Origin: Arthrobacter sp. KBS0703
GTDB taxonomy: Bacteria > Actinomycetota > Actinomycetes > Actinomycetales > Micrococcaceae
Assembly (NCBI RefSeq): GCF_002008315.2
Contig: NZ_MVDG02000001.1
Coordinates: forward strand, 4,216,001-4,280,000
Length of the DNA: 64,000 nt
Direction: 5' to 3'
In this document: piece by piece, positions 1 to 64,000 of the stretch
How positions within the stretch are numbered: the stretch's first letter is position 1
Layout: the number at the start of each line of letters is the position of its first letter
Position numbers and translations under genes: made by a program
Notes under the pieces: model-generated
Databases searched by the model: none
Told to the model about the DNA's origin: nothing
The model's input: the letters and a program-made list of their open reading frames with translations, nothing else

Positions 1-1311
1 TACGGCTCCGGGACCAAGGGCTACGCCGACGGCCCCGGCACGAACGTCGACTCCGTCGAGCCGACCGCGCAGTTCAACGAGCCGCAAGGCCTTGTCCTGC
101 TGCCGGAAGACGTGGCAGCGAAGACGGGCTACGACGTCGTGATTGCCGACTCCGTCAACCACCGCCTCCGTGGACTGTCGCTCGCGGAGGGCACCGTCAC
201 TACACTCGCTGGCAACGGCGTGCAGCGGCTGCTGGAGACCGGCCCGGCCCGCGTGGACGAGGACGCCGCCGGCTTTACCGGCCGCCTCAGCGAGCACCCG
301 CTGGAGGTTTCCCTCAGCTCGCCCTGGGACGTGGTGTGGTCCGCCAAGCTCAACGCCGTGGTGGTTGCCATGGCCGGCGTGCACCAGATCTTCAGCCTGG
401 ATCCGCTGAACGGGGCCGTGTCGATCATCGCCGGCAACGGCCTGGAAGGGCTGCTGGACGGACCTGCCCACGAGGCATGGTTCGCGCAGCCTTCCGGCCT
501 CGCCGAGGATGCCGACGGCAACGTCTGGGTGGCGGACTCGGAAACCTCCGCGCTCCGCAAACTCGTGATTGACGACGACGGCACGGTCACCGTTGAATCC
601 GCCGTGGGCAAGGGACTCTTCGACTTCGGCTTCCGCGACGGCGAGGCTTCCGAGGCGCGCCTGCAGCACCCGCTGGGCGTGACGGTGCTGCCGGACGGCT
701 CCGTGGCCATTGCCGACACCTACAACGGGGCGGTGCGCCGCTACGACCCCGCCACGCGCACCGTGTCCACGCTCGCACGCGGCCTGTCCGAACCTTCCGA
801 TGTCATTGTGGACCACACCCAGGTGGCCGGCTCCGAGCCGCTGCTGGTGGTGGTGGAGGCCAACAAGCACCAGCTGGTCTACGTGCCTATTCCGAAGGAA
901 GCCCAGCAGGTGGACGAAGGCGCGGTGCAGACGCACCGGCCCAAGAGTCCCGTGGCCGCGGGGCCGCTGGAACTGACCGTCCGCTTCACGGCGCCGACCG
1001 GCCAGAAGCTCGACGACCGCTGGGGCGACCCCACGCAGCTGAAGATCTCCTCCACCCCGCCGGAGCTACTGGTGTCCGGCGGCGGAACCTCCGTAGGTCT
1101 GCTCCGCACTCTGGAGCTGTCCTCCGACGTTCCCGAGGGCGTGCTGCACATAACGGCCCGCGCGGCAGCCTGCGACGGCCCGGAAACCGAGGACGGGGAG
1201 ATCCCCGACCACGCGGCGTGCCACCTGTACCAGCAGGACTGGGGCATCCCGGTGGTGCTGCAGGCGGACGGCGACACCGAGCTGGTGCTGGACCTCCGCG
1301 GCATGGACTAA
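1..1311 (+). CDS. NHL-repeat protein, C-terminal part (cut by left edge)
   Basis: The frame is open from base 1, so the start lies outside the window; 436 residues are visible. Repeated blade-like blocks of the NHL beta-propeller type can be read, for example PSGLAEDADGNVWVADS and HPLGVTVLPDGSVAIADT. They are followed by a C-terminal region of about 120 residues rich in beta-type sequence. Actinobacterial proteins of this layout usually begin with a thioredoxin/TlpA-like domain, which would lie upstream of base 1; that part is inferred. The gene ends with TAA and is followed by a short intergenic stretch holding a broken AbiEi-like remnant. The exact role is unknown; a redox or scaffold function is only a family-based guess. 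Confidence 0.75.
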   Translation, partial: YGSGTKGYADGPGTNVDSVEPTAQFNEPQGLVLLPEDVAAKTGYDVVIADSVNHRLRGLSLAEGTVTTLAGNGVQRLLETGPARVDEDAAGFTGRLSEHPLEVSLSSPWDVVWSAKLNAVVVAMAGVHQIFSLDPLNGAVSIIAGNGLEGLLDGPAHEAWFAQPSGLAEDADGNVWVADSETSALRKLVIDDDGTVTVESAVGKGLFDFGFRDGEASEARLQHPLGVTVLPDGSVAIADTYNGAVRRYDPATRTVSTLARGLSEPSDVIVDHTQVAGSEPLLVVVEANKHQLVYVPIPKEAQQVDEGAVQTHRPKSPVAAGPLELTVRFTAPTGQKLDDRWGDPTQLKISSTPPELLVSGGGTSVGLLRTLELSSDVPEGVLHITARAAACDGPETEDGEIPDHAACHLYQQDWGIPVVLQADGDTELVLDLRGMD

Positions 1312-1493
1312 GGTCCCCGCAGCCAAGATTGCTGAAGTGGCCCGGTTTTCGACCCCCAAGGCTTGAATTCCGGGCCATTTCCGTTGCTGCCGGGGTCAAA
1401 GCCGGGCCAGTTGCGCACGGCGCCGGCGCCGGGCTTGTCCACATAGCCCAGTTTGGCCTGTGTGCGGGCCGGGGCGGCGGACATTGTGGGCTT

Positions 1494-1978
1494 ATGGACC
1501 CAACGGACATCCTCCAATCGGCCGGCGACGTACTGCTCACCCGGGACGTGCTGGCCCGGGGCTCCTCCGAGGCCGCCCTCCGCCGAGCCATCCGGCACGG
1601 CGATGTGGTCAGGCTGGAACGGGGCCTGCTGGCCGTCGCCGGAGCCGACCCGGAACTCGTGGCCGCCGGACGTTCCCGGGGCCGGCTCACATGCGCCTCG
1701 GCCGCCCCGAGGTACGCCCTCTGGCAGTTGCGTCCTGCAGCCCGGATGTCCTGCTCCACGCGCTCCTGTGCCGGCCGCCCCTGGAAGCGCTGGTGATGGT
1801 GGAATGCGCCCACAACTGGCTCGCGGCTCGCTCCGCTGGCCGCAGCCGGACCAGCCCGGTTATGGAGTCGCCAGCCGGCTGCAGGGGCAGTGATTTCCGT
1901 CGCGGGAGCCTGAAAACTGGGCCACTCCGGGCAGCCAAGGCCAGGGTCGGCGGCCTTAGAAGCTCAGGAGCGGAGTGA
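1494..1978 (+). pseudogene. AbiEi/DUF559-type remnant, frameshifted and truncated
   Basis: From the ATG at 1494 one frame gives a start typical of orphan AbiEi-family proteins (MDPTDILQSAGDVLLTRDVL, then an HTH-like block and RLTCASAAPRYALW). Near 1730 the sense continues one frame away (SPDVLLHALL, then EALVMVECAHNW), which fits one missing base. After about 1830 the sequence no longer looks like the family, and the usual remaining two thirds of the protein are absent. This is therefore a decayed copy even if the frameshift is a sequencing error. No toxin partner (AbiEii) is nearby. The locus lies between two near-identical inverted 17-bp sequences at 1334-1350 and 1912-1928. Confidence 0.5.
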
Positions 1979-2948
1979 CCTTGATGGTGTCGCCCTCGAT
2001 GTCCAGGCGCGTGGTGAAGCTGAAGTCGTGGACCACGTTCAGGGCCGAAACCGCACCGGTAAAGAGGTCCACCTGCTGTGCGGTGATTTTGGCCTTGCCG
2101 TCCAGCGGTGCAACCACCCATTTGCCGTCGAACGGTTCAATGCTGATCTTCGGGTACTCGGTGATGCTCCACTTGATGGTCCCGTCCACCACCCGGTTGT
2201 TGGTGGCGTGGTAGAACGGGCAGTCAGGCTGAAGCCTTTGCTGCTTGTCTGCCTCCGCGGCGCACTTGTCAAGGAATTCCTTGACCCGGGTGGACACGGC
2301 TTGGTTCAGCTCATCCGTTGCCTGGGTCAGGAGGTTCAGCGGTGCCGTGGGGGAGTCCCGCCCGGATACGGTGGCGCTGGTGGCCGGCGCCGAGAAGAAC
2401 TGGCCGTTCAAGGAGGCCTGGTACTCGCCGGGGTAGAACACGGCGAATGAGTTGCGGCCGCCGGGCATGTTCACCGGCACACCGTTGACTGTGGCCTCGG
2501 TGGAGTTCACCACAGTGACGTCCACCGTGGGCAGCGGTGCGGGCACGAATGCCCATTTGTGGAAGAACAGCCATTCAGTGCCGGTGCTTTCGAGCAGGAA
2601 CTCGGTGTGCAGCTGGCTTCCGTCGATGGTGTAGTCCATGGGCACCATGACCCGGTTGCCGGTGCGCGCTACGGCGTCGCCGAGCTTCACGTTCGTGATG
2701 CGTGAGGCGGACGTCTGCAGCGCCGTGCCGTCGAGCATGGCGGGGTCGGCGTCCGGCACGGAAGCGCGGAGCAGGCCCAGGGCGCGCTCGCCCTCACCCT
2801 TCTGCAGGGCCTCGAGATATTCGCGTATTGGCTGCTGCGGACTGGCCACCGAGTTGTTCACAAGGTTGACCGAAACGATGGCTCCGACCACGGCAAGCAT
2901 CAGGCCCAACAGCCACCCGGCCGCGGTCCTCACCAACGCTTGACTCAT
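1956..2948 (-). CDS. membrane-anchored hypothetical protein
   Basis: A 330-residue protein of unknown function. I chose the ATG at 2948 because it places a single hydrophobic segment (GWLLGLMLAVVGAIVSVNLV) about 10 residues from the N-terminus; the 20 residues gained from a start further upstream do not look like protein. The rest should be extracytoplasmic. It has an early helical block (REYLEALQKGEGERALGLL) of the kind seen in lipoprotein-like accumulation domains, then beta-rich repeats resembling the tandem extracellular domains of TcaA-type proteins. This is a resemblance in style only, and I cannot assign a family. Its 3' end overlaps the neighbouring AbiEi remnant on the other strand. 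Confidence 0.7.
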   Translation of the reverse strand: MSQALVRTAAGWLLGLMLAVVGAIVSVNLVNNSVASPQQPIREYLEALQKGEGERALGLLRASVPDADPAMLDGTALQTSASRITNVKLGDAVARTGNRVMVPMDYTIDGSQLHTEFLLESTGTEWLFFHKWAFVPAPLPTVDVTVVNSTEATVNGVPVNMPGGRNSFAVFYPGEYQASLNGQFFSAPATSATVSGRDSPTAPLNLLTQATDELNQAVSTRVKEFLDKCAAEADKQQRLQPDCPFYHATNNRVVDGTIKWSITEYPKISIEPFDGKWVVAPLDGKAKITAQQVDLFTGAVSALNVVHDFSFTTRLDIEGDTIKVTPLLSF

Positions 2949-3076
2949 CTGCACGCACCTTACGTTACCTGCTAGTGCCGCGAACACAGGAGTAAGGGGC
3001 GCCGCCATGACGCCGGGAGGGCGCGAAAAAACGCCCGACGGCGGGGTGTCACCGCCCGGCCGGGCGGGCAGCGGCG

Positions 3077-4790
3077 CTAGCGGCGGCGCCGGGACGAGGT
3101 GCCGAAAACGCCCCGGAGGAGTTCCCTGCCCAGCTGGGTTCCCATTGACCGGACCATGCTCTTCAGCCCTCCGCCGAGGGCCCCGCCCAGGGCGCCGGTG
3201 ATGTCCTCCATCATGCCGCCGCCGGCAGGGGGAGCGGAGCGCGGCGCGGGCGCGGACGGCTGTCTCTTATACACATCTAGATGTGTATAAGAGACAGCTG
3301 CTGGGCCGTCCCAGGATCTCCTCTTCGATGCGGCGGGCATCGGCGTCGACTGCCTGCGTGTCCAGGCTGCCGGGAACGAAAACGCCTGCGGAGGGAACCG
3401 GAGGCTGGCCCGGTGCTGCGGCGCCCGTGGAGGCGGCGGACTTGCCGGAAAGTTTCTCGTACGCGGAGATGTTGTCCACGGCGGTGCCGTACTTGGTGAG
3501 CAACGCCGAGTGCGCCACCGTGCCCTTAATCAGCTCATCGGCGCTGGGGCCCATGAGGGACTCCGGTGCGCGCAGGCGGGTCAACGCCACGGGCGTGGGC
3601 GCGCCCTTCTCGTTCATCACGGTGACCACCGCCTCGCCAATGCCGGCGGAGGTGAGTGTCTCCTCGAGGTCGTAGTCGCTGATCGGGAACGTGGAGACGG
3701 TGGCCTTGAGCGCTTTGGCGTCCTCCGGCGTGAACGCCCTCAGTGCGTGCTGTATGCGGTTGGCGAGCTGGCCGAGGACGTCGGCGGGAACATCCTTCGG
3801 TGTCTGCGTGACAAAGAAGATGCCCACGCCCTTGGAACGGATGAGCCGGACCGTGGTGGTGATGGCTTCCAGGAAGGCCTTTGACGCGTCATTGAACAGC
3901 AGGTGGGCCTCGTCGAGGAAGAACACGAGCTTGGGCTTGTCGAGGTCGCCGGCCTCGGGCAGGTCTTCAAAGAGGTCCGCCAGCAGCCACATCAGGAAGG
4001 TGGAGAAGACCATGGGCTTGGTCTGCAGGGTGGGGAGCTCGAGGCAGCTGATGACGCCGCGCCCATCGGGGGCCGTGCGGAGGAGCTCCGCGGTGTCGAA
4101 CTCGGGCTCGCCGAAGAAGCGCTCCATGCCCTGCGCCTCGAGGGTCACCAGCTCGCGGAGGATGACGCCGGCAGTGGCCTTGGACAGGCCGCCCAGCTCC
4201 TTGAGCGGCTCCTTGCCCTCATCCGACGTGAGGAACTGGATGACGGAGCGGAGATCCTTCAGGTCGATCAGTTCGAGGTTGTTCTTGTCGGCGAAATGGA
4301 ACACCAGCTGGAGGCTGGACTCCTGGGTGTCGTTGAGCTCCATGATCCGGGAAAGCAGGATGGGCCCAAAGGACGTGATGGTGGCCCGTACAGGGACGCC
4401 GTTGCCGTCCGCTCCGAGGGCCAGGAACTCCACGGGAAACGTCTTGCCGGCCCACTGCTGGCCGATGCTTTCGGTGCGCGCGGTCAGTTTTTCATTCCCG
4501 GGGGCGGCGGTGGCGAGGCCGGACAGATCGCCCTTGATGTCGGCCAGGAAGACCGGCACGCCCGCGGTGGAAAGCTGCTCGGCCATCATGTGCAGCGTGA
4601 CGGTCTTGCCTGTGCCCGTGGCGCCCGCCACGAGCCCGTGCCGGTTCATCATGGACAGCGGGAGCCGGACCGGGGCGTCCTTGTGGAGTTCGCCGTCGAC
4701 GATGGCGGCTCCCAGCTCGATGGTGGTGCCCTCCAGGACATAGCCTTTTTGGATTGTGGCGACTTTATCTGCAGTGGATTTGTTGGCCAT
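3077..4790 (-). CDS. HerA-like helicase/ATPase (DUF853), split by an adapter sequence
   Basis: The N-terminal part starts with ATG at 4790 and has a Walker A motif (GATGTGKT), a Walker B region ([13 protein letters not shown]) and the sensor-like [11 protein letters not shown] of the DUF853/HerA-like ATPases, which couple ATP hydrolysis to movement along DNA. The C-terminal tail ([15 protein letters not shown], then a Gly-rich helix and an Arg-rich end) lies in another frame, left of a 38-bp Nextera junction adapter at 3260-3297. Cutting out exactly 38 bp does not restore the frame, so a few native bases are also lost or duplicated at the join, inside a Pro/Ala-rich linker. The genome very probably encodes one intact protein of about 560 residues. 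It is divergent from the monooxygenase gene at 4967. Confidence 0.9.
3260..3297. other. Nextera mate-pair junction adapter (assembly artefact)
   Basis: This is a 38-bp perfect palindrome made of ctgtctcttatacacatct followed by its reverse complement: two Tn5 mosaic ends head to head, as produced by circularisation in Nextera mate-pair libraries. It interrupts the HerA-like gene between the ATPase part and the C-terminal tail. It is not native DNA, and read-through gives the well-known artefact peptide [10 protein letters not shown]. Confidence 0.97.
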
Positions 4791-4966
4791 GCCGCAAGCT
4801 TAGCGGCGGCCTGCCGCCCGGCGGCAGGGAACACGTGGTGAAAGTGTGGACAGCGTCACCCGGCCCCGCAGAAATAAGCCGGGAGCCGCCGTCGTTGTCA
4901 AAAGCGTGCCGGGGACCATTTACGGTCCCGGCCCGCCATGCCCCGCAACGAAAGGCCGGCTCCACC

Positions 4967-5956
4967 GTGACTGTTCCCCTCTCCATCCTTGACCTTGCGA
5001 CCATCGGCAAGGGCCAGACAGCGGCGGAGAGCTTTGCCGGCAGCGTCGCCATGGCCCAGCTTGCGGAGAAACTCGGTTACCGGCGGGTCTGGTACGCCGA
5101 ACACCACAACATGTCCTCGATCGCGTCCTCTGCCACGAGCGTCCTGATTGCGCACGTCGCGGCGAAGACGGAGACCATCCGGCTCGGGGCGGGCGGGGTG
5201 ATGCTCCCCAACCATTCGCCGCTCACCATTGCCGAACAGTTCGGGACGCTGGCTACCCTGCATCCGGGACGCATCGACCTGGGGCTTGGCCGTGCCCCGG
5301 GCAGCGACCAGAACACCATGCGGGCGCTCCGCCGGGATCCCCAGTCGGCGGAGACCTTCCCGCAGGACGTCCTGGAACTGCAGGGATACCTGAGCGGCCC
5401 CACGCGCATCCAGGGTGTCGAGGCAACGCCGGGCAAGGGCACCAACGTGCCCCTCTACATCCTGGGGTCCTCGCTGTTTGGGGCACGGCTGGCCGCGCAG
5501 CTGGGCCTGCCCTTCGCCTTCGCCTCCCACTTCGCGCCGAATGCGCTGCAGGACGCCGTGGCCATCTACCGCCGGGAATTCCAGCCGTCCGAGCAGCAGG
5601 CCACGCCGCACGTCATCGCCGGTGTGAACGTGATCGCCGCCGATTCGGCACCGGAAGCACAGGACATGTTCCGGGCCACGCTGCGCGCCCGCGTCTCGCT
5701 GTTTTTCGGTGGCGGGAGGGAATTCACGGACGACGAAGCCGACATGGTCCTCGATTCCCCGCAGGGGCAGCACGTGTCCCAGATGATGAAGTATTCGGCG
5801 GTGGGAACGCCGGACGCCGTGATGGAGTACGTGGACGGGTTCGCCAAGCACGCCGACGCCGACGAGCTCATCGTGGCTCACCAGAGCACAGCGACGGAAT
5901 CGCGTCTCCGGTCGGTGGAATTACTGGCCGAGGTTGCTGGCCTGGCGCGCGTTTAG
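4967..5956 (+). CDS. LLM-class flavin-dependent oxidoreductase (luciferase-like)
   Basis: A 329-residue member of the bacterial luciferase-like monooxygenase family of the MsnO8/'alkane monooxygenase-like' single-component type. The GTG at 4967 is preceded by a GAAAGG ribosome-binding site; sequence upstream in this frame does not look coding. Family hallmarks are WYAEHHNM near the N-terminus, the [12 protein letters not shown] loop, [16 protein letters not shown] and a late GTP(D)AV region. These enzymes use FMNH2 and oxygen; the substrate cannot be read from the sequence. It stands alone, divergent from the HerA-like gene and followed by a long non-coding stretch. Confidence 0.88.
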
Positions 5957-6090
5957 CCCTCCAATAGAAATATTTTTTAGGGCCTCCGCGCGCGGCATCC
6001 GAGGCATAAACCTGCAGGTCAGGGTGCACTGGGTAGGAATGTGCACCGGGTTAATACGGGCTCAAATTAGCGCCATTCAACCGATATCTT

Positions 6091-6120
6091 TTGACTTCTA
6101 CGCCGGGCAGAACTTAGCGT
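6091..6120 (+). promoter_or_regulatory. candidate housekeeping promoter
   Basis: TTGACT at 6091-6096 and TAGCGT at 6115-6120 are separated by 18 bases. This fits an actinobacterial sigma-70-type promoter reading towards the beta-helix gene at 6367. It is assigned by pattern only. Confidence 0.4.
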
Positions 6121-6263
6121 TAACATCGCAAGGTCTCAATTTGCTTCGGTAATGGGCGTTACCCCGCCCGCAATTCCGGGTGCTTTAAAGCTTCTGCAAA
6201 AGCAAGTGCAGATGCTGTGGCTAGCTGGTCCAATGTAGCGACGTCAAGATCACTACACCTGAC

Positions 6264-6292
6264 AACCTCAACCGCGTGCGGTTGAGGTTTTT
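6264..6292 (+). terminator. hairpin with T-run in the beta-helix leader
   Basis: Perfect 11-bp arms, aacctcaaccg (6264-6274) and cggttgaggtt (6279-6289), enclose a 4-base loop and are followed by T residues. It has the form of an intrinsic terminator but lies between a candidate promoter and the next gene. It may therefore be an attenuator, or it may end transcription of the distant upstream monooxygenase gene. Confidence 0.6.
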
Positions 6293-6366
6293 CGGCGCGC
6301 CTGATTCAGAAATCCACCGGATGGAATGCGCTCAGCTCCGTTCACAATCAGACCCAGGTAGAAATT

Positions 6367-7689
6367 ATGAAGATCAAATCCACCGTTGCAGCCGCACTCA
6401 TGACATTCCTCATGGTCAGCGGGCTGGTTGCAGGCTTCTCCGCCCCGGCCTCGGCCGCGGGCACCACCTACTACGTTAGTGCCGCAGGCAGTGACAGCAA
6501 CGCGGGCACGTCCAGCGCGGCCCCCTGGAAGTCCCTGACGAAGGTCGGCCAGGCCTTCCTCAAGCCCGGAGACACCGTCAGTTTCCGCAAGGGCGACACC
6601 TGGACCGGGGGCATCGTGACCGCCCAGAGCGGCACCTCCGCGGCACCGATCACCCTGAACAGTTATGGAACCGGGAACGCCCCCACGGTGACCGGCGGCA
6701 AGTCGGGCAACTGCATCAGGATCAACGGAAGCTACACCACGGTTGACGGCCTGCGTGCCGTCGCCTGCGGTTACGCGGGATTCAGTCTCACCGGGGACCG
6801 CGACGTTGTGCGGAACTCCAGTGCCTCCAACAACGCCGTCGGCCTCAAGATCGGCGCCGGCTCCGATTTCGGCAAGTACACGGGGAATTCACTGACAAAC
6901 AATAACGTCATGAATGTGAATACCCCCGGCACGAATTGTGGAACAGCGTCCGCGGTGAACTGCAGCGACGACTCCGGTGCCTTTGGCGTGCTGATCAACG
7001 GCAACGACAATGAGTTTTCCGGCAATACCGTCAGCGGTTCCACAGGGAAGTCCTACGACTTCAACCAGGACGGCGGCGCCTTCGAAATCTACAACGGCAA
7101 CCGCAACAACATTCACCACAATGTGTCCGTGGACAATAACAACTTCTCCGAGCTTGGGAAGTCCTCCGGTACTGCGGACGGCAACATGTACCGCTACAAC
7201 CTGGTCCGCTCAACCTGCGGAGCCAGCTGCTCCGAGGCCAAGGGGCTGATCGCCCGCGGAACCGGAACTTCCTTCGGCCCCACCAACGGCACGGTCTTCG
7301 AGTTCAATACGGTGTATCTGACCGGCTCGGTGTCCGAGGCTGTTGTTTGCCACGCGACCTGCCCGTCCTCAACCGTGGTCCGGGCCAACATCCTCGTCGG
7401 GGTCAAGAACGCCCTGTACATGAACGGTTCCGGCTGGACCGAGAAGCAGAACGTCCTCAACGGCCCGACGAACATCACGCCAAACAGCACGTCTACCAAG
7501 GCGCCGGCAGGATTCGTCAGCGCACCGACCGACTTCCACCTGACCAGCACCAGCCCGGCGATCGACCGGGCCGGGACCACCGCCTATACGCTCGACCTGG
7601 CCGGCGCTCCCGCCACCATGAACGGCGACTGCGCGGGAACCGCGGCTGCTGATTCGGGCGCCTACGAGTTCGATTCGCCCGCCTGCTAG
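6367..7689 (+). CDS. secreted right-handed beta-helix protein (polysaccharide-lyase-like)
   Basis: A 440-residue exported protein. A signal peptide is clear (MKIKSTVAAALMTFLMVSGL, then AGFSAPASAAG with an ASA-A cleavage site). The mature part opens with TYYVSAAGSDSNAGTSSAAP, the usual start of parallel beta-helix proteins related to pectate lyases and alginate-lyase-like enzymes. Asn-rich ladder turns follow (NNNVMNVN, NGNDNEFSGNTVSG, NGNRNNIHHN). Four or more Cys residues could form disulfides outside the cell. A cell-surface carbohydrate is the likely ligand or substrate, but I cannot tell whether it is an enzyme. Its codons are less GC-rich than those of the neighbours. A strong terminator follows. 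Confidence 0.85.
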   Translation: MKIKSTVAAALMTFLMVSGLVAGFSAPASAAGTTYYVSAAGSDSNAGTSSAAPWKSLTKVGQAFLKPGDTVSFRKGDTWTGGIVTAQSGTSAAPITLNSYGTGNAPTVTGGKSGNCIRINGSYTTVDGLRAVACGYAGFSLTGDRDVVRNSSASNNAVGLKIGAGSDFGKYTGNSLTNNNVMNVNTPGTNCGTASAVNCSDDSGAFGVLINGNDNEFSGNTVSGSTGKSYDFNQDGGAFEIYNGNRNNIHHNVSVDNNNFSELGKSSGTADGNMYRYNLVRSTCGASCSEAKGLIARGTGTSFGPTNGTVFEFNTVYLTGSVSEAVVCHATCPSSTVVRANILVGVKNALYMNGSGWTEKQNVLNGPTNITPNSTSTKAPAGFVSAPTDFHLTSTSPAIDRAGTTAYTLDLAGAPATMNGDCAGTAAADSGAYEFDSPAC

Positions 7690-7719
7690 CTTCAGGCACC
7701 TGCACCAAGAAATTTCCGG

Positions 7720-7762
7720 TCCGCCCGGGTCACGTTCGCTGTGGCCCGGGCGGATCTTTCTG
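7720..7762 (+). terminator. intrinsic terminator after the beta-helix gene
   Basis: Arms at 7720-7733 (tccgcccgggtcac) and 7741-7754 (gtggcccgggcgga) form a 14-bp stem with one G-U pair and a 7-base loop, followed by tctttct. It lies 30 bases after the stop codon of the beta-helix gene. Confidence 0.75.
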
Positions 7763-7918
7763 TCCGTGCTGACGTTCCTGGCGCGGTGATTTTCAACAGC
7801 GTTACATTCCCGCAACGCCGGGGCTATTCTGATGTAACGACGGCACAGGAAACTGGGGGTAAGTCCCTCGCCGGACTTTTCTCGCGCATCATTGGGGATT
7901 ATCCGAAGGACGTCGCCT

Positions 7919-10546
7919 GTGCCTACTCCGCTCAACCAGACCGTGGCCGATTCTGCGCTGCTGACAAAGTCCCTGCCGCTGGGCCTGCTGAGGGCCTTCG
8001 TCCAGTCGGAAGCCGCCGACGACGGCCTGACCCCCCAGCTGCTCGCCGAACTGAAGATCCTGGCCCGCACACCAACCCTCCTGGTGGCCTGCAATTACGG
8101 CGGTACCCTGTGCGCCGCGGAGGGGATTTCCACCGAAACGCTGCCGTTGGGCAGCGCCGCCATAGCGCTGCGTGCCCTGGCCGCGCTGCCGAATACGCAT
8201 GCGGCGGTCATCTCCGGGAGGTCGTTGCGCGATCTGGCGGCAGTGTCCAGGCTGCCCGCCGAGGTGCATCTGGTGGGCTCGCACGGAGCCGAATTCGACA
8301 TGGGATTCGCCCACGGGCTGTCCCTGGCCACCGAATCCGTGCTGCAGCAGGCCAACCAGGCCCTGATCGAATCCGTGGGCGCCTACAAGGGGATCAGCAT
8401 CGAGCGGAAGCCGGTGGCGGTTTCGGTGCACACCCGGCCGGCGTCCGCGGCGATTACCGCCAAGACGGCGAAGAAGGCCGAGGAGGTGGCCCGTGCCCTG
8501 GGACTGTTCTTCATCGTGGACGGATCGGTGCTGGACCTGTCCGTGGTGGAGCCCTCCAAAGCCCCCGCCCTTGAACACCTCCGGTCAAGGCTCGGGGTCA
8601 GCGCGGCGCTGTACGCCGGGGACGCCCTCAGCGACGAACTGGCCATGGCCACCCTCCGGGGCCCGGACATGGGGCTGTGGGTCGGCAACCAGCCGAGCCA
8701 GGCAAAGCACCGGCTGAAGGACCCCGAGTCGTTTGCCCGGGTGCTGGCAATCCTGTTTGAACTGCGGCGCGCCTGGCTGTTCGGCGAGGATGCCGTAGGG
8801 CTGGAGCGGCACTCCATGATCGGCAACGGCTCCTCCACGGCGCTGCTGACACCCGAGGCCAAGATCTGCTGGATGAGCCATCCCCTGCCGGACTCGGGCT
8901 CGCTCTTCGCGCATATCCTGGGCGGGGATGCCGCGGGCCATTTCTCGGTGGAACCGGTCAAGGCCTCGCAGGTGCTCGGCCAGAGGTACGTGGACAGCAC
9001 CATGATCGTGGAGACCCGCTGGGCGGACGTCACGGTGACAGACTACCTCGAGCCTGCCCCTGACGGGATCACCAGCCTGGTCCGCGTGCTGTCCGGAACA
9101 GGGGCGGCGCGGATCGTGTTCGCACCCCGGCCCGACTACGCCAACGCACCGTTTAGCATGGAAGCCCGCGGCAACGAGCTGCACGTCGTCGGCACCTCCG
9201 ATCCCATCGTCCTGCTGGCCCCCGGCGTCAGCTTCGCCATCACCTCCGACGGGCGGCACGCTACGGCGACAGCCGACGTCAACCTGAAGAACGGCCCGGT
9301 GGTCCTTAATCTGCGGTGCGGTGACACGGAGTCCCGTCACTCGCACGGAACGGACGAGGCGGACCGCCGTTCCGCCGTCGCGCATCATTCCCGCCGCTGG
9401 GTGCAGGGCCTGGTGCTGCCGTCCGTGAAGCCCTCCCTGGTGCGGCGCTCGGCCCTGGTGCTGCGCGCGCTGGTGCACGAGCCCACCGGCGCCGTGTTCG
9501 CGGCGCCCACCACCTCGCTGCCCGAGGGAATCGGCGGCACCCGCAACTGGGACTACCGCTACTGCTGGCTGCGGGACGGATCCATGACGGTCAACGCGCT
9601 GGTGGACCTGGGGTCCACGGCGGAGGCTGAGGGATTCCTCGGCTGGCTGAGCCGGATCCTGGCGAATGCGCCGGGCCCGGAGTGGCTGCATCCGCTCTAC
9701 TCGGTCACCGGCGCGCCGCTCTCCACGGAGGCCATCATCGAAAGCCTGCCCGGGTATGCGGGCTCGCGGCCGGTGCGGATCGGTAACGCCGCGGACCACC
9801 AGGTCCAGCTGGACGTGTTCGGTCCCATCGCAGAACTGATCCATGCGCTGAGCACGTCGCAGGGATCCCTGGCGCCCGCGCACTGGGACCTGATGGTGCA
9901 GATGGCGAGTGCCGTGCTGGCGCGCTGGCATGAGGCCGACCACGGCATCTGGGAGGCGCGCCGCGCACCGCGGCACCATGTCTACACCAAGGTGATGTGC
10001 TGGGTCACGCTGGACCGGGCCCTCCGCACCGCCGCCCGGCTCGGCCGGGATCCCGAACCGTCCTGGGCTCCCATGGCCACCATTATCCGGGACGAGGTGC
10101 TCCGCGAGGGCTGGGACGACACCGCCTCGTCCTACACCGTGGCCTACGACAGCCCCGACCTGGACGCGGCGGTCCTGCACATCGGGCTGTCCGGCCTGCT
10201 CGACGTCAACGACCAGCGGTTCCTGGACACCGTCACCGCCGTGGAGCGGGAGCTCCGCGTCGGTCCCACCGTTTTCCGGTACCGGTACGACGACGGCCTG
10301 CCGGGCCTGGAGGGCGGCTTCCACATCTGCACCACGTGGCTGATTGAGGCGTACGTGGCGGTGGGCCGCATCGCGGAGGCCTGGGACCTGTTCGACCAGT
10401 TGGTCAACCTGTTCGGACCGACGGGGCTGCTGCCGGAGGAGTACGATCCGGGCACCGAGACCCATCTGGGCAACCACCCGCAGGCCTACTCGCACCTCGG
10501 CTTCATCCGCTGTGCCCGGCTCCTGGAACAGCACCAGCGGGCGTAG
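7919..10546 (+). CDS. OtsB-like (degenerate) / GH15 trehalase-type fusion protein
   Basis: Two domains in 875 residues. Residues 1-260 resemble trehalose-6-phosphate phosphatase (HAD fold), including ISGRSLRDLA and the late YAGDALSDELAM motif. Residues 280-875 are a glycoside hydrolase family 15 domain of the trehalase/glucoamylase type, with GTRNWDYRYCWLRDGS and the likely catalytic acid region LLPEEYDPG. The GTG at 7919 is preferred because GAAGGA lies 8 bases upstream; a TTG at 7892 is the alternative. Oddity: HAD motif I, normally DxDGT, reads NYGGT here, so both catalytic aspartates are gone and the phosphatase half is probably inactive. Expected role: trehalose breakdown or recycling in the cytoplasm. 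Confidence 0.88.
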   Translation: MPTPLNQTVADSALLTKSLPLGLLRAFVQSEAADDGLTPQLLAELKILARTPTLLVACNYGGTLCAAEGISTETLPLGSAAIALRALAALPNTHAAVISGRSLRDLAAVSRLPAEVHLVGSHGAEFDMGFAHGLSLATESVLQQANQALIESVGAYKGISIERKPVAVSVHTRPASAAITAKTAKKAEEVARALGLFFIVDGSVLDLSVVEPSKAPALEHLRSRLGVSAALYAGDALSDELAMATLRGPDMGLWVGNQPSQAKHRLKDPESFARVLAILFELRRAWLFGEDAVGLERHSMIGNGSSTALLTPEAKICWMSHPLPDSGSLFAHILGGDAAGHFSVEPVKASQVLGQRYVDSTMIVETRWADVTVTDYLEPAPDGITSLVRVLSGTGAARIVFAPRPDYANAPFSMEARGNELHVVGTSDPIVLLAPGVSFAITSDGRHATATADVNLKNGPVVLNLRCGDTESRHSHGTDEADRRSAVAHHSRRWVQGLVLPSVKPSLVRRSALVLRALVHEPTGAVFAAPTTSLPEGIGGTRNWDYRYCWLRDGSMTVNALVDLGSTAEAEGFLGWLSRILANAPGPEWLHPLYSVTGAPLSTEAIIESLPGYAGSRPVRIGNAADHQVQLDVFGPIAELIHALSTSQGSLAPAHWDLMVQMASAVLARWHEADHGIWEARRAPRHHVYTKVMCWVTLDRALRTAARLGRDPEPSWAPMATIIRDEVLREGWDDTASSYTVAYDSPDLDAAVLHIGLSGLLDVNDQRFLDTVTAVERELRVGPTVFRYRYDDGLPGLEGGFHICTTWLIEAYVAVGRIAEAWDLFDQLVNLFGPTGLLPEEYDPGTETHLGNHPQAYSHLGFIRCARLLEQHQRA

Positions 10547-10583
10547 GTCCGGGACGCGCGCAGGGTGTTCCGGCTGCTACGCG

Positions 10584-11714
10584 CTAGCGGAGTCCTGCGC
10601 GGGTGGCGGAGAACATGGCCGGGGCCGGACCGTCCCCGGCGGCGAGGTCGGCCAGGATCCTGCCCACCACCGGCGTGAACTTGAAGCCATGGCCGGCGAA
10701 GCCCGCGCCGATGACCACCGGTCCGATGCGGTCCAGCACGAAGTTGTGGTCCGCGGCGGTGGTGTAGGTGCAGCTGATGTCCGCCATGTCGTCGGCATCA
10801 ACGCCGGGCAGCCAGTCCCGGGCGTAGCGCTGGAGTGCGGCCCGCTGCCGGGGTTCGGGCTGGAACGAGCGGCGGTCCGGGTCCACCACCGGCCCCACGC
10901 CGTGCCATCCCGCCTTGACGCCCTCGCCCGGGGTGAGCATGCCGTAGACGGGCGAGTACCAGCCGGCGTAGCCCTCCCCGGACCCCGGGAAGTGGTTGAA
11001 TCCGGGCCAGGCGGCGCCGCCGTCGGAAACGCCGAAGTGCGCAGGCTGCTCCTGGGTCACGGTGAGCCTCGGCACGGCCACCGTGCCCGCGAGCAGCTTG
11101 GACGTCCAGCCGCCGGCGGTGACCACCGCCTGGCGGGCTGTCAGCACCTCGGTGCGGCCGCCGTCGTCCACGGTGAGCCGCACGCCGTCGTCGAGAATCT
11201 TGAGTTCCAGAACCGCCGCATGGTGGCGGATCGCGGCCCCGTTTGCGGCGGCCAGGCGCTGGAGGGCCGGCAGCGCCGCTTCCGGATTGAGCTGCCCGCC
11301 GTCAGGCATGTACAGGACCTGCTGATCAAACCGGATGCCCCGCCAGCGCTCGCCGGCCTCGGCCAGCGGCACAAAATCCGCCTGCAGCCCGGCGCCGGCC
11401 AGCGCCGCGTGAATATCGCTGAGCCGGGGGTCGGGGCCGTGGTTTACGACGCCGGTGCGCGCCAGCAGCTGCTCCCCGCTCTCGTTTTCGAGCTCACCCC
11501 AGAGCTTGAGCGCCTCGGCCAGCATGGCGACGTACTCCGGCTCTGAATAGGCCAGGCTGAGGTTCCGCGTGGCCCCGTGCGAGGCCCCGATGCGGTGCCC
11601 CGGGCCGAACTGCTCCAGCAGGGTCACGTCCCGCCCGCGCCGGGCCAGCGCCCACGCCGCAGCGGAGCCCATGGCGCCGCCTCCGATGACTACGGTGTCC
11701 AGGGTTGGGTTCAC
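10584..11714 (-). CDS. solA: N-methyl-amino-acid oxidase, SolA/monomeric sarcosine oxidase type
   Basis: A 376-residue FAD-dependent oxidoreductase of the DAO family. The dinucleotide-binding motif VVIGGGAMGSAAAW is at residues 8-21, followed by HRIGASHGATRN, the covalent-flavin and active-site region typical of SolA and monomeric sarcosine oxidase. The C-terminal GAGFAGHGFKFTPVVG completes the FAD site. Members oxidatively demethylate N-methyl amino acids such as sarcosine or N-methyltryptophan, giving formaldehyde and hydrogen peroxide. It faces the trehalase gene tail-to-tail and lies just downstream of an AEC transporter, 25 bp away on the same strand, so the two may form a uptake-oxidation operon; that link is inferred. 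Confidence 0.85.
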   Translation of the reverse strand: MNPTLDTVVIGGGAMGSAAAWALARRGRDVTLLEQFGPGHRIGASHGATRNLSLAYSEPEYVAMLAEALKLWGELENESGEQLLARTGVVNHGPDPRLSDIHAALAGAGLQADFVPLAEAGERWRGIRFDQQVLYMPDGGQLNPEAALPALQRLAAANGAAIRHHAAVLELKILDDGVRLTVDDGGRTEVLTARQAVVTAGGWTSKLLAGTVAVPRLTVTQEQPAHFGVSDGGAAWPGFNHFPGSGEGYAGWYSPVYGMLTPGEGVKAGWHGVGPVVDPDRRSFQPEPRQRAALQRYARDWLPGVDADDMADISCTYTTAADHNFVLDRIGPVVIGAGFAGHGFKFTPVVGRILADLAAGDGPAPAMFSATRAGLR

Positions 11715-11739
11715 GGTTCCTCCGAATCGGGGTGGGTTC

Positions 11740-12666
11740 TCACGCCAGGAGCAGGGCCACGCCGATCATGGCGGGGACGGCTACGACGGTGGTGACGAGC
11801 ACGGTGTCCTTGGCGACCGTGAGGCCGGTTTTGTACCGGCTGGCCGCCACGAAGACGTTCTGGGCGGTGGGCAGGGCAGAGGTCACCACGACGGCGAACA
11901 GCGCCTGGCCCTCGAGTCCCAGGGCGAAGCGGGCAAAAATGTAGGCGATCGCCGGGTGGACGACGAGCTTGAAGGCGCTCGCAAGCAGGGCGTCAACCCG
12001 CCGTCCTTGAGCCGCCTGGAGCGGCCTGGAACCGTTCAGGCTCATGCCGAACGCCATCAGCATGGCCGGAATGGCGGCGCCGCCGATCAGGTGGATGGGT
12101 TGCAGGACCAGCGCCGGGACCTGCCAGCCGGTTCCGGCCACCGTCAGGCCAAGTGCGGAGCCCACGATCATCGGGTTTTTGAGGATCATCAGGACGAAGC
12201 GGAGCGGGGTGGTGCGGTGCGAGCTCGTGGTGGAGTCGAGGGCCATGAGGAACAGCGGCGTGAAGAACGCCAGCTGGAAGATCAGCAGGGGAGCCACATA
12301 GCTGGCGTCGCCGAGGACGTAGACGGCGATCGGAATGCCGAGGTTGGCGGAGTTCGCCAGGGAGGCGCTCATGGACGACATGAGCGATTCGGGCACGCTG
12401 CGCTTGAGCAGGAACCTGACAATGATGAAGAACAGGGCTGCAGTGGCCACGGCCCCCACCGCCGTCACCAGCAGGGGAGCGGCGAAGACGTCGTGGAGCC
12501 GGGCCTTGCTGAGCGTCTCGAAAAGCAGGGCGGGGCTGGCCACAAAGAAGGTCAGCCCGCTCAGGACCTGGCGTGCGTTCTCACCGAGGATGCCTCTCCT
12601 GCCGACGAACATGCCCACCAGGATGATGCACCAGACGACGAAAAAGCCCGCCAGGACGCCTAGCAT
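11740..12666 (-). CDS. AEC family transporter (auxin-efflux-carrier fold)
   Basis: A 308-residue protein made almost wholly of hydrophobic segments (about 10), in the two-bundle pattern of the AEC/BART superfamily. Typical sequence includes SASLANSANLGIPIAVYVLG near the first crossover and TSALPTAQNVFVAASRY near the second. Members move organic anions or amino acids across the membrane; the substrate is not visible. It begins with ATG at 12666 and ends 25 bp before solA on the same strand, so co-transcription with that oxidase is likely. Confidence 0.88.
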   Translation of the reverse strand: MLGVLAGFFVVWCIILVGMFVGRRGILGENARQVLSGLTFFVASPALLFETLSKARLHDVFAAPLLVTAVGAVATAALFFIIVRFLLKRSVPESLMSSMSASLANSANLGIPIAVYVLGDASYVAPLLIFQLAFFTPLFLMALDSTTSSHRTTPLRFVLMILKNPMIVGSALGLTVAGTGWQVPALVLQPIHLIGGAAIPAMLMAFGMSLNGSRPLQAAQGRRVDALLASAFKLVVHPAIAYIFARFALGLEGQALFAVVVTSALPTAQNVFVAASRYKTGLTVAKDTVLVTTVVAVPAMIGVALLLA

Positions 12667-12802
12667 CCGGGCGTCTCTGAAGGCTGGGGTCTACAGGGGG
12701 TGGCGTCCACCATCCCAGCCTAATCAGATTTATTCGGCGAAGGATGAGCTTGTGGCAGGGATCTCGCTATTCGGGCGGCCTGTTACGCGAAGTCCTGCGG
12801 CC

Positions 12803-13231
12803 TCAGCTGCACGTGGCGTTGTTCAGCGCGAACGGCGGGCGCATGAGACCGGCAGTGTGGCCCTCCGCGGGATCGTTGCCGATCTGGACAATCTTGTTGT
12901 CCTTGTCCACGTGGACCACTTTGGGCGTGTAGGCCTTGGCCTCATCCGTGGTCATCTGGGCGTAGGTGATCAGAATGACGATGTCGTTCTCGTGCATCAG
13001 GTGCGCGGCGGCGCCGTTGATCCCGATGACGCCGGAACCGCGCTCGCCGGCGATGGTATAGGTCTCAAGGCGGGCGCCGTTGGTGACGTCCACAATGGCC
13101 ACGAGCTCGCCAGGCATGATGTCGGCAGCGTCCAGCAGGTCCAGGTCCACAGTGACGGAACCCACGTAGTGGAGGTCCGCGTGCGTGACAGTGGCGCGGT
13201 GGATTTTGGACTTAAACATTGTGCGATTCAT
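12803..13231 (-). CDS. panD: aspartate 1-decarboxylase
   Basis: PanD makes beta-alanine from L-aspartate for pantothenate and coenzyme A. The 142-residue protein has the normal proenzyme length. The self-processing site is visible as HYVGSVT: cleavage between Gly and Ser creates the pyruvoyl cofactor. Other family motifs are [16 protein letters not shown] at the start, the ENGAR-like [11 protein letters not shown] and GINGAAAHL. Interdomain partners (panB, panC) are not in this window. It stands alone between the AEC gene and the LysR gene, all on the same strand. Confidence 0.97.
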
Positions 13232-13290
13232 AACGTGAACAGTCTAACGCCGGGCTAGCCGTATGGCTGTGAGCCGGAACACTCCGGCCG

Positions 13291-14223
13291 CTACCCTGCT
13301 CCCGCGTCCGATTCTTCCTGGGCGGCCGCGATGGAGGCGGCTGTCGCCGCGAGGATCTCGCGTGCGGCGAGGATGGCTGGCCGCTGTGCGCTGGACCGGC
13401 GTACCGAGGTGAAGACCGTCCGGCGGGGTTTTCCCGGTAGCTCCATCAGCTGGGCGGTGGTGCCGCGGCCGGTCCACACGAGGTCCGGCATCAGCGCGAC
13501 GGCATTTCCCGACTCGATCAGGCGGATCTGGGCCTGGAGGTCTGCCGTTTCGAAGCGCACGTCCGGTTCGAAGCCGGCGCTCCTGCACGCCTGTTCGGCC
13601 CAGTGGCGGGAGGCTGCGCCGCGCGGCTCCATGACCCACGGCATCTCCGCTGTGTCCGCGAGGGACGTGACCTTGGCCCTGCCCTCCGCCTCCGGCGGCA
13701 CCGCGAGCCGGATGGCATCACTCGTCAGGCGGACGCGGTCCAGTTCCGGATAGCGGGGCGCCGCGTGGCCCGGATACTGCTCTGCAATAACGAGGTCGAA
13801 GTCCCGCGCCCACGTCTCGTGCAGGGCCGTTTCCGGTTCGCGCTGAATCATTTCGATCCGGACCTCCGGGTAGGTGCCCGTCATCCGGGTGAGGGTGTCC
13901 GGCATGAGCGCCAGGGCCGCGGACTGGAAAACTGCGATCCGGACCGTGCCCGAGACCGTGGTGAGTGACGCAGCCAGATCCGCCTCGGCCTGCTCGAGCG
14001 TCTCGAGAAGCTGCGCGGTATGGGCCACGAGGACCTCGGCCTGGGGAGTCAGCTGAACCCTGCGCCCGGTTTTCCTGAGCAATTCGACCCCCACTTCCTT
14101 CTCAAGAAGGGCCAATTGCTGGGAAACTGAGGACGGACTGTACTGCAGGGCTGCGGCCACCTCGGCGAGCGTGCCCCGGATCTTCAGCTCGCGGAGCAGT
14201 CTCAGGCGGCGGACATCGAGCAC
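13291..14223 (-). CDS. LysR-type regulator, divergent from the amino-acid permease
   Basis: A 310-residue LysR-type transcription factor. The N-terminal winged helix (residues 1-60) has the recognition helix SPSSVSQQLALLEKEVG. It is followed by the linker helix and a periplasmic-binding-protein-like effector domain to about residue 295. It is transcribed away from the permease gene, with 154 bp between the two starts, the classical LysR arrangement. An inverted repeat (gaatact / agtattc, 14266-14286) in this gap is a likely binding site. The shared leader blocks in front of permease and putA suggest its regulon includes proline or related amino-acid use. Confidence 0.9.
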   Translation of the reverse strand: MLDVRRLRLLRELKIRGTLAEVAAALQYSPSSVSQQLALLEKEVGVELLRKTGRRVQLTPQAEVLVAHTAQLLETLEQAEADLAASLTTVSGTVRIAVFQSAALALMPDTLTRMTGTYPEVRIEMIQREPETALHETWARDFDLVIAEQYPGHAAPRYPELDRVRLTSDAIRLAVPPEAEGRAKVTSLADTAEMPWVMEPRGAASRHWAEQACRSAGFEPDVRFETADLQAQIRLIESGNAVALMPDLVWTGRGTTAQLMELPGKPRRTVFTSVRRSSAQRPAILAAREILAATAASIAAAQEESDAGAG

Positions 14224-14265
14224 TGGCTGTTCCTTTGGGTAAAGCGAATGAGTGGATGAACTGAC

Positions 14266-14325
14266 GAATACTGTTCAGAAGTATTCACTTTATCTAATGC
14301 AATGTTGCTTGCATACTGATCAGAG
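14266..14325 (+). promoter_or_regulatory. operator/leader blocks shared with putA
   Basis: An inverted repeat with 7-bp arms (14266-14272 and 14280-14286) overlaps the first of three sequence blocks: TGTTCAGAA (14272-14280), CTTTATCTAATG (14288-14299) and CATACTGAT (14312-14320). The same blocks at identical spacing are found in front of putA (16062-16110). The element is probably the control site for the permease and perhaps for the divergent LysR gene. Confidence 0.6.
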
Positions 14326-14377
14326 TTACCCCCATCACAGGGCGGATGATGGGGCCGCATCTAAGCAGGAGTCCCTG

Positions 14378-15838
14378 ATGACCATTAAAGATCCCACCCA
14401 GTCTGTGATGCGGCGCAAGCCCATTGATGACATCGAAGTAGAGAACAAACACAGCGGGCTGTTCAAGTCCCTTGGGCTGTGGCAGCTCACGGCCATCGGC
14501 GTCGGCGGCATTATCGGTGTCGGCATCTTTTCGTTGGCCGGGCTCGTGGCCCACGGCAGCGAGGACACCCCCGGCGTCGGGCCGGCCGTACTGTTTTCCT
14601 TCCTGATCGCCGGCCTGGCGTCGGCGGCCGCCGCGCTCTCCTATGCCGAATTTGCCGGCATGATCCCGCGCGCAGGCTCGGCCTATACGTACGGATACGT
14701 CGCCCTTGGGGAGGTCATTGGCTGGTTCATCGGCTGGGACCTTCTCCTGGAGTACATTGCCATTGTGGCGGTGGTGGCCATCGGCATCTCCGGCTACTTC
14801 GACGCCTTCTTGTCCGGAATCGGGATCCATATGCCCGCCTGGATGACGTCCACGGTGGACGAGGGCAAGGGCGGAATCGTCAACATTCCCGCGATCATCG
14901 TCTGCCTTATCGTGACCTGGATCCTGTCCCGCGGCACCAAGGCGTTCGGCCGGTTTGAACTCGTGGCCGTGGCCATCAAGGTGGTCCTGATCATTTTCAT
15001 CATCGGATTGGGCATTTTCTACGTCGACACCAACAACTACAATCCGTTCATGCCGAGCGGCTTCGGCCCCGTGGTGGCAGGTTCGGCCACCGTGTTCTTC
15101 GCCGTGTTCGGCTACGACGCCATGAGCACCGCGGCGGAAGAGGCTACCGACGGCAAGAAGCACATGCCCAAGGCCATCATCCTCTCCCTCATTGTGGCCA
15201 TGCTCCTTTACGTGGCTGCCACTTTGGTGCTGACCGGAATGCAGAATTACCAGGACATCGACCCTAAGGCCGGGTTCGCATCCGCCTTCACCTCGGTAGG
15301 GCTGCCCGTGATCGCCACTATCATTTCCGTTTTTGCGGTCCTTTCCATCCTCACGGTGATGCTGACGTTCCTCCTGGGTGTCACCCGCGTCTGGTTCTCA
15401 ATGAGCCGCGACGGCCTGCTCCCGGGCTGGTTCGCGAAAACGGACCGGCACGGCACGCCGCAGCGCGTCACCTGGATCGCCGGCATCACTTCAGCTTTCC
15501 TGGCGGGCGTCTTCCCCATTAAGGAGGTCGCGGACCTGACCAACATCGGCATCCTGGCCGCGTTCGTCGTCGTCTGCCTCTCGGTCATCATCTTCCGCTA
15601 CAAGAAGCCCGACGCCCCGCGTACCTTCCGGCTCCCGCTGATGCCGTTGGTGCCGGCCTTCGGCATCCTGTCCTCCGGCTTCCTCATGACCCAACTTCCC
15701 TTCGCCACCTGGGTGCGGTTCGCCATCTGGCTGGTCATCGGCCTGGCCATCTACTTCGGCTACGGACGCAAACACTCGCTGATGAACCCGAACAGCCCGC
15801 GGCATGAAGAGGCGGTGGAGATGCACACCCCCGTGTAA
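14378..15838 (+). CDS. APC-superfamily amino-acid permease
   Basis: A 486-residue transporter with about 12 hydrophobic segments. The N-terminal GLWQLTAIGVGGIIGVGIFS is the TM1 signature of the APC superfamily, followed by AGLASAAAALSYAEFAGMIP (TM2) and FFAVFGYDAMSTAAEE (TM6/cytoplasmic edge), as in cationic amino-acid transporters. I chose ATG 14378 because AGGAG lies 6 bases upstream and the 42 residues encoded upstream in the same frame are regulatory DNA. It imports an amino acid by proton symport or exchange. The substrate is uncertain; the shared control blocks with putA make proline or a related amino acid a reasonable guess. Confidence 0.9.
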   Translation: MTIKDPTQSVMRRKPIDDIEVENKHSGLFKSLGLWQLTAIGVGGIIGVGIFSLAGLVAHGSEDTPGVGPAVLFSFLIAGLASAAAALSYAEFAGMIPRAGSAYTYGYVALGEVIGWFIGWDLLLEYIAIVAVVAIGISGYFDAFLSGIGIHMPAWMTSTVDEGKGGIVNIPAIIVCLIVTWILSRGTKAFGRFELVAVAIKVVLIIFIIGLGIFYVDTNNYNPFMPSGFGPVVAGSATVFFAVFGYDAMSTAAEEATDGKKHMPKAIILSLIVAMLLYVAATLVLTGMQNYQDIDPKAGFASAFTSVGLPVIATIISVFAVLSILTVMLTFLLGVTRVWFSMSRDGLLPGWFAKTDRHGTPQRVTWIAGITSAFLAGVFPIKEVADLTNIGILAAFVVVCLSVIIFRYKKPDAPRTFRLPLMPLVPAFGILSSGFLMTQLPFATWVRFAIWLVIGLAIYFGYGRKHSLMNPNSPRHEEAVEMHTPV

Positions 15839-15870
15839 CCAGCTGCTGTCTAAATGAGTTGCGCACTCTC

Positions 15871-15986
15871 GACGACGGCGATGCCACCCCCGTCCGGCTC
15901 CGACAGGCCCGATGCCACTCCCTGGGCGGCATCGCCGTCGTCTTCACCGCCAGCCATCGCCACCCGGTTTCCGCCGGGTGGCGATG
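15871..15986 (+). terminator. two tandem hairpins between permease and putA
   Basis: First hairpin: perfect 15-bp arms, gacgacggcgatgcc at 15871-15885 and its complement at 15928-15942, with a 42-base loop. Second hairpin: 13-bp arms at 15955-15967 (catcgccacccgg) and 15974-15986 with a 6-base loop, followed by gtgttt. The second has good terminator form. Together they separate the permease and putA transcription units. Confidence 0.7.
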
Positions 15987-16061
15987 GTGTTTAAGGGGAC
16001 TTTGCCCGATTTTCCGAACGTTCGGGCGGAAATTTGAGCGTTCGGTTTTTCTAACCTGTAT

Positions 16062-16115
16062 TGCTCAGAAAAGATCGCTTTATCTTATGTTACTGCAGGC
16101 TCATACTGATGAGTG
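16062..16115 (+). promoter_or_regulatory. putA leader blocks matching the permease leader
   Basis: TGCTCAGAA (16062-16070), CTTTATCTTATG (16078-16089) and CATACTGAT (16102-16110) match the permease leader with the same spacings (8 and 12 bases between blocks). The possible ATG at 16109 falls inside the last block, which argues that translation of putA begins downstream at 16151. Confidence 0.6.
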
Positions 16116-16150
16116 AGACGGTCCCCACCAGTGAAAGAACGAGTAAAGCT

Positions 16151-19100
16151 ATGACCAACACCGCAACGGATCACCGCGTTTCAGGCAAGGATGCCGCTGA
16201 GACCGGCGCCGTGGCTCCCCGCCCGGCAGTCTCCGACGTCGCCGAGGCTACGGCCCTGTCCGGCGAAGCCATCGCACTCGTGCGCCGCTGGCTGACCGAG
16301 GCCGCCAAGGTCCCGGTGGACGCCTCCGCTGAGCAGCTCGCCGGCGTCCTCAAGGACCCGAACGGCCTGGAGTTCACTGTCGGTTTCGTGGACGGCGTGG
16401 TCCGTCCGGAAGACCTGCACGTGGCCGCCCGCAACCTCGCTGCCCTTGCCCCGAAGGTTCCCGCCTTCCTGCCGTGGCACATGCGCAGCGCCGTCCGGCT
16501 CGGCGGCACCATGGCCCCGGTCCTGCCGCAGGTGGTCATCCCGATCGCCCGCCGCGTCCTCCGTGAAATGGTGGGCCACCTCATTGTCGATGCCACCGAC
16601 GCCAAGTTGGGCCCGGCCATCGCCAAGATCCGCAAAGACGGCATCAAGCTCAATGTGAACCTCCTCGGCGAGGCAGTCCTCGGCGAGCACGAGGCGTCCC
16701 GCCGGCTCGAGGGCACCCACACGCTGCTGGGCCGCCCGGATGTGGACTACGTGTCCATCAAGGTCTCCTCTACCGTGGCGCCGCACTCGGCCTGGGCCTT
16801 CGACGAAGCCGTGGAGCACGTCGTCGAAAAGCTCACCCCGCTGTTCGCCCGCGCCGCCTCCTTTGCCGCCGGCGGGCAGAAGGCCAAGTTCATCAACCTG
16901 GACATGGAGGAGTACAAGGACCTGGACATGACCATCGCGGTCTTCACCAGGATCCTGGACAAGCCGGAGTTCAAGAACCTCGAGGCCGGAATCGTACTCC
17001 AGGCCTACCTCCCGGACGCCCTGTCCGCCATGATCCGCCTGCAGGACTGGGCCGCCGCCCGCCGGGCCAACGGGGGAGCCGCCATCAAGGTCCGCGTGGT
17101 CAAAGGCGCCAACCTGCCCATGGAACAGGTGGAATCCTCGCTGCACGACTGGCCGCTGGCCACGTGGGGCACCAAGCAGGACTCGGACACCAACTACAAG
17201 CGGGTCATCAACTACTCGCTGCACCCGGAGCGGATCCGGAACATCCGGATCGGCGTGGCCGGCCACAACCTCTTTGACATCGCATTCGCCTGGCTGCTCG
17301 CCAAGCAGCGCGGCGTGGAATCCGGCATCGAGTTCGAGATGCTCCTCGGCATGGCACAGGGCCAGGCCGAAGCCGTCAAGAAGGACGTCGGCTCGCTGCT
17401 GCTCTACACCCCCGTGGTGCACCCGGCAGAGTTCGACGTCGCCATCGCGTACCTGATCCGCCGCCTCGAAGAGGGCGCCAGCCAGGAAAACTTCATGTCC
17501 GCAGTCTTTGAACTCAGCGAGAACGAGGCACTGTTCGAGCGCGAAAAGCAGCGCTTCCTTTCCTCCCTGGCAGAACTCGACGACGAGGTTCCGGGGCCCA
17601 GCCGCCGGCAGAACCGCAGCCTCCCGGCAGAGCCCATGCCGCACGACGGTTTCCGGAACACCCCGGACACGGACCCGTCCCTGCCCGCCAACCGCGACTG
17701 GGGCCGCGCCATCCTGGGCCGCGTCGCAACGTCCACGCTCGGCAACGCCGCCGTGGAGGCCGCCACAATCTCGGACGCAGCCACCCTTAACACGGTGATC
17801 GAAACCGCCGTCGAAAAGGGCAAGGCGTGGGGCGCACTCTCCGGCTCCGAGCGCGCCGAGATCCTGCACCGCGCCGGCGAAACCCTCGAGGCCCGCCGTG
17901 CGGACCTGCTTGAGGTCATGGCCAGCGAGACCGGCAAGACCATCGACCAGGGCGACCCCGAGATCAGCGAGGCTGTGGACTTCGCCCACTACTACGCCGA
18001 GTCGGCACGCAAGCTCGACGACGTCGACGGCGCCACGTTCGTTCCGGCGAAGCTCACCGTGGTGACCCCGCCGTGGAACTTCCCGGTGGCCATCCCCGCC
18101 GGTTCCACCCTCGCGGCGCTCGCCGCCGGCTCCGCCGTCGTCATCAAGCCCGCCAAGCAGGCACGCCGCAGCGGTGCCGTGATGATCGAGGCGCTGTGGG
18201 AGGCCGGCGTGCCCCGCGACGTGCTAACCATGGTGCAGCTGGGCGAACGTGAGCTCGGCCAGCAACTGATCTCGCACCCGTCCGTTGACCGCGTGATCCT
18301 CACCGGCGGCTACGAGACAGCTGAGCTGTTCCGGTCCTTCCGCAAGGACCTGCCGCTCCTGGCCGAGACCAGCGGCAAGAACGCCATCATCGTTACCCCC
18401 AGCGCGGACCTGGACCTGGCAGCCAAGGACGTGGCCTACTCCGCGTTCGGGCACGCCGGGCAGAAGTGCTCGGCCGCGTCGCTCGTGATCCTGGTGGGCT
18501 CCGTTGCCAAGTCCAAGCGGTTCCACAACCAGCTGATCGACGCCGTGACGTCCCTCAAAGTGGGCTACCCGGAAGACCCCACGAGCCAGATGGGCCCGAT
18601 CATCGAACCCGCGAGCGGCAAGCTGCTCAATGCCCTCACGACGCTCGGTGAAGGCGAGAACTGGGCCGTCGAACCGCGGAAGCTGGATGGCACCGGCCGG
18701 CTGTGGAGCCCCGGCGTCCGCCACGGCGTGCGGCGCGGGTCCTACTTCCACCTGACCGAATTCTTCGGCCCGGTCCTGGGCGTCATGACGGCGGAAACCC
18801 TCGAGGAAGCCATCGCCATCCAGAACCAGATCGAATACGGCCTCACCGCCGGCCTGCACTCCCTCAGCACGGACGAGCTCGGCCTGTGGCTGGACACCAT
18901 CCAGGCCGGAAACCTCTACGTCAACCGCGGCATCACCGGGGCCATCGTGCAGCGCCAGCCCTTCGGCGGCTGGAAGAAGTCCGCAGTCGGCGCCGGTACC
19001 AAGGCGGGCGGCCCCAACTACCTCGCCGGCCTCGGCGACTGGACCAGCAAGGAAAGCACGCAGGGCTCAACGGCGCGCATCTCCAGCCCCGGCGTGCGGC

Positions 19101-19684
19101 GCCTCGTGAATGCCGTAAAAGGCGAGTTCGACGCCGCAGAGCTGGACAAGCTGCAGCGGGCGCTGGGCTCCGACGCCCTGGCCTGGGCGGACGAGTTCGG
19201 CGCCGCCAAGGACGTCTCCGGCTTGGCCGCCGAGCGGAACGTCTTCCGGTACCGTGCCCTGCCGGTCACCGTCCGGCTGTCCGACGGCGAACAGCTCCCG
19301 GCGCTCGTCCGGACAGTAGCCGCCGGCGTGCTTGCCGGATCGCGGCTGACGGTCTCCACCGGCGTCGAACTCCCGGCGCAGTTGCGGGCGGTGCTGACCG
19401 GCCTGGACATCGCCGTCACGGCGGAGGACGACGCCGCGTGGCTGGCCTCCGCGGGCAGGCTCGCGGCTGCCGGCAAACTGTCCGGCGCCCGCATCCGCCT
19501 GATTGGCGGTTCGGCGGCGGCGCTGGCCGAGGCAACGGGCGGCCGCCCGGACCTGGCCATCTACGCGCACCAGGTCACGGAGGCCGGCCGCATCGAGATG
19601 CTTCCGTTCCTGCACGAGCAGGCCGTCAGCATCACCGCGCACCGCTTCGGAACGCCTAACCACCTGTCCGATTCGCTGATCTAG
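16151..19684 (+). CDS. putA: bifunctional proline dehydrogenase / glutamate-semialdehyde dehydrogenase
   Basis: PutA oxidises proline to glutamate in two steps using FAD and NAD+. The start at 16151 gives 1177 residues. The proline dehydrogenase barrel occupies roughly residues 90-480, with FINLDMEEYKDLDMT and RVVKGANLPMEQVE. The aldehyde dehydrogenase domain follows, with TPPWNFPVAIPAGS, LAETSGKNAII and the catalytic cysteine in GHAGQKCSAAS near residue 773. The last 200 or so residues form a C-terminal extension common in actinobacterial PutA. No DNA-binding N-terminal domain is present, so regulation must come from elsewhere; the shared leader blocks point to the nearby LysR regulator. A terminator follows the stop codon. 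Confidence 0.96.
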   Translation: MTNTATDHRVSGKDAAETGAVAPRPAVSDVAEATALSGEAIALVRRWLTEAAKVPVDASAEQLAGVLKDPNGLEFTVGFVDGVVRPEDLHVAARNLAALAPKVPAFLPWHMRSAVRLGGTMAPVLPQVVIPIARRVLREMVGHLIVDATDAKLGPAIAKIRKDGIKLNVNLLGEAVLGEHEASRRLEGTHTLLGRPDVDYVSIKVSSTVAPHSAWAFDEAVEHVVEKLTPLFARAASFAAGGQKAKFINLDMEEYKDLDMTIAVFTRILDKPEFKNLEAGIVLQAYLPDALSAMIRLQDWAAARRANGGAAIKVRVVKGANLPMEQVESSLHDWPLATWGTKQDSDTNYKRVINYSLHPERIRNIRIGVAGHNLFDIAFAWLLAKQRGVESGIEFEMLLGMAQGQAEAVKKDVGSLLLYTPVVHPAEFDVAIAYLIRRLEEGASQENFMSAVFELSENEALFEREKQRFLSSLAELDDEVPGPSRRQNRSLPAEPMPHDGFRNTPDTDPSLPANRDWGRAILGRVATSTLGNAAVEAATISDAATLNTVIETAVEKGKAWGALSGSERAEILHRAGETLEARRADLLEVMASETGKTIDQGDPEISEAVDFAHYYAESARKLDDVDGATFVPAKLTVVTPPWNFPVAIPAGSTLAALAAGSAVVIKPAKQARRSGAVMIEALWEAGVPRDVLTMVQLGERELGQQLISHPSVDRVILTGGYETAELFRSFRKDLPLLAETSGKNAIIVTPSADLDLAAKDVAYSAFGHAGQKCSAASLVILVGSVAKSKRFHNQLIDAVTSLKVGYPEDPTSQMGPIIEPASGKLLNALTTLGEGENWAVEPRKLDGTGRLWSPGVRHGVRRGSYFHLTEFFGPVLGVMTAETLEEAIAIQNQIEYGLTAGLHSLSTDELGLWLDTIQAGNLYVNRGITGAIVQRQPFGGWKKSAVGAGTKAGGPNYLAGLGDWTSKESTQGSTARISSPGVRRLVNAVKGEFDAAELDKLQRALGSDALAWADEFGAAKDVSGLAAERNVFRYRALPVTVRLSDGEQLPALVRTVAAGVLAGSRLTVSTGVELPAQLRAVLTGLDIAVTAEDDAAWLASAGRLAAAGKLSGARIRLIGGSAAALAEATGGRPDLAIYAHQVTEAGRIEMLPFLHEQAVSITAHRFGTPNHLSDSLI

Positions 19685-19716
19685 CCTCCATGCGGGCCTA
19701 AGGCGGGCAGAACAAT

Positions 19717-19750
19717 GGGCGGGCACCATCCGGTGCCCGCCCGTTAGTTT
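19717..19750 (+). terminator. intrinsic terminator after putA
   Basis: Perfect 11-bp arms, gggcgggcacc (19717-19727) and ggtgcccgccc (19732-19742), with a 4-base loop, followed by gttagttt. It lies between putA and the convergent small ribbon-protein gene and may serve both strands. Confidence 0.8.
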
Positions 19751-19788
19751 GCTGGCGGAATGTGCTCGTGCAGCTTAATCGTGCAGTT

Positions 19789-20004
19789 TTAGCCCAGGTA
19801 CCAGCCGGGCGGAGCCCAGGACGCGGGGACGCTGTGAGCGGAAAAGTCCTCGCACCGTGTGCAGGTGTAGGCGACTTCGCCCAGCGTCCTGACGGTGCCG
19901 TCATGGCGGTACTTCGGCGGAATGAACGACTCGAGGTAAACGAACTCGTCTGTTCCGCACTTTTCGCAGTTGGGCTTGCCGACATATTCCGTGTCGACGG
20001 TCAT
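19789..20004 (-). CDS. small CxxC metal-ribbon protein
   Basis: A 71-residue protein with two Cys pairs, NCEKCGTDEF and YTCTRCEDF, about 28 residues apart, as in zinc-ribbon or rubredoxin-like knuckles. The sequence ends with a Pro/Trp-rich tail (WAPPGWYLG). Function is unknown. The ATG at 20004 is chosen because the protein-like sequence begins there. An ATG 15 bp further up or one near 20126 would add a His/Thr-rich segment that looks like non-coding, partly repetitive DNA. No strong ribosome-binding site is visible for any of the three. The 230 bp upstream hold no other gene that I can support. Confidence 0.65.
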   Translation of the reverse strand: MTVDTEYVGKPNCEKCGTDEFVYLESFIPPKYRHDGTVRTLGEVAYTCTRCEDFSAHSVPASWAPPGWYLG

Positions 20005-20234
20005 AGAGTGGCGCGTCATAGGGTGGTGGGTCGTAGAGTGGTGCGGGATGTGGCGGTGGTTTGCGGCTGTGGTCACGGCGTACCTATCCCGAACAGTGCG
20101 GGCGTCGTTGCCTGGCAAGTTCGTCATCGAAACCTTATTGTTATCAGCCGCTTCATGACCTCCAACAGAGCCAGCATAGGCCCGCTGCGAACGGTTATCA
20201 ATGATTTTTCGTCCGCACCCCGGACTGGCGCGGC

Positions 20235-21089
20235 TCAAACCGGCTTCTTGAGCGTCCTTCCCATGATGGCCTGGGTCAGTGCATCGATGACCTCGGCGTT
20301 GGCCAGCGGGTTCCGAATCAGGGTGAAATCGACGTCCCCCACCGGCGGCAGCTCGAAACGGCGCGTGATGATTTTCAGGTCTTCGGGCACCAGCGATGAG
20401 GGCATGACCGCCACTCCGATGCCCGCGCGGACGGCCGCCAGTACGCCGCTGATCTGCTTGGTGGTGCACGTGATGCGCCAGGTCCGGCCCACGGATTCGA
20501 GGGCGTCGATGGCGAGTTTCCGGCTCAGGCTGGGCGACGGGTAGGCGATCAGCGGAACCGGTTGGCCGGGCTCCAGGGTGGTCTGCTCGAGTCCCACCCA
20601 GGAAAACGAATCATGCTGGACTACCGTGCCGTCCTTGGCCCCGGCCACCCATTTGACGAAGACCAGGTCCAGCTGACCGGAGTTGAGTCTCTTGTACAGC
20701 TGGTCGCTCTGGCCGACCGTCAGCTCCAGGTTGATCTGCGGATAGATCTGCCGGAACTCCCGCAGGATGCGCGGAAGTCCCGTGATGGCCAGGTCGTCCG
20801 CAGTGCCGAACCGCAGCCGGCCGCGCATGGCCGAACCGGAGAAGTACCGCGCGGCGGCGTCGTGGGCCGCGAGGATGCTGCGGGCGAACCCGGCCATCGC
20901 GTCGCCGTTGTCCGTCAGCCGGACGTCCCTCGTATCGCGGGTGATCAGCATCCGCTTGGCCGCCGTTTCGAGTTTGCGCACATGCTGGCTGACGGTCGGC
21001 TGGGCGAGACCCAGCCGGTCCGCGGCCTTGGTGAAGCTCAGCGTTTCGGCGACGGCGAGGAACGATCGGAGCTGCGCCGGTTCGAACAT
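20235..21089 (-). CDS. LysR-type regulator, divergent from an MFS transporter
   Basis: A 284-residue LysR-type regulator. The HTH occupies residues 1-60 (AETLSFTKAADRLGLAQPTV, then a recognition helix ending KLETAAKRML). The effector-binding domain covers residues 90-275 and includes RAGIGVAVMPSSLVPE. It is transcribed away from the MFS gene at 21245, and the 155-bp gap contains an AT-rich stretch around 21150-21180 that probably holds the operator. By the usual LysR logic it should control that exporter. The inducer is unknown. Confidence 0.9.
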   Translation of the reverse strand: MFEPAQLRSFLAVAETLSFTKAADRLGLAQPTVSQHVRKLETAAKRMLITRDTRDVRLTDNGDAMAGFARSILAAHDAAARYFSGSAMRGRLRFGTADDLAITGLPRILREFRQIYPQINLELTVGQSDQLYKRLNSGQLDLVFVKWVAGAKDGTVVQHDSFSWVGLEQTTLEPGQPVPLIAYPSPSLSRKLAIDALESVGRTWRITCTTKQISGVLAAVRAGIGVAVMPSSLVPEDLKIITRRFELPPVGDVDFTLIRNPLANAEVIDALTQAIMGRTLKKPV

Positions 21090-21244
21090 GCGTCCTCCTG
21101 GGTTGCGCCCCGAGCAGAAGATGGCTGCGGGGCCGACATTACGATCCGCAATGCTAGTTATACGACCAATAGTCTTACATGATCGTTCCCCGCCGCCCTA
21201 GCGTTAGAGGCATCCCCGCCGGCCCGCTCTCCTGAGGAACTCCT

Positions 21245-22569
21245 GTGACACCCCCACCGCCGTCAATGGCCACCGTCACCCAGCCCGTCGCCGTCGTCAG
21301 TGAACGCCTTCCGTGGCGCCACACCTTCATTTCCCTCCGAGTCCCCAACTTCCGGATCTTCGCGATTGGCCATTTCGTGGCCGTCATCGCCATCTGGATG
21401 CAGCGCATCGCCCAGGACTGGCTGGTGCTGCAGCTCTCCGGATCCGTCACCGCCGTCGGCATCACCGTGGCCCTGCAGTTCATGCCGTCGCTGGTGCTCG
21501 GCCCGTGGGGCGGGATAGTGGCGGACCGGTTCGCGAAACGCAAGATCCTGATCATCTGCCAGTCCGTCGCCGCCGTCCTGGCGGCCACCCTTGCTGTACT
21601 CGCGCTCGGCGGCGTGATCGAGGTCTGGCACGTGTACGTCATCGCGTTTGTCCTGGGGCTGGTCACGGTGCTGGACCAGCCTGCGCGGCAGGTGTTCGTC
21701 CATGAGCTCGTGGGGCCGCAGTACCTGCGCAATGCCATCAGCGTGAACTCCACGACGTTCCAGCTCGGCGGACTCATCGGCCCGGCACTCGCCGGAGTGC
21801 TGCTCACCGCGGTCGGGGCCGGCTGGGCCTTCGCCGCCAACGCGGTGGCCTGCTGCTCCACGGTGTCCATGCTGCTGCTTCTGCGGAAGGACCAGCTGTT
21901 TGTCAGCGCCCCGGCGCCGAAGCGGAAGGGCATGCTGCGCGAGGGGCTGCGGTACGCGCTCAGCAAGCCCACCATCTACTGGCCGTGGCTGATGGCAGGG
22001 TTCATCGCGGTGTTCGCCATGAGCCTGCCGGTGCTGCTCGCCGCGTTTGCGGACCGCGTCTACGGCATCGGTGCCGGCGGCTACGGGATGCTGAACGCGC
22101 TCGTGGCACTGGGCGCGCTGGCGGCGCGGTCGCCTCCACGCGGCGCCGCCAGCTGAGGCTGCGGTCGGTGGTCCTCGGCGCCGGGATGTACGGGCTCATG
22201 CTGTGCCTGTCCGCCTTGGCGCCGTCCCTGGCCTGGTTCGGCACCGCGATGGTGCTCTCAGGTTTCTGGTGCCTGATGTTCCTCACGGCGTCCAACCAGC
22301 TGGTCCAGATCAGCTCCAACATGGGGATCCGCGGCCGGGTGATGAGCCTTTACATCATGGTGCTGATCGGCGGCCAGGCGATCGGCGGACCCATGATCGG
22401 GTCCATTGCCGAGCACCTGGATCCGCACACCGCCCTGCTGGTGGCAGGCGGGGTGCCGGTGCTCGCGGCGGCGACGGTCGCCGTCGTCCTCGCCCGCAAG
22501 GGTGAGCTGAAGCTCAAGGTGGACTTCCGGGACCGCCGCCTGCTGCGGGTGGTGCAGCGGGCCGCCTAA
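21245..22569 (+). CDS. MFS transporter, frame broken by one missing base
   Basis: A major-facilitator protein of about 440 residues, with 12 hydrophobic segments, of the Bcr/EntS-like drug-efflux type ('MFS_3/TMEM175-like exporters'). The first part runs from the GTG at 21245 to about 22121 (FAIGHFVAVIAIWMQRIAQD; LGLVTVLDQPARQVFVHELV). The remainder continues in the next frame (RSVVLGAGMYGLMLCLSALA to the stop at 22569). Restoring one G at 22121-22124, in a run of Gs, gives the continuous LGALAGAVASTRRRQLRLRS. It is therefore most likely one intact gene with a base-call error. It is probably controlled by the divergent LysR gene; the exported compound is unknown. Confidence 0.85.
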
Positions 22570-22572
22570 GCC

Positions 22573-23736
22573 TTAGCTTTCCGGCAGCGCCTCGTGCGGG
22601 TAGTCAGCCGCCCGGTGCTGGAACTCCAGAACGTCCTTGTTGATGACAGCGCCGTCGCGGATTTCGATGGCGCGGGCAATGGTGTCGTTGTCCTCCCACG
22701 CGGCGGGACCGGACATGACGGTCTCCAGGAACGGCAGGAGAGCCTCGCTGATTTCCCAGCTGGAGGAGTTCCACAGGTACGACGGGCTGTGGTCCACCGC
22801 GTAGTAGTCGATGTGGTCGCCCACGGTGAACATCGGCTCGGCGAAGGTGGTGGTCCTGGCCCAGCTGAACCCCATGCCCTCGTCGCAGGAGACGTCCACG
22901 ATCAGGCTGCCGGGCCGGAATGCGCCCAGGTCCTCCGTGCGCAGGTACGTCAGCGGATTGTTGGGGTCCTGCAGGGTGCAGTTGACCACAATGTCGCTTT
23001 CGGCCAGGAACGGGGCCAGCGGGACGCGGCCGCGTTCGGTGATGACCTGGCTGAGGAACGGCGCCTTGTCGTCGTGGTCGAACTGCGCGATCCGCACCGA
23101 GTGGATGGGGGAGCCAACCGCGGCAACCCCGCGGTTGGTCAGCACCTGCACGTCATGGATGCCGTGCGCGTTCAGGGCCGTGACCGCGCCGCGGGCCGTG
23201 GCCCCGAAACCGATGACGACGGCGCTGAGCCGCCGGCCGTAATCGCCGGTGGACCCGGTGAGGGCCAGGGCGTGGATCACCGAGCAGTAGCCTGCGAGTT
23301 CGTTGTTCTTGTGGAACACGTGCAGGCCGAAGCCGCCGTCGCTGGCCCAGTGGTTCATCGCCTCGAAGGCGATCAGTGTCAGCTTCTTGTCGATGGCCAG
23401 CTGGGTGATGGCGCGGTCCTGGACGCAGTGCGGCCAGCCCCAGAGGACCTGGCCGTCGCGCAGTTCCGCGAGGTCCTGCGGCTGCGGTTTGGGCAGCAGG
23501 ACGACGTCGGCCTTCGCCACCAGTTCGTCGCGGCTGGCCAGGCTGCCCACCAGCGGGGCGAGTTGGGCGTCGGAAAAGCCGAAGCGTTCGCCGTAGCCGT
23601 GCTCCAGGATCATGCGCTGGCGCAACTCCGGGGCGATGCGCTCAAGGTGCAGGGGGTGCAGGGGCAGGCGGCGTTCATCCGGTTTTCGCGACGACGAGAC
23701 AACCCCCAGGGTGAGATGGTTCGGCGAGCCGGTCAC
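22573..23736 (-). CDS. N5-(carboxyethyl)ornithine synthase-like enzyme
   Basis: A 387-residue member of the alanine-dehydrogenase / PNT fold family, closest in layout to N5-(carboxyethyl)ornithine synthase, which reductively joins pyruvate and ornithine with NADPH. Visible features are the N-terminal SSSRKPDERRLPLHPLHLER substrate region, the VVLLPKPQP loop and a Rossmann segment around residues 165-185 (LSAVVIGFGATARGAV). Ordinary alanine dehydrogenases have a different core motif. It starts with GTG at 23736, overlapping the stop of the small basic protein by the GTGA arrangement, so the two are translationally coupled. The physiological product is uncertain. Confidence 0.75.
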   Translation of the reverse strand: MTGSPNHLTLGVVSSSRKPDERRLPLHPLHLERIAPELRQRMILEHGYGERFGFSDAQLAPLVGSLASRDELVAKADVVLLPKPQPQDLAELRDGQVLWGWPHCVQDRAITQLAIDKKLTLIAFEAMNHWASDGGFGLHVFHKNNELAGYCSVIHALALTGSTGDYGRRLSAVVIGFGATARGAVTALNAHGIHDVQVLTNRGVAAVGSPIHSVRIAQFDHDDKAPFLSQVITERGRVPLAPFLAESDIVVNCTLQDPNNPLTYLRTEDLGAFRPGSLIVDVSCDEGMGFSWARTTTFAEPMFTVGDHIDYYAVDHSPSYLWNSSSWEISEALLPFLETVMSGPAAWEDNDTIARAIEIRDGAVINKDVLEFQHRAADYPHEALPES

Positions 23737-23879
23737 TTCTTCTTTGCCGCCACCGGCTTAGCGCTGGTCTTGTCCAGTGAGCTGGCCGGTGCTGTGGCGG
23801 CTCTCTTGTCGGCGCGCTTTTCCTTGATGGATTTGCCGGATTTTTTGGATGCTGCTTGACGGGGGGACTTGTCAGCCAT
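23733..23879 (-). CDS. 48-residue Lys/Ala-rich basic protein
   Basis: A very small ORF: ATG at 23879, with AGGAG 6 bases upstream, and a stop overlapping the next gene's GTG. It encodes MADKSPRQAASKKSGKSIKE and 28 more residues, rich in Lys, Ala and Ser and ending in KKK. Such composition suits a nucleic-acid-binding tail like the C-termini of actinobacterial HU or Lsr2-associated proteins, but no domain can be named. The strong ribosome-binding site and the coupling to the CeoS-like gene argue that it is real. Confidence 0.7.
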   Translation of the reverse strand: MADKSPRQAASKKSGKSIKEKRADKRAATAPASSLDKTSAKPVAAKKK

Positions 23880-24002
23880 GGTTGCTCCTGTAGCGGAACC
23901 GAAGAGGTTCCTGACTTCTGACCATACAGGTAGCTGCCTAATGGGCCCCGGGGAAGTGGGCGGGCCTGGCGCCGAACTTCCCGGGCGGCGGGCCGGGGAA
24001 AA

Positions 24003-24076
24003 TGGAGCGGCTGACGGGAATCGAACCCGCGTGTCGAGCTTGGGAAGCTAGCGCTCTACCATTGAGCTACAGCCGC
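24003..24076 (-). tRNA. tRNA-Gly (anticodon CCC)
   Basis: Read on the minus strand, the acceptor arm is GCGGCTG pairing with CAGCCGC, the D arm is GCTCAATGGTAGAGC, the anticodon loop is TTCCCAA (anticodon CCC), and the T arm contains GGTTCGATTCC. The 3' T plus CCA is encoded. One mismatch is present in the anticodon stem. Confidence 0.93.
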
Positions 24077-24320
24077 AGTGCCCCGGATTTCGCCGGCGCA
24101 AAACCTAGCTTAGCGCAGTTGCGTGGCAGGCCAGGTCACCGGCGGTCCGTGCCCTTCGCGCGTCCTCCGGGCAGGCCCCGCTGGCTGTCTCCCGTAACTC
24201 TTCGGTAAAGGCCCGGTCAGCTTTCCCCGCGGCTTCATGCCGCTGGCTATCCTGAGTCCAGTTAGCCGCGGAACGGGGATACGGGCTACGAGAACCGCCC
24301 GACGCTGGAAAAAGGATCCG

Positions 24321-24767
24321 ATGGCATTTGCAGAACACGAGGTCCTCGTGCAGCGCGATGCGATGACGGTCTACATCTTCCTGCTGAACGGGCTGAACCT
24401 CGCGGCCTGGCAGCCGGGTATCCGCAGCATCAGCCTGAGTTCGGGCAGCGCGGGGAGCGCCGGCGCCCGGTATCAGGTGACACTCACGGGGCCGCGGGGC
24501 CGTCCGGTCGCGGCGGACTTTGAGATCTCACACGCACGGCCGGGGGCCGAAATCAGGTTCCAGGTGGTGGCCGGCCCCTCGTTGCCGAGCGGCGGGTTCT
24601 ACCTCAGCACCGAGGGCGCCGGCACGCGCGTGCGCTTCGCCCTCGAAGCCCCGCTCAAAGGCCTCCGGGGTCTCGGCCGGCCGGCCGTCCAGCGGAGGCT
24701 GCAGGAGCGGGTCGCCCAGCTCGAGCGGCTCAAGGCCGTGCTCGAAGAGCGTCCGACGGCGGATTAG
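24321..24767 (+). CDS. SRPBCC-fold protein (polyketide cyclase/START-like)
   Basis: A 148-residue cytoplasmic protein. ATG 24321 follows an AAAGGA ribosome-binding site. The pattern (two early helices, NGLNLAAWQPGI, then alternating beta strands such as ARYQVTLTGPRG and RFQVVAGPSLPSGGFYLSTE, and a long C-terminal helix) matches the SRPBCC/START helix-grip fold used to bind hydrophobic ligands. No catalytic residues can be named. It converges on the CAP protein gene, whose stop lies 21 bases past its own. Confidence 0.75.
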   Translation: MAFAEHEVLVQRDAMTVYIFLLNGLNLAAWQPGIRSISLSSGSAGSAGARYQVTLTGPRGRPVAADFEISHARPGAEIRFQVVAGPSLPSGGFYLSTEGAGTRVRFALEAPLKGLRGLGRPAVQRRLQERVAQLERLKAVLEERPTAD

Positions 24768-24788
24768 GACTCCGCGGCGGGGCCGGGG

Positions 24789-26624
24789 TTACTGGGCGAG
24801 CCGCTGGCCGGTCCAGATTCCTGGAACCGCGGACGGCGGGCTCAGGATGCCGCCGCTGAGGCCAAGGTACTGAACGGAACTGCCGGTCCTCTGCAGGGCC
24901 AGTCCGGCGGAATAGGCGCCCGTGACGTCCGCCAGGGAGCGGATGGCGGTCACATCGCCCCAGCCGCTGGCCACCGCGGCCCTGGCCTCGACCGTGGGCC
25001 ACGGTGTGCCGGATCCCCGGTACAGGAGAACGTTCCCGCCGCCCTGGCGGGCCAGCAGATCCTGGAAACCGTCGCCGTCGAAATCCACCATCGCCAGGCG
25101 CGTCGCCGAGACGCCGGACGCGATCAGCGTGCGCTGAACCAGGTCGCCGCTGCCCCGGTTTGGATACAGCCAGAGGTTTGCCGCGGAGTCCAGGGCCAGG
25201 AGCTGGGGAAGCCGGTTGGCCGAGCACCACCCGCCGACTGCCAGCGTCAGTCCCGCCCAGCCGGACTGGCCGAGCGTGACCGGTGCCAGGAAACCGCCTG
25301 CCAGCGAGCCCGAATGCAGCGTCAGCCGGCCGTCCGCCCACTGCGCCAGCACATCGAAGATGCCGTCGCGCTCCCAGTCCGTGACATAAACGGCCTGGGC
25401 GGCGGCAAATCCCGAACCGGCGACTTCCGCCGGACCAAACAGCCCGTTCCCGAGCGACGGCCGGTTGATCAACTGGCCCGCAGCGTCCACGGACAGCAGG
25501 TCACCGGCACTCCTGATGGCCGCCGTGGCCAGGTCAAGGGTCGGCGGCATGTGCTTGACCAGGGGTTCGCAGACGTCGGCTGGCTGGACCGGGACCGTGG
25601 TGGTGCCGCCCGGGCCGGCGGTGGTCCCGGACGGAAGGGCGCTGTAGCCGAAGAAGTCCACCACGCCCCACATGGTGTAGCGGCCCGGGGTGGTCTGCCA
25701 GTTGCCGTCGGTAAAGGAGATGCCGATGCCCACCACGTTGAACCGCGGATCCGTGAGGATGGCGTTGTGGGCGGGGGAGCCTTTCCACCACTCGACCAGT
25801 TGCGCGGCGTCCCGGTCCCAGCGGACGGCGATGACCTCACCCGCGCCGTTGTTCGGACTGAGCGCCCGTGCATCGGTCCAGAAGCTGGACCGGTGCTCGA
25901 TGACCTCGCGGGAGGCGATGCTGTCCGACCATTCCTGCGCCATGCCCGCGACAGTGGCGTGGTACTTCACGGCGGGGAGGCCCAGGGATGCCCGGTACGT
26001 GTTGATCGCGTTGAAGACGGCAGCGACCTGGGCCGCGTTGCTTTCCGGCACCAGCGCCTCTGGAGTCAGCGTCCGCGGTGCCGATCCGGTGGGCCCCGGC
26101 TGGGCTGGTTCCGGCTGGGCTGCCGTCGGCGGGGAGGGAAGGGCGCCCTCTGGTGCTGACAGCGGCGGGATGGATGCCGGTTCAGGCATACCGGCGGCGG
26201 CCGCGCCTGCTGCATCGACCGCGCCTGCCGCGTCGACCGCCGGCGTCTCTGTGCTGGCCGGTGGGGATGACGGTGCTGGCTGCGTTGCCGCGGAAGGTGA
26301 TGCTGCCGTTGCGGACAGGACCGAGGACGAGCGCGCGGCCGGGGAGCCGGGGGGTCGGCCCCCGAGCCGGCCGTGTTGGCCGTATCGGCCAGCGGCCTCC
26401 CGGTGAGGGAGCTGAGGCGGGCGGCTGCCCCGGTGAGGGAGAAGCGGCGGCCGCTCCGCCTGTCTCTTATACACATCTAGATGTGTATAAGAGACAGGTC
26501 CGGAGGTGAGTGACGCCGCCGGCGCTCCGGCTGATGCAGGTGCCGGATGCCCTCCCGCTGCCGGAGCAGCCAGTGCGAGGGCGCACATGATCGCCACGAC
26601 GGCGTGGGCCGCAATCTTCTTCAA
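24789..26624 (-). CDS. secreted CAP-domain protein with FG-GAP repeats, carrying an adapter
   Basis: An exported protein of about 600 residues. The signal peptide is MKKIAAHAVVAIMCALALAA with AAGGHPAPASA. A long Ala/Pro/Ser linker comes next, then a CAP (SCP/PR1, allergen V5) domain around residues 225-345 (FNAINTYRASLGLPAVKY, WWKGSPAHNAILTDPRFNVV). Next are FG-GAP/VCBS-type repeats with the calcium-site-like DFDGDGFQDLL and DWERDGIFDVL. A Nextera adapter at 26460-26497 sits in the linker and happens not to stop the frame. About 45 residues after it (AERPPLLPHRGSRPPQ) look read in the wrong frame, so more native sequence is altered there. Probable role: cell-wall or surface binding. Confidence 0.85.
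   Translation of the reverse strand: MKKIAAHAVVAIMCALALAAPAAGGHPAPASAGAPAASLTSGPVSYTHLDVYKRQAERPPLLPHRGSRPPQLPHREAAGRYGQHGRLGGRPPGSPAARSSSVLSATAASPSAATQPAPSSPPASTETPAVDAAGAVDAAGAAAAGMPEPASIPPLSAPEGALPSPPTAAQPEPAQPGPTGSAPRTLTPEALVPESNAAQVAAVFNAINTYRASLGLPAVKYHATVAGMAQEWSDSIASREVIEHRSSFWTDARALSPNNGAGEVIAVRWDRDAAQLVEWWKGSPAHNAILTDPRFNVVGIGISFTDGNWQTTPGRYTMWGVVDFFGYSALPSGTTAGPGGTTTVPVQPADVCEPLVKHMPPTLDLATAAIRSAGDLLSVDAAGQLINRPSLGNGLFGPAEVAGSGFAAAQAVYVTDWERDGIFDVLAQWADGRLTLHSGSLAGGFLAPVTLGQSGWAGLTLAVGGWCSANRLPQLLALDSAANLWLYPNRGSGDLVQRTLIASGVSATRLAMVDFDGDGFQDLLARQGGGNVLLYRGSGTPWPTVEARAAVASGWGDVTAIRSLADVTGAYSAGLALQRTGSSVQYLGLSGGILSPPSAVPGIWTGQRLAQ
26460..26497. other. Nextera mate-pair junction adapter (assembly artefact)
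   Basis: The same 38-bp palindrome as at 3260, inside the low-complexity linker of the CAP-domain protein. It marks an unreliable join in the assembly. Confidence 0.97.
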
Positions 26625-26729
26625 AATATCCCCAGCTCTATTTTGGCCGTGTGACGTGAGACCGTCGGCCGGATTGTTCTGGCAACACTAATGGGAGGCG
26701 GGGGCGCCAGCAATGCTATTTTGGAAGGC

Positions 26730-27305
26730 GTGCTGATCTCTGACCGCGACATTCGTGCCGAAATTGATTCCGAACGGATCGTCCTGGACCCTTACGACTC
26801 CGCGATGGTGCAGCCGTCCTCGGTGGACGTCCGGATTGACCGGTTTTTCCGGCTGTTCGACAACCACAAGTACGCGCACATCGACCCCGCGGAAGACCAG
26901 CCCGATCTGACCCGCCTGGTGGAAGTGGACGAGGGCGAACCGTTCATCCTGCACCCCGGCGAGTTCGTGCTCGGCTCGACGTATGAGACCGTGACGCTGC
27001 CGGACGACATCGCCGCCCGGCTCGAGGGCAAGTCCTCGCTCGGCCGGCTGGGCCTGCTGACGCACTCCACTGCCGGCTTCATCGACCCCGGGTTCTCCGG
27101 CCACGTCACGCTGGAGCTGTCCAACATGGCCACGCTGCCCATCAAGCTGTGGCCCGGCATGAAAATCGGCCAGCTCTGCTTCTTCCGGCTGACCTCCGCC
27201 GCGGAACACCCCTACGGTTCCGGCGAATACGGCAACCGCTACCAGGGCCAGCGCGGACCCACGGCGAGCCGCAGCCACCTGAACTTCCACCGCACGGACA
27301 TCTAG
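26730..27305 (+). CDS. dcd: dCTP deaminase
   Basis: Dcd converts dCTP to dUTP, feeding dTMP synthesis. The 191-residue protein shows the trimeric dUTPase-like fold motifs: [14 protein letters not shown], the PGEFVLGST strand and the catalytic [20 protein letters not shown] segment (Ser-Ser-Leu-Gly-Arg and Glu). The C-terminal [17 protein letters not shown] closes the active site. Actinobacterial members are often bifunctional and also cleave dUTP, which the sequence does not settle. The GTG at 26730 has GGAAGG just upstream. It is divergent from the CAP protein. Confidence 0.96.
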
Positions 27306-27335
27306 CTCCGCTTCTGGCTTTCTTGTGGCCGAGGC

Positions 27336-27391
27336 GTGAGATCTCGGCACTTAGGCTCCGCGTAAGTCCCGAGACCTCACGCATCGATGAG
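27336..27391. repeat. 56-bp direct repeat, copy 1 (contains a hairpin)
   Basis: 53 of 56 bases are identical to the copy at 28404-28459, and the two flank the AbiEi-like gene. Inside the repeat, gtgagatctcggcactta and the complement of taagtcccgagacctcac form a nearly perfect 18-bp stem with a short loop. The unit is therefore itself a palindromic element. Confidence 0.9.
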
Positions 27392-27466
27392 GCGCCGGCC
27401 GGGGCACTCCTCCTCCCCACTGTGGATAACCGGAACGAGACTGTCTGAGTGTGCCCAGAATGGGCC

Positions 27467-28407
27467 ATGAGGAAGCCGCGACCCTTGCCCGACGAGCTCG
27501 CGGGCAGGTCCTTCACATTGGCAGAGCAGCTTGCTGCCGGCGTGGCGCCGCACCGCGCATGGAGCAGCGATATCCGTGTGGCGAGCCGCGGCGTGCGCGT
27601 ACCGTGGGCGGCAGAACAGAGCCTCCTGCACACCTGCCGCCTACTCACGGGAATCTGTCCGTCAACCGCTTGCTGCCTCGGCACAGCGGGCTTGCTCCTC
27701 CGATGCCCGCTGCCATGGAACATCCAGAATGACCTTCGCGTGCATCTGGCCCGGGTGGATGGCGGAACGCGGCCTGTGCGGAAGGGAGTAGCCGGCCACC
27801 GCCTGGAGCTGCGGGCCGAGGACGTCACAAAGCTCGACGGCGTTCCCCTCACCAGTCCGGCGAGGACCTGGCTCGACCTGGCTTCGGTCCTGGACATAGA
27901 GGACCTCGTGGCCGCTGCGGACTTCTTCATCTGCAGCCAATCCCGGAGTTTCGGTCGAAACCGTCTGGCTCTCTGTTCGTTGGCTGATCTCCGAAGCCAG
28001 GTGGAAGGCAACCGTGGTGCCCGGGGCATCCGGAAGGCAAAGACCGCGCTTGAGCTGGCACGCGCCGGGGCAGACTCCGCGCCGGAGACGAAACTCCGCT
28101 TGGCCATCGGCAGGCTTGGACTTCCTGAACCTGCCCTGGGCTACGTGATCACGGATTCCACGGACTGGAGCTTGCCTGGCCGGACTTGGCTTTCCCGGAG
28201 TTCAAGGTCGCGGTGAACTACGATGGCCGGCACCACCTGGAACCTCGCCAGCGGGACCTGGATATCCGGCGGGACGAGTCGATAGCCGCGATCGGCTGGA
28301 CGTCGGTGACGGTGACCGCGGCCCACGTGAAGGCGTGGGGCTTTGACGGCAGCGCGCACCGGGTCCTGGACGCCCTGGTCCGCAGGGGTTGGTGCATCGA
28401 GAGGTGA
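27467..28407 (+). CDS. AbiEi/DUF559-like protein, frame broken by one missing base
   Basis: The N-terminal part (ATG 27467; LPDELAGRSFTLAEQLAAGV) and the middle part (VTKLDGVPLTSPARTWLDLA) follow orphan 'type IV toxin-antitoxin AbiEi-like / DUF559' proteins, common and numerous in Micrococcaceae. Adding one G at 28161-28163 joins this to ELAWPDLAFPEFKVAVNYDG and a C-terminal Vsr/DUF559-like nuclease fold ending at 28407. In active members the strand before YDG usually has Glu (VEYDG); here it is Asn, so nuclease activity is doubtful. The gene sits between two 56-bp direct repeats, and its stop codon lies inside the second one. No partner gene is present. Confidence 0.6.
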
Positions 28408-28459
28408 GATCTCGGCACTTAGGCTCCGTGTAAGTCGCGGGACCTCACGCATCGATGAG
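28404..28459. repeat. 56-bp direct repeat, copy 2
   Basis: Second copy of the repeat at 27336, with 3 differences. It overlaps the last codons of the AbiEi-like gene and ends 7 bases before the stop codon of the antiporter gene on the other strand. Its stem may also act as a terminator for these convergent genes. Confidence 0.9.
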
Positions 28460-28465
28460 CGGGGC

Positions 28466-29650
28466 TTAGGCCGGGACCGGCTCCGGACGCGCGCGCCGCG
28501 TGAACTTCTTGACCACAGGCTCGATGTAGCGGGCGGCCAGCGGACCGAGGATCGCCATGAGCAGGACGTACGCCGTGGCAAGGGCCGCCAACTCCGCCTC
28601 AACCACCCCCGAGGTCACCGCCAGGCCTGCGATGACGATCGAAAATTCGCCGCGTGCAATCAGGGCCGCACCGGCACGGAACCGGCCGGGCCGTGCAATC
28701 CCGACCCGTTTGGCCGCCCAGACTCCAGTGATGATCTTCGTCGCGGCGGTGATGACGGCCAGGACCAGCGCCCAGCCGAGCACCGGCGGAATGGACGCGG
28801 GATCGGTGTTGAGACCGAAGGCCACGAAGAAGATGGCCGCGAACAGGTCGCGCAATGGCTCAAGGATCTGGGTCGCGCTGTGCGCCGTGGCTCCGGAAAT
28901 CGCAATGCCGAGCATGAACGCACCCACCGCTGCCGAGACCTGCAGGGCCGCGGCCACGCCGGCTACCAGGAGCGCGGCGCCCAGCAGGTTGAGCAGGAAA
29001 ACCTCGGAATTTTCGCTGTGCACGGCCTTCGACACACGGTGCCCGTGCCGCAGCGCAACCAGCAGCACCACCGTGACGACGGCCAGTGAAATGCCCACGG
29101 TCTGCAGGCCGCCCAGGAAACTGACGCCGGCAAGGGTGGCGGTGAGGATGGGCAGGTAAACCGCCATGGCCAGGTCCTCGAACACCAGGATCGAGAGGAT
29201 CACGGGAGTTTCCCTGTTGCCGATACGGCCAAGGTCGGTGATGACCTTGGCCGCAATGCCGGACGATGAAATATACGTGACCCCGCCCATCACCATGGCC
29301 CCCACCAGGCCCCAGCCGAGCAGCACGGCAAGGCCCGCGCCCGGGAGGAAGTTCAGGACCAGGTCCAGGACGCCGGCCTGCCACGACCTCCGCAGTCCGG
29401 TCACGAGCTCAGTGGCCGTATATTCCAAACCGAGCATAAGTAGGAGCAGGATGACGCCGATTTCGCCGGACAGATGGGCGAACTCCTTCATGCCGCTGAG
29501 TTCCACAAAGCCACCGGCCCCGAAGCACAGGCCGCCCACCAGATATAGGGGGATGGGGGACATTCCGATCCGGCCGGCCAGCCTGGCCAGCAGGCCGAGG
29601 CAGAACACGACCGCCCCCAGTTCGATGAGAGTCAGGGCCAGGCGGTCCAT
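28466..29650 (-). CDS. khtU: cation/proton antiporter of the CPA2 family (KhtU-like)
   Basis: A 394-residue membrane protein with about 12 hydrophobic segments. Typical CPA2 features are LGLEYTATELVTGL, the discontinuous helix motif YISSSGIAAKVITDL and ARGEFSIVIAGLAV near the C-terminus. There is no cytoplasmic TrkA-N domain; the regulatory part is on the separate 160-residue gene just upstream, the arrangement of KhtTU (YhaTU), a K+/H+ antiporter pair. The genes are separated by 5 bp. Expected role: potassium or sodium efflux and pH balance. The ion preference is inferred from the partner. Confidence 0.88.
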   Translation of the reverse strand: MDRLALTLIELGAVVFCLGLLARLAGRIGMSPIPLYLVGGLCFGAGGFVELSGMKEFAHLSGEIGVILLLLMLGLEYTATELVTGLRRSWQAGVLDLVLNFLPGAGLAVLLGWGLVGAMVMGGVTYISSSGIAAKVITDLGRIGNRETPVILSILVFEDLAMAVYLPILTATLAGVSFLGGLQTVGISLAVVTVVLLVALRHGHRVSKAVHSENSEVFLLNLLGAALLVAGVAAALQVSAAVGAFMLGIAISGATAHSATQILEPLRDLFAAIFFVAFGLNTDPASIPPVLGWALVLAVITAATKIITGVWAAKRVGIARPGRFRAGAALIARGEFSIVIAGLAVTSGVVEAELAALATAYVLLMAILGPLAARYIEPVVKKFTRRARPEPVPA

Positions 29651-29655
29651 GACGC

Positions 29656-30138
29656 TCAGCCGTTGCGCAGGATATCGGCCGCTGAATCAAGGCCTTCTTG
29701 CGTGCCGACTGCGACGAGGAGATCGCCGGAGTGAAGGACGACGTCGGGCCCGGGCGAGGGGACCACCTCACCCTCCCGCATGATCGCCACAATCGAAACG
29801 CCGCACCGGGTGCGGATGCATGCCTTGCCCATGGGCTGGTTCTGGAAGGGCGAATCCGGGGCGATGGAGAACTGCCGGGTGACGATGCCCGGGACTTCCC
29901 GGTGCGCCTCGGTGAGCTTCATGGCCAGGTGCTGGCCGCCCAGCAGGTTGCCCAGCGTGGCGGCTTCATCGCCGGTTAGCGGAATCGAGGCCTGGCAGGT
30001 GTCGGGATCGTCCCAGGTGGAAATGAACAATTCTGTCTGGCCTTCGCGGAGTTCCACCACTCCGATCCTCCGGCCGGAGGCTGTCATGAAATCTTTGCGC
30101 CTGCCGAGGCCCGGGAGATCCGTCTCTTCCACGTTCAT
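29656..30138 (-). CDS. khtT: antiporter regulatory subunit with TrkA-C domain (KhtT-like)
   Basis: A 160-residue soluble protein. Residues 1-70 form the N-terminal beta-rich part typical of KhtT (MNVEETDLPGLGRRKDFMTA). Residues 75-158 are an RCK_C/TrkA-C domain, ending in the usual GVSIVAIMREGEVVPSPGPD and LHSGDLLVAVGTQEGLD pattern. In the Bacillus pair this domain binds nucleotides such as c-di-AMP and gates KhtU; that role is taken from the family. It is the first gene of a two-gene operon with the antiporter. Confidence 0.87.
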   Translation of the reverse strand: MNVEETDLPGLGRRKDFMTASGRRIGVVELREGQTELFISTWDDPDTCQASIPLTGDEAATLGNLLGGQHLAMKLTEAHREVPGIVTRQFSIAPDSPFQNQPMGKACIRTRCGVSIVAIMREGEVVPSPGPDVVLHSGDLLVAVGTQEGLDSAADILRNG

Positions 30139-30157
30139 AGCATCAGCCTAGTCCGCT

Positions 30158-30215
30158 AACGGACATTTACGGCCCGATTCGCGCCGGAAACGGAGGCTTA
30201 AGTGTCCGTTCGCGC
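30158..30215. repeat. dispersed intergenic palindrome, copy A
   Basis: The left arm aacggacatttacggccc (30158-30175) pairs imperfectly with the right arm ggcttaagtgtccgtt (30195-30210). The 21-bp right end (30195-30215) is exactly complementary to 45880-45900 in another intergenic region. It separates the antiporter operon from the UMF1 gene. Confidence 0.75.
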
Positions 30216-30240
30216 CCGGCGTTGGCGCCGGGACTTCGCG

Positions 30241-31644
30241 CTAGGACTGGGGGACGACGGCGATCTCGGTTTCGGTGGGCGCCTTCACCGGGAGGAGGAC
30301 CAGGAACCCGGCAAGGATCACCACCATGATGCCCAGGATGCCCCAGCGCTGGGCCTCCCCTTCGGCCACCAGGGGAGTGGCCACGGCGATGCAGAGCGTG
30401 AACAGTGTGGGCGCCAGGAAGCTGACGGCCCGGCCCGTCGTCGCGTACAGGCCAAAAAGTTCGCCGGATTCGCCCTGTGGGGCCAGCCGGGCCAGGTAGG
30501 CGCGGGAGGACGCCTGGGCCGGGCCCACGAACAGGCAGAGGAAGAGCCCGAACACCCAGAACGTGGTGCTGCCTGCCCACTCCATCCCGAAGAAGACGTA
30601 AGCGCCGTTGCCCAGCACCAGGATCACGCTGCCCGCGACCAGCAGCCCCGTCAGCGATCCAAGGATCACCGCTTTCGGGCCGACCCTGTCGTCCAGGAAG
30701 CCGCCGATGATGGCGCCCACGGCCGCCACGACATTGCCGAAGATGGCGAAGAAGATGACCTGCGACAGCTCGAAGCCGAAGGTTCCCGCCGCGATGATCC
30801 CGCCGAACGTGAACACGGCGGCCAGCCCGTCGCGGAAGATGGCGCTGGCGAGCAGGAAGAAGATGGTGTGCGGGCTGGTCCGGTAGATCGCCTTGATCCG
30901 CCGGCCCAGCAGCCCGTAGGAGGCCAGGAACCCGAGGCGGGCACCGCGCTGGGGCTTGGGCAGCTCCGGGACCGCGAAGAGCACGGGCAGCGCGAAGATG
31001 AAGAACCACAGGGCAGAGAACACCGCCACGAGCCGGATGTTGAGGCTGTCCTGGGTTGAGGCGCCAAACCATTCAAAACGGGGCTGGACGAAGAGCTGGA
31101 GGACAATCAGCAGGGCCACGATGCCGCCCAGGTAGCCCATGCCCCAGCCGAAGCCGCTGATTTTGCCGATGTTCCGCGGCGTGGAAATTTGCGCCAGCAT
31201 CGCGTTGTAGTTGACGCCCGCGAACTCGAAGAACACGTTGGCCAGGGCGATCAGTGAAACCCCCAGGAGGAGGAACTCCGGCCGGGGAAACACGAAAAAG
31301 CACAGGGCGGTCAGGAGGGCGACGGCGGCCGTGTTGACTCCCAGCCACAGCTTGCGCCGTCCGCCGGTATCCGAGCGCTGGCCGGTGACGGGTGCGAGCA
31401 GGGCGATCGCCGCCCCTGCGACGGCCAGCGCCCCGCCAAGCACCGCCGAGGCCTGGTCCTCGCCGCCGAAGGCCTTGGAGGTCAGGTACACGGTGAAGAC
31501 GAACGTGGTCATGACCGCGTTGAACGCGGCGGACCCCCAGTCCCACGCCGCCCAGGCAAGGATGCGTCCCTTGCTGGATGCCTGGTTCCCGGCTTCGAGG
31601 TCCGAGGACGGCTGCGTGGCTTCGGGCGCGGCGGCGGAGTTCAT
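30241..31644 (-). CDS. UMF1-family MFS transporter
   Basis: A 467-residue protein with 12 hydrophobic segments. The opening ILAWAAWDWGSAAFNAVMTT is the signature of the UMF1 family (bacterial relatives of the vacuolar effluxer Atg22). Other family traits are FEFAGVNYNAMLAQISTP and ISGFGWGMGYLGGIVALL near the middle. Transported compounds are poorly known; amino-acid or metabolite export is a guess from Atg22. Its first 25 residues are a soluble Ala/Ser/Glu-rich tail. It is divergent from the Mrp cluster, with 191 bp between them. Confidence 0.88.
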   Translation of the reverse strand: MNSAAAPEATQPSSDLEAGNQASSKGRILAWAAWDWGSAAFNAVMTTFVFTVYLTSKAFGGEDQASAVLGGALAVAGAAIALLAPVTGQRSDTGGRRKLWLGVNTAAVALLTALCFFVFPRPEFLLLGVSLIALANVFFEFAGVNYNAMLAQISTPRNIGKISGFGWGMGYLGGIVALLIVLQLFVQPRFEWFGASTQDSLNIRLVAVFSALWFFIFALPVLFAVPELPKPQRGARLGFLASYGLLGRRIKAIYRTSPHTIFFLLASAIFRDGLAAVFTFGGIIAAGTFGFELSQVIFFAIFGNVVAAVGAIIGGFLDDRVGPKAVILGSLTGLLVAGSVILVLGNGAYVFFGMEWAGSTTFWVFGLFLCLFVGPAQASSRAYLARLAPQGESGELFGLYATTGRAVSFLAPTLFTLCIAVATPLVAEGEAQRWGILGIMVVILAGFLVLLPVKAPTETEIAVVPQS

Positions 31645-31835
31645 ACGGCGATGCTATCCGCCCGCGGCGAACACCGGACGGAAACTCTCCCGTGGGCTGG
31701 CGAAACATGGGCTAACTTCGCGCCCCGGCGGGAAAACTGTCCGTGCCCCCTTGATAAACTGTCCGGACCGAACCCAACGAATGACCGCCTGCTCCAACCT
31801 TTGACAATCGAATTTCTGACTTTGCGGAGATACCA

Positions 31836-34800
31836 GTGATCACAGTCCTTGCCGTGCACTTTGCAGTGGCTGCTGTGGCGCCGTTCATCTTCCGGAAATT
31901 CCGCCGGAGTTCGTTTTACGCCCTGGCCGCCGTGCCTGCCGGTTCCTTCGTGTGGCTGCTCCTTCAGTACGGCGCCGTCTACGGGCCCGCCGCGGAGTCC
32001 GCCGGAGCAGGCGCTGGCCAATCTGCCGAAACCATCCCCTGGATTCCCGGCCTCGGCATCGAGTTCGCGTTCCGCATGGATGCCCTCGCGTGGGTCATGT
32101 CCCTCCTGGTGCTCGGTGTGGGCGCGCTGGTGCTGGTCTACTGCGCCGGCTATTTCAAGAACAAGGACAGCTACCTGGGCGGGTTCGGTGCCCAGCTCCT
32201 GGCTTTCGCCGGGGCCATGTTCGGGCTGGTCACCGCGGATGACCTGCTGATGCTCTTCATCTTCTGGGAACTCACCACCGTCCTGTCCTACCTCCTGATC
32301 GGGTACGCACGCACGCGGTTGGCGGCCCGCCGGTCCGCCCTGCAGGCGCTCATGGTCACCACTGCCGGCGGCCTGGCGATGCTCGTCGGGCTGATCATGC
32401 TTGGCACCAGCGCGGGGACCTACCGGATTTCGGCCATCCTGGCGCGGGCGCCGGAGCTCGTGACCGGGGAGGCAGCAGGCGCCGTGGGCGCCGCCGTCGT
32501 TCTGATCCTGATCGGTGCGGTCACCAAGTCCGCGCTGGTTCCCTTCCACTTCTGGCTCCCGGGAGCCATGGCGGCACCCACCCCCGTCAGCGCCTACCTG
32601 CACGCGGCCGCCATGGTGAAAGCCGGCGTCTACATCGTGGCCCGCCTGGCCCCGGGGTTCACCGACACCGCGTTCTGGCTGCCCATGGTCCTGGGGCTAG
32701 GGCTGGCCACCATGCTGGTGGGCGGCTACCGGGCCCTGCGCCAGACGGACATCAAGCTGATCCTGGCCTACGGCACCGTCAGCCAGCTCGGCTTCCTCAC
32801 CATGGTCGTCGGGCTCGGAAAACCCGACGCGGCGCTCGCCGGCCTCGCCATGCTGCTCGCCCACGGACTCTTCAAGGCCACGTTGTTCCTGGTGGTCGGA
32901 ATCATCGACCACCAGGCCGGCACCCGCGACATCCGCGAGCTCTCCGGCGTCTTCCGGTCCTCCCGCGCCCTCGCCGTGGTGGCCGGGGTCGGCGCCGCGT
33001 CCATGGCCGGCGTGCCGCTGCTGGGCGGTTTCGTGGCCAAGGAGTCCGTGCTCGAAGCGTTCGTCCACTTCGCCGGCGATCCGGACTACGGGCCCTGGGG
33101 CGCGGTGGTGCTCGCAGGTGTGGTGGCCGGTTCGGTGCTCACGTTTGCCTACAGCGCGCGGTTCATGTGGGGCGCCTTCGCCGTGAAACCCGGAGTGGAC
33201 CGCACGCCGTTCACACCCATCAGGCCGTCCTTCCTGGCGGCGCCGGCCATCCTGAGCGTCCTGACCGTCGCCTACGGTCTCTGGCCAGCTCCGGTGGACG
33301 GCTGGATCCAGCCGTATGCGGCGCTGTTCGCCGGGGGAGCGTCCGACGCCGGCACTGCGGCAGCCGCCGCGGGCCACCTGTCGCTGTGGCACGGATTCAC
33401 CCCCGCGCTGGGGCTGACGGCGGTGACGTTCGCGCTCGGCGCGGCCATGTTCTACGGTCGCGTGCTCGTTGACCGCGCACAGAGCGCCGTCCCGGCATGG
33501 GTCGACGCCGACCGCGGCTACCAACTGACCATCGGCGCCCTGGACGACGTCGCCGTCTGGATCACCGGACGCACGCAGCGCGGTTCGCTGTACTTCTACC
33601 TCGCCGTGATCCTGAGCGTCGCCTTCGTGCTCCCGCTGACCGCCCTGATCGCGGCGAACAAGCCGCTGCCGGAGGGCCTGTACTTCGTGGATCCCAACTC
33701 CCCGCTGCAGCTGGTGGCGGGAGCGGGGATCGTGATCGGGGCGCTGGCCGCCGTCCGGGCCAACAAGCGGTTCCTCGCGGTGCTCATGGTCTCGGTGACC
33801 GGGTACGGCATCGCCCTGATGTTCGCGCTCCAGGGTGCGCCTGACCTCGCGTTGACGCAGATGCTCGTGGAAACGATCATCCTCGTTGCGTTCGTGCTCG
33901 CCATGCGCAGCCTTCCCGCCGAACTGCGGGACCGCACCGGTGGCAAGTACAGGGTGGTCCGCGTGATCATCGGGCTGGCCTTCGGCGTCACCATGATATT
34001 CGTCGCCATCCACGCCATGGGCGCCCGCATCGCCACTCCGGTGTCCCTGGAGTTCCCGAAACTCGCCTATGAGGGCGGCGGCGGGCTGAACGTCGTCAAC
34101 GTCACCCTCGTCGACATCCGGGTGTGGGACACGTTCGGCGAAATTTCCGTGCTGGCGCTGGCCGCCACGGGCGTCGCCAGCCTGATCTTCGTCAGGGGCC
34201 GCGGTGACCGGATCCGCACGTCGTCGACCGTTGCCGAGGGCACCGTTGGCCGCCGGACCGGCGTCGACAAGTCTTCCCGGGACGGCGCGGCACTGGCCCT
34301 GAGCCGGAAATTTGCCGACTCGACGCGGGACGCCTGGCTGGTTGCCGGCCGCACGCTCGCGCCGGAGCGGCGCTCCATCATCTTCGAGGTGGTCACCCGG
34401 CTGATCTTCCATTCGATGATCATCTTTTCCCTGTACCTGCTCTTGGCGGGCCACAACCTTCCAGGCGGCGGCTTCGCCGGCGGGCTCATGGCGGGCCTGG
34501 CGCTGACGCTCCGGTACCTGGCCGGCGGCCGCTTTGAGCTGCGGGAGGCCACGCCCATCAGCGCGGGAACACTGCTGGGAATCGGACTGGCGACGGCGGC
34601 GGCCTCCGGCGTTGCTCCCGTCCTCCTGGGCGGCGAGGTCTTCCAGAGCGCCATCCTCCAGTTCTGGCTGCCGGTCTTCGGCGACATCAAGTTCGTCACG
34701 TCCACCATTTTCGACATCGGCGTCTACATCGTGGTGATCGGGCTGGTGCTCGATGTGCTGCGGAGCCTGGGCGCGGAGATCGACGAACACTTTGAGGAAC

Positions 34801-34904
34801 AGCCGGACCAGCCCGGCCGGGACGGGGAACCGGCAGACCAGCCGCCCGATGAGCGGGAGCCCGGCGGCATCCCGGCCGAAACCACGGCAAGGGGCAAGGC
34901 ATGA
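31836..34904 (+). CDS. mrpA: Mrp Na+/H+ antiporter subunit A (with MrpB-like C-terminus)
   Basis: The largest Mrp subunit, 1022 residues and about 20 membrane segments. The N-terminal two thirds resemble NuoL/ND5: KSALVPFHFWLPGAMAAPTP is the proton-channel region, with AAMVKAGVYIVARL and GTVSQLGFLTMVV. The C-terminal part (from about residue 840, SIIFEVVTRLIFHSMIIFSL, then NLPGGGFAGGLMAGLAL) is MrpB, fused as in other actinobacteria, so no separate mrpB is expected. GTG 31836 has GGAG 6 bases upstream. It opens the operon mrpACDEFG, in which all genes overlap. The complex exchanges Na+ for protons in the membrane and supports pH and salt tolerance. Confidence 0.96.
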   Translation: MITVLAVHFAVAAVAPFIFRKFRRSSFYALAAVPAGSFVWLLLQYGAVYGPAAESAGAGAGQSAETIPWIPGLGIEFAFRMDALAWVMSLLVLGVGALVLVYCAGYFKNKDSYLGGFGAQLLAFAGAMFGLVTADDLLMLFIFWELTTVLSYLLIGYARTRLAARRSALQALMVTTAGGLAMLVGLIMLGTSAGTYRISAILARAPELVTGEAAGAVGAAVVLILIGAVTKSALVPFHFWLPGAMAAPTPVSAYLHAAAMVKAGVYIVARLAPGFTDTAFWLPMVLGLGLATMLVGGYRALRQTDIKLILAYGTVSQLGFLTMVVGLGKPDAALAGLAMLLAHGLFKATLFLVVGIIDHQAGTRDIRELSGVFRSSRALAVVAGVGAASMAGVPLLGGFVAKESVLEAFVHFAGDPDYGPWGAVVLAGVVAGSVLTFAYSARFMWGAFAVKPGVDRTPFTPIRPSFLAAPAILSVLTVAYGLWPAPVDGWIQPYAALFAGGASDAGTAAAAAGHLSLWHGFTPALGLTAVTFALGAAMFYGRVLVDRAQSAVPAWVDADRGYQLTIGALDDVAVWITGRTQRGSLYFYLAVILSVAFVLPLTALIAANKPLPEGLYFVDPNSPLQLVAGAGIVIGALAAVRANKRFLAVLMVSVTGYGIALMFALQGAPDLALTQMLVETIILVAFVLAMRSLPAELRDRTGGKYRVVRVIIGLAFGVTMIFVAIHAMGARIATPVSLEFPKLAYEGGGGLNVVNVTLVDIRVWDTFGEISVLALAATGVASLIFVRGRGDRIRTSSTVAEGTVGRRTGVDKSSRDGAALALSRKFADSTRDAWLVAGRTLAPERRSIIFEVVTRLIFHSMIIFSLYLLLAGHNLPGGGFAGGLMAGLALTLRYLAGGRFELREATPISAGTLLGIGLATAAASGVAPVLLGGEVFQSAILQFWLPVFGDIKFVTSTIFDIGVYIVVIGLVLDVLRSLGAEIDEHFEEQPDQPGRDGEPADQPPDEREPGGIPAETTARGKA

Positions 34905-35509
34905 GCGTCAACCTGACCCTGCTGACGGTCATGGGCGCGCTCTACGCCTGCGGCATTTACCTCATTTTGGAACGCAGCCTGACGCGTGTGCTTCTGGGCC
35001 TGATGCTGCTGGTCAACGCCACCAACCTGCTGATCCTGGCTACCGGCGGCTACGCGGGCCTGGCTCCGTTCTTCAGCAAGGACACGGACCCGCGCGCCTA
35101 CAACGATCCCCTGCCCCAGGCCCTGATCCTGACGTCGATCGTGATTTCCTTCGCCGTGACCGCCTTCATGCTCGGCATCATCTACCGGACCTGGGTGCTG
35201 GCCCGCCAGGATGAGATCCAGGACGACGTCGAGGACCGCCGCGTGGCGGAAACACCGAGTTTCGACGCGGAGGACGACGCCGTCATCCCCGTGGAGACCT
35301 CGGAGTTTCCGCTCACCATGCTCGGCTCCGACGGAACCGGCGTGACAGATTCGTCCGCCGGCGACGCGGCGGACGGCGACTCCGCAGGCAGCGACTCGTC
35401 GGCCACCGTCAAGGCCGGCGCGAAGACGATTCCCGCAGAGGACGCCGCCCTCGAGGAAAAACCCGGCTCCGCCAACGTCCACCCCGGCCCCGAAGGAGGT
35501 GTGAAGTGA
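34901..35509 (+). CDS. mrpC: Mrp antiporter subunit C, with long acidic tail
   Basis: A 202-residue protein overlapping mrpA by ATGA. The first 110 residues are the NuoK-like three-helix subunit (LTLLTVMGALYACGIYLILE, RVLLGLMLLVNATNLLILAT, DPLPQALILTSIVISFAVTA). The remaining 85 or so residues form an Asp/Glu/Ser/Ala-rich tail that standard MrpC proteins (about 115 residues) lack. Such tails occur in some actinobacterial homologues. The tail should lie in the cytoplasm and its role is unknown. The stop overlaps the GTG of mrpD. Confidence 0.94.
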   Translation: MSVNLTLLTVMGALYACGIYLILERSLTRVLLGLMLLVNATNLLILATGGYAGLAPFFSKDTDPRAYNDPLPQALILTSIVISFAVTAFMLGIIYRTWVLARQDEIQDDVEDRRVAETPSFDAEDDAVIPVETSEFPLTMLGSDGTGVTDSSAGDAADGDSAGSDSSATVKAGAKTIPAEDAALEEKPGSANVHPGPEGGVK

Positions 35510-37110
35510 ACATCGCAAGCTTTGCCCCGCTCGCCGTCGTACTTCCCATCCTGGGCGCCGCGCTGACGTTCCTGCTGATCCGGCATTCCCACGCCCAGCG
35601 CACCGTCAGTATCGCCCTTTTGTCGCTCACGCTCCTGCTGGAATGCTGGCTGCTGGCGTCTGTCTGGGGCGGCGGCACCGAGGCGGTCAACATCGGCGGC
35701 TGGCTGCCGCCCTGGGGAATCGTCCTGGTGGTGGACCAGTTCTCCTCGCTGATGCTCGTGGTCTCCTCCGCGGTGAGCCTTGCGGTCCTGGTGTATGCCA
35801 CCGGCCAGGGCATGGCCGACGGCGACCAGGACGCCCCCGTCTCAATCTTCCACCCCACGTACCTCATCCTGGTGGCGGGCGTCTCCAACGCCTTCCTCTC
35901 CGGGGACCTGTTCAATCTTTACGTCGGTTTCGAGATCCTGCTGACGGCAAGTTACGTCCTGATGACACTGGGTGGCACGGGCCCGCGCATCCGGGCCGGC
36001 GTCACGTACGTGGTGGTCTCCGTGGTCTCCTCCGTGCTGTTCCTCATCGCCATCGCCATGATCTACGGCGCCACCGGCACCATCAACATGGCCGATCTGG
36101 CCATCAAGCTCGGGGAGCTCGACCAAGGCACCAAGACCCTCCTGCACGTCATGCTGCTCGTCGCCTTCGGGATCAAGGCGGCCGTCTTCCCGCTGTCCTT
36201 CTGGCTGCCTGACTCGTATCCCACGGCTCCCGCGCCCGTGACCGCCGTGTTCGCCGGCCTGCTGACCAAGGTGGGCGTGTATGCCATGGTGCGCACCGAA
36301 ACCCTCCTCTTCCCCGGGGACACCCTTAATTCGCCGCTGATGGTGGCCGCGCTGCTCACCATGGTGGTGGGAATCCTTGGCGCCCTCGCCCAGAGCGACA
36401 TCAAGCGTCTGCTCTCGTTCACGCTGGTCAGCCATATCGGCTACATGGTGTTCGGTCTCGCGCTGTCCTCCGTGGCCGGGCTCGGTGCGGCCGTGTACTA
36501 CGTGGCGCACCACATCACCATCCAGACCAGCCTCTTCCTGGTCACCGGCCTGATTGAACGGCGCGGCGGAAGCTCCTCCGTGGACCGGCTGGCCGGGCTG
36601 GCCAAGCTGTCCCCGCTCCTGGGCCTCCTGTTCTTCGTGCCCGCCATGAACCTGGCAGGCATTCCGCCGTTCTCAGGATTCCTGGGCAAACTCGGGCTGA
36701 TGCAGGCAGGCATCGGGCTGGGCACCCCACTGGCCTACGCACTGGTCATAGGAGGGACGCTGACCAGCCTTCTGACCCTGCTGGCGGTTGCCCGCGTCTG
36801 GAACCGTGCGTTCTGGCGGAAACCCGAGGACGCCGAGCACCCGGATCCCGTGCTGCTCGCCGAGGCCAAGGACTCAGCGACCGGCGATCGCGCGGGCAAG
36901 TCCAACGTGACGCTGCTGCCCAGGACCATGGTGGGCTCCACGCTCGGGCTCGTGGTGCTGGGCGTGGCGCTGACCGTTTTCGCAGGCCCGCTGTTTGACC
37001 TGGCAAACCAGTCCGCGGCGGTCATGCTGGACAGGTCAGCCTACATCCAGTCGGTGCTAGGCGAGAACGCGCCTGTTCCGGGATTTGCCCTGGGCGGCGG
37101 TGGGAAATGA
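35506..37110 (+). CDS. mrpD: Mrp antiporter subunit D
   Basis: A 534-residue NuoM/ND4-like subunit with about 14 membrane helices. The proton-pathway segment KAAVFPLSFWLPDSYPTAPA carries the conserved Lys, preceded by DLFNLYVGFEILLTASYVLM with the key Glu. ALAQSDIKRLLSFTLVSHIG follows. The GTG at 35506 has a strong AAGGAGG-type ribosome-binding site inside the end of mrpC. Together with MrpA it forms the ion-translocating core. The last 60 residues are a less conserved cytoplasmic or terminal-helix region. Confidence 0.95.
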   Translation: MNIASFAPLAVVLPILGAALTFLLIRHSHAQRTVSIALLSLTLLLECWLLASVWGGGTEAVNIGGWLPPWGIVLVVDQFSSLMLVVSSAVSLAVLVYATGQGMADGDQDAPVSIFHPTYLILVAGVSNAFLSGDLFNLYVGFEILLTASYVLMTLGGTGPRIRAGVTYVVVSVVSSVLFLIAIAMIYGATGTINMADLAIKLGELDQGTKTLLHVMLLVAFGIKAAVFPLSFWLPDSYPTAPAPVTAVFAGLLTKVGVYAMVRTETLLFPGDTLNSPLMVAALLTMVVGILGALAQSDIKRLLSFTLVSHIGYMVFGLALSSVAGLGAAVYYVAHHITIQTSLFLVTGLIERRGGSSSVDRLAGLAKLSPLLGLLFFVPAMNLAGIPPFSGFLGKLGLMQAGIGLGTPLAYALVIGGTLTSLLTLLAVARVWNRAFWRKPEDAEHPDPVLLAEAKDSATGDRAGKSNVTLLPRTMVGSTLGLVVLGVALTVFAGPLFDLANQSAAVMLDRSAYIQSVLGENAPVPGFALGGGGK

Positions 37111-37652
37111 GCCGGCAGCGAATCTCCCTGCGGCAGGAACTGCCGCTGCTCGTGTGGCTCGTGATCGTCTGGGGCGCCCTCTGGCAGGACTTCAGCCCGG
37201 GCAACCTGCTGTTCGGAGCCCTGCTGGCCGCCGCAGTTGCGCGCCTCTTCTACCTGCCGCCCGTGGAGCTGAGCGGCCGGTTCAACGTTCTCCGGGCGGT
37301 TCCGTTCGCCGTCATGTTCCTTGGCAGGGTGGTGGCCGCCAGTTTCCAGGTCTTCTACCTGGCCGTGGCCAAGGGGCCCAAGGTGACCAACGCCGTCGTC
37401 GCCGTGCCGTTGCGGAGCCATTCCGACCTCATGGTGACCGCCACCGGCCACGTCATCTCCCTGATCCCCGGATCACTGGTGGTGGAAGTCGACAGGTCCA
37501 CGTCCACGCTGTACATCCACGGGCTGAACGTCCGGAACGCCGACGACGTGCAGAAGCTCCGCAAGGAGGTCCGGGACACCGAGGCAGGGCTCATCCGGGT
37601 CATGGGATCCAAAGAAGAACTTGCCGCCCTGAACCAGGAGGTTGGCGCATGA
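37107..37652 (+). CDS. mrpE: Mrp antiporter subunit E
   Basis: A 181-residue subunit starting with ATG at 37107, overlapping the mrpD stop. Two N-terminal hydrophobic segments (LPLLVWLVIVWGALWQDFSP and GNLLFGALLAAAVARLFYLP) are followed by the conserved soluble part with RSHSDLMVTATGHVISLIPG and the HGLNVRNADDVQ block. MrpE is structural and needed for complex assembly. The stop overlaps the ATG of mrpF. Confidence 0.94.
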   Translation: MSRQRISLRQELPLLVWLVIVWGALWQDFSPGNLLFGALLAAAVARLFYLPPVELSGRFNVLRAVPFAVMFLGRVVAASFQVFYLAVAKGPKVTNAVVAVPLRSHSDLMVTATGHVISLIPGSLVVEVDRSTSTLYIHGLNVRNADDVQKLRKEVRDTEAGLIRVMGSKEELAALNQEVGA

Positions 37653-37927
37653 TGGAGCTGGTCCTGACCGTCACGGCAGTGGTCCTGTCCCTCGCCGCGG
37701 CAGGCGCAATCGTGCGCATCGCCCGCGGCCCCTCCCTGCTGGACCGGGTGCTGGCGGCCGACGTGCTGCTGGCCATTCTCGGAGCGGCGCTGTGCATCGA
37801 CATGGCCGTGAACAGGCACCTCAACAACCTGATGCTGCTCGTGGCCGTGTCCATCATCGGCTTCATCGGTTCGGTCACGGTGGCCCGGTTCGTGGCCGAC
37901 CGGCGGGAGCAGACCAATGAATCCTGA
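37649..37927 (+). CDS. mrpF: Mrp antiporter subunit F
   Basis: A 92-residue subunit with three hydrophobic segments. The signature RIARGPSLLDRVLAADVLLA lies between TM1 and TM2 and carries the Asp important for function in Bacillus MrpF. It starts at ATG 37649, overlapping mrpE by 4 bp, and overlaps mrpG by 11 bp. Confidence 0.94.
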   Translation: MMELVLTVTAVVLSLAAAGAIVRIARGPSLLDRVLAADVLLAILGAALCIDMAVNRHLNNLMLLVAVSIIGFIGSVTVARFVADRREQTNES

Positions 37928-38330
37928 GGCCAGCACCGTGGACACTGTGATCGACGCGGTTTCGGCCGTCTTCATGATCGTGGGGGCAGTGATGTCCCTG
38001 GCCGCAGCCATTGGCCTGCTGCGCTTCCCCGACCTCATGAGCCGCATGCACTCGGCCACCAAGCCGCAGGTGCTGGGGCTGTTCCTGCTGCTGGCCGCGG
38101 TGGGGCTGCAGCTGCGCACCTGGTGGGTGTGGCCGGTGCTGCTGGTGGCGTGGATCTTCCAGCTGCTGACGGTGCCGGTTTCCGCCCACATGGTGGGCCG
38201 GGCCGGCTACCGCACCAAGCACCTCCACAGGGAGCTGCTCAGCAGCGATGAGCTGGAAGCCGTGGTGCTGAAGGCCGCCCAGGCGGCCAAGGACGCGAAG
38301 CGCGACGGCGGGAACCGCACCGCCGATTGA
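37917..38330 (+). CDS. mrpG: Mrp antiporter subunit G
   Basis: A 137-residue last subunit of the complex. It has the conserved GLLRFPDLMSRMHSATKPQV segment between the first two of three membrane helices, then a basic cytoplasmic tail. It completes the six-gene operon. Downstream, the next two genes are on the other strand and are not part of the antiporter. Confidence 0.94.
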   Translation: MNPEASTVDTVIDAVSAVFMIVGAVMSLAAAIGLLRFPDLMSRMHSATKPQVLGLFLLLAAVGLQLRTWWVWPVLLVAWIFQLLTVPVSAHMVGRAGYRTKHLHRELLSSDELEAVVLKAAQAAKDAKRDGGNRTAD

Positions 38331-38385
38331 GCGCGGCCCGCGGGTTCCGGCAGGTTCAACCAGCGGCCGGCTCAACCAGCGTGGG

Positions 38386-38649
38386 CTAGACGATGTCCTG
38401 GCTCTTGGCGAAGCGGGTGATGGCCCGCTGCGTGCCGCGGTTGGCCAGCACCTGGATGACGGCGCTCACGGATGCGGAAATGAGCGCGAACGTCAGCGCC
38501 GAACGCAGCGTGGTGGGGACGTCGTCCTTGCCGCCCTTCGGCGGCTTCCGGCCGGTGGTCTTTTCCCAGATGGTATCCACGGCCTTGGTGCCGGCGAACC
38601 CGGCCAGCAGGCTGACGCCCGTACCAAGCAGCTTGATGAAGAAATTCAT
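38386..38649 (-). CDS. DUF4235 membrane protein
   Basis: An 87-residue protein of unknown function, matching the actinobacterial DUF4235 pattern. The N-terminal KLLGTGVSLLAGFAGTKAVD is followed by WEKTTGRKPP and a second hydrophobic segment (LRSALTFALISASVSAVIQV). It probably has two membrane helices linked by a basic loop. It ends near the convergent mrpG and may be co-transcribed with the UPF0303 gene 36 bp upstream. Confidence 0.85.
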   Translation of the reverse strand: MNFFIKLLGTGVSLLAGFAGTKAVDTIWEKTTGRKPPKGGKDDVPTTLRSALTFALISASVSAVIQVLANRGTQRAITRFAKSQDIV

Positions 38650-38685
38650 TCAGGGACTCCTAGCGTCTTGAATTCTGGACTTCCC

Positions 38686-39237
38686 CTAGCCTAGCCGCAT
38701 GGACTGGTGGATTTCCGTCAGCGCCTGAACCACCAGATCGTGGTCGGCCTTCTGCGGCAGCCCGGACACCGTGACAATGGCGACCGCGCCGACGTCGCGC
38801 ACATAGACGGGGAAGGCGCCGCCGTGGGCCGCATAGGTGGACTGGTCGAACCAGGCGTTGTCCTCGATCCGGCTGCCGCCCACCCTGCCGCGCAGGCCCA
38901 CCAGCAGCGACGGTTCCTCGTAGCGTGCCGCCGTCCGCTGCTTGGCCTTGACCCAGCCCTCGTTGTCCGGCGTGGCGCCTTCGAGCGCCACGTGGAACAG
39001 GACCTGTTCGCCCTTGGTGATGTCGATGGCGATGGGCAGGTTGCCCTTCTTGCCGAGTTCAACCAGCAGGAGGCCCAGGTTGAGGGCGTCGTCCTTGCTG
39101 AAGGCGGGAAACTGCAGCGCGGCGATCTGCGCCTCGATCTCGGCGATCAGCGCCTCCAGGGAACCTGCGGGCTGTTCGTCGGGGGAGTCGGGGTCGAAGC
39201 CGGTCGCTGCGCCAATGACGGAGTCCTGTTGTGTCAT
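38686..39237 (-). CDS. UPF0303 / heme-degrading-domain protein (GlcG/HbpS fold)
   Basis: A 183-residue protein of the UPF0303 family, annotated in databases as 'heme-degrading domain-containing' because of the HbpS/GlcG fold. Motifs are the central IAIDITKGEQVLFHVALEGA and the C-terminal RDVGAVAIVTVSGLPQKADH with its conserved ASG-like loop. A Pro/Asp-rich N-terminal extension of about 25 residues precedes the domain. Heme degradation has been shown only for relatives, so the function here is open. It is divergent from the thiamine-related riboswitch and transporter. Confidence 0.85.
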   Translation of the reverse strand: MTQQDSVIGAATGFDPDSPDEQPAGSLEALIAEIEAQIAALQFPAFSKDDALNLGLLLVELGKKGNLPIAIDITKGEQVLFHVALEGATPDNEGWVKAKQRTAARYEEPSLLVGLRGRVGGSRIEDNAWFDQSTYAAHGGAFPVYVRDVGAVAIVTVSGLPQKADHDLVVQALTEIHQSMRLG

Positions 39238-39361
39238 GGCCCCAATGTACTCCGGACCGGTAACCGGCAGGCGCGGAAACTCCCGGATTGTGACACCTGC
39301 CCCCGGTCTTCCGGGGCCGTCCCGGTGTAAACTGGATCAGCCCACAAGGGCAGATTTATTA

Positions 39362-39487
39362 CGACAGGGGAGCGCCACCGTCGGGGATCACTGGCAACTG
39401 CCAGCCGAACCGCGGATGGGCGCTGAGAGTGCGGACAGCCGCAGACCCTCGAACCTGATCCGGCTAGTACCGGCGCAAGGGAGTCGA
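39362..39487 (+). promoter_or_regulatory. TPP riboswitch (THI element)
   Basis: The THI-box core is complete: GGCGCTGAGAGTGCGG-like sequence at about 39419-39433 and ACCCTCGAACCTGATCCGG at about 39444-39462, closed by a P1 stem formed by the flanking acaggggagcgcc and ggcgcaagggagtc. It lies about 80 bases upstream of ykoE, so the transporter operon should be shut off by thiamine pyrophosphate. Confidence 0.95.
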
Positions 39488-39569
39488 GTTCTCAAAGTGT
39501 CCGGCAGCTGGCGGCCCAACCACCCGCAGCCGGGGAGCGCTTTCCCCTCCTGTTCCTCAGGAGGACATT

Positions 39570-40190
39570 ATGACAACTGCAGCAATCAAGAAGACCGGTT
39601 ACAACTGGCGCGTGACGGACATCGTGGTGGCGGCACTGATCGCCGTTGCCGGCGGCGTGATCTTCTGGGCCTGGTCCCAGGGCGCCAACCTCATTTCCGC
39701 TCCGGTCAACGCGGTCTACCCGCCCCTTTCCGGGCTCTACGCCGGCGGCTGGATGATCCCGGCCGTGCTCGGCATGCTCATCATCCGCAAGCCGGGCGCG
39801 GCGCTGTTCTGCGAGACCGTTGCCGCCACCGGTGAACTGATCATGGGATCCCAGTACGGCACCACGGTGCTCATCTCGGGTGTCCTGCAGGGCCTCGGCG
39901 CTGAGCTGGTGTTCGCCGCCTTCATGTACAAGAAATTCAACCTGCCCGGGTCGCTGCTGGCAGGAGCCGGCGCCGGCCTGTTCTGCGGCCTGAACGATTC
40001 GTTCCTCCCGTGGGGCTGGAACATCGCCTACACGGCAGGGGACAAGCTCGCGTACATCATCTTCACCTCCATCTCCGGCGCGATCATTGCCGGCGCCCTG
40101 TCCTGGATCGCCACCCGCGCCCTGGCCAAAACCGGCGTGCTGAGCTCGTTCGCGTCCCGCAAGGCAGCCACGGAGCCCGTCTTCTCCTGA
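39570..40190 (+). CDS. ykoE: ECF transporter substrate-binding subunit YkoE (HMP/thiamine)
   Basis: A 206-residue S component with about five membrane helices. YkoE-type motifs include RVTDIVVAALIAVAGGVIFW, VNAVYPPLSGLYAGGWMIPA and the loop LIMGSQYGTTVLISG. ATG 39570 follows a CAGGAGGAC ribosome-binding site. With the ATPase and EcfT genes that follow by 1-bp and 4-bp overlaps, it forms an importer for the thiamine precursor hydroxymethylpyrimidine or thiamine. The TPP riboswitch in its leader supports the assignment. Confidence 0.95.
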   Translation: MTTAAIKKTGYNWRVTDIVVAALIAVAGGVIFWAWSQGANLISAPVNAVYPPLSGLYAGGWMIPAVLGMLIIRKPGAALFCETVAATGELIMGSQYGTTVLISGVLQGLGAELVFAAFMYKKFNLPGSLLAGAGAGLFCGLNDSFLPWGWNIAYTAGDKLAYIIFTSISGAIIAGALSWIATRALAKTGVLSSFASRKAATEPVFS

Positions 40191-41821
40191 TGCCCACACC
40201 TCACGACGGCGGTGTCCGCCCCGCCGCGGTCACCGCCCGCGGCTGGGGCTGGCGCCACGCCGGACGAATCAGGCCGGCAGTCCACGGGCTGGACCTGGAC
40301 ATCCGTCCCGGGGAGCGCGTCCTGCTCCTGGGCCCCTCCGGCGCCGGCAAATCCACGCTGCTCCACGCCCTCGCCGGCGTGCTCGGCGACAGTACCTCCG
40401 GAAACGTGACAGCAGCCGACGGCGGCACCCCAGACAGCGACGACGCGGACGAATCCGGCAGCCTCCTGATCGACGGCGAGCCGCCGCACACCCGGCGGGG
40501 CCGCGCCGGCCTCATGCAGCAGGACCCCGAAACCCAGGTGGTGCTCTCCCGCCTCGGCGACGACGTCGCGTTCGGCGCGGAGAACCTCTCGGTTCCCCGC
40601 GACGCGATCTGGGCGCGCGTGCACGAGGCGCTGGACGACGTCGGGCTGGTGCACCTGCCGCTGAACCATCCGACGTCGGCGCTGTCCGGCGGGCAGAAAC
40701 AGCGCCTTGCGCTGGCCGGCATCCTGGCGATGCGTCCCGGGCTGATCCTGCTGGACGAGCCCACGGCCAATCTTGACCCGGCCGGTGTGCTGGAAGTCCG
40801 GGACTCCGTGGGGCGCTGCCTCGACAAGACGGGCGCCACGCTTGTGGTCGTGGAGCACCGGGTGGCGGTGTGGAAGGACCTCGTGGACAGGATCGTGGTC
40901 CTGCAGCCGGGGTCCGCCACGCGGCCGGCCGTGCTGATCGACGGCCCCCCGGACCAGGTCCTGGAACAGGCACGCGGCATGCTCACCGCCGCCGGGGTCT
41001 GGGTGCCGGGCTACGTTCCGGCCACGCGGCGGCGGACGTTTGGCGGCACTGCAGCAGCCGCGGGCCTTGCTGCCGCCAACATGCCGGGGGAGCTGGCCGT
41101 TGCCTCCGGCCAGCTGCTCCTCGCCGCCGAGGACCTGGCGGTTTCGCGCGAACGTCCCCGCCGCCGCGGCTTCAAGTCCGTCCCGCCCGTTCCCGTCCTG
41201 CGGGACGTCGCGGCACAGGTCCGCGCCGGTGAGGCGCTGACCGTCACCGGACCAAACGGCGTCGGCAAGTCCACGTTCGCGCTGACCCTCGCCGGACTGC
41301 TTCCGCCCGTGGCCGGCACGGTGTCCGCCGCAGTGGAACTGAGCCGCGGCGCCGGGATCGACCCCTACAAATGGAAGGCGGAGCAGCTGATCGCCAGGAT
41401 TGGAACGGTGTTCCAGGAACCCGAGCACCAGTTCGTCACGGGCCGGGTCCTGGACGAGCTCCAGTTCGGCCCCAAGCACCTGGGCCACGGCGAGGAACGC
41501 GTGGACGAGCTGCTGGAACGGCTCCGCCTGACCGAGCTCGTGGACGCCAACCCATACACCCTCTCCGGCGGAGAGAAGCGCCGGCTCTCGGTGGCCACCG
41601 TCCTGGCGGCGCACCCGCAGGTCCTGGTCCTCGACGAACCCACCTTCGGCCAGGACGCCAACACCTGGGCCGAGCTCGCCTCCTTCCTGTCCGAACTGCT
41701 CGACGCCGGAACCGCCGTGGTCTCCGTGACGCACGACGAGGAGTTCACCCACGTCCTGGGCGGCACCGAGCTCCGGCTGGGCAGCCGTGAACTCAGGGCT
41801 CCTGAACAGGCCGCGCCATGA
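40190..41821 (+). CDS. ykoD: ECF transporter duplicated ABC ATPase (YkoD)
   Basis: A 543-residue protein of two ABC ATPase domains in tandem. The first has Walker A GPSGAGKSTLLHA, Q-loop LMQQDPETQ, signature LSGGQKQRLALA and Walker B LILLDEPTANLD. The second has GPNGVGKSTFALT, VFQEPEHQF, LSGGEKRRLSVA and VLVLDEPTFGQD. The ATG overlaps the ykoE stop by one base. Both nucleotide sites look intact. It energises uptake by YkoE and YkoC at the inner face of the membrane. Confidence 0.95.
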   Translation: MPTPHDGGVRPAAVTARGWGWRHAGRIRPAVHGLDLDIRPGERVLLLGPSGAGKSTLLHALAGVLGDSTSGNVTAADGGTPDSDDADESGSLLIDGEPPHTRRGRAGLMQQDPETQVVLSRLGDDVAFGAENLSVPRDAIWARVHEALDDVGLVHLPLNHPTSALSGGQKQRLALAGILAMRPGLILLDEPTANLDPAGVLEVRDSVGRCLDKTGATLVVVEHRVAVWKDLVDRIVVLQPGSATRPAVLIDGPPDQVLEQARGMLTAAGVWVPGYVPATRRRTFGGTAAAAGLAAANMPGELAVASGQLLLAAEDLAVSRERPRRRGFKSVPPVPVLRDVAAQVRAGEALTVTGPNGVGKSTFALTLAGLLPPVAGTVSAAVELSRGAGIDPYKWKAEQLIARIGTVFQEPEHQFVTGRVLDELQFGPKHLGHGEERVDELLERLRLTELVDANPYTLSGGEKRRLSVATVLAAHPQVLVLDEPTFGQDANTWAELASFLSELLDAGTAVVSVTHDEEFTHVLGGTELRLGSRELRAPEQAAP

Positions 41822-42621
41822 GGGACGCGCTGACCCTCGCCGGCAACCAGGCCGTGCTGGTCCGGGCCAACCCGCTGGCCAAATTCGCGGCGGTCTTCCT
41901 CATCACGCTGGTCCTGGCGCTGTCCATCGACTGGATGTCCGCGTCCGTGGCGCTGGTGTGCGAGATCCTGCTGTTCCCGCTGGCCGGACTGACCTTCACG
42001 CTGCTGTGGCAGCGCGGCTGGCCGCTGATCCTCGCGGCGGCCGTCGGCGGCTGGAGCACCTCCATCCTGGCGCCGGACAGCGGCAAGGTGCTGCTCGACG
42101 TCGGACTCTGGTCCATGAGCGAAGGTTCCCTGGAGCTGGGGCTCGGTTTCCTGCTCCGCGGCCTCGCCATCGCGCTGCCCGCGGTGCTCCTGATGAGCTG
42201 CACCGACCCCACGGACCTCGCCGACGCGCTGGCACAGAAGGCGAGGCTGCCGCACCGCTTCGTGCTCGGCACACTCGCGGCGATGCGGCTGGTGGGGCTG
42301 ATGGCGGAGGAATGGCAGACCATCGGCATGGCGCGCCGGGCCCGTGGAGTGGGGTCCCGCGGCAACCCGTGGCAGCGGCTCCGCGCCACCCTGGGCCAGA
42401 GCTTCGGGCTGCTGGTGCAGGCCATCCGCCGGGCAACCCGCCTGGCCGTCACCATGGAAGCCCGCGGCTTCGGCGGCGCCAGCCGGACCTGGGCCCGCGA
42501 ATCAACGTACAGCGGGCTGGACATCTGGGTACTGCTGGGCGGCGCCCTGATCGCAGGAGGAGCCGTGACCGCCGCGCTGTGGGCGGGCACGTGGAACATG
42601 GTGTGGCTCGAAGGGTCCTAG
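41818..42621 (+). CDS. ykoC: ECF transporter transmembrane coupling protein (YkoC/EcfT)
   Basis: A 267-residue membrane protein with five or six helices. The two coupling motifs of EcfT proteins are visible, RRARGV and TMEARGFGG, both with the Ala-Arg-Gly core that contacts the ATPases. It starts at an ATGA overlap with ykoD and is the last gene of the riboswitch-controlled operon. A GNAT gene converges on it. Confidence 0.94.
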   Translation: MRDALTLAGNQAVLVRANPLAKFAAVFLITLVLALSIDWMSASVALVCEILLFPLAGLTFTLLWQRGWPLILAAAVGGWSTSILAPDSGKVLLDVGLWSMSEGSLELGLGFLLRGLAIALPAVLLMSCTDPTDLADALAQKARLPHRFVLGTLAAMRLVGLMAEEWQTIGMARRARGVGSRGNPWQRLRATLGQSFGLLVQAIRRATRLAVTMEARGFGGASRTWARESTYSGLDIWVLLGGALIAGGAVTAALWAGTWNMVWLEGS

Positions 42622-42632
42622 GCCCAGGGGCT

Positions 42633-43118
42633 TCAGGAGCGAGCCATCCGCAGCTCGGGTAGCCCCTCCCATTCGTCAATGGTTTCCCGGGCGCCGGTGA
42701 AGGTGAAGCCGTTGCGGCGGTAGAACGCCTGGGCGCGCGGGTTGTCTTCCGCAACCCAGAGCGCCGCCGGCCCGGCTCCGAGCGCTGCGTCCAGGAGCTT
42801 TTGGCCCAGCCCCGTGCCGTGGTGAGCCTTCAGGAGGTAGATGCCCCAGAGTTCGGCCACGTCCCGGCCTTCCGCCGGCGGAAGTGAGCCGGCAAATCCC
42901 ACCGGGCGTCCGCCGCTCATGGCCACGAACTGACGCTCCGCGTGCGGGCCGGCCAGCAGGCGCTGCCACAGGGCCAGCCGTTCCTCCACGCGCTGTGCCG
43001 CGAGGAATGCGGGGGACAGGAGCCCCGAGTACGTCTCGCGCCAGCACTCAAGATGGAGCCGGGCCAGGGCCTCGGCCTCGCTTGGTTCGGCTGGCCGGAC
43101 GCCGTCGATGGTATGCAT
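42633..43118 (-). CDS. GNAT-family N-acetyltransferase
   Basis: A 161-residue single-domain acetyltransferase. The acetyl-CoA loop is visible as LLKAHHGTGLGQKLLDAAL (Q/RxxGxG/A type). The C-terminal NPRAQAFYRRNGFTFTGARE is the usual motif B ending. The opening AEALARLHLECWRETYSGLL is typical of the RimI-like/YdaF subgroup. The substrate is unknown. It is a single gene facing ykoC. Confidence 0.9.
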   Translation of the reverse strand: MHTIDGVRPAEPSEAEALARLHLECWRETYSGLLSPAFLAAQRVEERLALWQRLLAGPHAERQFVAMSGGRPVGFAGSLPPAEGRDVAELWGIYLLKAHHGTGLGQKLLDAALGAGPAALWVAEDNPRAQAFYRRNGFTFTGARETIDEWEGLPELRMARS

Positions 43119-43145
43119 GGCCAGATTCTAGCGGCCGGTGCCCCG

Positions 43146-44123
43146 CTAGAGGCAGGAGTAGTCGTAGTCGAAGCCCTTGGCGACGAACTGGGTGAGGACC
43201 ACGTTGCCGCCCGGAGTGAGGGGTGAGGCGGCGCAGTTGTTCTTGGCCCCGGTCGCAGTGCGGGCACCGGCGAGCCAGCTCGGGAGGTCATACAGGCTGC
43301 TGTCCGCAGTGACCTGGCCGACGATCTGCCCCCACTGGGACCCGGTGGAGTAGATGCCCACGGTCGCCCCGATGCTCTGGAAGAAGTCCGTCATGCCCTC
43401 GAGGTCCGCCCGGTTGGCGGTCTTGTCCCCGGACCACGTGTTCCCGGTTTCGACGTCAAGCCACCAGAGGTAGTCCTCGGGGTTGGTTATGCTGCGGAGG
43501 TAGGCGTCGTCGAAGGCCTTGGCGTAGCCGTACATGTAGGAGCACGGTGCGTCCTTCTTTCCTTCCGTGCACTCGCCGTACGGGTTCGCTACGGTCTTGC
43601 CGCCATATTCGTTGCTGGTGGGCCACCAGGTCCCGGCCGTGCCGGGGTTGGCGGTGTTGACGTACAGGGCCACGGTGGGCTGGCCGGTTCCGCCGAGCGA
43701 GTCATCCGCCCAGTCGAGCTGCTGGTGCAGGCACGGGTTGGTGGTGTTAGCCAGCCCGTTATTGACGCCCACGATTGCGAACGCCGCGTCCTCGGGCAGG
43801 GCCTTGTTGCACTGCGGCCAGGAAACGTCGTTGCCCAGCAGGACCCCGCCGCCCCCGGATGGTTGAGCCCCGGAGGGCTGTGCGCCGGGGGGCTGTGCGC
43901 CCGACGGCTGGGCCAGGGGGGAGGGAGATGACGACGGCGGGACGGCAGGCTGGGCGGTAGACGACTGGGCAGCGGGCCAGTCTCCCGCAGGCACCGGACC
44001 TCCATCCACGCGGGGTCCGGGCACCAGGCCCAGGACGGTTGTGATCACGAAGGAGAGCATCACGGACGCCTGCGGCCGGGGAGGGCGTTTCTTGCTGAAC
44101 ACCGCGGAGGTGAAGGTGAACAA
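43146..44123 (-). CDS. secreted GH25-like (lysozyme-fold) protein
   Basis: A 325-residue exported protein. The start is TTG at 44123, supported by GGGAGG 5 bases upstream; a GTG at 44102 is less well supported. The N-terminal basic segment and the hydrophobic core SVMLSFVITTVLGLVPG form a signal or anchor. A linker with repeated QPSGAQP units follows. The domain starts at LGNDVSWPQCNKALPEDAAF and contains WWLDVETGNTW, whose Asp-x-Glu pair matches the catalytic site of GH25-like lysozymes. The remote family is DUF1906/GH25-like; a cell-wall role is likely but not proven. It is divergent from the HTH-MurA gene. Confidence 0.8.
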   Translation of the reverse strand: MFTFTSAVFSKKRPPRPQASVMLSFVITTVLGLVPGPRVDGGPVPAGDWPAAQSSTAQPAVPPSSSPSPLAQPSGAQPPGAQPSGAQPSGGGGVLLGNDVSWPQCNKALPEDAAFAIVGVNNGLANTTNPCLHQQLDWADDSLGGTGQPTVALYVNTANPGTAGTWWPTSNEYGGKTVANPYGECTEGKKDAPCSYMYGYAKAFDDAYLRSITNPEDYLWWLDVETGNTWSGDKTANRADLEGMTDFFQSIGATVGIYSTGSQWGQIVGQVTADSSLYDLPSWLAGARTATGAKNNCAASPLTPGGNVVLTQFVAKGFDYDYSCL

Positions 44124-44349
44124 TGCGGCCTCCCGTTCCGATAACGACCCCAGCCGGTAGCGTTAGCTTGCTCCGGATGCCTCCTCCGGTCAAGGCCTTC
44201 CGGCGTGCCGAGCCGGGACGCGTTGCTGCTGGCGCAGGTCAGATAACGGGAGGATTACTTTTATCGCATGAAGCGGGTATGAATGTGACATTTACGGCAC
44301 TTTAGTCGTTTCCTCGGTAGCAATACATCATTAGTGATATTTTTTCATC

Positions 44350-45873
44350 ATGACACAACAGACTGCTGAACAGGTCGGCCTCATGCTCCGCGACGCCCGG
44401 GGGCAGAACGGCTGGACGCAGGGGCAGCTTGCGGCCGAGCTCGGGACGAGCCAAAGTGCCGTTGCCCGGATGGAGCAGGGCAAGCAGAACCTGAGCCTGA
44501 AAATGATCCAGCGCCTCGAGGCGATCTTTGGCCGGAGCATCGTCCAGCTCGGCAAGTCCCAGATGACCCACCTCCGTGTGGAAGGCGGCCGGACGCTCTC
44601 CGGCTCTGTTGACGTCAACACGAGCAAGAACGCCGGCGTGGCGCTGCTCTGCGCCAGCCTCATCAACCGCGGCACCACCACCCTGCGCCGGCTGGCCCGG
44701 ATTGAGGAAGTCAACCGGATCGTCGAGGTGCTCACCAGCATCGGCGTCGAATGCATCTGGCTCAACGACAACGATCTCCAGCTCCGTCGGCCCGCAGTCC
44801 TGGACCTCGAGTCCATGGACGTCGAGGCCGCCCGCCGGACCCGCAGCGTGATCATGCTCCTCGGGCCGCTGCTGGACCAGTCGGCCGAGTACCGGCTTCC
44901 CTACGCCGGCGGCTGCGACCTGGGCACCCGCACCGTGGAGCCGCACATGCAGGCGCTGCGCCAGTTCGGGCTGTCGGTGGAGGCCACCGCCGGCTTCTAC
45001 ACCGTACAGGCGCCGCCGTCGGACAGCTTTGACCGGTCCTTCGTGCTGACCGAACGCGGGGACACGGTCACGGAAAACGCCATCATGGCCGCCGCCCACC
45101 GTTGCGGCAGCACCATCATCCGGAACGCCAGCCCCAACTACATGGTGCAGGACCTCTGCTTCTACCTGCAGAGGCTCGGCGTGGAGATCGACGGCGTGGG
45201 CACCACAACGCTGAAGATCACCGGCAAGCCGTCCATCGACGTCGACATCGAATACTTCCCTTCCGAGGACCCGATCGAGGCGATGAGCCTCATCACTGCC
45301 GGCATCGTGACCAATTCCGAGGTGACCATCCGCCGGGTGCCCATCGAATTCATGGAAATCGAGCTTGCCACCCTGGAGCAGATGGGCCAGAAGCTGGAGG
45401 TTTCCGGGGAGTATATGGCCCGCAACGGACGCACCCGGCTGGTGGACGTGACCACCAGGCCCTCCGAACTGCGCGCGCCGGAGGACAAGATCCACCCGAT
45501 GCCGTTCCCGGGGCTGAACATCGACAACCTGCCGTTCTTCGCTGTCATTGCGGGCAACGCGGAGGGCCAGACCATGATCCACGACTGGGTCTACGAGAAC
45601 CGTGCCATCTACCTCACGGAGCTGAATAAGCTGGGCGCCCGCGTGCAGCTGCTGGATCCGCACCGGATCTACGTCAACGGCCCCACCCGCTGGCGGGCCG
45701 CCGAGGTGGGCTGCCCGCCGGCCCTCCGCCCGGCAGCCTGCCTGCTCCTGGCCATGCTCGCGGCGCGGGGAGTGTCGGAACTGCGCAACATCTATGTGAT
45801 CGAGCGCGGCTACGAGGACCTGGCCGAGCGGCTCAACACGATCGGCGCCAAGATCGAGTACTTCCAGGACTAA
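44350..45873 (+). CDS. MurA-like enolpyruvyl transferase with N-terminal HTH domain
   Basis: A 507-residue fusion. Residues 1-65 are an XRE-type helix-turn-helix ([20 protein letters not shown]). Residues 75-500 are an EPSP-synthase/MurA barrel pair. Catalytic features remain: [11 protein letters not shown] (the Lys-Asn pair of MurA) and the loop [15 protein letters not shown], with Cys at the PEP-reactive position. MurA transfers enolpyruvate to UDP-GlcNAc at the first step of peptidoglycan synthesis. This form is known in actinobacteria beside an ordinary MurA, and the DNA-binding part suggests it may sense a wall precursor. The leader is AT-rich just before the ATG. Confidence 0.88.
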
Positions 45874-45879
45874 CGCAGG

Positions 45880-45974
45880 GCGCGAACGGACACTTAAGCC
45901 CCCGCCCGAGGGCGCGAACTGGCAGACAACGACCGCTCCGGGAGGATTTGAGGGCCACAAGTGCTCGTTCGCGC
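45880..45974. repeat. dispersed intergenic palindrome, copy B
   Basis: The ends gcgcgaacggacacttaagcc (45880-45900) and gggccacaagtgctcgttcg (45952-45971, continuing to gcgc) are inverted copies of one another with a few changes; about 50 bases lie between them. The left 21 bp occur exactly, in reverse, at 30195-30215. It starts 7 bases after the HTH-MurA stop codon. Confidence 0.75.
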
Positions 45975-46021
45975 TTCGTCATGTCGGGGACGATTGGGCC
46001 GGTCTGGCGCACAATGTAGGC

Positions 46022-47257
46022 ATGCGGACTTTTGGGGTCGAGGAAGAACTGCTGATCGTGGATCCGGACAGCGGCGAACCGCTCGCGCTCGCCGATGCGC
46101 TGCTGGCCGGCCGCAAACTCGCGGCCGACGACGCTCCGGACAAGCCCCGGCTGCTGCAGAAGCAGACCAAACCCGCCTGCGACGACGAAATGGGCTTGAG
46201 CGCTGAACTCAAGCTCGAACAGATCGAAACCCAGACCCGGCCGTGCCTGGACTATGCGGAACTGCTCCGCCAGATCGGCGCCGGCCGGGCGATGGCGGAT
46301 GATGCCGCCCAGCGGCAGGGCGCGCGGGTGGCGGCGCTGGCAACCTCCCCGCTGTCCCTCGCAAGCCACACGACCCCGGACCCGCGGTACGCCCGGATGC
46401 TCGAGCGCTTCGGCCTGACCGCCCAGGAACAGCTGACCTGCGGCTTCCACGTCCACACCTTCATCGAATCCCAGGACGAAGGCGTGGCGGTCCTGGACCG
46501 GATCAGGGACAAGTTGGCTGTCCTGATTGCCCTCAGCGCCAACTCCCCGTTCTGGCAGGGCGTGGAAACCGGGTTCGAGAGCTACCGCACCCAGGCCTGG
46601 AACCGCTGGCCGACGTCCGGCCCCACCGCCATCTACGGCAGCCTGTCGGCGTACCGGCGGGTGGTGACCCGCCTGCTGGACAGCGGTGTGCTGCTGGATG
46701 AGGGCATGATCTACTTCGATGCGCGGCTCTCCCGGAACCACCCCACGGTGGAGGTCCGGGTGGCCGACGTCTGCCTCCGTGCCGAGGACGCCGCGCTGAT
46801 CGCCGTCCTGGTCCGCGCGCTGGTGGAGTCCGCCGGCAGGGAATGGCGCGAAGGCGTGGAGCCGGCACCGGTCCCCACCGTGCTGTTGCGCATGGCGGCG
46901 TGGCAGGCCAGTAATTTCGGCCTGCGCGGCGAGCTGCTGGATTTCGGCAGCTTCCGGCCCGCACCCGCCGCGGACGTAGCGCGCTCGCTCGTCGATTTCC
47001 TCGAGCCGGTCCTGGCCGAGAACGGTGAGCTCGAGCTCGCCAGGCAGGGCGTCGAGGAGATCATTGCGCGCGGTACCGGCGCCGCGGAGCAGCGCACCGT
47101 CCGGGAAACCGTGATGGAAAAGGCAGAGCCCGACGACGGCGGGCTGGGTGCCGTCGTCGGGCATGCCGTGCGGGCCACGCTGCGCGGGACGGCGGGTTAC
47201 GCGGACGACGCGGACACGGTGCCTGTGCCGGAGCTGCTGCGCGTGCGCCAGTCCTGA
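46022..47257 (+). CDS. YbdK-type carboxylate-amine ligase (glutamate-cysteine ligase 2 family)
   Basis: A 411-residue enzyme of the GCS2 family. Motifs are [20 protein letters not shown] at the N-terminus (Glu residues that bind Mg-ATP), [15 protein letters not shown] in the core and [15 protein letters not shown]. Members ligate glutamate to an amine, with weak glutamate-cysteine ligase activity in E. coli YbdK; actinobacteria also use relatives for mycothiol-like or gamma-glutamyl metabolism. The true substrate is open. ATG 46022 lies just after the palindromic element. The gene stands alone. Confidence 0.9.
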
Positions 47258-47264
47258 TCCCGTT

Positions 47265-47284
47265 GCCCAAATGTTCGTTCGCGC
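47265..47284. repeat. half copy of the dispersed intergenic element
   Basis: gcccaaatgttcgttcgcgc resembles one arm of the elements at 30158 and 45880 (complement GCGCGAACGAACATTTGGGC against GCGCGAACGGACACTTAAGCC). It lies just after the YbdK-type gene. Confidence 0.45.
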
Positions 47285-47388
47285 TCAAAGGGGCGGGGAT
47301 GTTTCCGATGGTCATTTCGCGGTAAACCAGCCGAAATATTGGCTGGCTACTGTGGAACCAAATGATCCACTCGGGGAAGGCATGGACC

Positions 47389-48060
47389 ATGCGCGTAGGA
47401 ATCATCCGGGTTTTGACGACGTCGGACCGGCGACTGTTGAACTCCCACGGCAGGCTGCTGCAGGAAACCTTCGGCTTCGAGGTAACGTCCCGGTGCATCC
47501 CGGACCAGCCGTCCGGGGTCCACAACGCCGAGTCGCTGCAGCGCGCCGTTCCGAAGGTCGTGGAACTGGCGCTCGACATGGCCGGCGACGTTGATGCCCT
47601 GATCGTCAGCTGCGCCGCCGATCCGGGCCTGGCGGAGGCGCGCGGCCTGGTGAACGTTCCGGTGATCGGTGCCGGTTCCGCGGCTGCTGCTGCCGCGCTC
47701 ACGTTCGGCGGCCGGGTGGGGGTGCTGGGCCTCAAGGACTCGGTGCCGAGCCCGATCTCGGACGCCCTGGGGGAGCGGATGCTGCTGATCGACGGCCCGG
47801 AGAGCGTGGAGACTCCGGAAGGGTTCCTCATGCCGACGGGGATCTTCGACGCCCTGGCCGCCGCCCACATGCTGGTGGACGCGGGCGCGGATGTCATCGT
47901 GGAGGCCAGCACCGGGCTGACCAGCATCGGCATGGCGGACGTCCTGCGGAGCAGGCTCGGGATTCCGGTCATCGACCCGGTGATGGCTGCCGGGTCCATG
48001 CTGGTCTCGGCCGTGGCGTCGCGTGCCCTGCCGACGCCCCGGGCGCTTCAGGCGGTCTGA
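47389..48060 (+). CDS. aspartate/glutamate racemase-family protein
   Basis: A 223-residue member of the Asp/Glu/hydantoin racemase fold. The start at ATG 47389 (MRVGIIRVLTTSD) has GGAAGG upstream. The N-half catalytic Cys is present in LIVSCAADPG. The C-half Cys, normally in a GCxG-type loop, is missing: the corresponding stretch reads VIVEASTGLTSIG. With only one Cys, two-base racemisation is unlikely. A decarboxylase- or isomerase-like activity, or use of the Ser/Thr instead, is possible. It converges on the adenylation/acyltransferase gene and overlaps its end by 13 bp. Confidence 0.8.
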   Translation: MRVGIIRVLTTSDRRLLNSHGRLLQETFGFEVTSRCIPDQPSGVHNAESLQRAVPKVVELALDMAGDVDALIVSCAADPGLAEARGLVNVPVIGAGSAAAAAALTFGGRVGVLGLKDSVPSPISDALGERMLLIDGPESVETPEGFLMPTGIFDALAAAHMLVDAGADVIVEASTGLTSIGMADVLRSRLGIPVIDPVMAAGSMLVSAVASRALPTPRALQAV

Positions 48061-50668
48061 GGCCGGATCCTGCCGGCACGTTGCCGCCGCCGGTTGGTCT
48101 TCCACCGGTGCGCCGTGCCCATCACCCGTGTGCACACCGCCCAGTAGGCCACGCCGGCGGCAAGCGATGCCGCCACGGCCAGGGCGGGGCTGATCCCGGC
48201 CAGCGGAGGGTAGACCAGCCAGTGGACCAGGTACGTGTAGAGCGAGGCGCTGGCCAGCAGCATGGTCAGGCGGCCGAAGACCTTCGGCACCGGCAGGGTT
48301 GGCAGCCAGATGAGCAGCAGGATCCCCGCGACCACCGTAAGCTCCCGGGTGGCATTCTCGAAGAAACCGGGAACCGTCGCGGCGGCAAGGGCAGACACGA
48401 CGCAGCGCTGAACCGCGGTCCGGGACCGCGCGACGGCCCAGCCCAGGGCGAAGAGCCACAGGGCGGGCGCGGTGTGCGGCACGCCGGGATCAACCAGCTC
48501 GTAGCGCGTGAGCAGCCCTGCCCCGGTGAGGACGAGCGGGAAGAGCAGCGGAAGGCGACGCTCGGCGCGGTGCACCCAGGGAATCGCGAGCAGGGCGGTC
48601 ATGCCCGCAAGCAGGTAGACAAGCACCTCAATGAACCAGAAGTGCCACTGGGTGGTCACCGCCTCCGGCCCGATGACGGCGTTGAGGAGCACGATGTTGG
48701 CGAGGCTGTACCTGTCGGTGATGAGGTAGGCGAACGCGATGAACGCCATGCTGGGGACCACCACCCTGGCCAGGCTGGCAAGCTGCCGCCGGAGCCGGGG
48801 CAGCTGTTCCCCGGACAGCTGGAACCGCGCGAAGTTGTAGCCGGCCACCGCCATGAGCACGTGGGCTGTCCCCTGCCAGCTGAAGAATCCGACGTGCGTG
48901 CTGACGATCAGCACGATCGACACAGCCCGCAGCACGATGCTGGTTTCCAGCGGCACCAAGAAGCGCCGCATCTTCCGCCCCGACACACTGCTCCGCCCCG
49001 GCAGGCTGCGCTCCGGCACATCGCGCAGTCGCGGTTCCAGGTCCCGGACAGGGGTGACGTGCCAGTCCTGCGGGAGGTGCCCCAGCGCCTGTTCCAGCCT
49101 GACGGACGCCGCCACATAGGACAGCGAGTCCCCGCCCAGCGAGACGAACGTATCGCCGGGCGCGATCTCCGTGAGCTCCAGCGTGTCCTGGAAGATGCTG
49201 AGGACGTTGTCGGGCCCGGCGGCGGCCCCCGAAGAGCTCGCCGCCGGCTCAGTTCCGGGCCGGTTGCTGTGGGACACGCCGTTTCCGGACAGCGCAAGGA
49301 CCGCCGGATAGTCCAGTTTGCCGGTGGCCAGGCGGGGGAGATGCTCGACGGCGTGCAGCTCAAGTGCCGCCCGGGGCCTGGCTCTTATACACATCTGCGC
49401 GAGGACCTTGGCCAGCAGGTGCGTGTCGTGGTCGCCCTCGACGGCGACCACGACGCCCTGGTCGGTGCCGGCGCTCGCCGCCTGCACGCCAAGGCCGGCC
49501 AGGATCCGTTCCACCTGCCCGAGGTCGACCCGGAGCTGTCTCTTATACACATCTAGATGTGTATAAGAGACAGGCCCACCACTTCGTAGACACCGGCGGG
49601 ATGCCTCCGGGCGAGGTCGCCGGTGCGGAGTTCGCTGATGGTCCTGGCCGCGGCGAGGTCCGCAGGGCTCTCGGCGTACCCGAGCATGACGTTGGGTCCG
49701 GTGTAGACGAGTTCGCCGTGCTCCAGGCCGGGCACGGGGTCGATGCGGAACGCCCCGCCGGGCACGGGAACGCCGATGGAACCCGGGACCGTGGCTGCCA
49801 GATCGGGAGGAAGGTAGGCCATCCGGGCCGTGGCCTCCGTCTGGCCGTACATCACGAAGAGTTCCCAGCCGCGCCGGCGGCCGAGCCCGGCGTAGCTTTG
49901 CACCATCTCGGGTGCGAGGCGGCCGCCGGCCTGGGTCACGTAGCGCAGGCTGGGGAGATCCATCTCAGCGAAGGCGACCCGTTCCAGCAGCTCAAAGGTG
50001 TAGGGAACGGCCGCGAATGACGTCGCCCGGCGGCTGCGGAACAGTTCCCAGAAGCACGGATCAACCACGGACAGGTCCGTGAGCACCAGGCCTGCCCCGC
50101 GGAGCAGGTGGCTGTTGATCACGGACAGCCCGTAGCAGTACGACATCGGCAGGGTCGTGGCCGCGCGGTCATCCGGGCCGATGTTCAGGTACCCGGCAAT
50201 GGACTCCGCGTTGGCCTGCAGGTTGGCGTGGGACAGGCGCACCAGTTTGGGGGAGCCCGTGGAGCCGGACGTGCTGAGCATGAGCGCAAGGTCCGGGTGC
50301 AGCTCGTGCCGGGTGCCGGGGCGGCGCTCCTCCAGCACGGGCTGCCCGTCTCCGGAGCGCAGAATGACGTCGGGCTCGTAGGCCGCAACGATGGAGTCCA
50401 GGGCTGCGGGTTTGTCCTCCGGCAGGAGGATCAGCGGGTGGCCGGAGACTAGGGCCGCCAGGTAGGCGATCAGCGAATCGACGTCGTTGGCGGCGGCCAA
50501 CGCCACCAGGCGCCGCTCGGTGCCGAGCCGGAGCGCGAGGGCATCGACGCGGTCGGCAAGCTCCCGGTAGGTCAGGGCGAAGTCGCCGGCGAGGATGGCG
50601 GGCCTGTCCCCGTGGCTCGCAAGATCCGAGGCAAAGGACACCCGCTCGAAATCGAGCTGTGTGGTCAC
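48048..50668 (-). CDS. adenylation - carrier - membrane acyltransferase fusion, split by adapters
   Basis: One gene from GTG 50668 to the stop at 48048, about 870 residues. Residues 1-370 are an AMP-binding (acyl/aminoacyl adenylating) domain: LMLSTSGSTGSPKLVRLSHA, VMYGQTEATARMAYLPPDLA, GELVYTGPNVMLGYAES, and A10 PRLATGKLDY after the junction. A carrier domain follows, with the phosphopantetheine site VSLGGDSLSYVAAS. The last 370 residues are an acyltransferase-3-type membrane domain with about 10 helices (STHVGFFSWQGTAHVLMAVA, TTQWHFWFIEVLVYLLAGMT). Adapters interrupt at 49536-49573 and 49378-49396; excising the first restores the frame, but the A8 hinge residues are absent. Its promoter carries an iron box. 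It is probably a one-protein system that activates an acid, holds it as a thioester and passes it to an acceptor at the membrane. Confidence 0.85.
49378..49396. other. half Nextera adapter (19 bp, one mismatch)
   Basis: ctggctcttatacacatct differs from the 19-bp mosaic end ctgtctcttatacacatct by one base and is followed directly by native-looking sequence. It replaces a few codons between the carrier-proximal C-lobe segments of the adenylation domain. Confidence 0.9.
49536..49573. other. Nextera mate-pair junction adapter (assembly artefact)
   Basis: A full 38-bp palindrome, splitting the adenylation domain after VYEVVG. The 139 bp between this and the half adapter at 49378 are a small separately joined piece. 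Confidence 0.97.
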
Positions 50669-50681
50669 CCGGAAGATTTTA

Positions 50682-50700
50682 TTAGTTAAGGCTTACCTAA
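50682..50700 (-). promoter_or_regulatory. DtxR/IdeR-like iron box
   Basis: TTAGTTAAGGCTTACCTAA matches the 19-bp DtxR/IdeR consensus TTAGGTTAGGCTAACCTAA at 16 positions and is itself nearly palindromic. It lies 14 bases before the GTG start of the adenylation/acyltransferase gene and overlaps the AT-rich core of its promoter. Repression by an iron-loaded regulator is therefore expected. Confidence 0.75.
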
Positions 50701-50740
50701 GTAAAACCGGTCGGCCTGGCGTTACGCCGTGCCATTCTCG

Positions 50741-51949
50741 TTAGATCTGCTTGAGTGCCTGCTCCAGGTCACCGATCAGGTCCTCGGGATCCTCCAGCCC
50801 CACCGACAGGCGCACCACGCCGTCGCTGAGGCCGATGGCCGCCCGGCCCTCCGGGCCCATGGCCCGGTGCGTCGTTGTGGCGGGGTGGGTGATAAGGGAC
50901 TTGGCGTCGCCCAGGTTGTTGGAGATGTCGATGATCTTCAGGGCATCCAGCAGCGCGAAGGCGGCGGCCTTGCCGGACTGGCCGGCCGTCGTCGCGAGTT
51001 CCAGCGTGAGCACGGTGCCGCCGGCCTTCATCTGCTTCGCGGCCAGCTCGTACTGCGGGTGGGACTTCAGCAGCGGGTACTTGACCCAGCTGACAGCGGG
51101 CTGGTCCTCGAGCCATTCGGCGAGGCGCAGCGCTGTGGCCGACGAGTGGTTCACGCGCAGGGCCATGGTTTCCAGGCCCTTGGTGAGCACCCAGGCGTTG
51201 AACGCGGACAGGGCTGGCCCCGTGTGGCGCATGAGCTGCTTGACCGGTCCGTCGATGAATTCCTTGGTGCCCAGGATCGCCCCGCCCAGGACCCGGCCCT
51301 GGCCGTCGATGTGCTTGGTGCCGGAGTAGACGATCACGTCCGCGCCGAGCTCGCCGCAGCGCTGGAGCAGCGGGGTGGCAAAGACGTTGTCGACGACGAC
51401 GGTGGCTCCCGCGGCATGGGCCAGTTCGCTGACCGCGGCGATGTCCACGATCTCCTGCATGGGGTTCGACGGCGATTCGAAGAACACGGCCGTGGTGGGC
51501 CCCGAGAGGGCCTCGCGCCACTGGTCCAGGTCCGGTCCGTCAACGAACACCGTCTCCACGCCCCAGCGCGGCAGGATCTCGTTGAGGATCACGAAGCAGG
51601 AGCCGAACAGCGAGCGGGCCGCCACCACGCGGTCCCCGGCGGCGAGCAGCGCGCCGAGGGCGGTGAACACGGCGGACATGCCGGACGCCGTCGCAAAGCA
51701 CGCTTCGGTGCCCTCCAGCAGGCGCAGACGCTCCTGGAAGGTGGCCACGGACGGGTTGCCGTAGCGGGAATAGACGAAGCGTTCGTCCTCGCCGGTGAAG
51801 GCGCGCTCGGCGGCGGCGGCGGATTCATAAACGAACCCGGAGTTCAGGAACACGGGCTCCGTGGTTTCCTGGAAGTTGGTACGGTCCAGCCCGCCGCGGA
51901 CGGCCTGGGTCTCCGGGCTCCAGCCTGCGGCGTCTTGATTGAAGGTCAC
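50741..51949 (-). CDS. metZ: O-succinylhomoserine sulfhydrylase
   Basis: A 402-residue PLP enzyme of the Cys/Met metabolism family. MetZ makes homocysteine directly from sulfide and O-succinylhomoserine. The signature VIVYSGTKHIDGQGRVLGGA carries the PLP-binding Lys. Other family motifs are RYGNPSVATFQERLRLLEGT, FFESPSNPMQEIVDIAAVSE and GDAKSLITHPATTTHRAMG. It starts one base after the rhodanese stop and belongs to the three-gene operon behind the SAM-IV-like riboswitch. Cystathionine gamma-synthase is the main alternative, but the length and the N-terminal FQETTEPVFLNSGFVYESA favour MetZ. Confidence 0.92.
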   Translation of the reverse strand: MTFNQDAAGWSPETQAVRGGLDRTNFQETTEPVFLNSGFVYESAAAAERAFTGEDERFVYSRYGNPSVATFQERLRLLEGTEACFATASGMSAVFTALGALLAAGDRVVAARSLFGSCFVILNEILPRWGVETVFVDGPDLDQWREALSGPTTAVFFESPSNPMQEIVDIAAVSELAHAAGATVVVDNVFATPLLQRCGELGADVIVYSGTKHIDGQGRVLGGAILGTKEFIDGPVKQLMRHTGPALSAFNAWVLTKGLETMALRVNHSSATALRLAEWLEDQPAVSWVKYPLLKSHPQYELAAKQMKAGGTVLTLELATTAGQSGKAAAFALLDALKIIDISNNLGDAKSLITHPATTTHRAMGPEGRAAIGLSDGVVRLSVGLEDPEDLIGDLEQALKQI

Positions 51950-52360
51950 TTAGTTCTTTCCCACGTTCGTTGGCAGGCCGCGGTTCTTCCAGCCGTTGAC
52001 GGTGCGCTCGCCGTAGCGGTCCGGCTCGCCCTCGAAACCCTCAAGGACGTTGTAGGCCGTGAAGCCGGCCTGCGTGGCGGCGATGGCGGCGGCGATGGAG
52101 CGCTGGCCCGAACGGCACAGGAAGATGAGCTCCACCGCGGTGTCCTCGGGGGCCTGCTGCTTAAGCTGCTCGATGAAGTCGCGGTTGGGGATGCCGCCGG
52201 GGAAGGTCCACTGGATGAACAGCGGGTCGTTCTCCGTGGCCTTGGTGTCCGGAATGCCGATGTGGGCCCACTCGCCCTCGGTGCGGACGTCCACCAATAT
52301 GGCGCCCTGCTCCAGCTTGGCCCACGCATCCGGCGGGGTCAGGTCTCCGGCGTAGCTCAT
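51950..52360 (-). CDS. single-domain rhodanese-like sulfurtransferase
   Basis: A 136-residue rhodanese domain. The active-site loop is LCRSGQRS, with the catalytic Cys that carries a persulfide; the entry motif is AILVDVRTEGEW. Actinobacteria often place this gene directly before metZ, where it may deliver sulfur or trap sulfite/cyanide. The start overlaps the DUF1737 stop by ATGA, and the stop abuts metZ, so the three are translationally coupled. Confidence 0.92.
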   Translation of the reverse strand: MSYAGDLTPPDAWAKLEQGAILVDVRTEGEWAHIGIPDTKATENDPLFIQWTFPGGIPNRDFIEQLKQQAPEDTAVELIFLCRSGQRSIAAAIAATQAGFTAYNVLEGFEGEPDRYGERTVNGWKNRGLPTNVGKN

Positions 52361-52665
52361 GCGTGCCCCTCGAATGCTTCGGCGTTGAGGTCGTCGTCCG
52401 AGTCCAGCCGGTCCACGGCCGTGGCCACCGCGGCGTCGGCGCTGGCGATGGCGGCGGGCAGCACAAGGGCCTGCGCCACGATCACATTGATGCCGTTGTA
52501 CGCGGCGGCGGGGCTGCCGTGCAGCACGTACCCCTCCGCCAGGGCCGTGGAGATGCGCTCACAGAAGGTGCGGTCGTCCGGGCCCGTGATCAGGCGGTAG
52601 GACAGTTTTTCCTCAGGTTGGTCCTGCGGGGACGGCAGGGTTGTGCCGGCGGGGGCGTCCGTCAT
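52357..52665 (-). CDS. DUF1737 protein, first gene of the metZ operon
   Basis: A 102-residue protein. The DUF1737 block is clear: LSYRLITGPDDRTFCERIST followed by EGYVLHGSPAAAYNG, a small alpha/beta unit found in many bacteria with no known function. A Pro/Thr-rich N-terminus and an Asp-rich C-terminus surround it. It begins at ATG 52665 and opens the SAM-regulated operon with rhodanese and metZ, so a link to sulfur metabolism is plausible. Confidence 0.85.
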   Translation of the reverse strand: MTDAPAGTTLPSPQDQPEEKLSYRLITGPDDRTFCERISTALAEGYVLHGSPAAAYNGINVIVAQALVLPAAIASADAAVATAVDRLDSDDDLNAEAFEGHA

Positions 52666-52694
52666 GACGGATCTCCTTCTCTCACGCTTGCAGC

Positions 52695-52795
52695 TCGAAG
52701 TGGTCGATATGCCGAGTATTCACCTGAGGCACCCCGCCGCGAAAGGGAGGGTTGCCGACCGGCCAGTCAGGGCTTGGCGCCGGTTCTCATTACTC
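52695..52795 (-). promoter_or_regulatory. SAM-IV-like riboswitch
   Basis: Read towards the metZ operon, conserved segments of the actinobacterial SAM-IV class appear in order: ATGAGAACCGGCGCCAAGCC, then GGCCGGTCGGCAACCCTCC, then GGCGGGGTGCCTCAGGTGAA. The element ends about 30 bases before the DUF1737 start codon, a distance that allows control of translation. S-adenosylmethionine should reduce expression of the operon. The classification comes from remembered consensus, not from a covariance search. Confidence 0.8.
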
Positions 52796-52812
52796 CCCAA
52801 AAACGTAACACC

Positions 52813-52840
52813 GACGACGGCGGCGCGCACCGCCGTCGTC
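52813..52840. repeat. 10-bp stem hairpin in the divergent region
   Basis: gacgacggcg (52813-52822) and cgccgtcgtc (52831-52840) form a perfect stem with an 8-base loop, upstream of the riboswitch and between the two divergent operons. No T-run follows on either strand. Confidence 0.6.
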
Positions 52841-52868
52841 GTCATGTTGCGTAACGCATCAAACAGCA

Positions 52869-52927
52869 ACGCGGGGTCACTTACGGCCCAATCGAGGCTG
52901 CGGAAGCGGCCGTAAGTGACCCCGCGT
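52869..52927. repeat. perfect 20-bp inverted repeat between divergent sulfur operons
   Basis: The left arm acgcggggtcacttacggcc (52869-52888) and right arm ggccgtaagtgaccccgcgt (52908-52927) are exact complements with a 19-base centre. It lies about 80 bases before the monooxygenase start. It may be a protein-binding operator, a cruciform or a member of the palindromic repeat family seen elsewhere (cattt/cactt-acggccc core). Confidence 0.85.
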
Positions 52928-53004
52928 CGCGGTAACAATGCCGCCGCCCGGGAGGATAATGACGGGAGATGAACCACCGTAACGCCGGATGAAACCAGGC
53001 AACA

Positions 53005-54333
53005 GTGAACGAGTCGAACCGCAATACAGTCAGTCCCATGCTGCACTTTGGATGGTTTGTGGGCCACGGTTTCGGAGTCCAGGGCTGGGGGACGCCGGGC
53101 TACGGGATCGGATACGACTGGAAGAAACCCGCGCTGTACCAGCACGCCGTGCGGGAGTTCGAGCGGGCGGGCCTGGACCTGTTCATCATCGAGGACTCCC
53201 TCACGGTGCCGGACACGTACGGCGGCAGTGCCGAGGTGTCCCTGGCGCAGGCGTCCTTTGCCCCGAAGCACGATCCGCTCGCGCTGGTGCCGTACCTGCT
53301 GTCCGCCACGGAGCACCTCGGGATCGTGCCCACCGTCAGCGCCTCCTTCTACCCGCCGTTCACCGCGGCCCGGCTCCTGGCCACGCTGCAGCACCTCTCC
53401 AACGGGCAGCTCGGCTGGAACGTCGTGACCTCGGGCAGCGACCTGGCCGCGCAGAACTTCGGCCTGGACCAGCAGATCGAACACGACCTCCGGTACGAGA
53501 AGGCGGAGGAGTTTGTGGACGTCGTGCGGAAGCTCTGGCGCAGCTGGGCGCCGGACGCCATCGTGGAGGACGCCGGGGCCGGGATCTTCGCGGACCATAC
53601 AAGGGTCCACCCCATCAACCACAGCGGCGAGTTCTTCAAGGTCCGCGGCCCGCTGAACACGGCACCGCTGCCGGAGGAGCCCGTGCTGGTGCAGGCCGGC
53701 GCCTCCCCGCGGGGCAAGGCCTTCGCCGGAGGCAACGCGGACGTGGCGATCGCCCTGGCCCGCGGTGCCGACGGCATGAAGGCGTACCGCGACTCCATCC
53801 GCTCCGAGGCCGCGGCCGCCGGCCGGAACCCCGACGACGTCAAGGTCCTCTTCGTCCTCAAACCCACGGTGGTGGGATCCCGGGCCGAGGCTGAGGAGCT
53901 CCGGGCCGCGCGCCGGGAGCTCACGCAGCGGGACATCGACAGCCAGCTCAACTCCATCTCCTACCTCTCCGTGATCGATTTCAAGCAGTTCGACCTCGAC
54001 GCACCGCTCCCGGAGCTCACCACCAACAGCAACCAGGGCACCCTGGACCACTTCGCCAAGTCCGGTCCGCCCGGCTCCACGCTGCGCCAGCTCCTGCAGG
54101 CCAGGAGCGGCGGCGCGGGCGACAGCATCATCGGCACCGCCGAGGAAATCGCCGACCACCTTGAGGAGACCGGGGCGGCGGTGGGCGGGGACGGCTTCCT
54201 GTTCTCCGGCTTCGTGGACCCTGCCACCGTGCACGGCGTGCTGGACAAACTGGCGCCGGTGCTGCGCCGCCGGGGGCTGCTCCGCACAAGCTACGGCGAC
54301 GGCGGGTTCCGCCGGAACCTGCTGGACTTCTAG
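53005..54333 (+). CDS. NtaA/SnaA/DszA-type flavin-dependent monooxygenase
   Basis: A 442-residue two-component LLM monooxygenase. Family motifs are GFGVQGWGTPGYGIGYDWKK, FIIEDSLTVPDTYGG, the long QLGWNVVTSGSDLAAQNFGL block of the NtaA subgroup, LVQAGASPRGKAFAGGNADV, and the C-terminal DGFLFSGFVDPA. Such enzymes take FMNH2 from a separate reductase and oxygenate C-N, C-S or similar bonds (nitrilotriacetate, dibenzothiophene sulfone, dimethyl sulfide). No reductase gene is nearby. The GTG at 53005 begins a three-gene operon with the lyase homologue (4-bp gap) and the PLP enzyme. The substrate is unknown; a sulfur compound is suggested by the context. Confidence 0.88.
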   Translation: MNESNRNTVSPMLHFGWFVGHGFGVQGWGTPGYGIGYDWKKPALYQHAVREFERAGLDLFIIEDSLTVPDTYGGSAEVSLAQASFAPKHDPLALVPYLLSATEHLGIVPTVSASFYPPFTAARLLATLQHLSNGQLGWNVVTSGSDLAAQNFGLDQQIEHDLRYEKAEEFVDVVRKLWRSWAPDAIVEDAGAGIFADHTRVHPINHSGEFFKVRGPLNTAPLPEEPVLVQAGASPRGKAFAGGNADVAIALARGADGMKAYRDSIRSEAAAAGRNPDDVKVLFVLKPTVVGSRAEAEELRAARRELTQRDIDSQLNSISYLSVIDFKQFDLDAPLPELTTNSNQGTLDHFAKSGPPGSTLRQLLQARSGGAGDSIIGTAEEIADHLEETGAAVGGDGFLFSGFVDPATVHGVLDKLAPVLRRRGLLRTSYGDGGFRRNLLDF

Positions 54334-54337
54334 CGCG

Positions 54338-55988
54338 ATGGACGGGGCCAGAGCTTCCGAAGACCTCCGGCCGGGCACTCGGCCGGCTGCTTTCCTGATC
54401 GGCACGGCGCATATCCGGGCGGAGGAGGTGGCCAGGGCCGCGGCGGATCCGGCAGTCGAGGTTGTCCTGAGCGCCGACGCCCTGGAGCTGATGGGGCTGT
54501 CCCGCGATGTGGTCCAGGCGGCCATCGACTCCGGCCACAAGGTGTACGGGCTCAACACCCTGCTCGGCTCCGGCCGGGACACCGCCGTCGAGGAGGCATC
54601 CATCCTCGACTACCAGATCCAGGTGATCCGGTACCACCACAGCGGCGTGGGAGCACTGCTGGCCCGCGACGAGGTGCGCGCCGTGATCCTGACCAGGCTC
54701 ATCGGCTTCACCCGCGGCGGTTCGGGAGTCCGCCCGGACACGGCCCGGTTCTATGCCGAACTGCTCAACAGGGGGGTGGTTCCGGCCATTCCGCGTGACG
54801 GTTCCGTGGGCTCATCGGACCTGACGCAGCTGGCCGCGGTGGCCGCCGTCGCCATCGGCGAAGGGCAGGCGCTCGCAGAGGACGGCACCGTCGTGACCGG
54901 TGCCGAGGCGCTCGCCCGGGCAGGGTTGGAACCGCTGGTCCTGGCACCGGGCGAGGCCCTCGCGCTGGTCAGCGCCAACGCGTACTCCATCGGCGCGGGC
55001 GCACTCCAGTTCGGCCGGCTCCTGCGGCTCGCCGACCTCGCAGACACCGCGCTCGCGCTGTCCCTGGAGGCCACCGCAAGGTACGACGGCGGCGGGAACC
55101 TCAGCCCGTTTTCGCCTGCGGTGCAGGCGGCCAAGGCCGTGGACGGCCAAAGGGTTTCGGCCGCCAAGGTCCGGTGCCTGCTGCGGGGCGGCTGGCTGGA
55201 GGACCCGCGGCGCGAAGCCTCGGTGCAGGACGCCCTGTCCTTCCGCGCGGCACCGCAGACGCACGGGGCGTTCAGGGCCCAGGTGACGGCGCTCGCCGAG
55301 GCGCTGGAGGTGGAACTCAACGGCCGCGGCGACAATCCTCTGACGGACCTGGTGTCCGGCCGGATGGTCTCCGGCGGAAATTTCCAGCCGATGCAGCTTG
55401 CCCTGGCCTTCGAAGCGCTGCGGCTGGGACTGGCGCACGTGGGGATCAGCAGCGAGCGGCGGATTGCGAAGCTCTATCCGCCGCAGCGGCTTATCAGGCA
55501 GCTCAACCTGGAGGCCGCGCGGAGCGGCACCCCGCTGGCGGCCGAGGACCTTCCCGGCCTGCTGTGGTATTCGGCCGCGGGGCTGCTGGCCGAACTCAAG
55601 TTCCTCGCCGCCCCGGCAACGCTCGGCGCCCCGACCCTCTCTGCCGACGTGGAGGACCACTCCACCCTGGCGCCGCTGGCCCTCCAGCAGCTGGAACGGG
55701 CGGTGGAAACCGCGGGAAGCTGCTGACCATCGAGGCATTGACGGCCGCGTACCTCCTGGCCGAGGCGCAGGGCGCGGAGGCCGGAGGAAGCCAGTCCGCG
55801 GGCGAGGCGAGGCCGCTCGGCAGGGGACGGGCGCCGTCGTCGACCGCCTCGCCGTGCTGCTGGCGGAACAGTTGCCGGCGGCGGTGTTGGCTGACAGGGC
55901 CAGGGACGAGCTGGGGGAGCTGATTTCCGGGCTGCCCGAGCTGCGCACGCCGGCCCCCGAGGACGACGATGTGAGAGGAGAGGCATGA
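54338..55988 (+). CDS. aromatic amino-acid lyase homologue without MIO triad; two frame errors
   Basis: A protein of about 550 residues with the fold of histidine/phenylalanine ammonia lyases: YGLNTLLGSGRDTAV, a middle VSANAYSIGAGALQF, LNGRGDNPLTDLVSGRMVSG and GNFQPMQLALAFE. In true HAL/PAL the region GSVGASGDL cyclises to the MIO cofactor; here it reads GSVGSSDL, one residue shorter and without Ala-Ser-Gly. MIO-free lyases such as ergothionase exist in this superfamily. Near 55715 and 55825 one G appears missing in short G-runs; restoring both joins RKLLTIEALTAAYLLAEAQ to GTGAVVDRLAVLLAEQLPAA, and the gene then ends at 55988, overlapping the next ATG. It is the middle gene of the monooxygenase operon. 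Confidence 0.75.
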
Positions 55989-57034
55989 GCACCGTGACCG
56001 GCCAAAACCGGCCGCCCAGGCATGCGGCGCCCGCGCTGGACCTTGCGGCCGACGCCGGGGCTGTCCTGGCGCAGGTGGGCAACACGCCCCTGGTCCCCCT
56101 GGACGTTCTCAGCCGCGGGCTGGGCAGCAAGGTCTTCGTGAAGCTGGAATCGGAGAATCCCGGCGGCTCCATCAAGGACCGGACCGCGCTGAGCATGGTC
56201 CGGGCGGCCGAGCGCAGCGGGCAACTGCAGCCCGGCGGAACCATCGTGGAGAGCACGTCCGGGAACACGGGGATCGGGCTGGCGCTGATCGGGGCGCTGA
56301 CCGGCCATCCGGTGGTGGTGGTGACCGGAGACTCCATTTCCGCCGAAAAGCTGGAGCTGCTGCACCGGTACGGCGCCCGCGTGGTGTTCACGGACTGGAC
56401 CGCACCCTCGGATTCGCCGGCCAACGCCAGGGCCGTCGCCGCCCGCATCACCGCGGAAACGCCGGGAGCCTGGCGGCCACTGCAGTTCGACAACCCCGCC
56501 AATCCGCAGGCGCACTACGAGGGCACCGCTCCCGAAATCTGGGAACAGACGGCCGGAAGGGTGACGCACTTCGTGGCCGGAGTGGGAACCGGCGGCACCA
56601 TCACCGGGAACGGCCGGTACCTGAAGGAGAAATCGGCCGGGCATGTGGAGGTGATCGGCGCGGACCCGTACGGCTCGGTGTACAGCGGCGGGCACCCGGG
56701 CCAGATCCTGGTGGACGGCGTCGGCAATTCCTGGCCCAAGCCGGACTGGCCGAGGGTCTTTGACCGCAGCCTGCTGGACCGGTTCCTTCGGATTCCCAAC
56801 GACGAGGTGTACACCACCGTGCACCGGCTTCTCAACGAGGAGGGCCTGTCCCTGGGGCCGTCATCCGGGCTGACCGTGGCAGCGGCCCTCCGGGTGGCGC
56901 GGGCGGCGCCGCACGGGTCCGTGGTGGTGGCCATAGCCCCCGACACGGGCAGCAACTACCTGAGCAAGGCCTTCAACCCGGAGTGGCTGGCGGACAACCA
57001 CATCCGCCTTGCCACGGACACTGCCGAGGACTGA
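55985..57034 (+). CDS. PLP-dependent cysteine synthase-like enzyme
   Basis: A 349-residue fold-type II PLP enzyme (CysK/CysM/CBS core). VGNTPLVPLDVLS is the N-terminal signature; ENPGGSIKDRTAL carries the PLP Lys; STSGNTGIGLALIGALTGH is the substrate loop; VAGVGTGGTITGNGRYLKE binds the phosphate. The first 30 residues are an extra tail. It does not match CysK length (about 310), and the loop VYSGGHPGQI with HRLLNEEGLSLGPSSGLTVA resembles secondary CysK-like enzymes of biosynthetic or scavenging operons. A beta-replacement or beta-elimination reaction on a sulfur amino acid is expected. The ATG overlaps the end of the lyase gene. Confidence 0.88.
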   Translation: MSTVTGQNRPPRHAAPALDLAADAGAVLAQVGNTPLVPLDVLSRGLGSKVFVKLESENPGGSIKDRTALSMVRAAERSGQLQPGGTIVESTSGNTGIGLALIGALTGHPVVVVTGDSISAEKLELLHRYGARVVFTDWTAPSDSPANARAVAARITAETPGAWRPLQFDNPANPQAHYEGTAPEIWEQTAGRVTHFVAGVGTGGTITGNGRYLKEKSAGHVEVIGADPYGSVYSGGHPGQILVDGVGNSWPKPDWPRVFDRSLLDRFLRIPNDEVYTTVHRLLNEEGLSLGPSSGLTVAAALRVARAAPHGSVVVAIAPDTGSNYLSKAFNPEWLADNHIRLATDTAED

Positions 57035-57080
57035 TCCTTCCGTCCTTCGGTGCCGGCCGGTCTTTCGGTGCCGGCCGGAG

Positions 57081-58172
57081 TCAGGAACCGCTGGGAGCGG
57101 CCTCGCTTTCCGACTGCGTCCAGGCGTTCCAGTCCAGCGGATGCACGGTGGGGCGGCCCAGGAGATAACCCTGCGCAGCAGCCATCTCGAGGTCCGTCAC
57201 TGCGGCCAGTTCCTCCTGGGTTTCGACGCCCTGCGCTGCCAGAACAGCGCCGATGTGCCGGGCGAGCTCACCCATTGCGGCGGCGCGCAGCCGCTGCCAC
57301 TCGGAGTTTTCGATTCCGTCAATGAACTTGCGGCCCAGCTTGATGATGTCCGGGTGGAGTGCCAGCACCTGGTCCATCGAGGTGAACCCCGCACCGGCTC
57401 CGTCCACGGCGATCCGCAGTCCGCGGCCGCGGAGCGGTGCCAGCGCGGCCGTGAGTGACGCGTACTGATCGGCGGGGACGTTGCCGTTCAGCTCGATGAC
57501 GATCCTGTCCATCGCCAGCTGGGAGTGCTCGAGCAATCCCTGGATCCGAGGATCCATGCATGTGGCGGGAGTGAGGTTCAGGGCGATGAACAGGTGCTCG
57601 GGGACAGCCTGCGCCGCCGTAAGGGCCCGGTGGAGGGCGGCGATTTCAAGGTCAGTGCCGAGGCCCACCGACTGGGCTTCGCTGAACCAGTGGTCAGCGC
57701 TGGCGCCGTCGTCGCTGACGAACCGGGTCAGGGCTTCGACGCCGATCACGTGCCCCGCCGGAATCCGGCGGACAGGCTGGAAGGCAGTCATGAGCATCTT
57801 GTCGCCGAGGACGGCTTCAATGCGGTTCCTGCTGCGCCTGGTAAAGGGAACGGGGGCGGGCGCCTGCAGCGGCTGATCGGCTTGAATACCAGGTGCGCCG
57901 TTATCCGGGGCGTTCGTCAGCGCGGTGGTGGCGGTGAGGTGCTCCAAGAGTGCCTGTTCAGGGCTGTCCGGATGCGCCGCCACGAGTTCGCGCAGTTGGG
58001 TGCGCGTCCATTGGCTGTCCGGTTCGGACTCGGACAGCAGTTCGTCGATGATTTCTTGCGCCTGCCAGCGCACAGTTATGCCACCCACATCCCCCGGCAG
58101 CTTTGCCTGGGCCCCCAGACCCGTGGGTAGTGAGTTTGTCAACGGAGGAAGGGAGGTCTCGTCCCTAGACAT
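57081..58172 (-). CDS. EAL-domain protein, probably catalytically degenerate
   Basis: A 363-residue cytoplasmic protein. The first 120 residues are an Asp/Ala-rich unknown region with a helical MerR/excisionase-like start (VRWQAQEIIDELLSESEPDS). Residues 125-350 are an EAL domain, the cyclic-di-GMP phosphodiesterase fold. The GVEALTRF motif is kept, but DDFGTG reads DGAGAG, IKID reads IKLG, and AEGVE reads AQGVE. At least one metal-binding Asp is lost, so enzyme activity is doubtful and a c-di-GMP sensor or protein-binding role is more likely. It begins at ATG 58172, with an AT-rich promoter region to 58300. Confidence 0.85.
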   Translation of the reverse strand: MSRDETSLPPLTNSLPTGLGAQAKLPGDVGGITVRWQAQEIIDELLSESEPDSQWTRTQLRELVAAHPDSPEQALLEHLTATTALTNAPDNGAPGIQADQPLQAPAPVPFTRRSRNRIEAVLGDKMLMTAFQPVRRIPAGHVIGVEALTRFVSDDGASADHWFSEAQSVGLGTDLEIAALHRALTAAQAVPEHLFIALNLTPATCMDPRIQGLLEHSQLAMDRIVIELNGNVPADQYASLTAALAPLRGRGLRIAVDGAGAGFTSMDQVLALHPDIIKLGRKFIDGIENSEWQRLRAAAMGELARHIGAVLAAQGVETQEELAAVTDLEMAAAQGYLLGRPTVHPLDWNAWTQSESEAAPSGS

Positions 58173-58369
58173 CGGCTATTCCTTTATAGGTTCACGATTC
58201 CGGCTGAGCCCGGAACCGGGCCGTCCTGCCGCTTCGCCGCGGGGCGCTGACGGGATGGCCGTGGTAGAAGCGTACAACGGGAAAGACTGACGTGTCTCAT
58301 TTTTGCGCACTGCGAATTTTGTGCGCTGCGCCGCGTTTGCTCCGCCCGGCCGGCACCGGCATCTGGACG

Positions 58370-59964
58370 CTAGGGCAGGTGCCTGGGCGGGAGATTCTTC
58401 GTGGCAGGGCCCTGGATAACCGTGCCGTCGGTGGCAAAGCGGGAACCATGGCAGGGGCAGTCCCAGCTCAGGTCGGCCGCGTTGAACCCGACGGTGCAGC
58501 CCCTGTCTCTTATACACATCTAGATGTGTATAAGAGACAGGCCGAGACCGCTTCCATTTGGCCGCCCGTGGTGGCGTAGACGGCTGTGGGCTCCCCGCCC
58601 ACGTCTATGACCTTCCCCTCACCCGGAGCCGGCAACGCGGGGCCGCGCCCGCCCGCCGGCTGGATGGGCGCGCCGCCGGTTGGGCGCCCGCGCCGGCCGT
58701 CGGCGCGGCGGCGGAAGGGGCTGGCTGGAGTGCCTCCGTTACCGGGGTGGGCCGGTTGCTGTCGAACACGGCGGTCTCTTATACACATCTAGATGTGTAT
58801 AAGAGACAGGAGGGCGTCCGTGAGGATGATCGCCGCGGCAGTGCCGTTGGTCAGGCCCCACTTCCGCAGGCCGGTGATCACGTGGACGTGGCGGGCATCC
58901 GGCCGCATGAGCCCGACGTACGGCAACCCGTCCACGGGCATGGCGTCCTGCGTTGACCATCGGAATGCCGTCTCGCCGGCGCCGAGGCGGTCCCGGGCGA
59001 AGGCGGCGAGCCGGCCGTACCGTTCGGCGGCGTCGCCGATGTCGGACGCCCGGTGGCCTTCACCGCCGGTGAGCATGTAACCGGTTCCGTCCACATCGAC
59101 GGTCAGGATGGAGCGCATCGGCTCGTCGACGCTGATGAACGACGAACTCCTGAACGCATCATCGACTGGCCCGGTGGCCAGGCTGGCGGTGAGGTATGAG
59201 CGGTGCGCATAACAGCGGGCGTCGAAGGCGCCCCGGTCGGCGAACGGCACATTCGTGGCCACAATGACGTCCCGCGCCCGGACAGAGCCCCGCTCGGTGC
59301 TGACCACGGCCGGTGACCCGTCCTGCAGCGAGACCGCAGGCGACTCCTCGAACACGAAGCTGCCGTCGCCGTGGACGGCGCCCGCCAGGCCCTGAAGGTA
59401 CTTCACCGAGTGGAGCTGTGCCTGGCCGTCGAAGCGGACGCCGCCTTTGACGGAAAAGGGCAAGGGGACATCGGACGTATAGGCGGACGGAAGGCCGAGC
59501 CGGGCCGCGAGGGAGGCTTCGTCGCGCACGCGGGCCAGGGCGTCGTCGGTCTCGGCGTAGGTGTAGTTGTCGACGCGGCGGAAGCCGCAGTCGATGCCTT
59601 CCCCGGCAACCGTGCGTGCAATGTGTTCGATCGCGGCCTGGTTGGCCTCCCCATAGGTGCGGGCGGCGGCTTCTCCGTGGCTGCCGGCCAGCTCCGTGTA
59701 GGCGAGGCGGTGCAGCGAGGTGACTTTCCCGGTGGTGTGTCCGGTGACTCCGGTGCCCACCCGTGCGGCCTCGACCACCGCAACCGTCTGGCCCGCGCGT
59801 TTGAGGGCCAAAGCCGCCGTGAGTCCGGCGATGCCGCCACCGATCACGGCAACGTCGACGTCAATGTCGGCGTCCAGGGAGGCATAGGCGGTGGCCCCTG
59901 CCGTTGCCACCCAGAGGGAAAGGGGCTTGCCCCCGGGTTGCCCATCCGCAGGCCGCTCAACCAC
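58370..59964 (-). CDS. FAD-dependent oxidoreductase with C-terminal Rieske domain, split by two adapters
   Basis: One gene of about 520 residues starting with GTG 59964. The N-terminal DAO-type FAD domain shows VAVIGGGIAGLTAALALKRA, GVTGHTTGKVTSLH and VIVATNVPFADR. The C-terminal Rieske [2Fe-2S] part (GCTVGFNAADLSWDCPCHGS, then the stop at 58372-58370) keeps the second CxxH motif, but the first CxH (normally CTHLG) is missing at the adapter junction 58503-58540. A second adapter at 58772-58809 and a frame change between 58640 and 58700 (loss of a G) break the linker. Rieske-DAO proteins oxidise or demethylate small amines; the substrate is unknown. Confidence 0.85.
58503..58540. other. Nextera mate-pair junction adapter (assembly artefact)
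   Basis: A full 38-bp palindrome inside the Rieske domain. Excising it keeps the reading frame (EAVSA followed by GCTVGF) but leaves out about four residues containing the first Cys and His ligands. Confidence 0.97.
58772..58809. other. Nextera mate-pair junction adapter (one mismatch)
   Basis: 37 of 38 bases match the junction adapter, and the last 36 are exact. It separates the FAD domain (ending TAAAIILTDALL) from the linker (VFDSNRPTPVTEALQPAPS). Neither flanking frame is restored by simple excision, so native codons are also missing. Confidence 0.95.
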
Positions 59965-59981
59965 GGCCCGTGCCCCATCGA

Positions 59982-60137
59982 CTACCTGGCGCGTTCCCGG
60001 GTGTAGGACATGTTCGGTTCACTGCCGCCGTCCTCCTCTATCCACGCCATGAAGTCCGCCAGGGACATGAAGCAGTAGTAGTCGCTGTGCCAGACGATAC
60101 CTTTAATGCGTCCGGGAAGGAACGGGCTTGGAGTTAT
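59982..60137 (-). other. short ORF fragment between the hydrolase and FAD-Rieske genes
   Basis: The frame ending at TAG 59984-59982 reads GRIKGIVWHSDYYCFMSLAD and then FMAWIEEDGGSEPNMSYTRE. It looks protein-like and could belong to an operon with the FAD-Rieske gene 17 bp downstream. No good start codon precedes it: the only in-frame ATG gives 28 residues, and the upstream part overlaps the hydrolase's last codons. It may be a truncated gene or a small gene with a lost base. It is not recognised. Confidence 0.4.
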
Positions 60138-60916
60138 GCGTTGGCCGGGCGTGCGCGGCGGATCGGGAACAGCGTCTGCGGCGACCCTGCAGCACCAAGG
60201 AACTTGAGGATGAGGGCGGTGGCGGCGTCCGGCTGCTCGAGTGGAAGCGCGTGCGATGCGCCCGGTACGACGGCGAGCTGGCCCTCAGGCAGCGCTTCGT
60301 AGAGGGCGACGGTGTGGGTCAGCGAGACGAGGTCGTCGTCGCCGGACAACACGAGCACCGGACTGCCGATCTGCGAGACGTCCGCGGCGGTGAGTGTCGG
60401 CTCTGCGGAGAACATCGCGAGACTCTTCCTAAAGACCTCATCCAGGTGTTCCGCGCCGTCAGGGGAGCGTTCGATGTAGGCCCTGCCCAGTTCCTTTGCC
60501 ATCGGCGAATCGGGGTCCATCTCCACGGGCACCATGCCGTCATAGTGGAAGTTCGCCCCGATGACCACCATCTTCCGAACCAGGTCGGGCCGCTGCAAGG
60601 CGACGAGCAGGGCGATGATCCCGCCGTCGCTCCAGCCCACCAGGTGGGCCGCCCCGCCCACTACCTTTTCCAGCACGCCGATGGTTTCGGCAGCCATGTC
60701 CGCGTAGTGGAAGTCGGCGTCGGAGTCTGCCGTATAGCCGTGGCCGCGGCGGTCGAAGGCGACAACGCGGTAGCTTTCGGAGAGGTCGCGCCCGATGCTG
60801 TTGAGTAGCTCGTCACTGTTGCTCAGGCCACCGTGCAGCAGTAGCAGCGGTGGGCCTGAACCGCCACGGTCTTCGACCCATGTCGGGTGCCCGTCGATTT
60901 CCACTGTGCTGGCCAT
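60134..60916 (-). CDS. alpha/beta-hydrolase
   Basis: A 260-residue hydrolase. The oxyanion-hole segment LLLLHGGLSN and FDRRGHGYTADSD are typical of this fold. The nucleophile elbow is GWSDGG, the acid is in VLVLSGDDDLV and the catalytic His in PGASHALPLEQP. A lid region of about 45 residues lies between strands 6 and 7. Natural substrates of this large group (esters, epoxides, haloalkanes, C-C bonds) cannot be read from sequence. The stop overlaps the frame of the short ORF fragment before the FAD-Rieske gene. Confidence 0.9.
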   Translation of the reverse strand: MASTVEIDGHPTWVEDRGGSGPPLLLLHGGLSNSDELLNSIGRDLSESYRVVAFDRRGHGYTADSDADFHYADMAAETIGVLEKVVGGAAHLVGWSDGGIIALLVALQRPDLVRKMVVIGANFHYDGMVPVEMDPDSPMAKELGRAYIERSPDGAEHLDEVFRKSLAMFSAEPTLTAADVSQIGSPVLVLSGDDDLVSLTHTVALYEALPEGQLAVVPGASHALPLEQPDAATALILKFLGAAGSPQTLFPIRRARPANA

Positions 60917-60965
60917 GGTTCGCTATTTTCCTCCGGGCCGGCCAGCACCACAACGGCAGGCGTGC

Positions 60966-61898
60966 CTATTCGATCCCGGCGAACAGCTCGTTCAGCTCGG
61001 CGGTCAGCTGCTTCCGGAGGGCGGGCGTGCCGATTTCGCGGCCGTCGATGTGGTTGACCGGCGCCAGCAGCCGGATGCTGGAAATCAGCCAGACGGCGTC
61101 GGCGTCGAACAGGTCCTGGGGCTCCAGCGGGCCGTAGCCGAGCTCCCAGCCGGCTGCCTTGGCTGCGGCGAACAGGGCTCCCTGCGACGTGCCGGCAAGG
61201 ATGCCGCTGTCCAGCTGCGGCGTGATGAGCCGCTTGACCGTTGCGCCGCCGTCGCCCGTTTCGACGTGGGCGAGCAGGACGGTGGACGTCGGGCCCTCCA
61301 GCACGCGGCCGTCGGACGAGGTGAAGATGACGTCGTCAGCGCCCTGTTTGTGCGCGTGGCGGAGCGCTGCCATGTTCACCGCGTAGGACAGGGTCTTGGC
61401 GCCGAGCAGCAGCCACGGAGCGCGTTCGGCAACATCGCTGTCGTAGCCGCGGTCCAGGAAGATGACGTCGACGCCCGCTTCGCGCTGCCGGCGGCCGGCC
61501 GCGCCGACAGCGGACACCTGCACCCAGCACGTGGGGGAGGAGGCGCCCTCCACGCCGCGCGTCACCAGGAGCTTGACTACGGCCTCATCCTCATCGGGAG
61601 AGGAGGCCGGGTTGTCCGAACGGAACGCCGAGACGCCCGTTTCGATGGCCCGTCGCCACACATCCTCACCGGGGATTTCCAAGTCCAGGGCCCGCGCGGA
61701 CCCGGCCAGGCGGTCCAGGTGCGCCTGGACCTTCCGGGTCCGGCCGGCGACGGCGAGCATGGATTCGAATACGCCGTCGCCGCGCGTGGCGCCCTGGTCG
61801 GTGGCCATCAGCTGCGGTTGCGTGGGGTCGGCTATCCGGCCATATTCGTAGTCCGGGTCGAGGAATACCAGCACGGTGGCGAGGGCAGGAGAAGTCAT
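60966..61898 (-). CDS. pabC: aminodeoxychorismate lyase-like class IV PLP enzyme
   Basis: A 310-residue class IV aminotransferase fold. RGDGVFESMLAVAGR marks the N-terminal domain. GAKTLSYAVNMAALRHAHKQ carries the PLP Lys. VLEGPTSTVLLAH and GILAGTSQGALFAAA are the usual phosphate-binding parts. A PabB-type gene ends 1.7 kb to the right on the same strand, so a role in p-aminobenzoate (folate) synthesis is the best guess. D-amino-acid or branched-chain aminotransferase activity is the alternative. It is divergent from the cardiolipin synthase. Confidence 0.85.
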   Translation of the reverse strand: MTSPALATVLVFLDPDYEYGRIADPTQPQLMATDQGATRGDGVFESMLAVAGRTRKVQAHLDRLAGSARALDLEIPGEDVWRRAIETGVSAFRSDNPASSPDEDEAVVKLLVTRGVEGASSPTCWVQVSAVGAAGRRQREAGVDVIFLDRGYDSDVAERAPWLLLGAKTLSYAVNMAALRHAHKQGADDVIFTSSDGRVLEGPTSTVLLAHVETGDGGATVKRLITPQLDSGILAGTSQGALFAAAKAAGWELGYGPLEPQDLFDADAVWLISSIRLLAPVNHIDGREIGTPALRKQLTAELNELFAGIE

Positions 61899-61991
61899 GC
61901 TTCCAGCTTAGTGCGGGCCGCGCCCGATAGGCTGGGCAGGTCAGCGCCTTCCGGAACGGCTCCGAGGGTACGAAATATCGGGGGTTCGCCT

Positions 61992-63479
61992 GTGTTGTGG
62001 CCATTTCCGCTTGCCGGGACCTTGCCGTCCTGGTTGATCCTGCTGCTGGGCGCCGCTGACCTCATCATCCGGATCCTCGCGGTGGGCATCATTCCCGGCA
62101 ACCGCAGGCCCACCACCGCCATGGCCTGGCTGCTGGGCATCTTCTTCGTGCCGTCCGTCGGCCTGATCCTGTTCCTGCTCTTCGGCAACTTCCGGCTTTC
62201 CCGGCGCCGCGTGGAGCAGCAGCAGCTGGTCAGCGAAAGGGTGCGGGCCCGCACGTCCGTTCTGACCGACGCCGCAAGCGAATACCCGGGGCCGGAATGG
62301 GTGAAGTCCGCGGCCGAACTCAACCACCGGCTGGGGTCCATTCCCATGGTGGACGGCAACTCCGTGGACCTGATCCCCGGATACCCCGATTCCATCGCGG
62401 CCATGACCGAGGCCGTCCGCAACGCCAAGAGGTTCGTCAACGCCGAGTTCTACATCATGAGCACGGATCACGTGACGGATGAACTCTTCACGGCGCTGGA
62501 AGAGGCCGCCGACCGCGGTGTTGAAGTGCGCGTGCTGTTTGACCACATCGGCACCCTCCGGATCAAGGGCTACCGCAGGCTTCTCAGGCGCCTCAGGGCC
62601 AGCCGGATCCAGTGGCGACGGATGCTCCCGCTGCTGCCCATCCACGGCCAGTGGCGCCGGCCGGACCTGCGCAACCACCGCAAGATCATGGTGGTTGACG
62701 GCGAAGTGGCTTTCACCGGGTCGCAGAACCTGATCGAGCCGTCCTACAACAACCCCAAGCACCGCAAGGTGGGCCGTGAATGGGTGGAACTGATGGCCCG
62801 GCTGCGGGGCCCCATCGTGCCGACGCTCAACGTGGTCTTCGCGACCGACTGGCTCAGCGAGACGGACGAGTCCCTGGAAGCGCAGCTCGAGGACCAGCTG
62901 CAGCCTCCCGCCAATTCCGCCCCGGGCAATGTCACGGCGCAGGTGGTTCCCAGCGGCCCCGGGTTCAGCACTGAGAACAACCTTCGCCTGTTCAACACGC
63001 TCATCTACTCCGCCCAGCACCGGATCTCCATCTGCAGCCCCTACTTCGTGCCAGATGACTCGCTGCTCTATGCGATCACCACCGCGGCGCAGCGGGGTGT
63101 CGACGTCGAACTCTTTGTCTCCGAGAAGGGCGACCAGTTCCTGGTCCACCACGCGCAGCAGTCGTACTACAAGGCGCTCCTCGAAGCCGGCGTGAAGATC
63201 TACCTCTACAAGGCGCCATTTGTGCTCCACGCCAAGCACTTCACCATTGACGACGAAGTGGCCGTCCTGGGTTCCAGCAACATGGACATGCGCTCCTTCT
63301 CGCTGAACATGGAGGTTTCCGTGATGCTCCTGGGCGCGGAGATCGTGGACAGCATGCGCTCAGTGGAGGACACCTACCGGGACATCTCCCACGAGCTGAA
63401 GCTCGAGGACTGGATGCGCCGTCCGCTTGCGGCGAGGTATGTGGACAACGTCGCCCGGCTCACGGCGACGGTCCAGTAA
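61992..63479 (+). CDS. cls: cardiolipin synthase (phospholipase D family)
   Basis: A 495-residue membrane enzyme joining two phospholipid molecules to cardiolipin. Two N-terminal hydrophobic segments (LPSWLILLLGAADLIIRILA, MAWLLGIFFVPSVGLILFLL) are followed by two PLD domains. Both HKD motifs are intact: HRKIMVVDGEVAFTGSQN and HAKHFTIDDEVAVLGSSNMD. The GTG at 61992 has GGGGG about 7 bases upstream. The gene ends inside a triplicated 15-bp unit that repeats its last four codons and stop codon. Confidence 0.93.
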   Translation: MLWPFPLAGTLPSWLILLLGAADLIIRILAVGIIPGNRRPTTAMAWLLGIFFVPSVGLILFLLFGNFRLSRRRVEQQQLVSERVRARTSVLTDAASEYPGPEWVKSAAELNHRLGSIPMVDGNSVDLIPGYPDSIAAMTEAVRNAKRFVNAEFYIMSTDHVTDELFTALEEAADRGVEVRVLFDHIGTLRIKGYRRLLRRLRASRIQWRRMLPLLPIHGQWRRPDLRNHRKIMVVDGEVAFTGSQNLIEPSYNNPKHRKVGREWVELMARLRGPIVPTLNVVFATDWLSETDESLEAQLEDQLQPPANSAPGNVTAQVVPSGPGFSTENNLRLFNTLIYSAQHRISICSPYFVPDDSLLYAITTAAQRGVDVELFVSEKGDQFLVHHAQQSYYKALLEAGVKIYLYKAPFVLHAKHFTIDDEVAVLGSSNMDMRSFSLNMEVSVMLLGAEIVDSMRSVEDTYRDISHELKLEDWMRRPLAARYVDNVARLTATVQ

Positions 63480-63509
63480 GCCACGGTCCAGTAAGCGACG
63501 GTGCAGTAA
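63465..63509 (+). repeat. three tandem 15-bp units covering the cls stop codon
   Basis: gcgacggtccagtaa, gccacggtccagtaa and gcgacggtgcagtaa follow each other without gap. Each unit ends in TAA in the same frame, so the codons Ala-Thr-Val-Gln-stop are written three times. The units probably arose by slippage. Confidence 0.95.
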
Positions 63510-63549
63510 CCAGGCCGCAGTGGCGGCCGCATTCGGGCCGGCCGCCGGC

Positions 63550-64000
<451 letters not shown>

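Follow-up and report, generated by a model that had tools for sequence, protein, structure and literature searches.

Lyases of the HAL family are usually defined by a self-made MIO cofactor. Ergothionase (Treponema denticola, 6s7j) is an ergothioneine trimethylamine-lyase (ETL). The monooxygenases DmoA, DszA and YxeK are described as cleaving C-S bonds in excerpts of a published account (PMC10863075). Breakdown of S-(2-succino)cysteine is the role of the Bacillus yxe operon and, according to excerpts of a second report, a lyase stands in for the monooxygenase in some yxe loci (PMC9706529), which gives lyase chemistry a precedent in yxe-like loci. Here a three-gene set is described from a window of 64,000 nucleotides (the whole stretch of DNA analysed) of Arthrobacter sp. 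KBS0703. A search of the open-access literature on this set found nothing; the sequence-only reading had recognised no known pathway.

A conserved three-gene unit

Three genes were found on the same strand where the sequence-only reading had placed a three-gene operon:

MOX, 53005..54333, + strand, FMN-dependent two-component monooxygenase (NtaA/DmoA subfamily), with ATG 53038 as likely true start
LYA, 54338..55988, + strand, MIO-less lyase of the HAL fold (PF00221)
CYS, 55985..57034, + strand, PLP-dependent beta-replacement enzyme, catalytic domain alone

In the window the start of LYA at 54338 is 4 bases past the end of MOX, as had been claimed. The claimed ATGA overlap of LYA with CYS (55985-55988) is valid only in the frame of the 550-residue homologue P0001, the LYA frame of the window being broken. 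The frame opened at 54338 ends at a stop at 55726 and is separated by two one-base gaps from the frame ending at 55988; relative to locus L049, single bases are absent near 55714 and 55822. LYA reads through in P0001, P0002, P0006, P0018 and P0031 (550-551 aa). The otherwise near-identical P0030 contains a translated Nextera adapter at the second break and Nextera adapters occur at five places of the window; thus, the frame breaks are probably assembly errors.

Conserved synteny had been proposed as a check on the operon, and the survey of related genomes bore it out. MOX adjoins LYA in 41 of the 43 non-duplicate Micrococcaceae loci found by LYA, and CYS overlaps the end of LYA by 4 bases in 36 of the 43. 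With the nearest start codon taken, the gap between MOX and LYA was -1 to +18 in 40 of 41 loci, that of the remaining locus being not determined. Since both gap and overlap recur in relatives, the tight packing is not due to chance. All 21 Microbacteriaceae loci found by MOX also carry the triad, in the permuted order CYS-MOX-LYA, showing that gene order is not reaction order and overturning the earlier proposal that oxygenation, elimination and beta-replacement follow one another as the genes do. The dN/dS values of the three genes (0.06-0.17 in six comparisons) indicate purifying selection. MOX, LYA and CYS are a real unit conserved in two families. Occurrence is patchy, MOX being present in 29 of 299 Microbacteriaceae genomes. 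Spread by plasmid was considered and rejected, as no plasmid record reached 60% identity or covered 80% of the lyase.

LYA diverges faster than MOX (for example 72% versus 88% identity in L031), a finding in favour of an explanation in which LYA keeps an ammonia-lyase or other sulfur-free role and the cluster is no more than a relic of gene neighbourhood in the lineage. This explanation is very improbable in view of the identical three genes in two orders, the overlapping frames, the dN/dS values, and the 16 other loci with MIO-less lyases, where no MOX or CYS homologue lies alongside and which are therefore uninformative on the MOX step.

The MIO-free lyase

The assignment of LYA to PF00221 and the HAL fold upholds the earlier call of a lyase homologue, although not as an ordinary histidine or phenylalanine ammonia-lyase. 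Where MIO lyases have GSVG-ASG-DL, the loop of LYA reads GSVG-SS-DL; the MIO-forming Ala-Ser-Gly triad is absent in 64 of 64 loci, with two residues between Gly and Asp, as is also the case in the 120 best LYA homologues listed. Thus, the established way of forming MIO is closed to LYA and the ordinary ammonia-lyases are ruled out. LYA shares with HAL and PAL/TAL the fold and conserved Tyr, Arg and Glu residues, which we take to have active-site roles in HAL, and differs from them by the missing triad. The HAL His is missing in 6 of 17 aligned Microbacteriaceae copies.

The predicted structure of the LYA homologue P0001 (pLDDT 87.6) had ergothionase 6s7j as its top PDB match, with tyrosine aminomutase equal to it by Z. 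LYA and ergothionase have in common the HAL fold, a MIO loop shorter by one residue, S-x-N replacing N-G-T and an SFR-type motif, with exceptions to the latter two among the 17 Microbacteriaceae rows in L146 (N-T-N), L125 and L134 (SLR) and L132 (SVR). LYA may share its way of working with ergothionase. The differences are an identity of 26% in the structural alignment and the location of LYA in an operon with MOX and CYS. Chain index 383, presumably one of the published ergothionase catalytic residues, is Lys in ETL and three of four plasmid relatives (four of five rows of the ergothionase clade) whereas it is Tyr in the 23 aligned triad lyases. In a midpoint-rooted tree these 23 form one clade (100/100) that joins other actinobacterial MIO-less lyases at 92/94, and ergothionase with four proteobacterial rows stands apart (100/100). 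The tree and the lysine position rule out a plain ergothionase orthologue. A more distant MIO-less lyase is near genuine HutU and HutF genes (L047) or a HutI gene (L046) and near OpuAC-type importers, and an ergothionase-clade gene of Paracoccus adjoins hutU.

Monooxygenase, PLP enzyme and neighbouring genes

The score of MOX against TIGR03860 (375 bits, cut-off 279.7) places it in the NtaA/DmoA subfamily, with DmoA (6ak1) and DszA (5tlc) as nearest solved relatives; it also matches YtnJ, which we take to be CmoJ. Translation more likely starts at ATG 53038 than at GTG 53005, judging from the 103 of 120 listed homologues that start within a few residues of HFGW. MOX resembles DmoA, DszA and YtnJ in exceeding the subfamily cut-off and differs from them in falling in a group of its own, 62-95% identical to the window copy, in which no characterised member was seen.

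The nearest solved relative of CYS is the cystathionine beta-synthase Rv1077. CYS has the PLP motifs and an Rv1077-like catalytic domain in common with cystathionine beta-synthase and cysteine synthase, and the PLP lysine and GTGGT loop are invariant in 12 of 12 aligned sequences chosen by hand from the loci. It differs from these enzymes in consisting of the PALP domain only and in falling under the cut-off of all 25 NCBIfam models shown, among them the equivalogs for CBS (350.6 of 510.25), cysK (283.7 of 350.95) and cysM (270.9 of 394.2). CYS is the third paralogue in the genome, the others being 51% and 41% identical. A CBS-like paralogue beside two other genomic homologues would suit a biosynthetic pathway in which a thioether made by CYS is oxidised by MOX and then turned by LYA, through elimination, into an unsaturated product, as would the leading position of CYS in Microbacteriaceae and a transporter-like gene (MFS by eye, cluster 26) in nine Microbacteriaceae loci that could export the product. 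Biosynthesis is nevertheless improbable given the patchy occurrence of MOX and the importer and sulfate permease linked to the triad; breakdown fits the occurrence and the importer better. The sequence-only proposal of breakdown or synthesis of an unusual sulfur or nitrogen-heterocyclic amino acid is thereby narrowed, the enzyme types and sulfur setting being consistent with breakdown and synthesis fitting less well.

Adjacent to the unit, and outside it, are the following neighbours:

SAM-IV riboswitch of the divergent sulfur genes, 52679..52794, - strand, 87.6 bits
DUF1737 protein, 52357..52665, - strand
Rhodanese-domain protein, 51950..52360, - strand
MetZ, O-succinylhomoserine sulfhydrylase, 50741..51949, - strand, NF005870 756.5 bits (cut-off 618)

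The divergent riboswitch-controlled sulfur operon noted earlier is present, the riboswitch standing ahead of the DUF1737-rhodanese-MetZ genes, and MetZ and rhodanese clusters adjoin the triad in 39 of 46 Micrococcaceae loci. No such neighbours were seen next to the triad at L033-L036, L068 or L084, nor at the 21 Microbacteriaceae loci, of which L133 and L137 have only weaker MetZ-family matches (35%); therefore, the divergent genes do not belong to the unit. A SulP permease accompanies the triad in 13 of 46 Micrococcaceae loci, a count that includes three duplicates. The 21 Microbacteriaceae loci include an importer in 12, a sulfurtransferase-like protein in 7 and an MsuE-type FMN reductase in 4. 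These neighbours suggest a connection with sulfur. The importer is of the cystine-type ABC kind, with a score under that model's cut-off, and is not betaine-type. It is present in 19 of 29 genomes with MOX and 12 of 39 without, and was rejected as an exclusive marker of the triad.

The match of MOX to YtnJ, the importer and a GNAT acetyltransferase in 17 of the 21 loci recall salvage of S-conjugated cysteines as in Bacillus yxe/ytm, by which N-acetylation would precede oxygenation and C-S cleavage by MOX, LYA would eliminate a thiol or sulfenate from the conjugate, and CYS would remake cysteine or a thioether. The yxe operon has the same broad kind of monooxygenase, and the Microbacteriaceae loci add the importer and GNAT. 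However, the HAL-fold lyase and PLP enzyme are extra here, 2SL is a member of lyase class I (cd01334) rather than of the HAL family, and lyase and monooxygenase are present together. Inspection by eye of 10 gene lists revealed no NAC deacetylase. The GNAT gene is convergent and close to a gene that looks helicase-like by eye and occurs in 15 of 21 loci, and both GNAT and the importer lie outside the window unit. Salvage of this type is thus rather unlikely.

Proposed role and upstream elements

We favour, with a probability of about 0.5, a role of the operon as a sulfur-scavenging catabolic module that joins a MIO-free lyase to C-S cleavage by MOX and sulfur capture by CYS. The reactions, order and substrate that we infer are as follows. 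An S-containing amino-acid derivative that already has a good alpha leaving group would be taken up, via the cystine-type importer where linked. LYA would expel this group in an acid/base 1,2-elimination, just as trimethylamine is expelled by ergothionase, MOX would cleave a C-S bond with FMNH2 supplied by a separate reductase, and CYS would transfer the sulfur thus set free to an acceptor derived from serine, yielding cysteine or a thioether. Either the LYA or the MOX step could come first. A thio-betaine is the most likely substrate, with ergothioneine or a relative the first choice. Sulfur scavenging is supported by conservation of the three genes in two families despite the change in their order, by the missing MIO triad, motifs and top structural match shared with ergothionase, by the distant MIO-less lyases near Hut genes and OpuAC-type importers, by the proximity of MOX to the C-S-cleaving DmoA and DszA, and by the importer, sulfurtransferase-like, FMN reductase and SulP neighbours. 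It is weakened by the separate clade of the triad lyases, with Tyr for Lys and occasional loss of the HAL His, by the MOX-bearing Microbacteriaceae genomes that have no urocanate hydratase match, by the 16 other loci of MIO-less lyases that lack MOX and CYS homologues, and by an importer that is cystine-type and also present without MOX.

A more specific version is possible although doubtful: an undescribed aerobic sulfur route from a thio-betaine (ergothioneine or an S-methyl relative) in which the lyases, as a new MIO-free clade of the HAL fold, would free trimethylamine, a dedicated flavin monooxygenase would desulfurise the product, for example thiourocanate, and a dedicated PLP enzyme would capture the sulfur. 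Such a route would be an alternative to the hydratase/desulfhydrase route of Burkholderia. If scavenging is correct, the link of a MIO-free clade with a flavin monooxygenase and a PLP enzyme would extend the chemistry of the HAL fold, and a sulfur source would be named for common soil and leaf bacteria; with ergothioneine as substrate, the operon would illustrate how soil bacteria can recycle this thiol of fungi and bacteria. In 80 genomes compared with kinship ignored, urocanate hydratase (HutU) was matched in 18 of 29 MOX-bearing versus 8 of 26 MOX-free Microbacteriaceae, and in 11 of 11 MOX-bearing versus 12 of 14 other Micrococcaceae. This co-occurrence is weak, and a urocanate end product was set aside; HutU could not consume it in the 11 of 29 MOX-bearing Microbacteriaceae genomes where a match is missing.

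Upstream of MOX a tandem repeat is a candidate operator:

Candidate operator, 52960..52992, + strand, tandem repeat TRACGnnnGRTGA with a 20-base period

Of 41 distinct upstream regions from relatives, 16 contain both copies in perfect form, and among eight genomes searched the repeat is the sole perfect site genome-wide in G000, G008, G320 and G423. An inverted repeat at 52875-52921 was rejected as operator, its half-site occurring eight times in the genome and, among the upstream regions of relatives examined, only in L057. A further motif, a lead only since it was written after viewing the sequences, is GTAAY-n-GCAAC, which precedes CYS in 11 of 21 Microbacteriaceae loci compared with a mean of 0.12 and a maximum of 2 in 500 shuffles.

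Three successive genes in the window

The window carries MOX, LYA and CYS as three successive genes, all on the plus strand, which encode respectively an NtaA/DmoA-type FMN-dependent monooxygenase, a HAL-fold lyase without the MIO triad of residues (MIO-less) and a cystathionine-synthase-like PLP enzyme. The three genes together are referred to below as the triad.

53005-54333, plus strand: MOX, scoring above the NtaA/DmoA subfamily cut-off
from 54338, plus strand: LYA, PF00221
55985-57034, plus strand: CYS, PALP

Comparison with six relatives by the Nei-Gojobori method gave dN/dS values of 0.06-0.17 for MOX, LYA and CYS, the value for LYA being computed only as far as the first break in its frame. 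The LYA frame of the window ends at 55726. Two single bases are missing relative to L049, a locus in a relative, near positions 55714 and 55822. The 550-residue LYA homologue P0001 matches the window frame up to the first break and then continues into the ATGA overlap. The database protein P0030 contains a translated Nextera adapter located at the second break. The frame breaks are taken as probable assembly errors. Nextera adapters are also embedded at five sites in the window (3260, 26460, 49536, 58503 and 58791), in some cases within an open frame, as with the AMP-binding protein ORF at 49553, which has one at its end. The contig joins are unreliable at these five sites.

Conservation of the triad in two families

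A genome scan with P0001 yielded 38 loci which, with eight from genomes of the window's family, gave 46 Micrococcaceae loci, or 43 once three presumed duplicates (L029, L030 and L035) were removed, contigs of equal length being treated as duplicates. Since the loci were selected by LYA, only the counts of MOX and CYS are independent in this set. MOX was found next to LYA in 41 of the 43 loci, the exceptions being L066, which is truncated, and L080, where no MOX lies at that place. CYS and LYA are on the same strand in 42 loci and overlap by four bases in 36 when the nearest start codon is used. The one exception in strand is L068 from Arthrobacter sp. H-02-3, in which CYS lies apart from MOX-LYA on the opposite strand; the surroundings of this locus include further luciferase-like and acyl-CoA-dehydrogenase-like genes.

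Family f4 was represented by 299 genomes, of which 29 matched the MOX query. The family is called Microbacteriaceae here because G852, one of its genomes, encodes a protein 100% identical to P0182 from Leifsonia. The order CYS-MOX-LYA on a single strand was found in 21/21 loci drawn from the MOX-matching genomes, a count that covers 21 of the 29. Since MOX was the selection criterion here, independence holds only for the counts of LYA and CYS.

Neighbouring genes and upstream repeats

Among the 46 Micrococcaceae loci, MetZ was found near the triad in 39, an AhpD-like protein in 19 and a SulP permease in 13; the search for the SAM-IV riboswitch, present at 52679-52794 on the minus strand, covered the window alone. 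The 21 Microbacteriaceae loci include a GNAT protein in 17, an amino-acid importer in 12, a mercaptopyruvate sulfurtransferase-like protein in seven and an MsuE FMN reductase, above its model cut-off, in four. The best model for the importer permease is cystine, with a score under the cut-off of that model. The importer binding protein was present in 19/29 Microbacteriaceae genomes with MOX versus 12/39 without it.

Upstream of MOX the sequence TRACGnnnGRTGA is repeated in tandem at a period of 20 bases. Of the 41 distinct upstream regions compared, 16 carry two perfect copies, among them the regions of L033 and L036, which belong to a second genus and have diverged surroundings. The remaining 25 have at most one perfect copy; these include the Paenarthrobacter group, in which a diverged form is still present as judged by eye. 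When eight genomes were searched allowing at most two mismatches, the repeat was found at the triad in five and was absent from the three Microbacteriaceae genomes, and the only sites away from the triad were two overlapping two-mismatch matches in genome G320. Two further elements were located in the window:

39356-39499, plus strand: TPP riboswitch
52875-52921: inverted repeat GGTCACTTACGGCC...GGCCGTAAGTGACC

The genome contains eight occurrences of the half-site of the inverted repeat, and a pair with identical spacing is found three times; the element is a dispersed repeat.

Candidate substrates of the triad and of other MIO-less lyases

The triad fits a role in sulfur scavenging, with an activated S-containing amino acid as the source. 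Ergothioneine is a candidate substrate favoured by the class of the lyase, ergothionase being a trimethylamine lyase that is MIO-less like LYA. Counting against it are the replacement by tyrosine of the lysine found in the ergothionase clade, the type of importer, and the absence of HutU from 11 of the 29 MOX-bearing Microbacteriaceae genomes; the main rival is an S-conjugated cysteine. Ergothioneine is nevertheless kept as a candidate, since the carbon skeleton may be left unused by organisms that scavenge sulfur.

Neither MOX nor CYS was matched (E 1e-5) in any of 16 loci with other MIO-less lyases, over 8-20 kb per locus. Two of the other lyase regions have histidine-utilisation genes and OpuAC-type importers nearby:

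L046, 9236-10834: MIO-less lyase, near imidazolonepropionase (HutI) and OpuAC-type importer proteins
L047, 10198-12009: MIO-less lyase, near formimidoylglutamate deiminase (HutF), urocanate hydratase (HutU) and OpuAC-type importer proteins

The urocanate hydratase of L047 scored 930.6 bits with the hutU model and did not reach the cut-off of any thiourocanate hydratase model. The Hut genes and OpuAC-type importer proteins at these two loci suggest histidine betaine as the substrate, and the lyases are candidate histidine-betaine (hercynine) trimethylamine lyases. In Paracoccus saliphilus an ergothionase-clade gene adjoins hutU, with a sulfate-exporter-like gene approximately 8 kb away.

At L040 (6878-9563) the MIO-less lyase gene is convergent with genes judged by eye to be aromatic ring-cleavage-like and aldolase-like. 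At L151 (8929-10569 and 13244-13912), from Sinorhizobium meliloti, the MIO-less lyase does not have the ergothionase lysine; an ABC importer is encoded nearby, as is a protein with the annotation dimethylsulfoniopropionate lyase.
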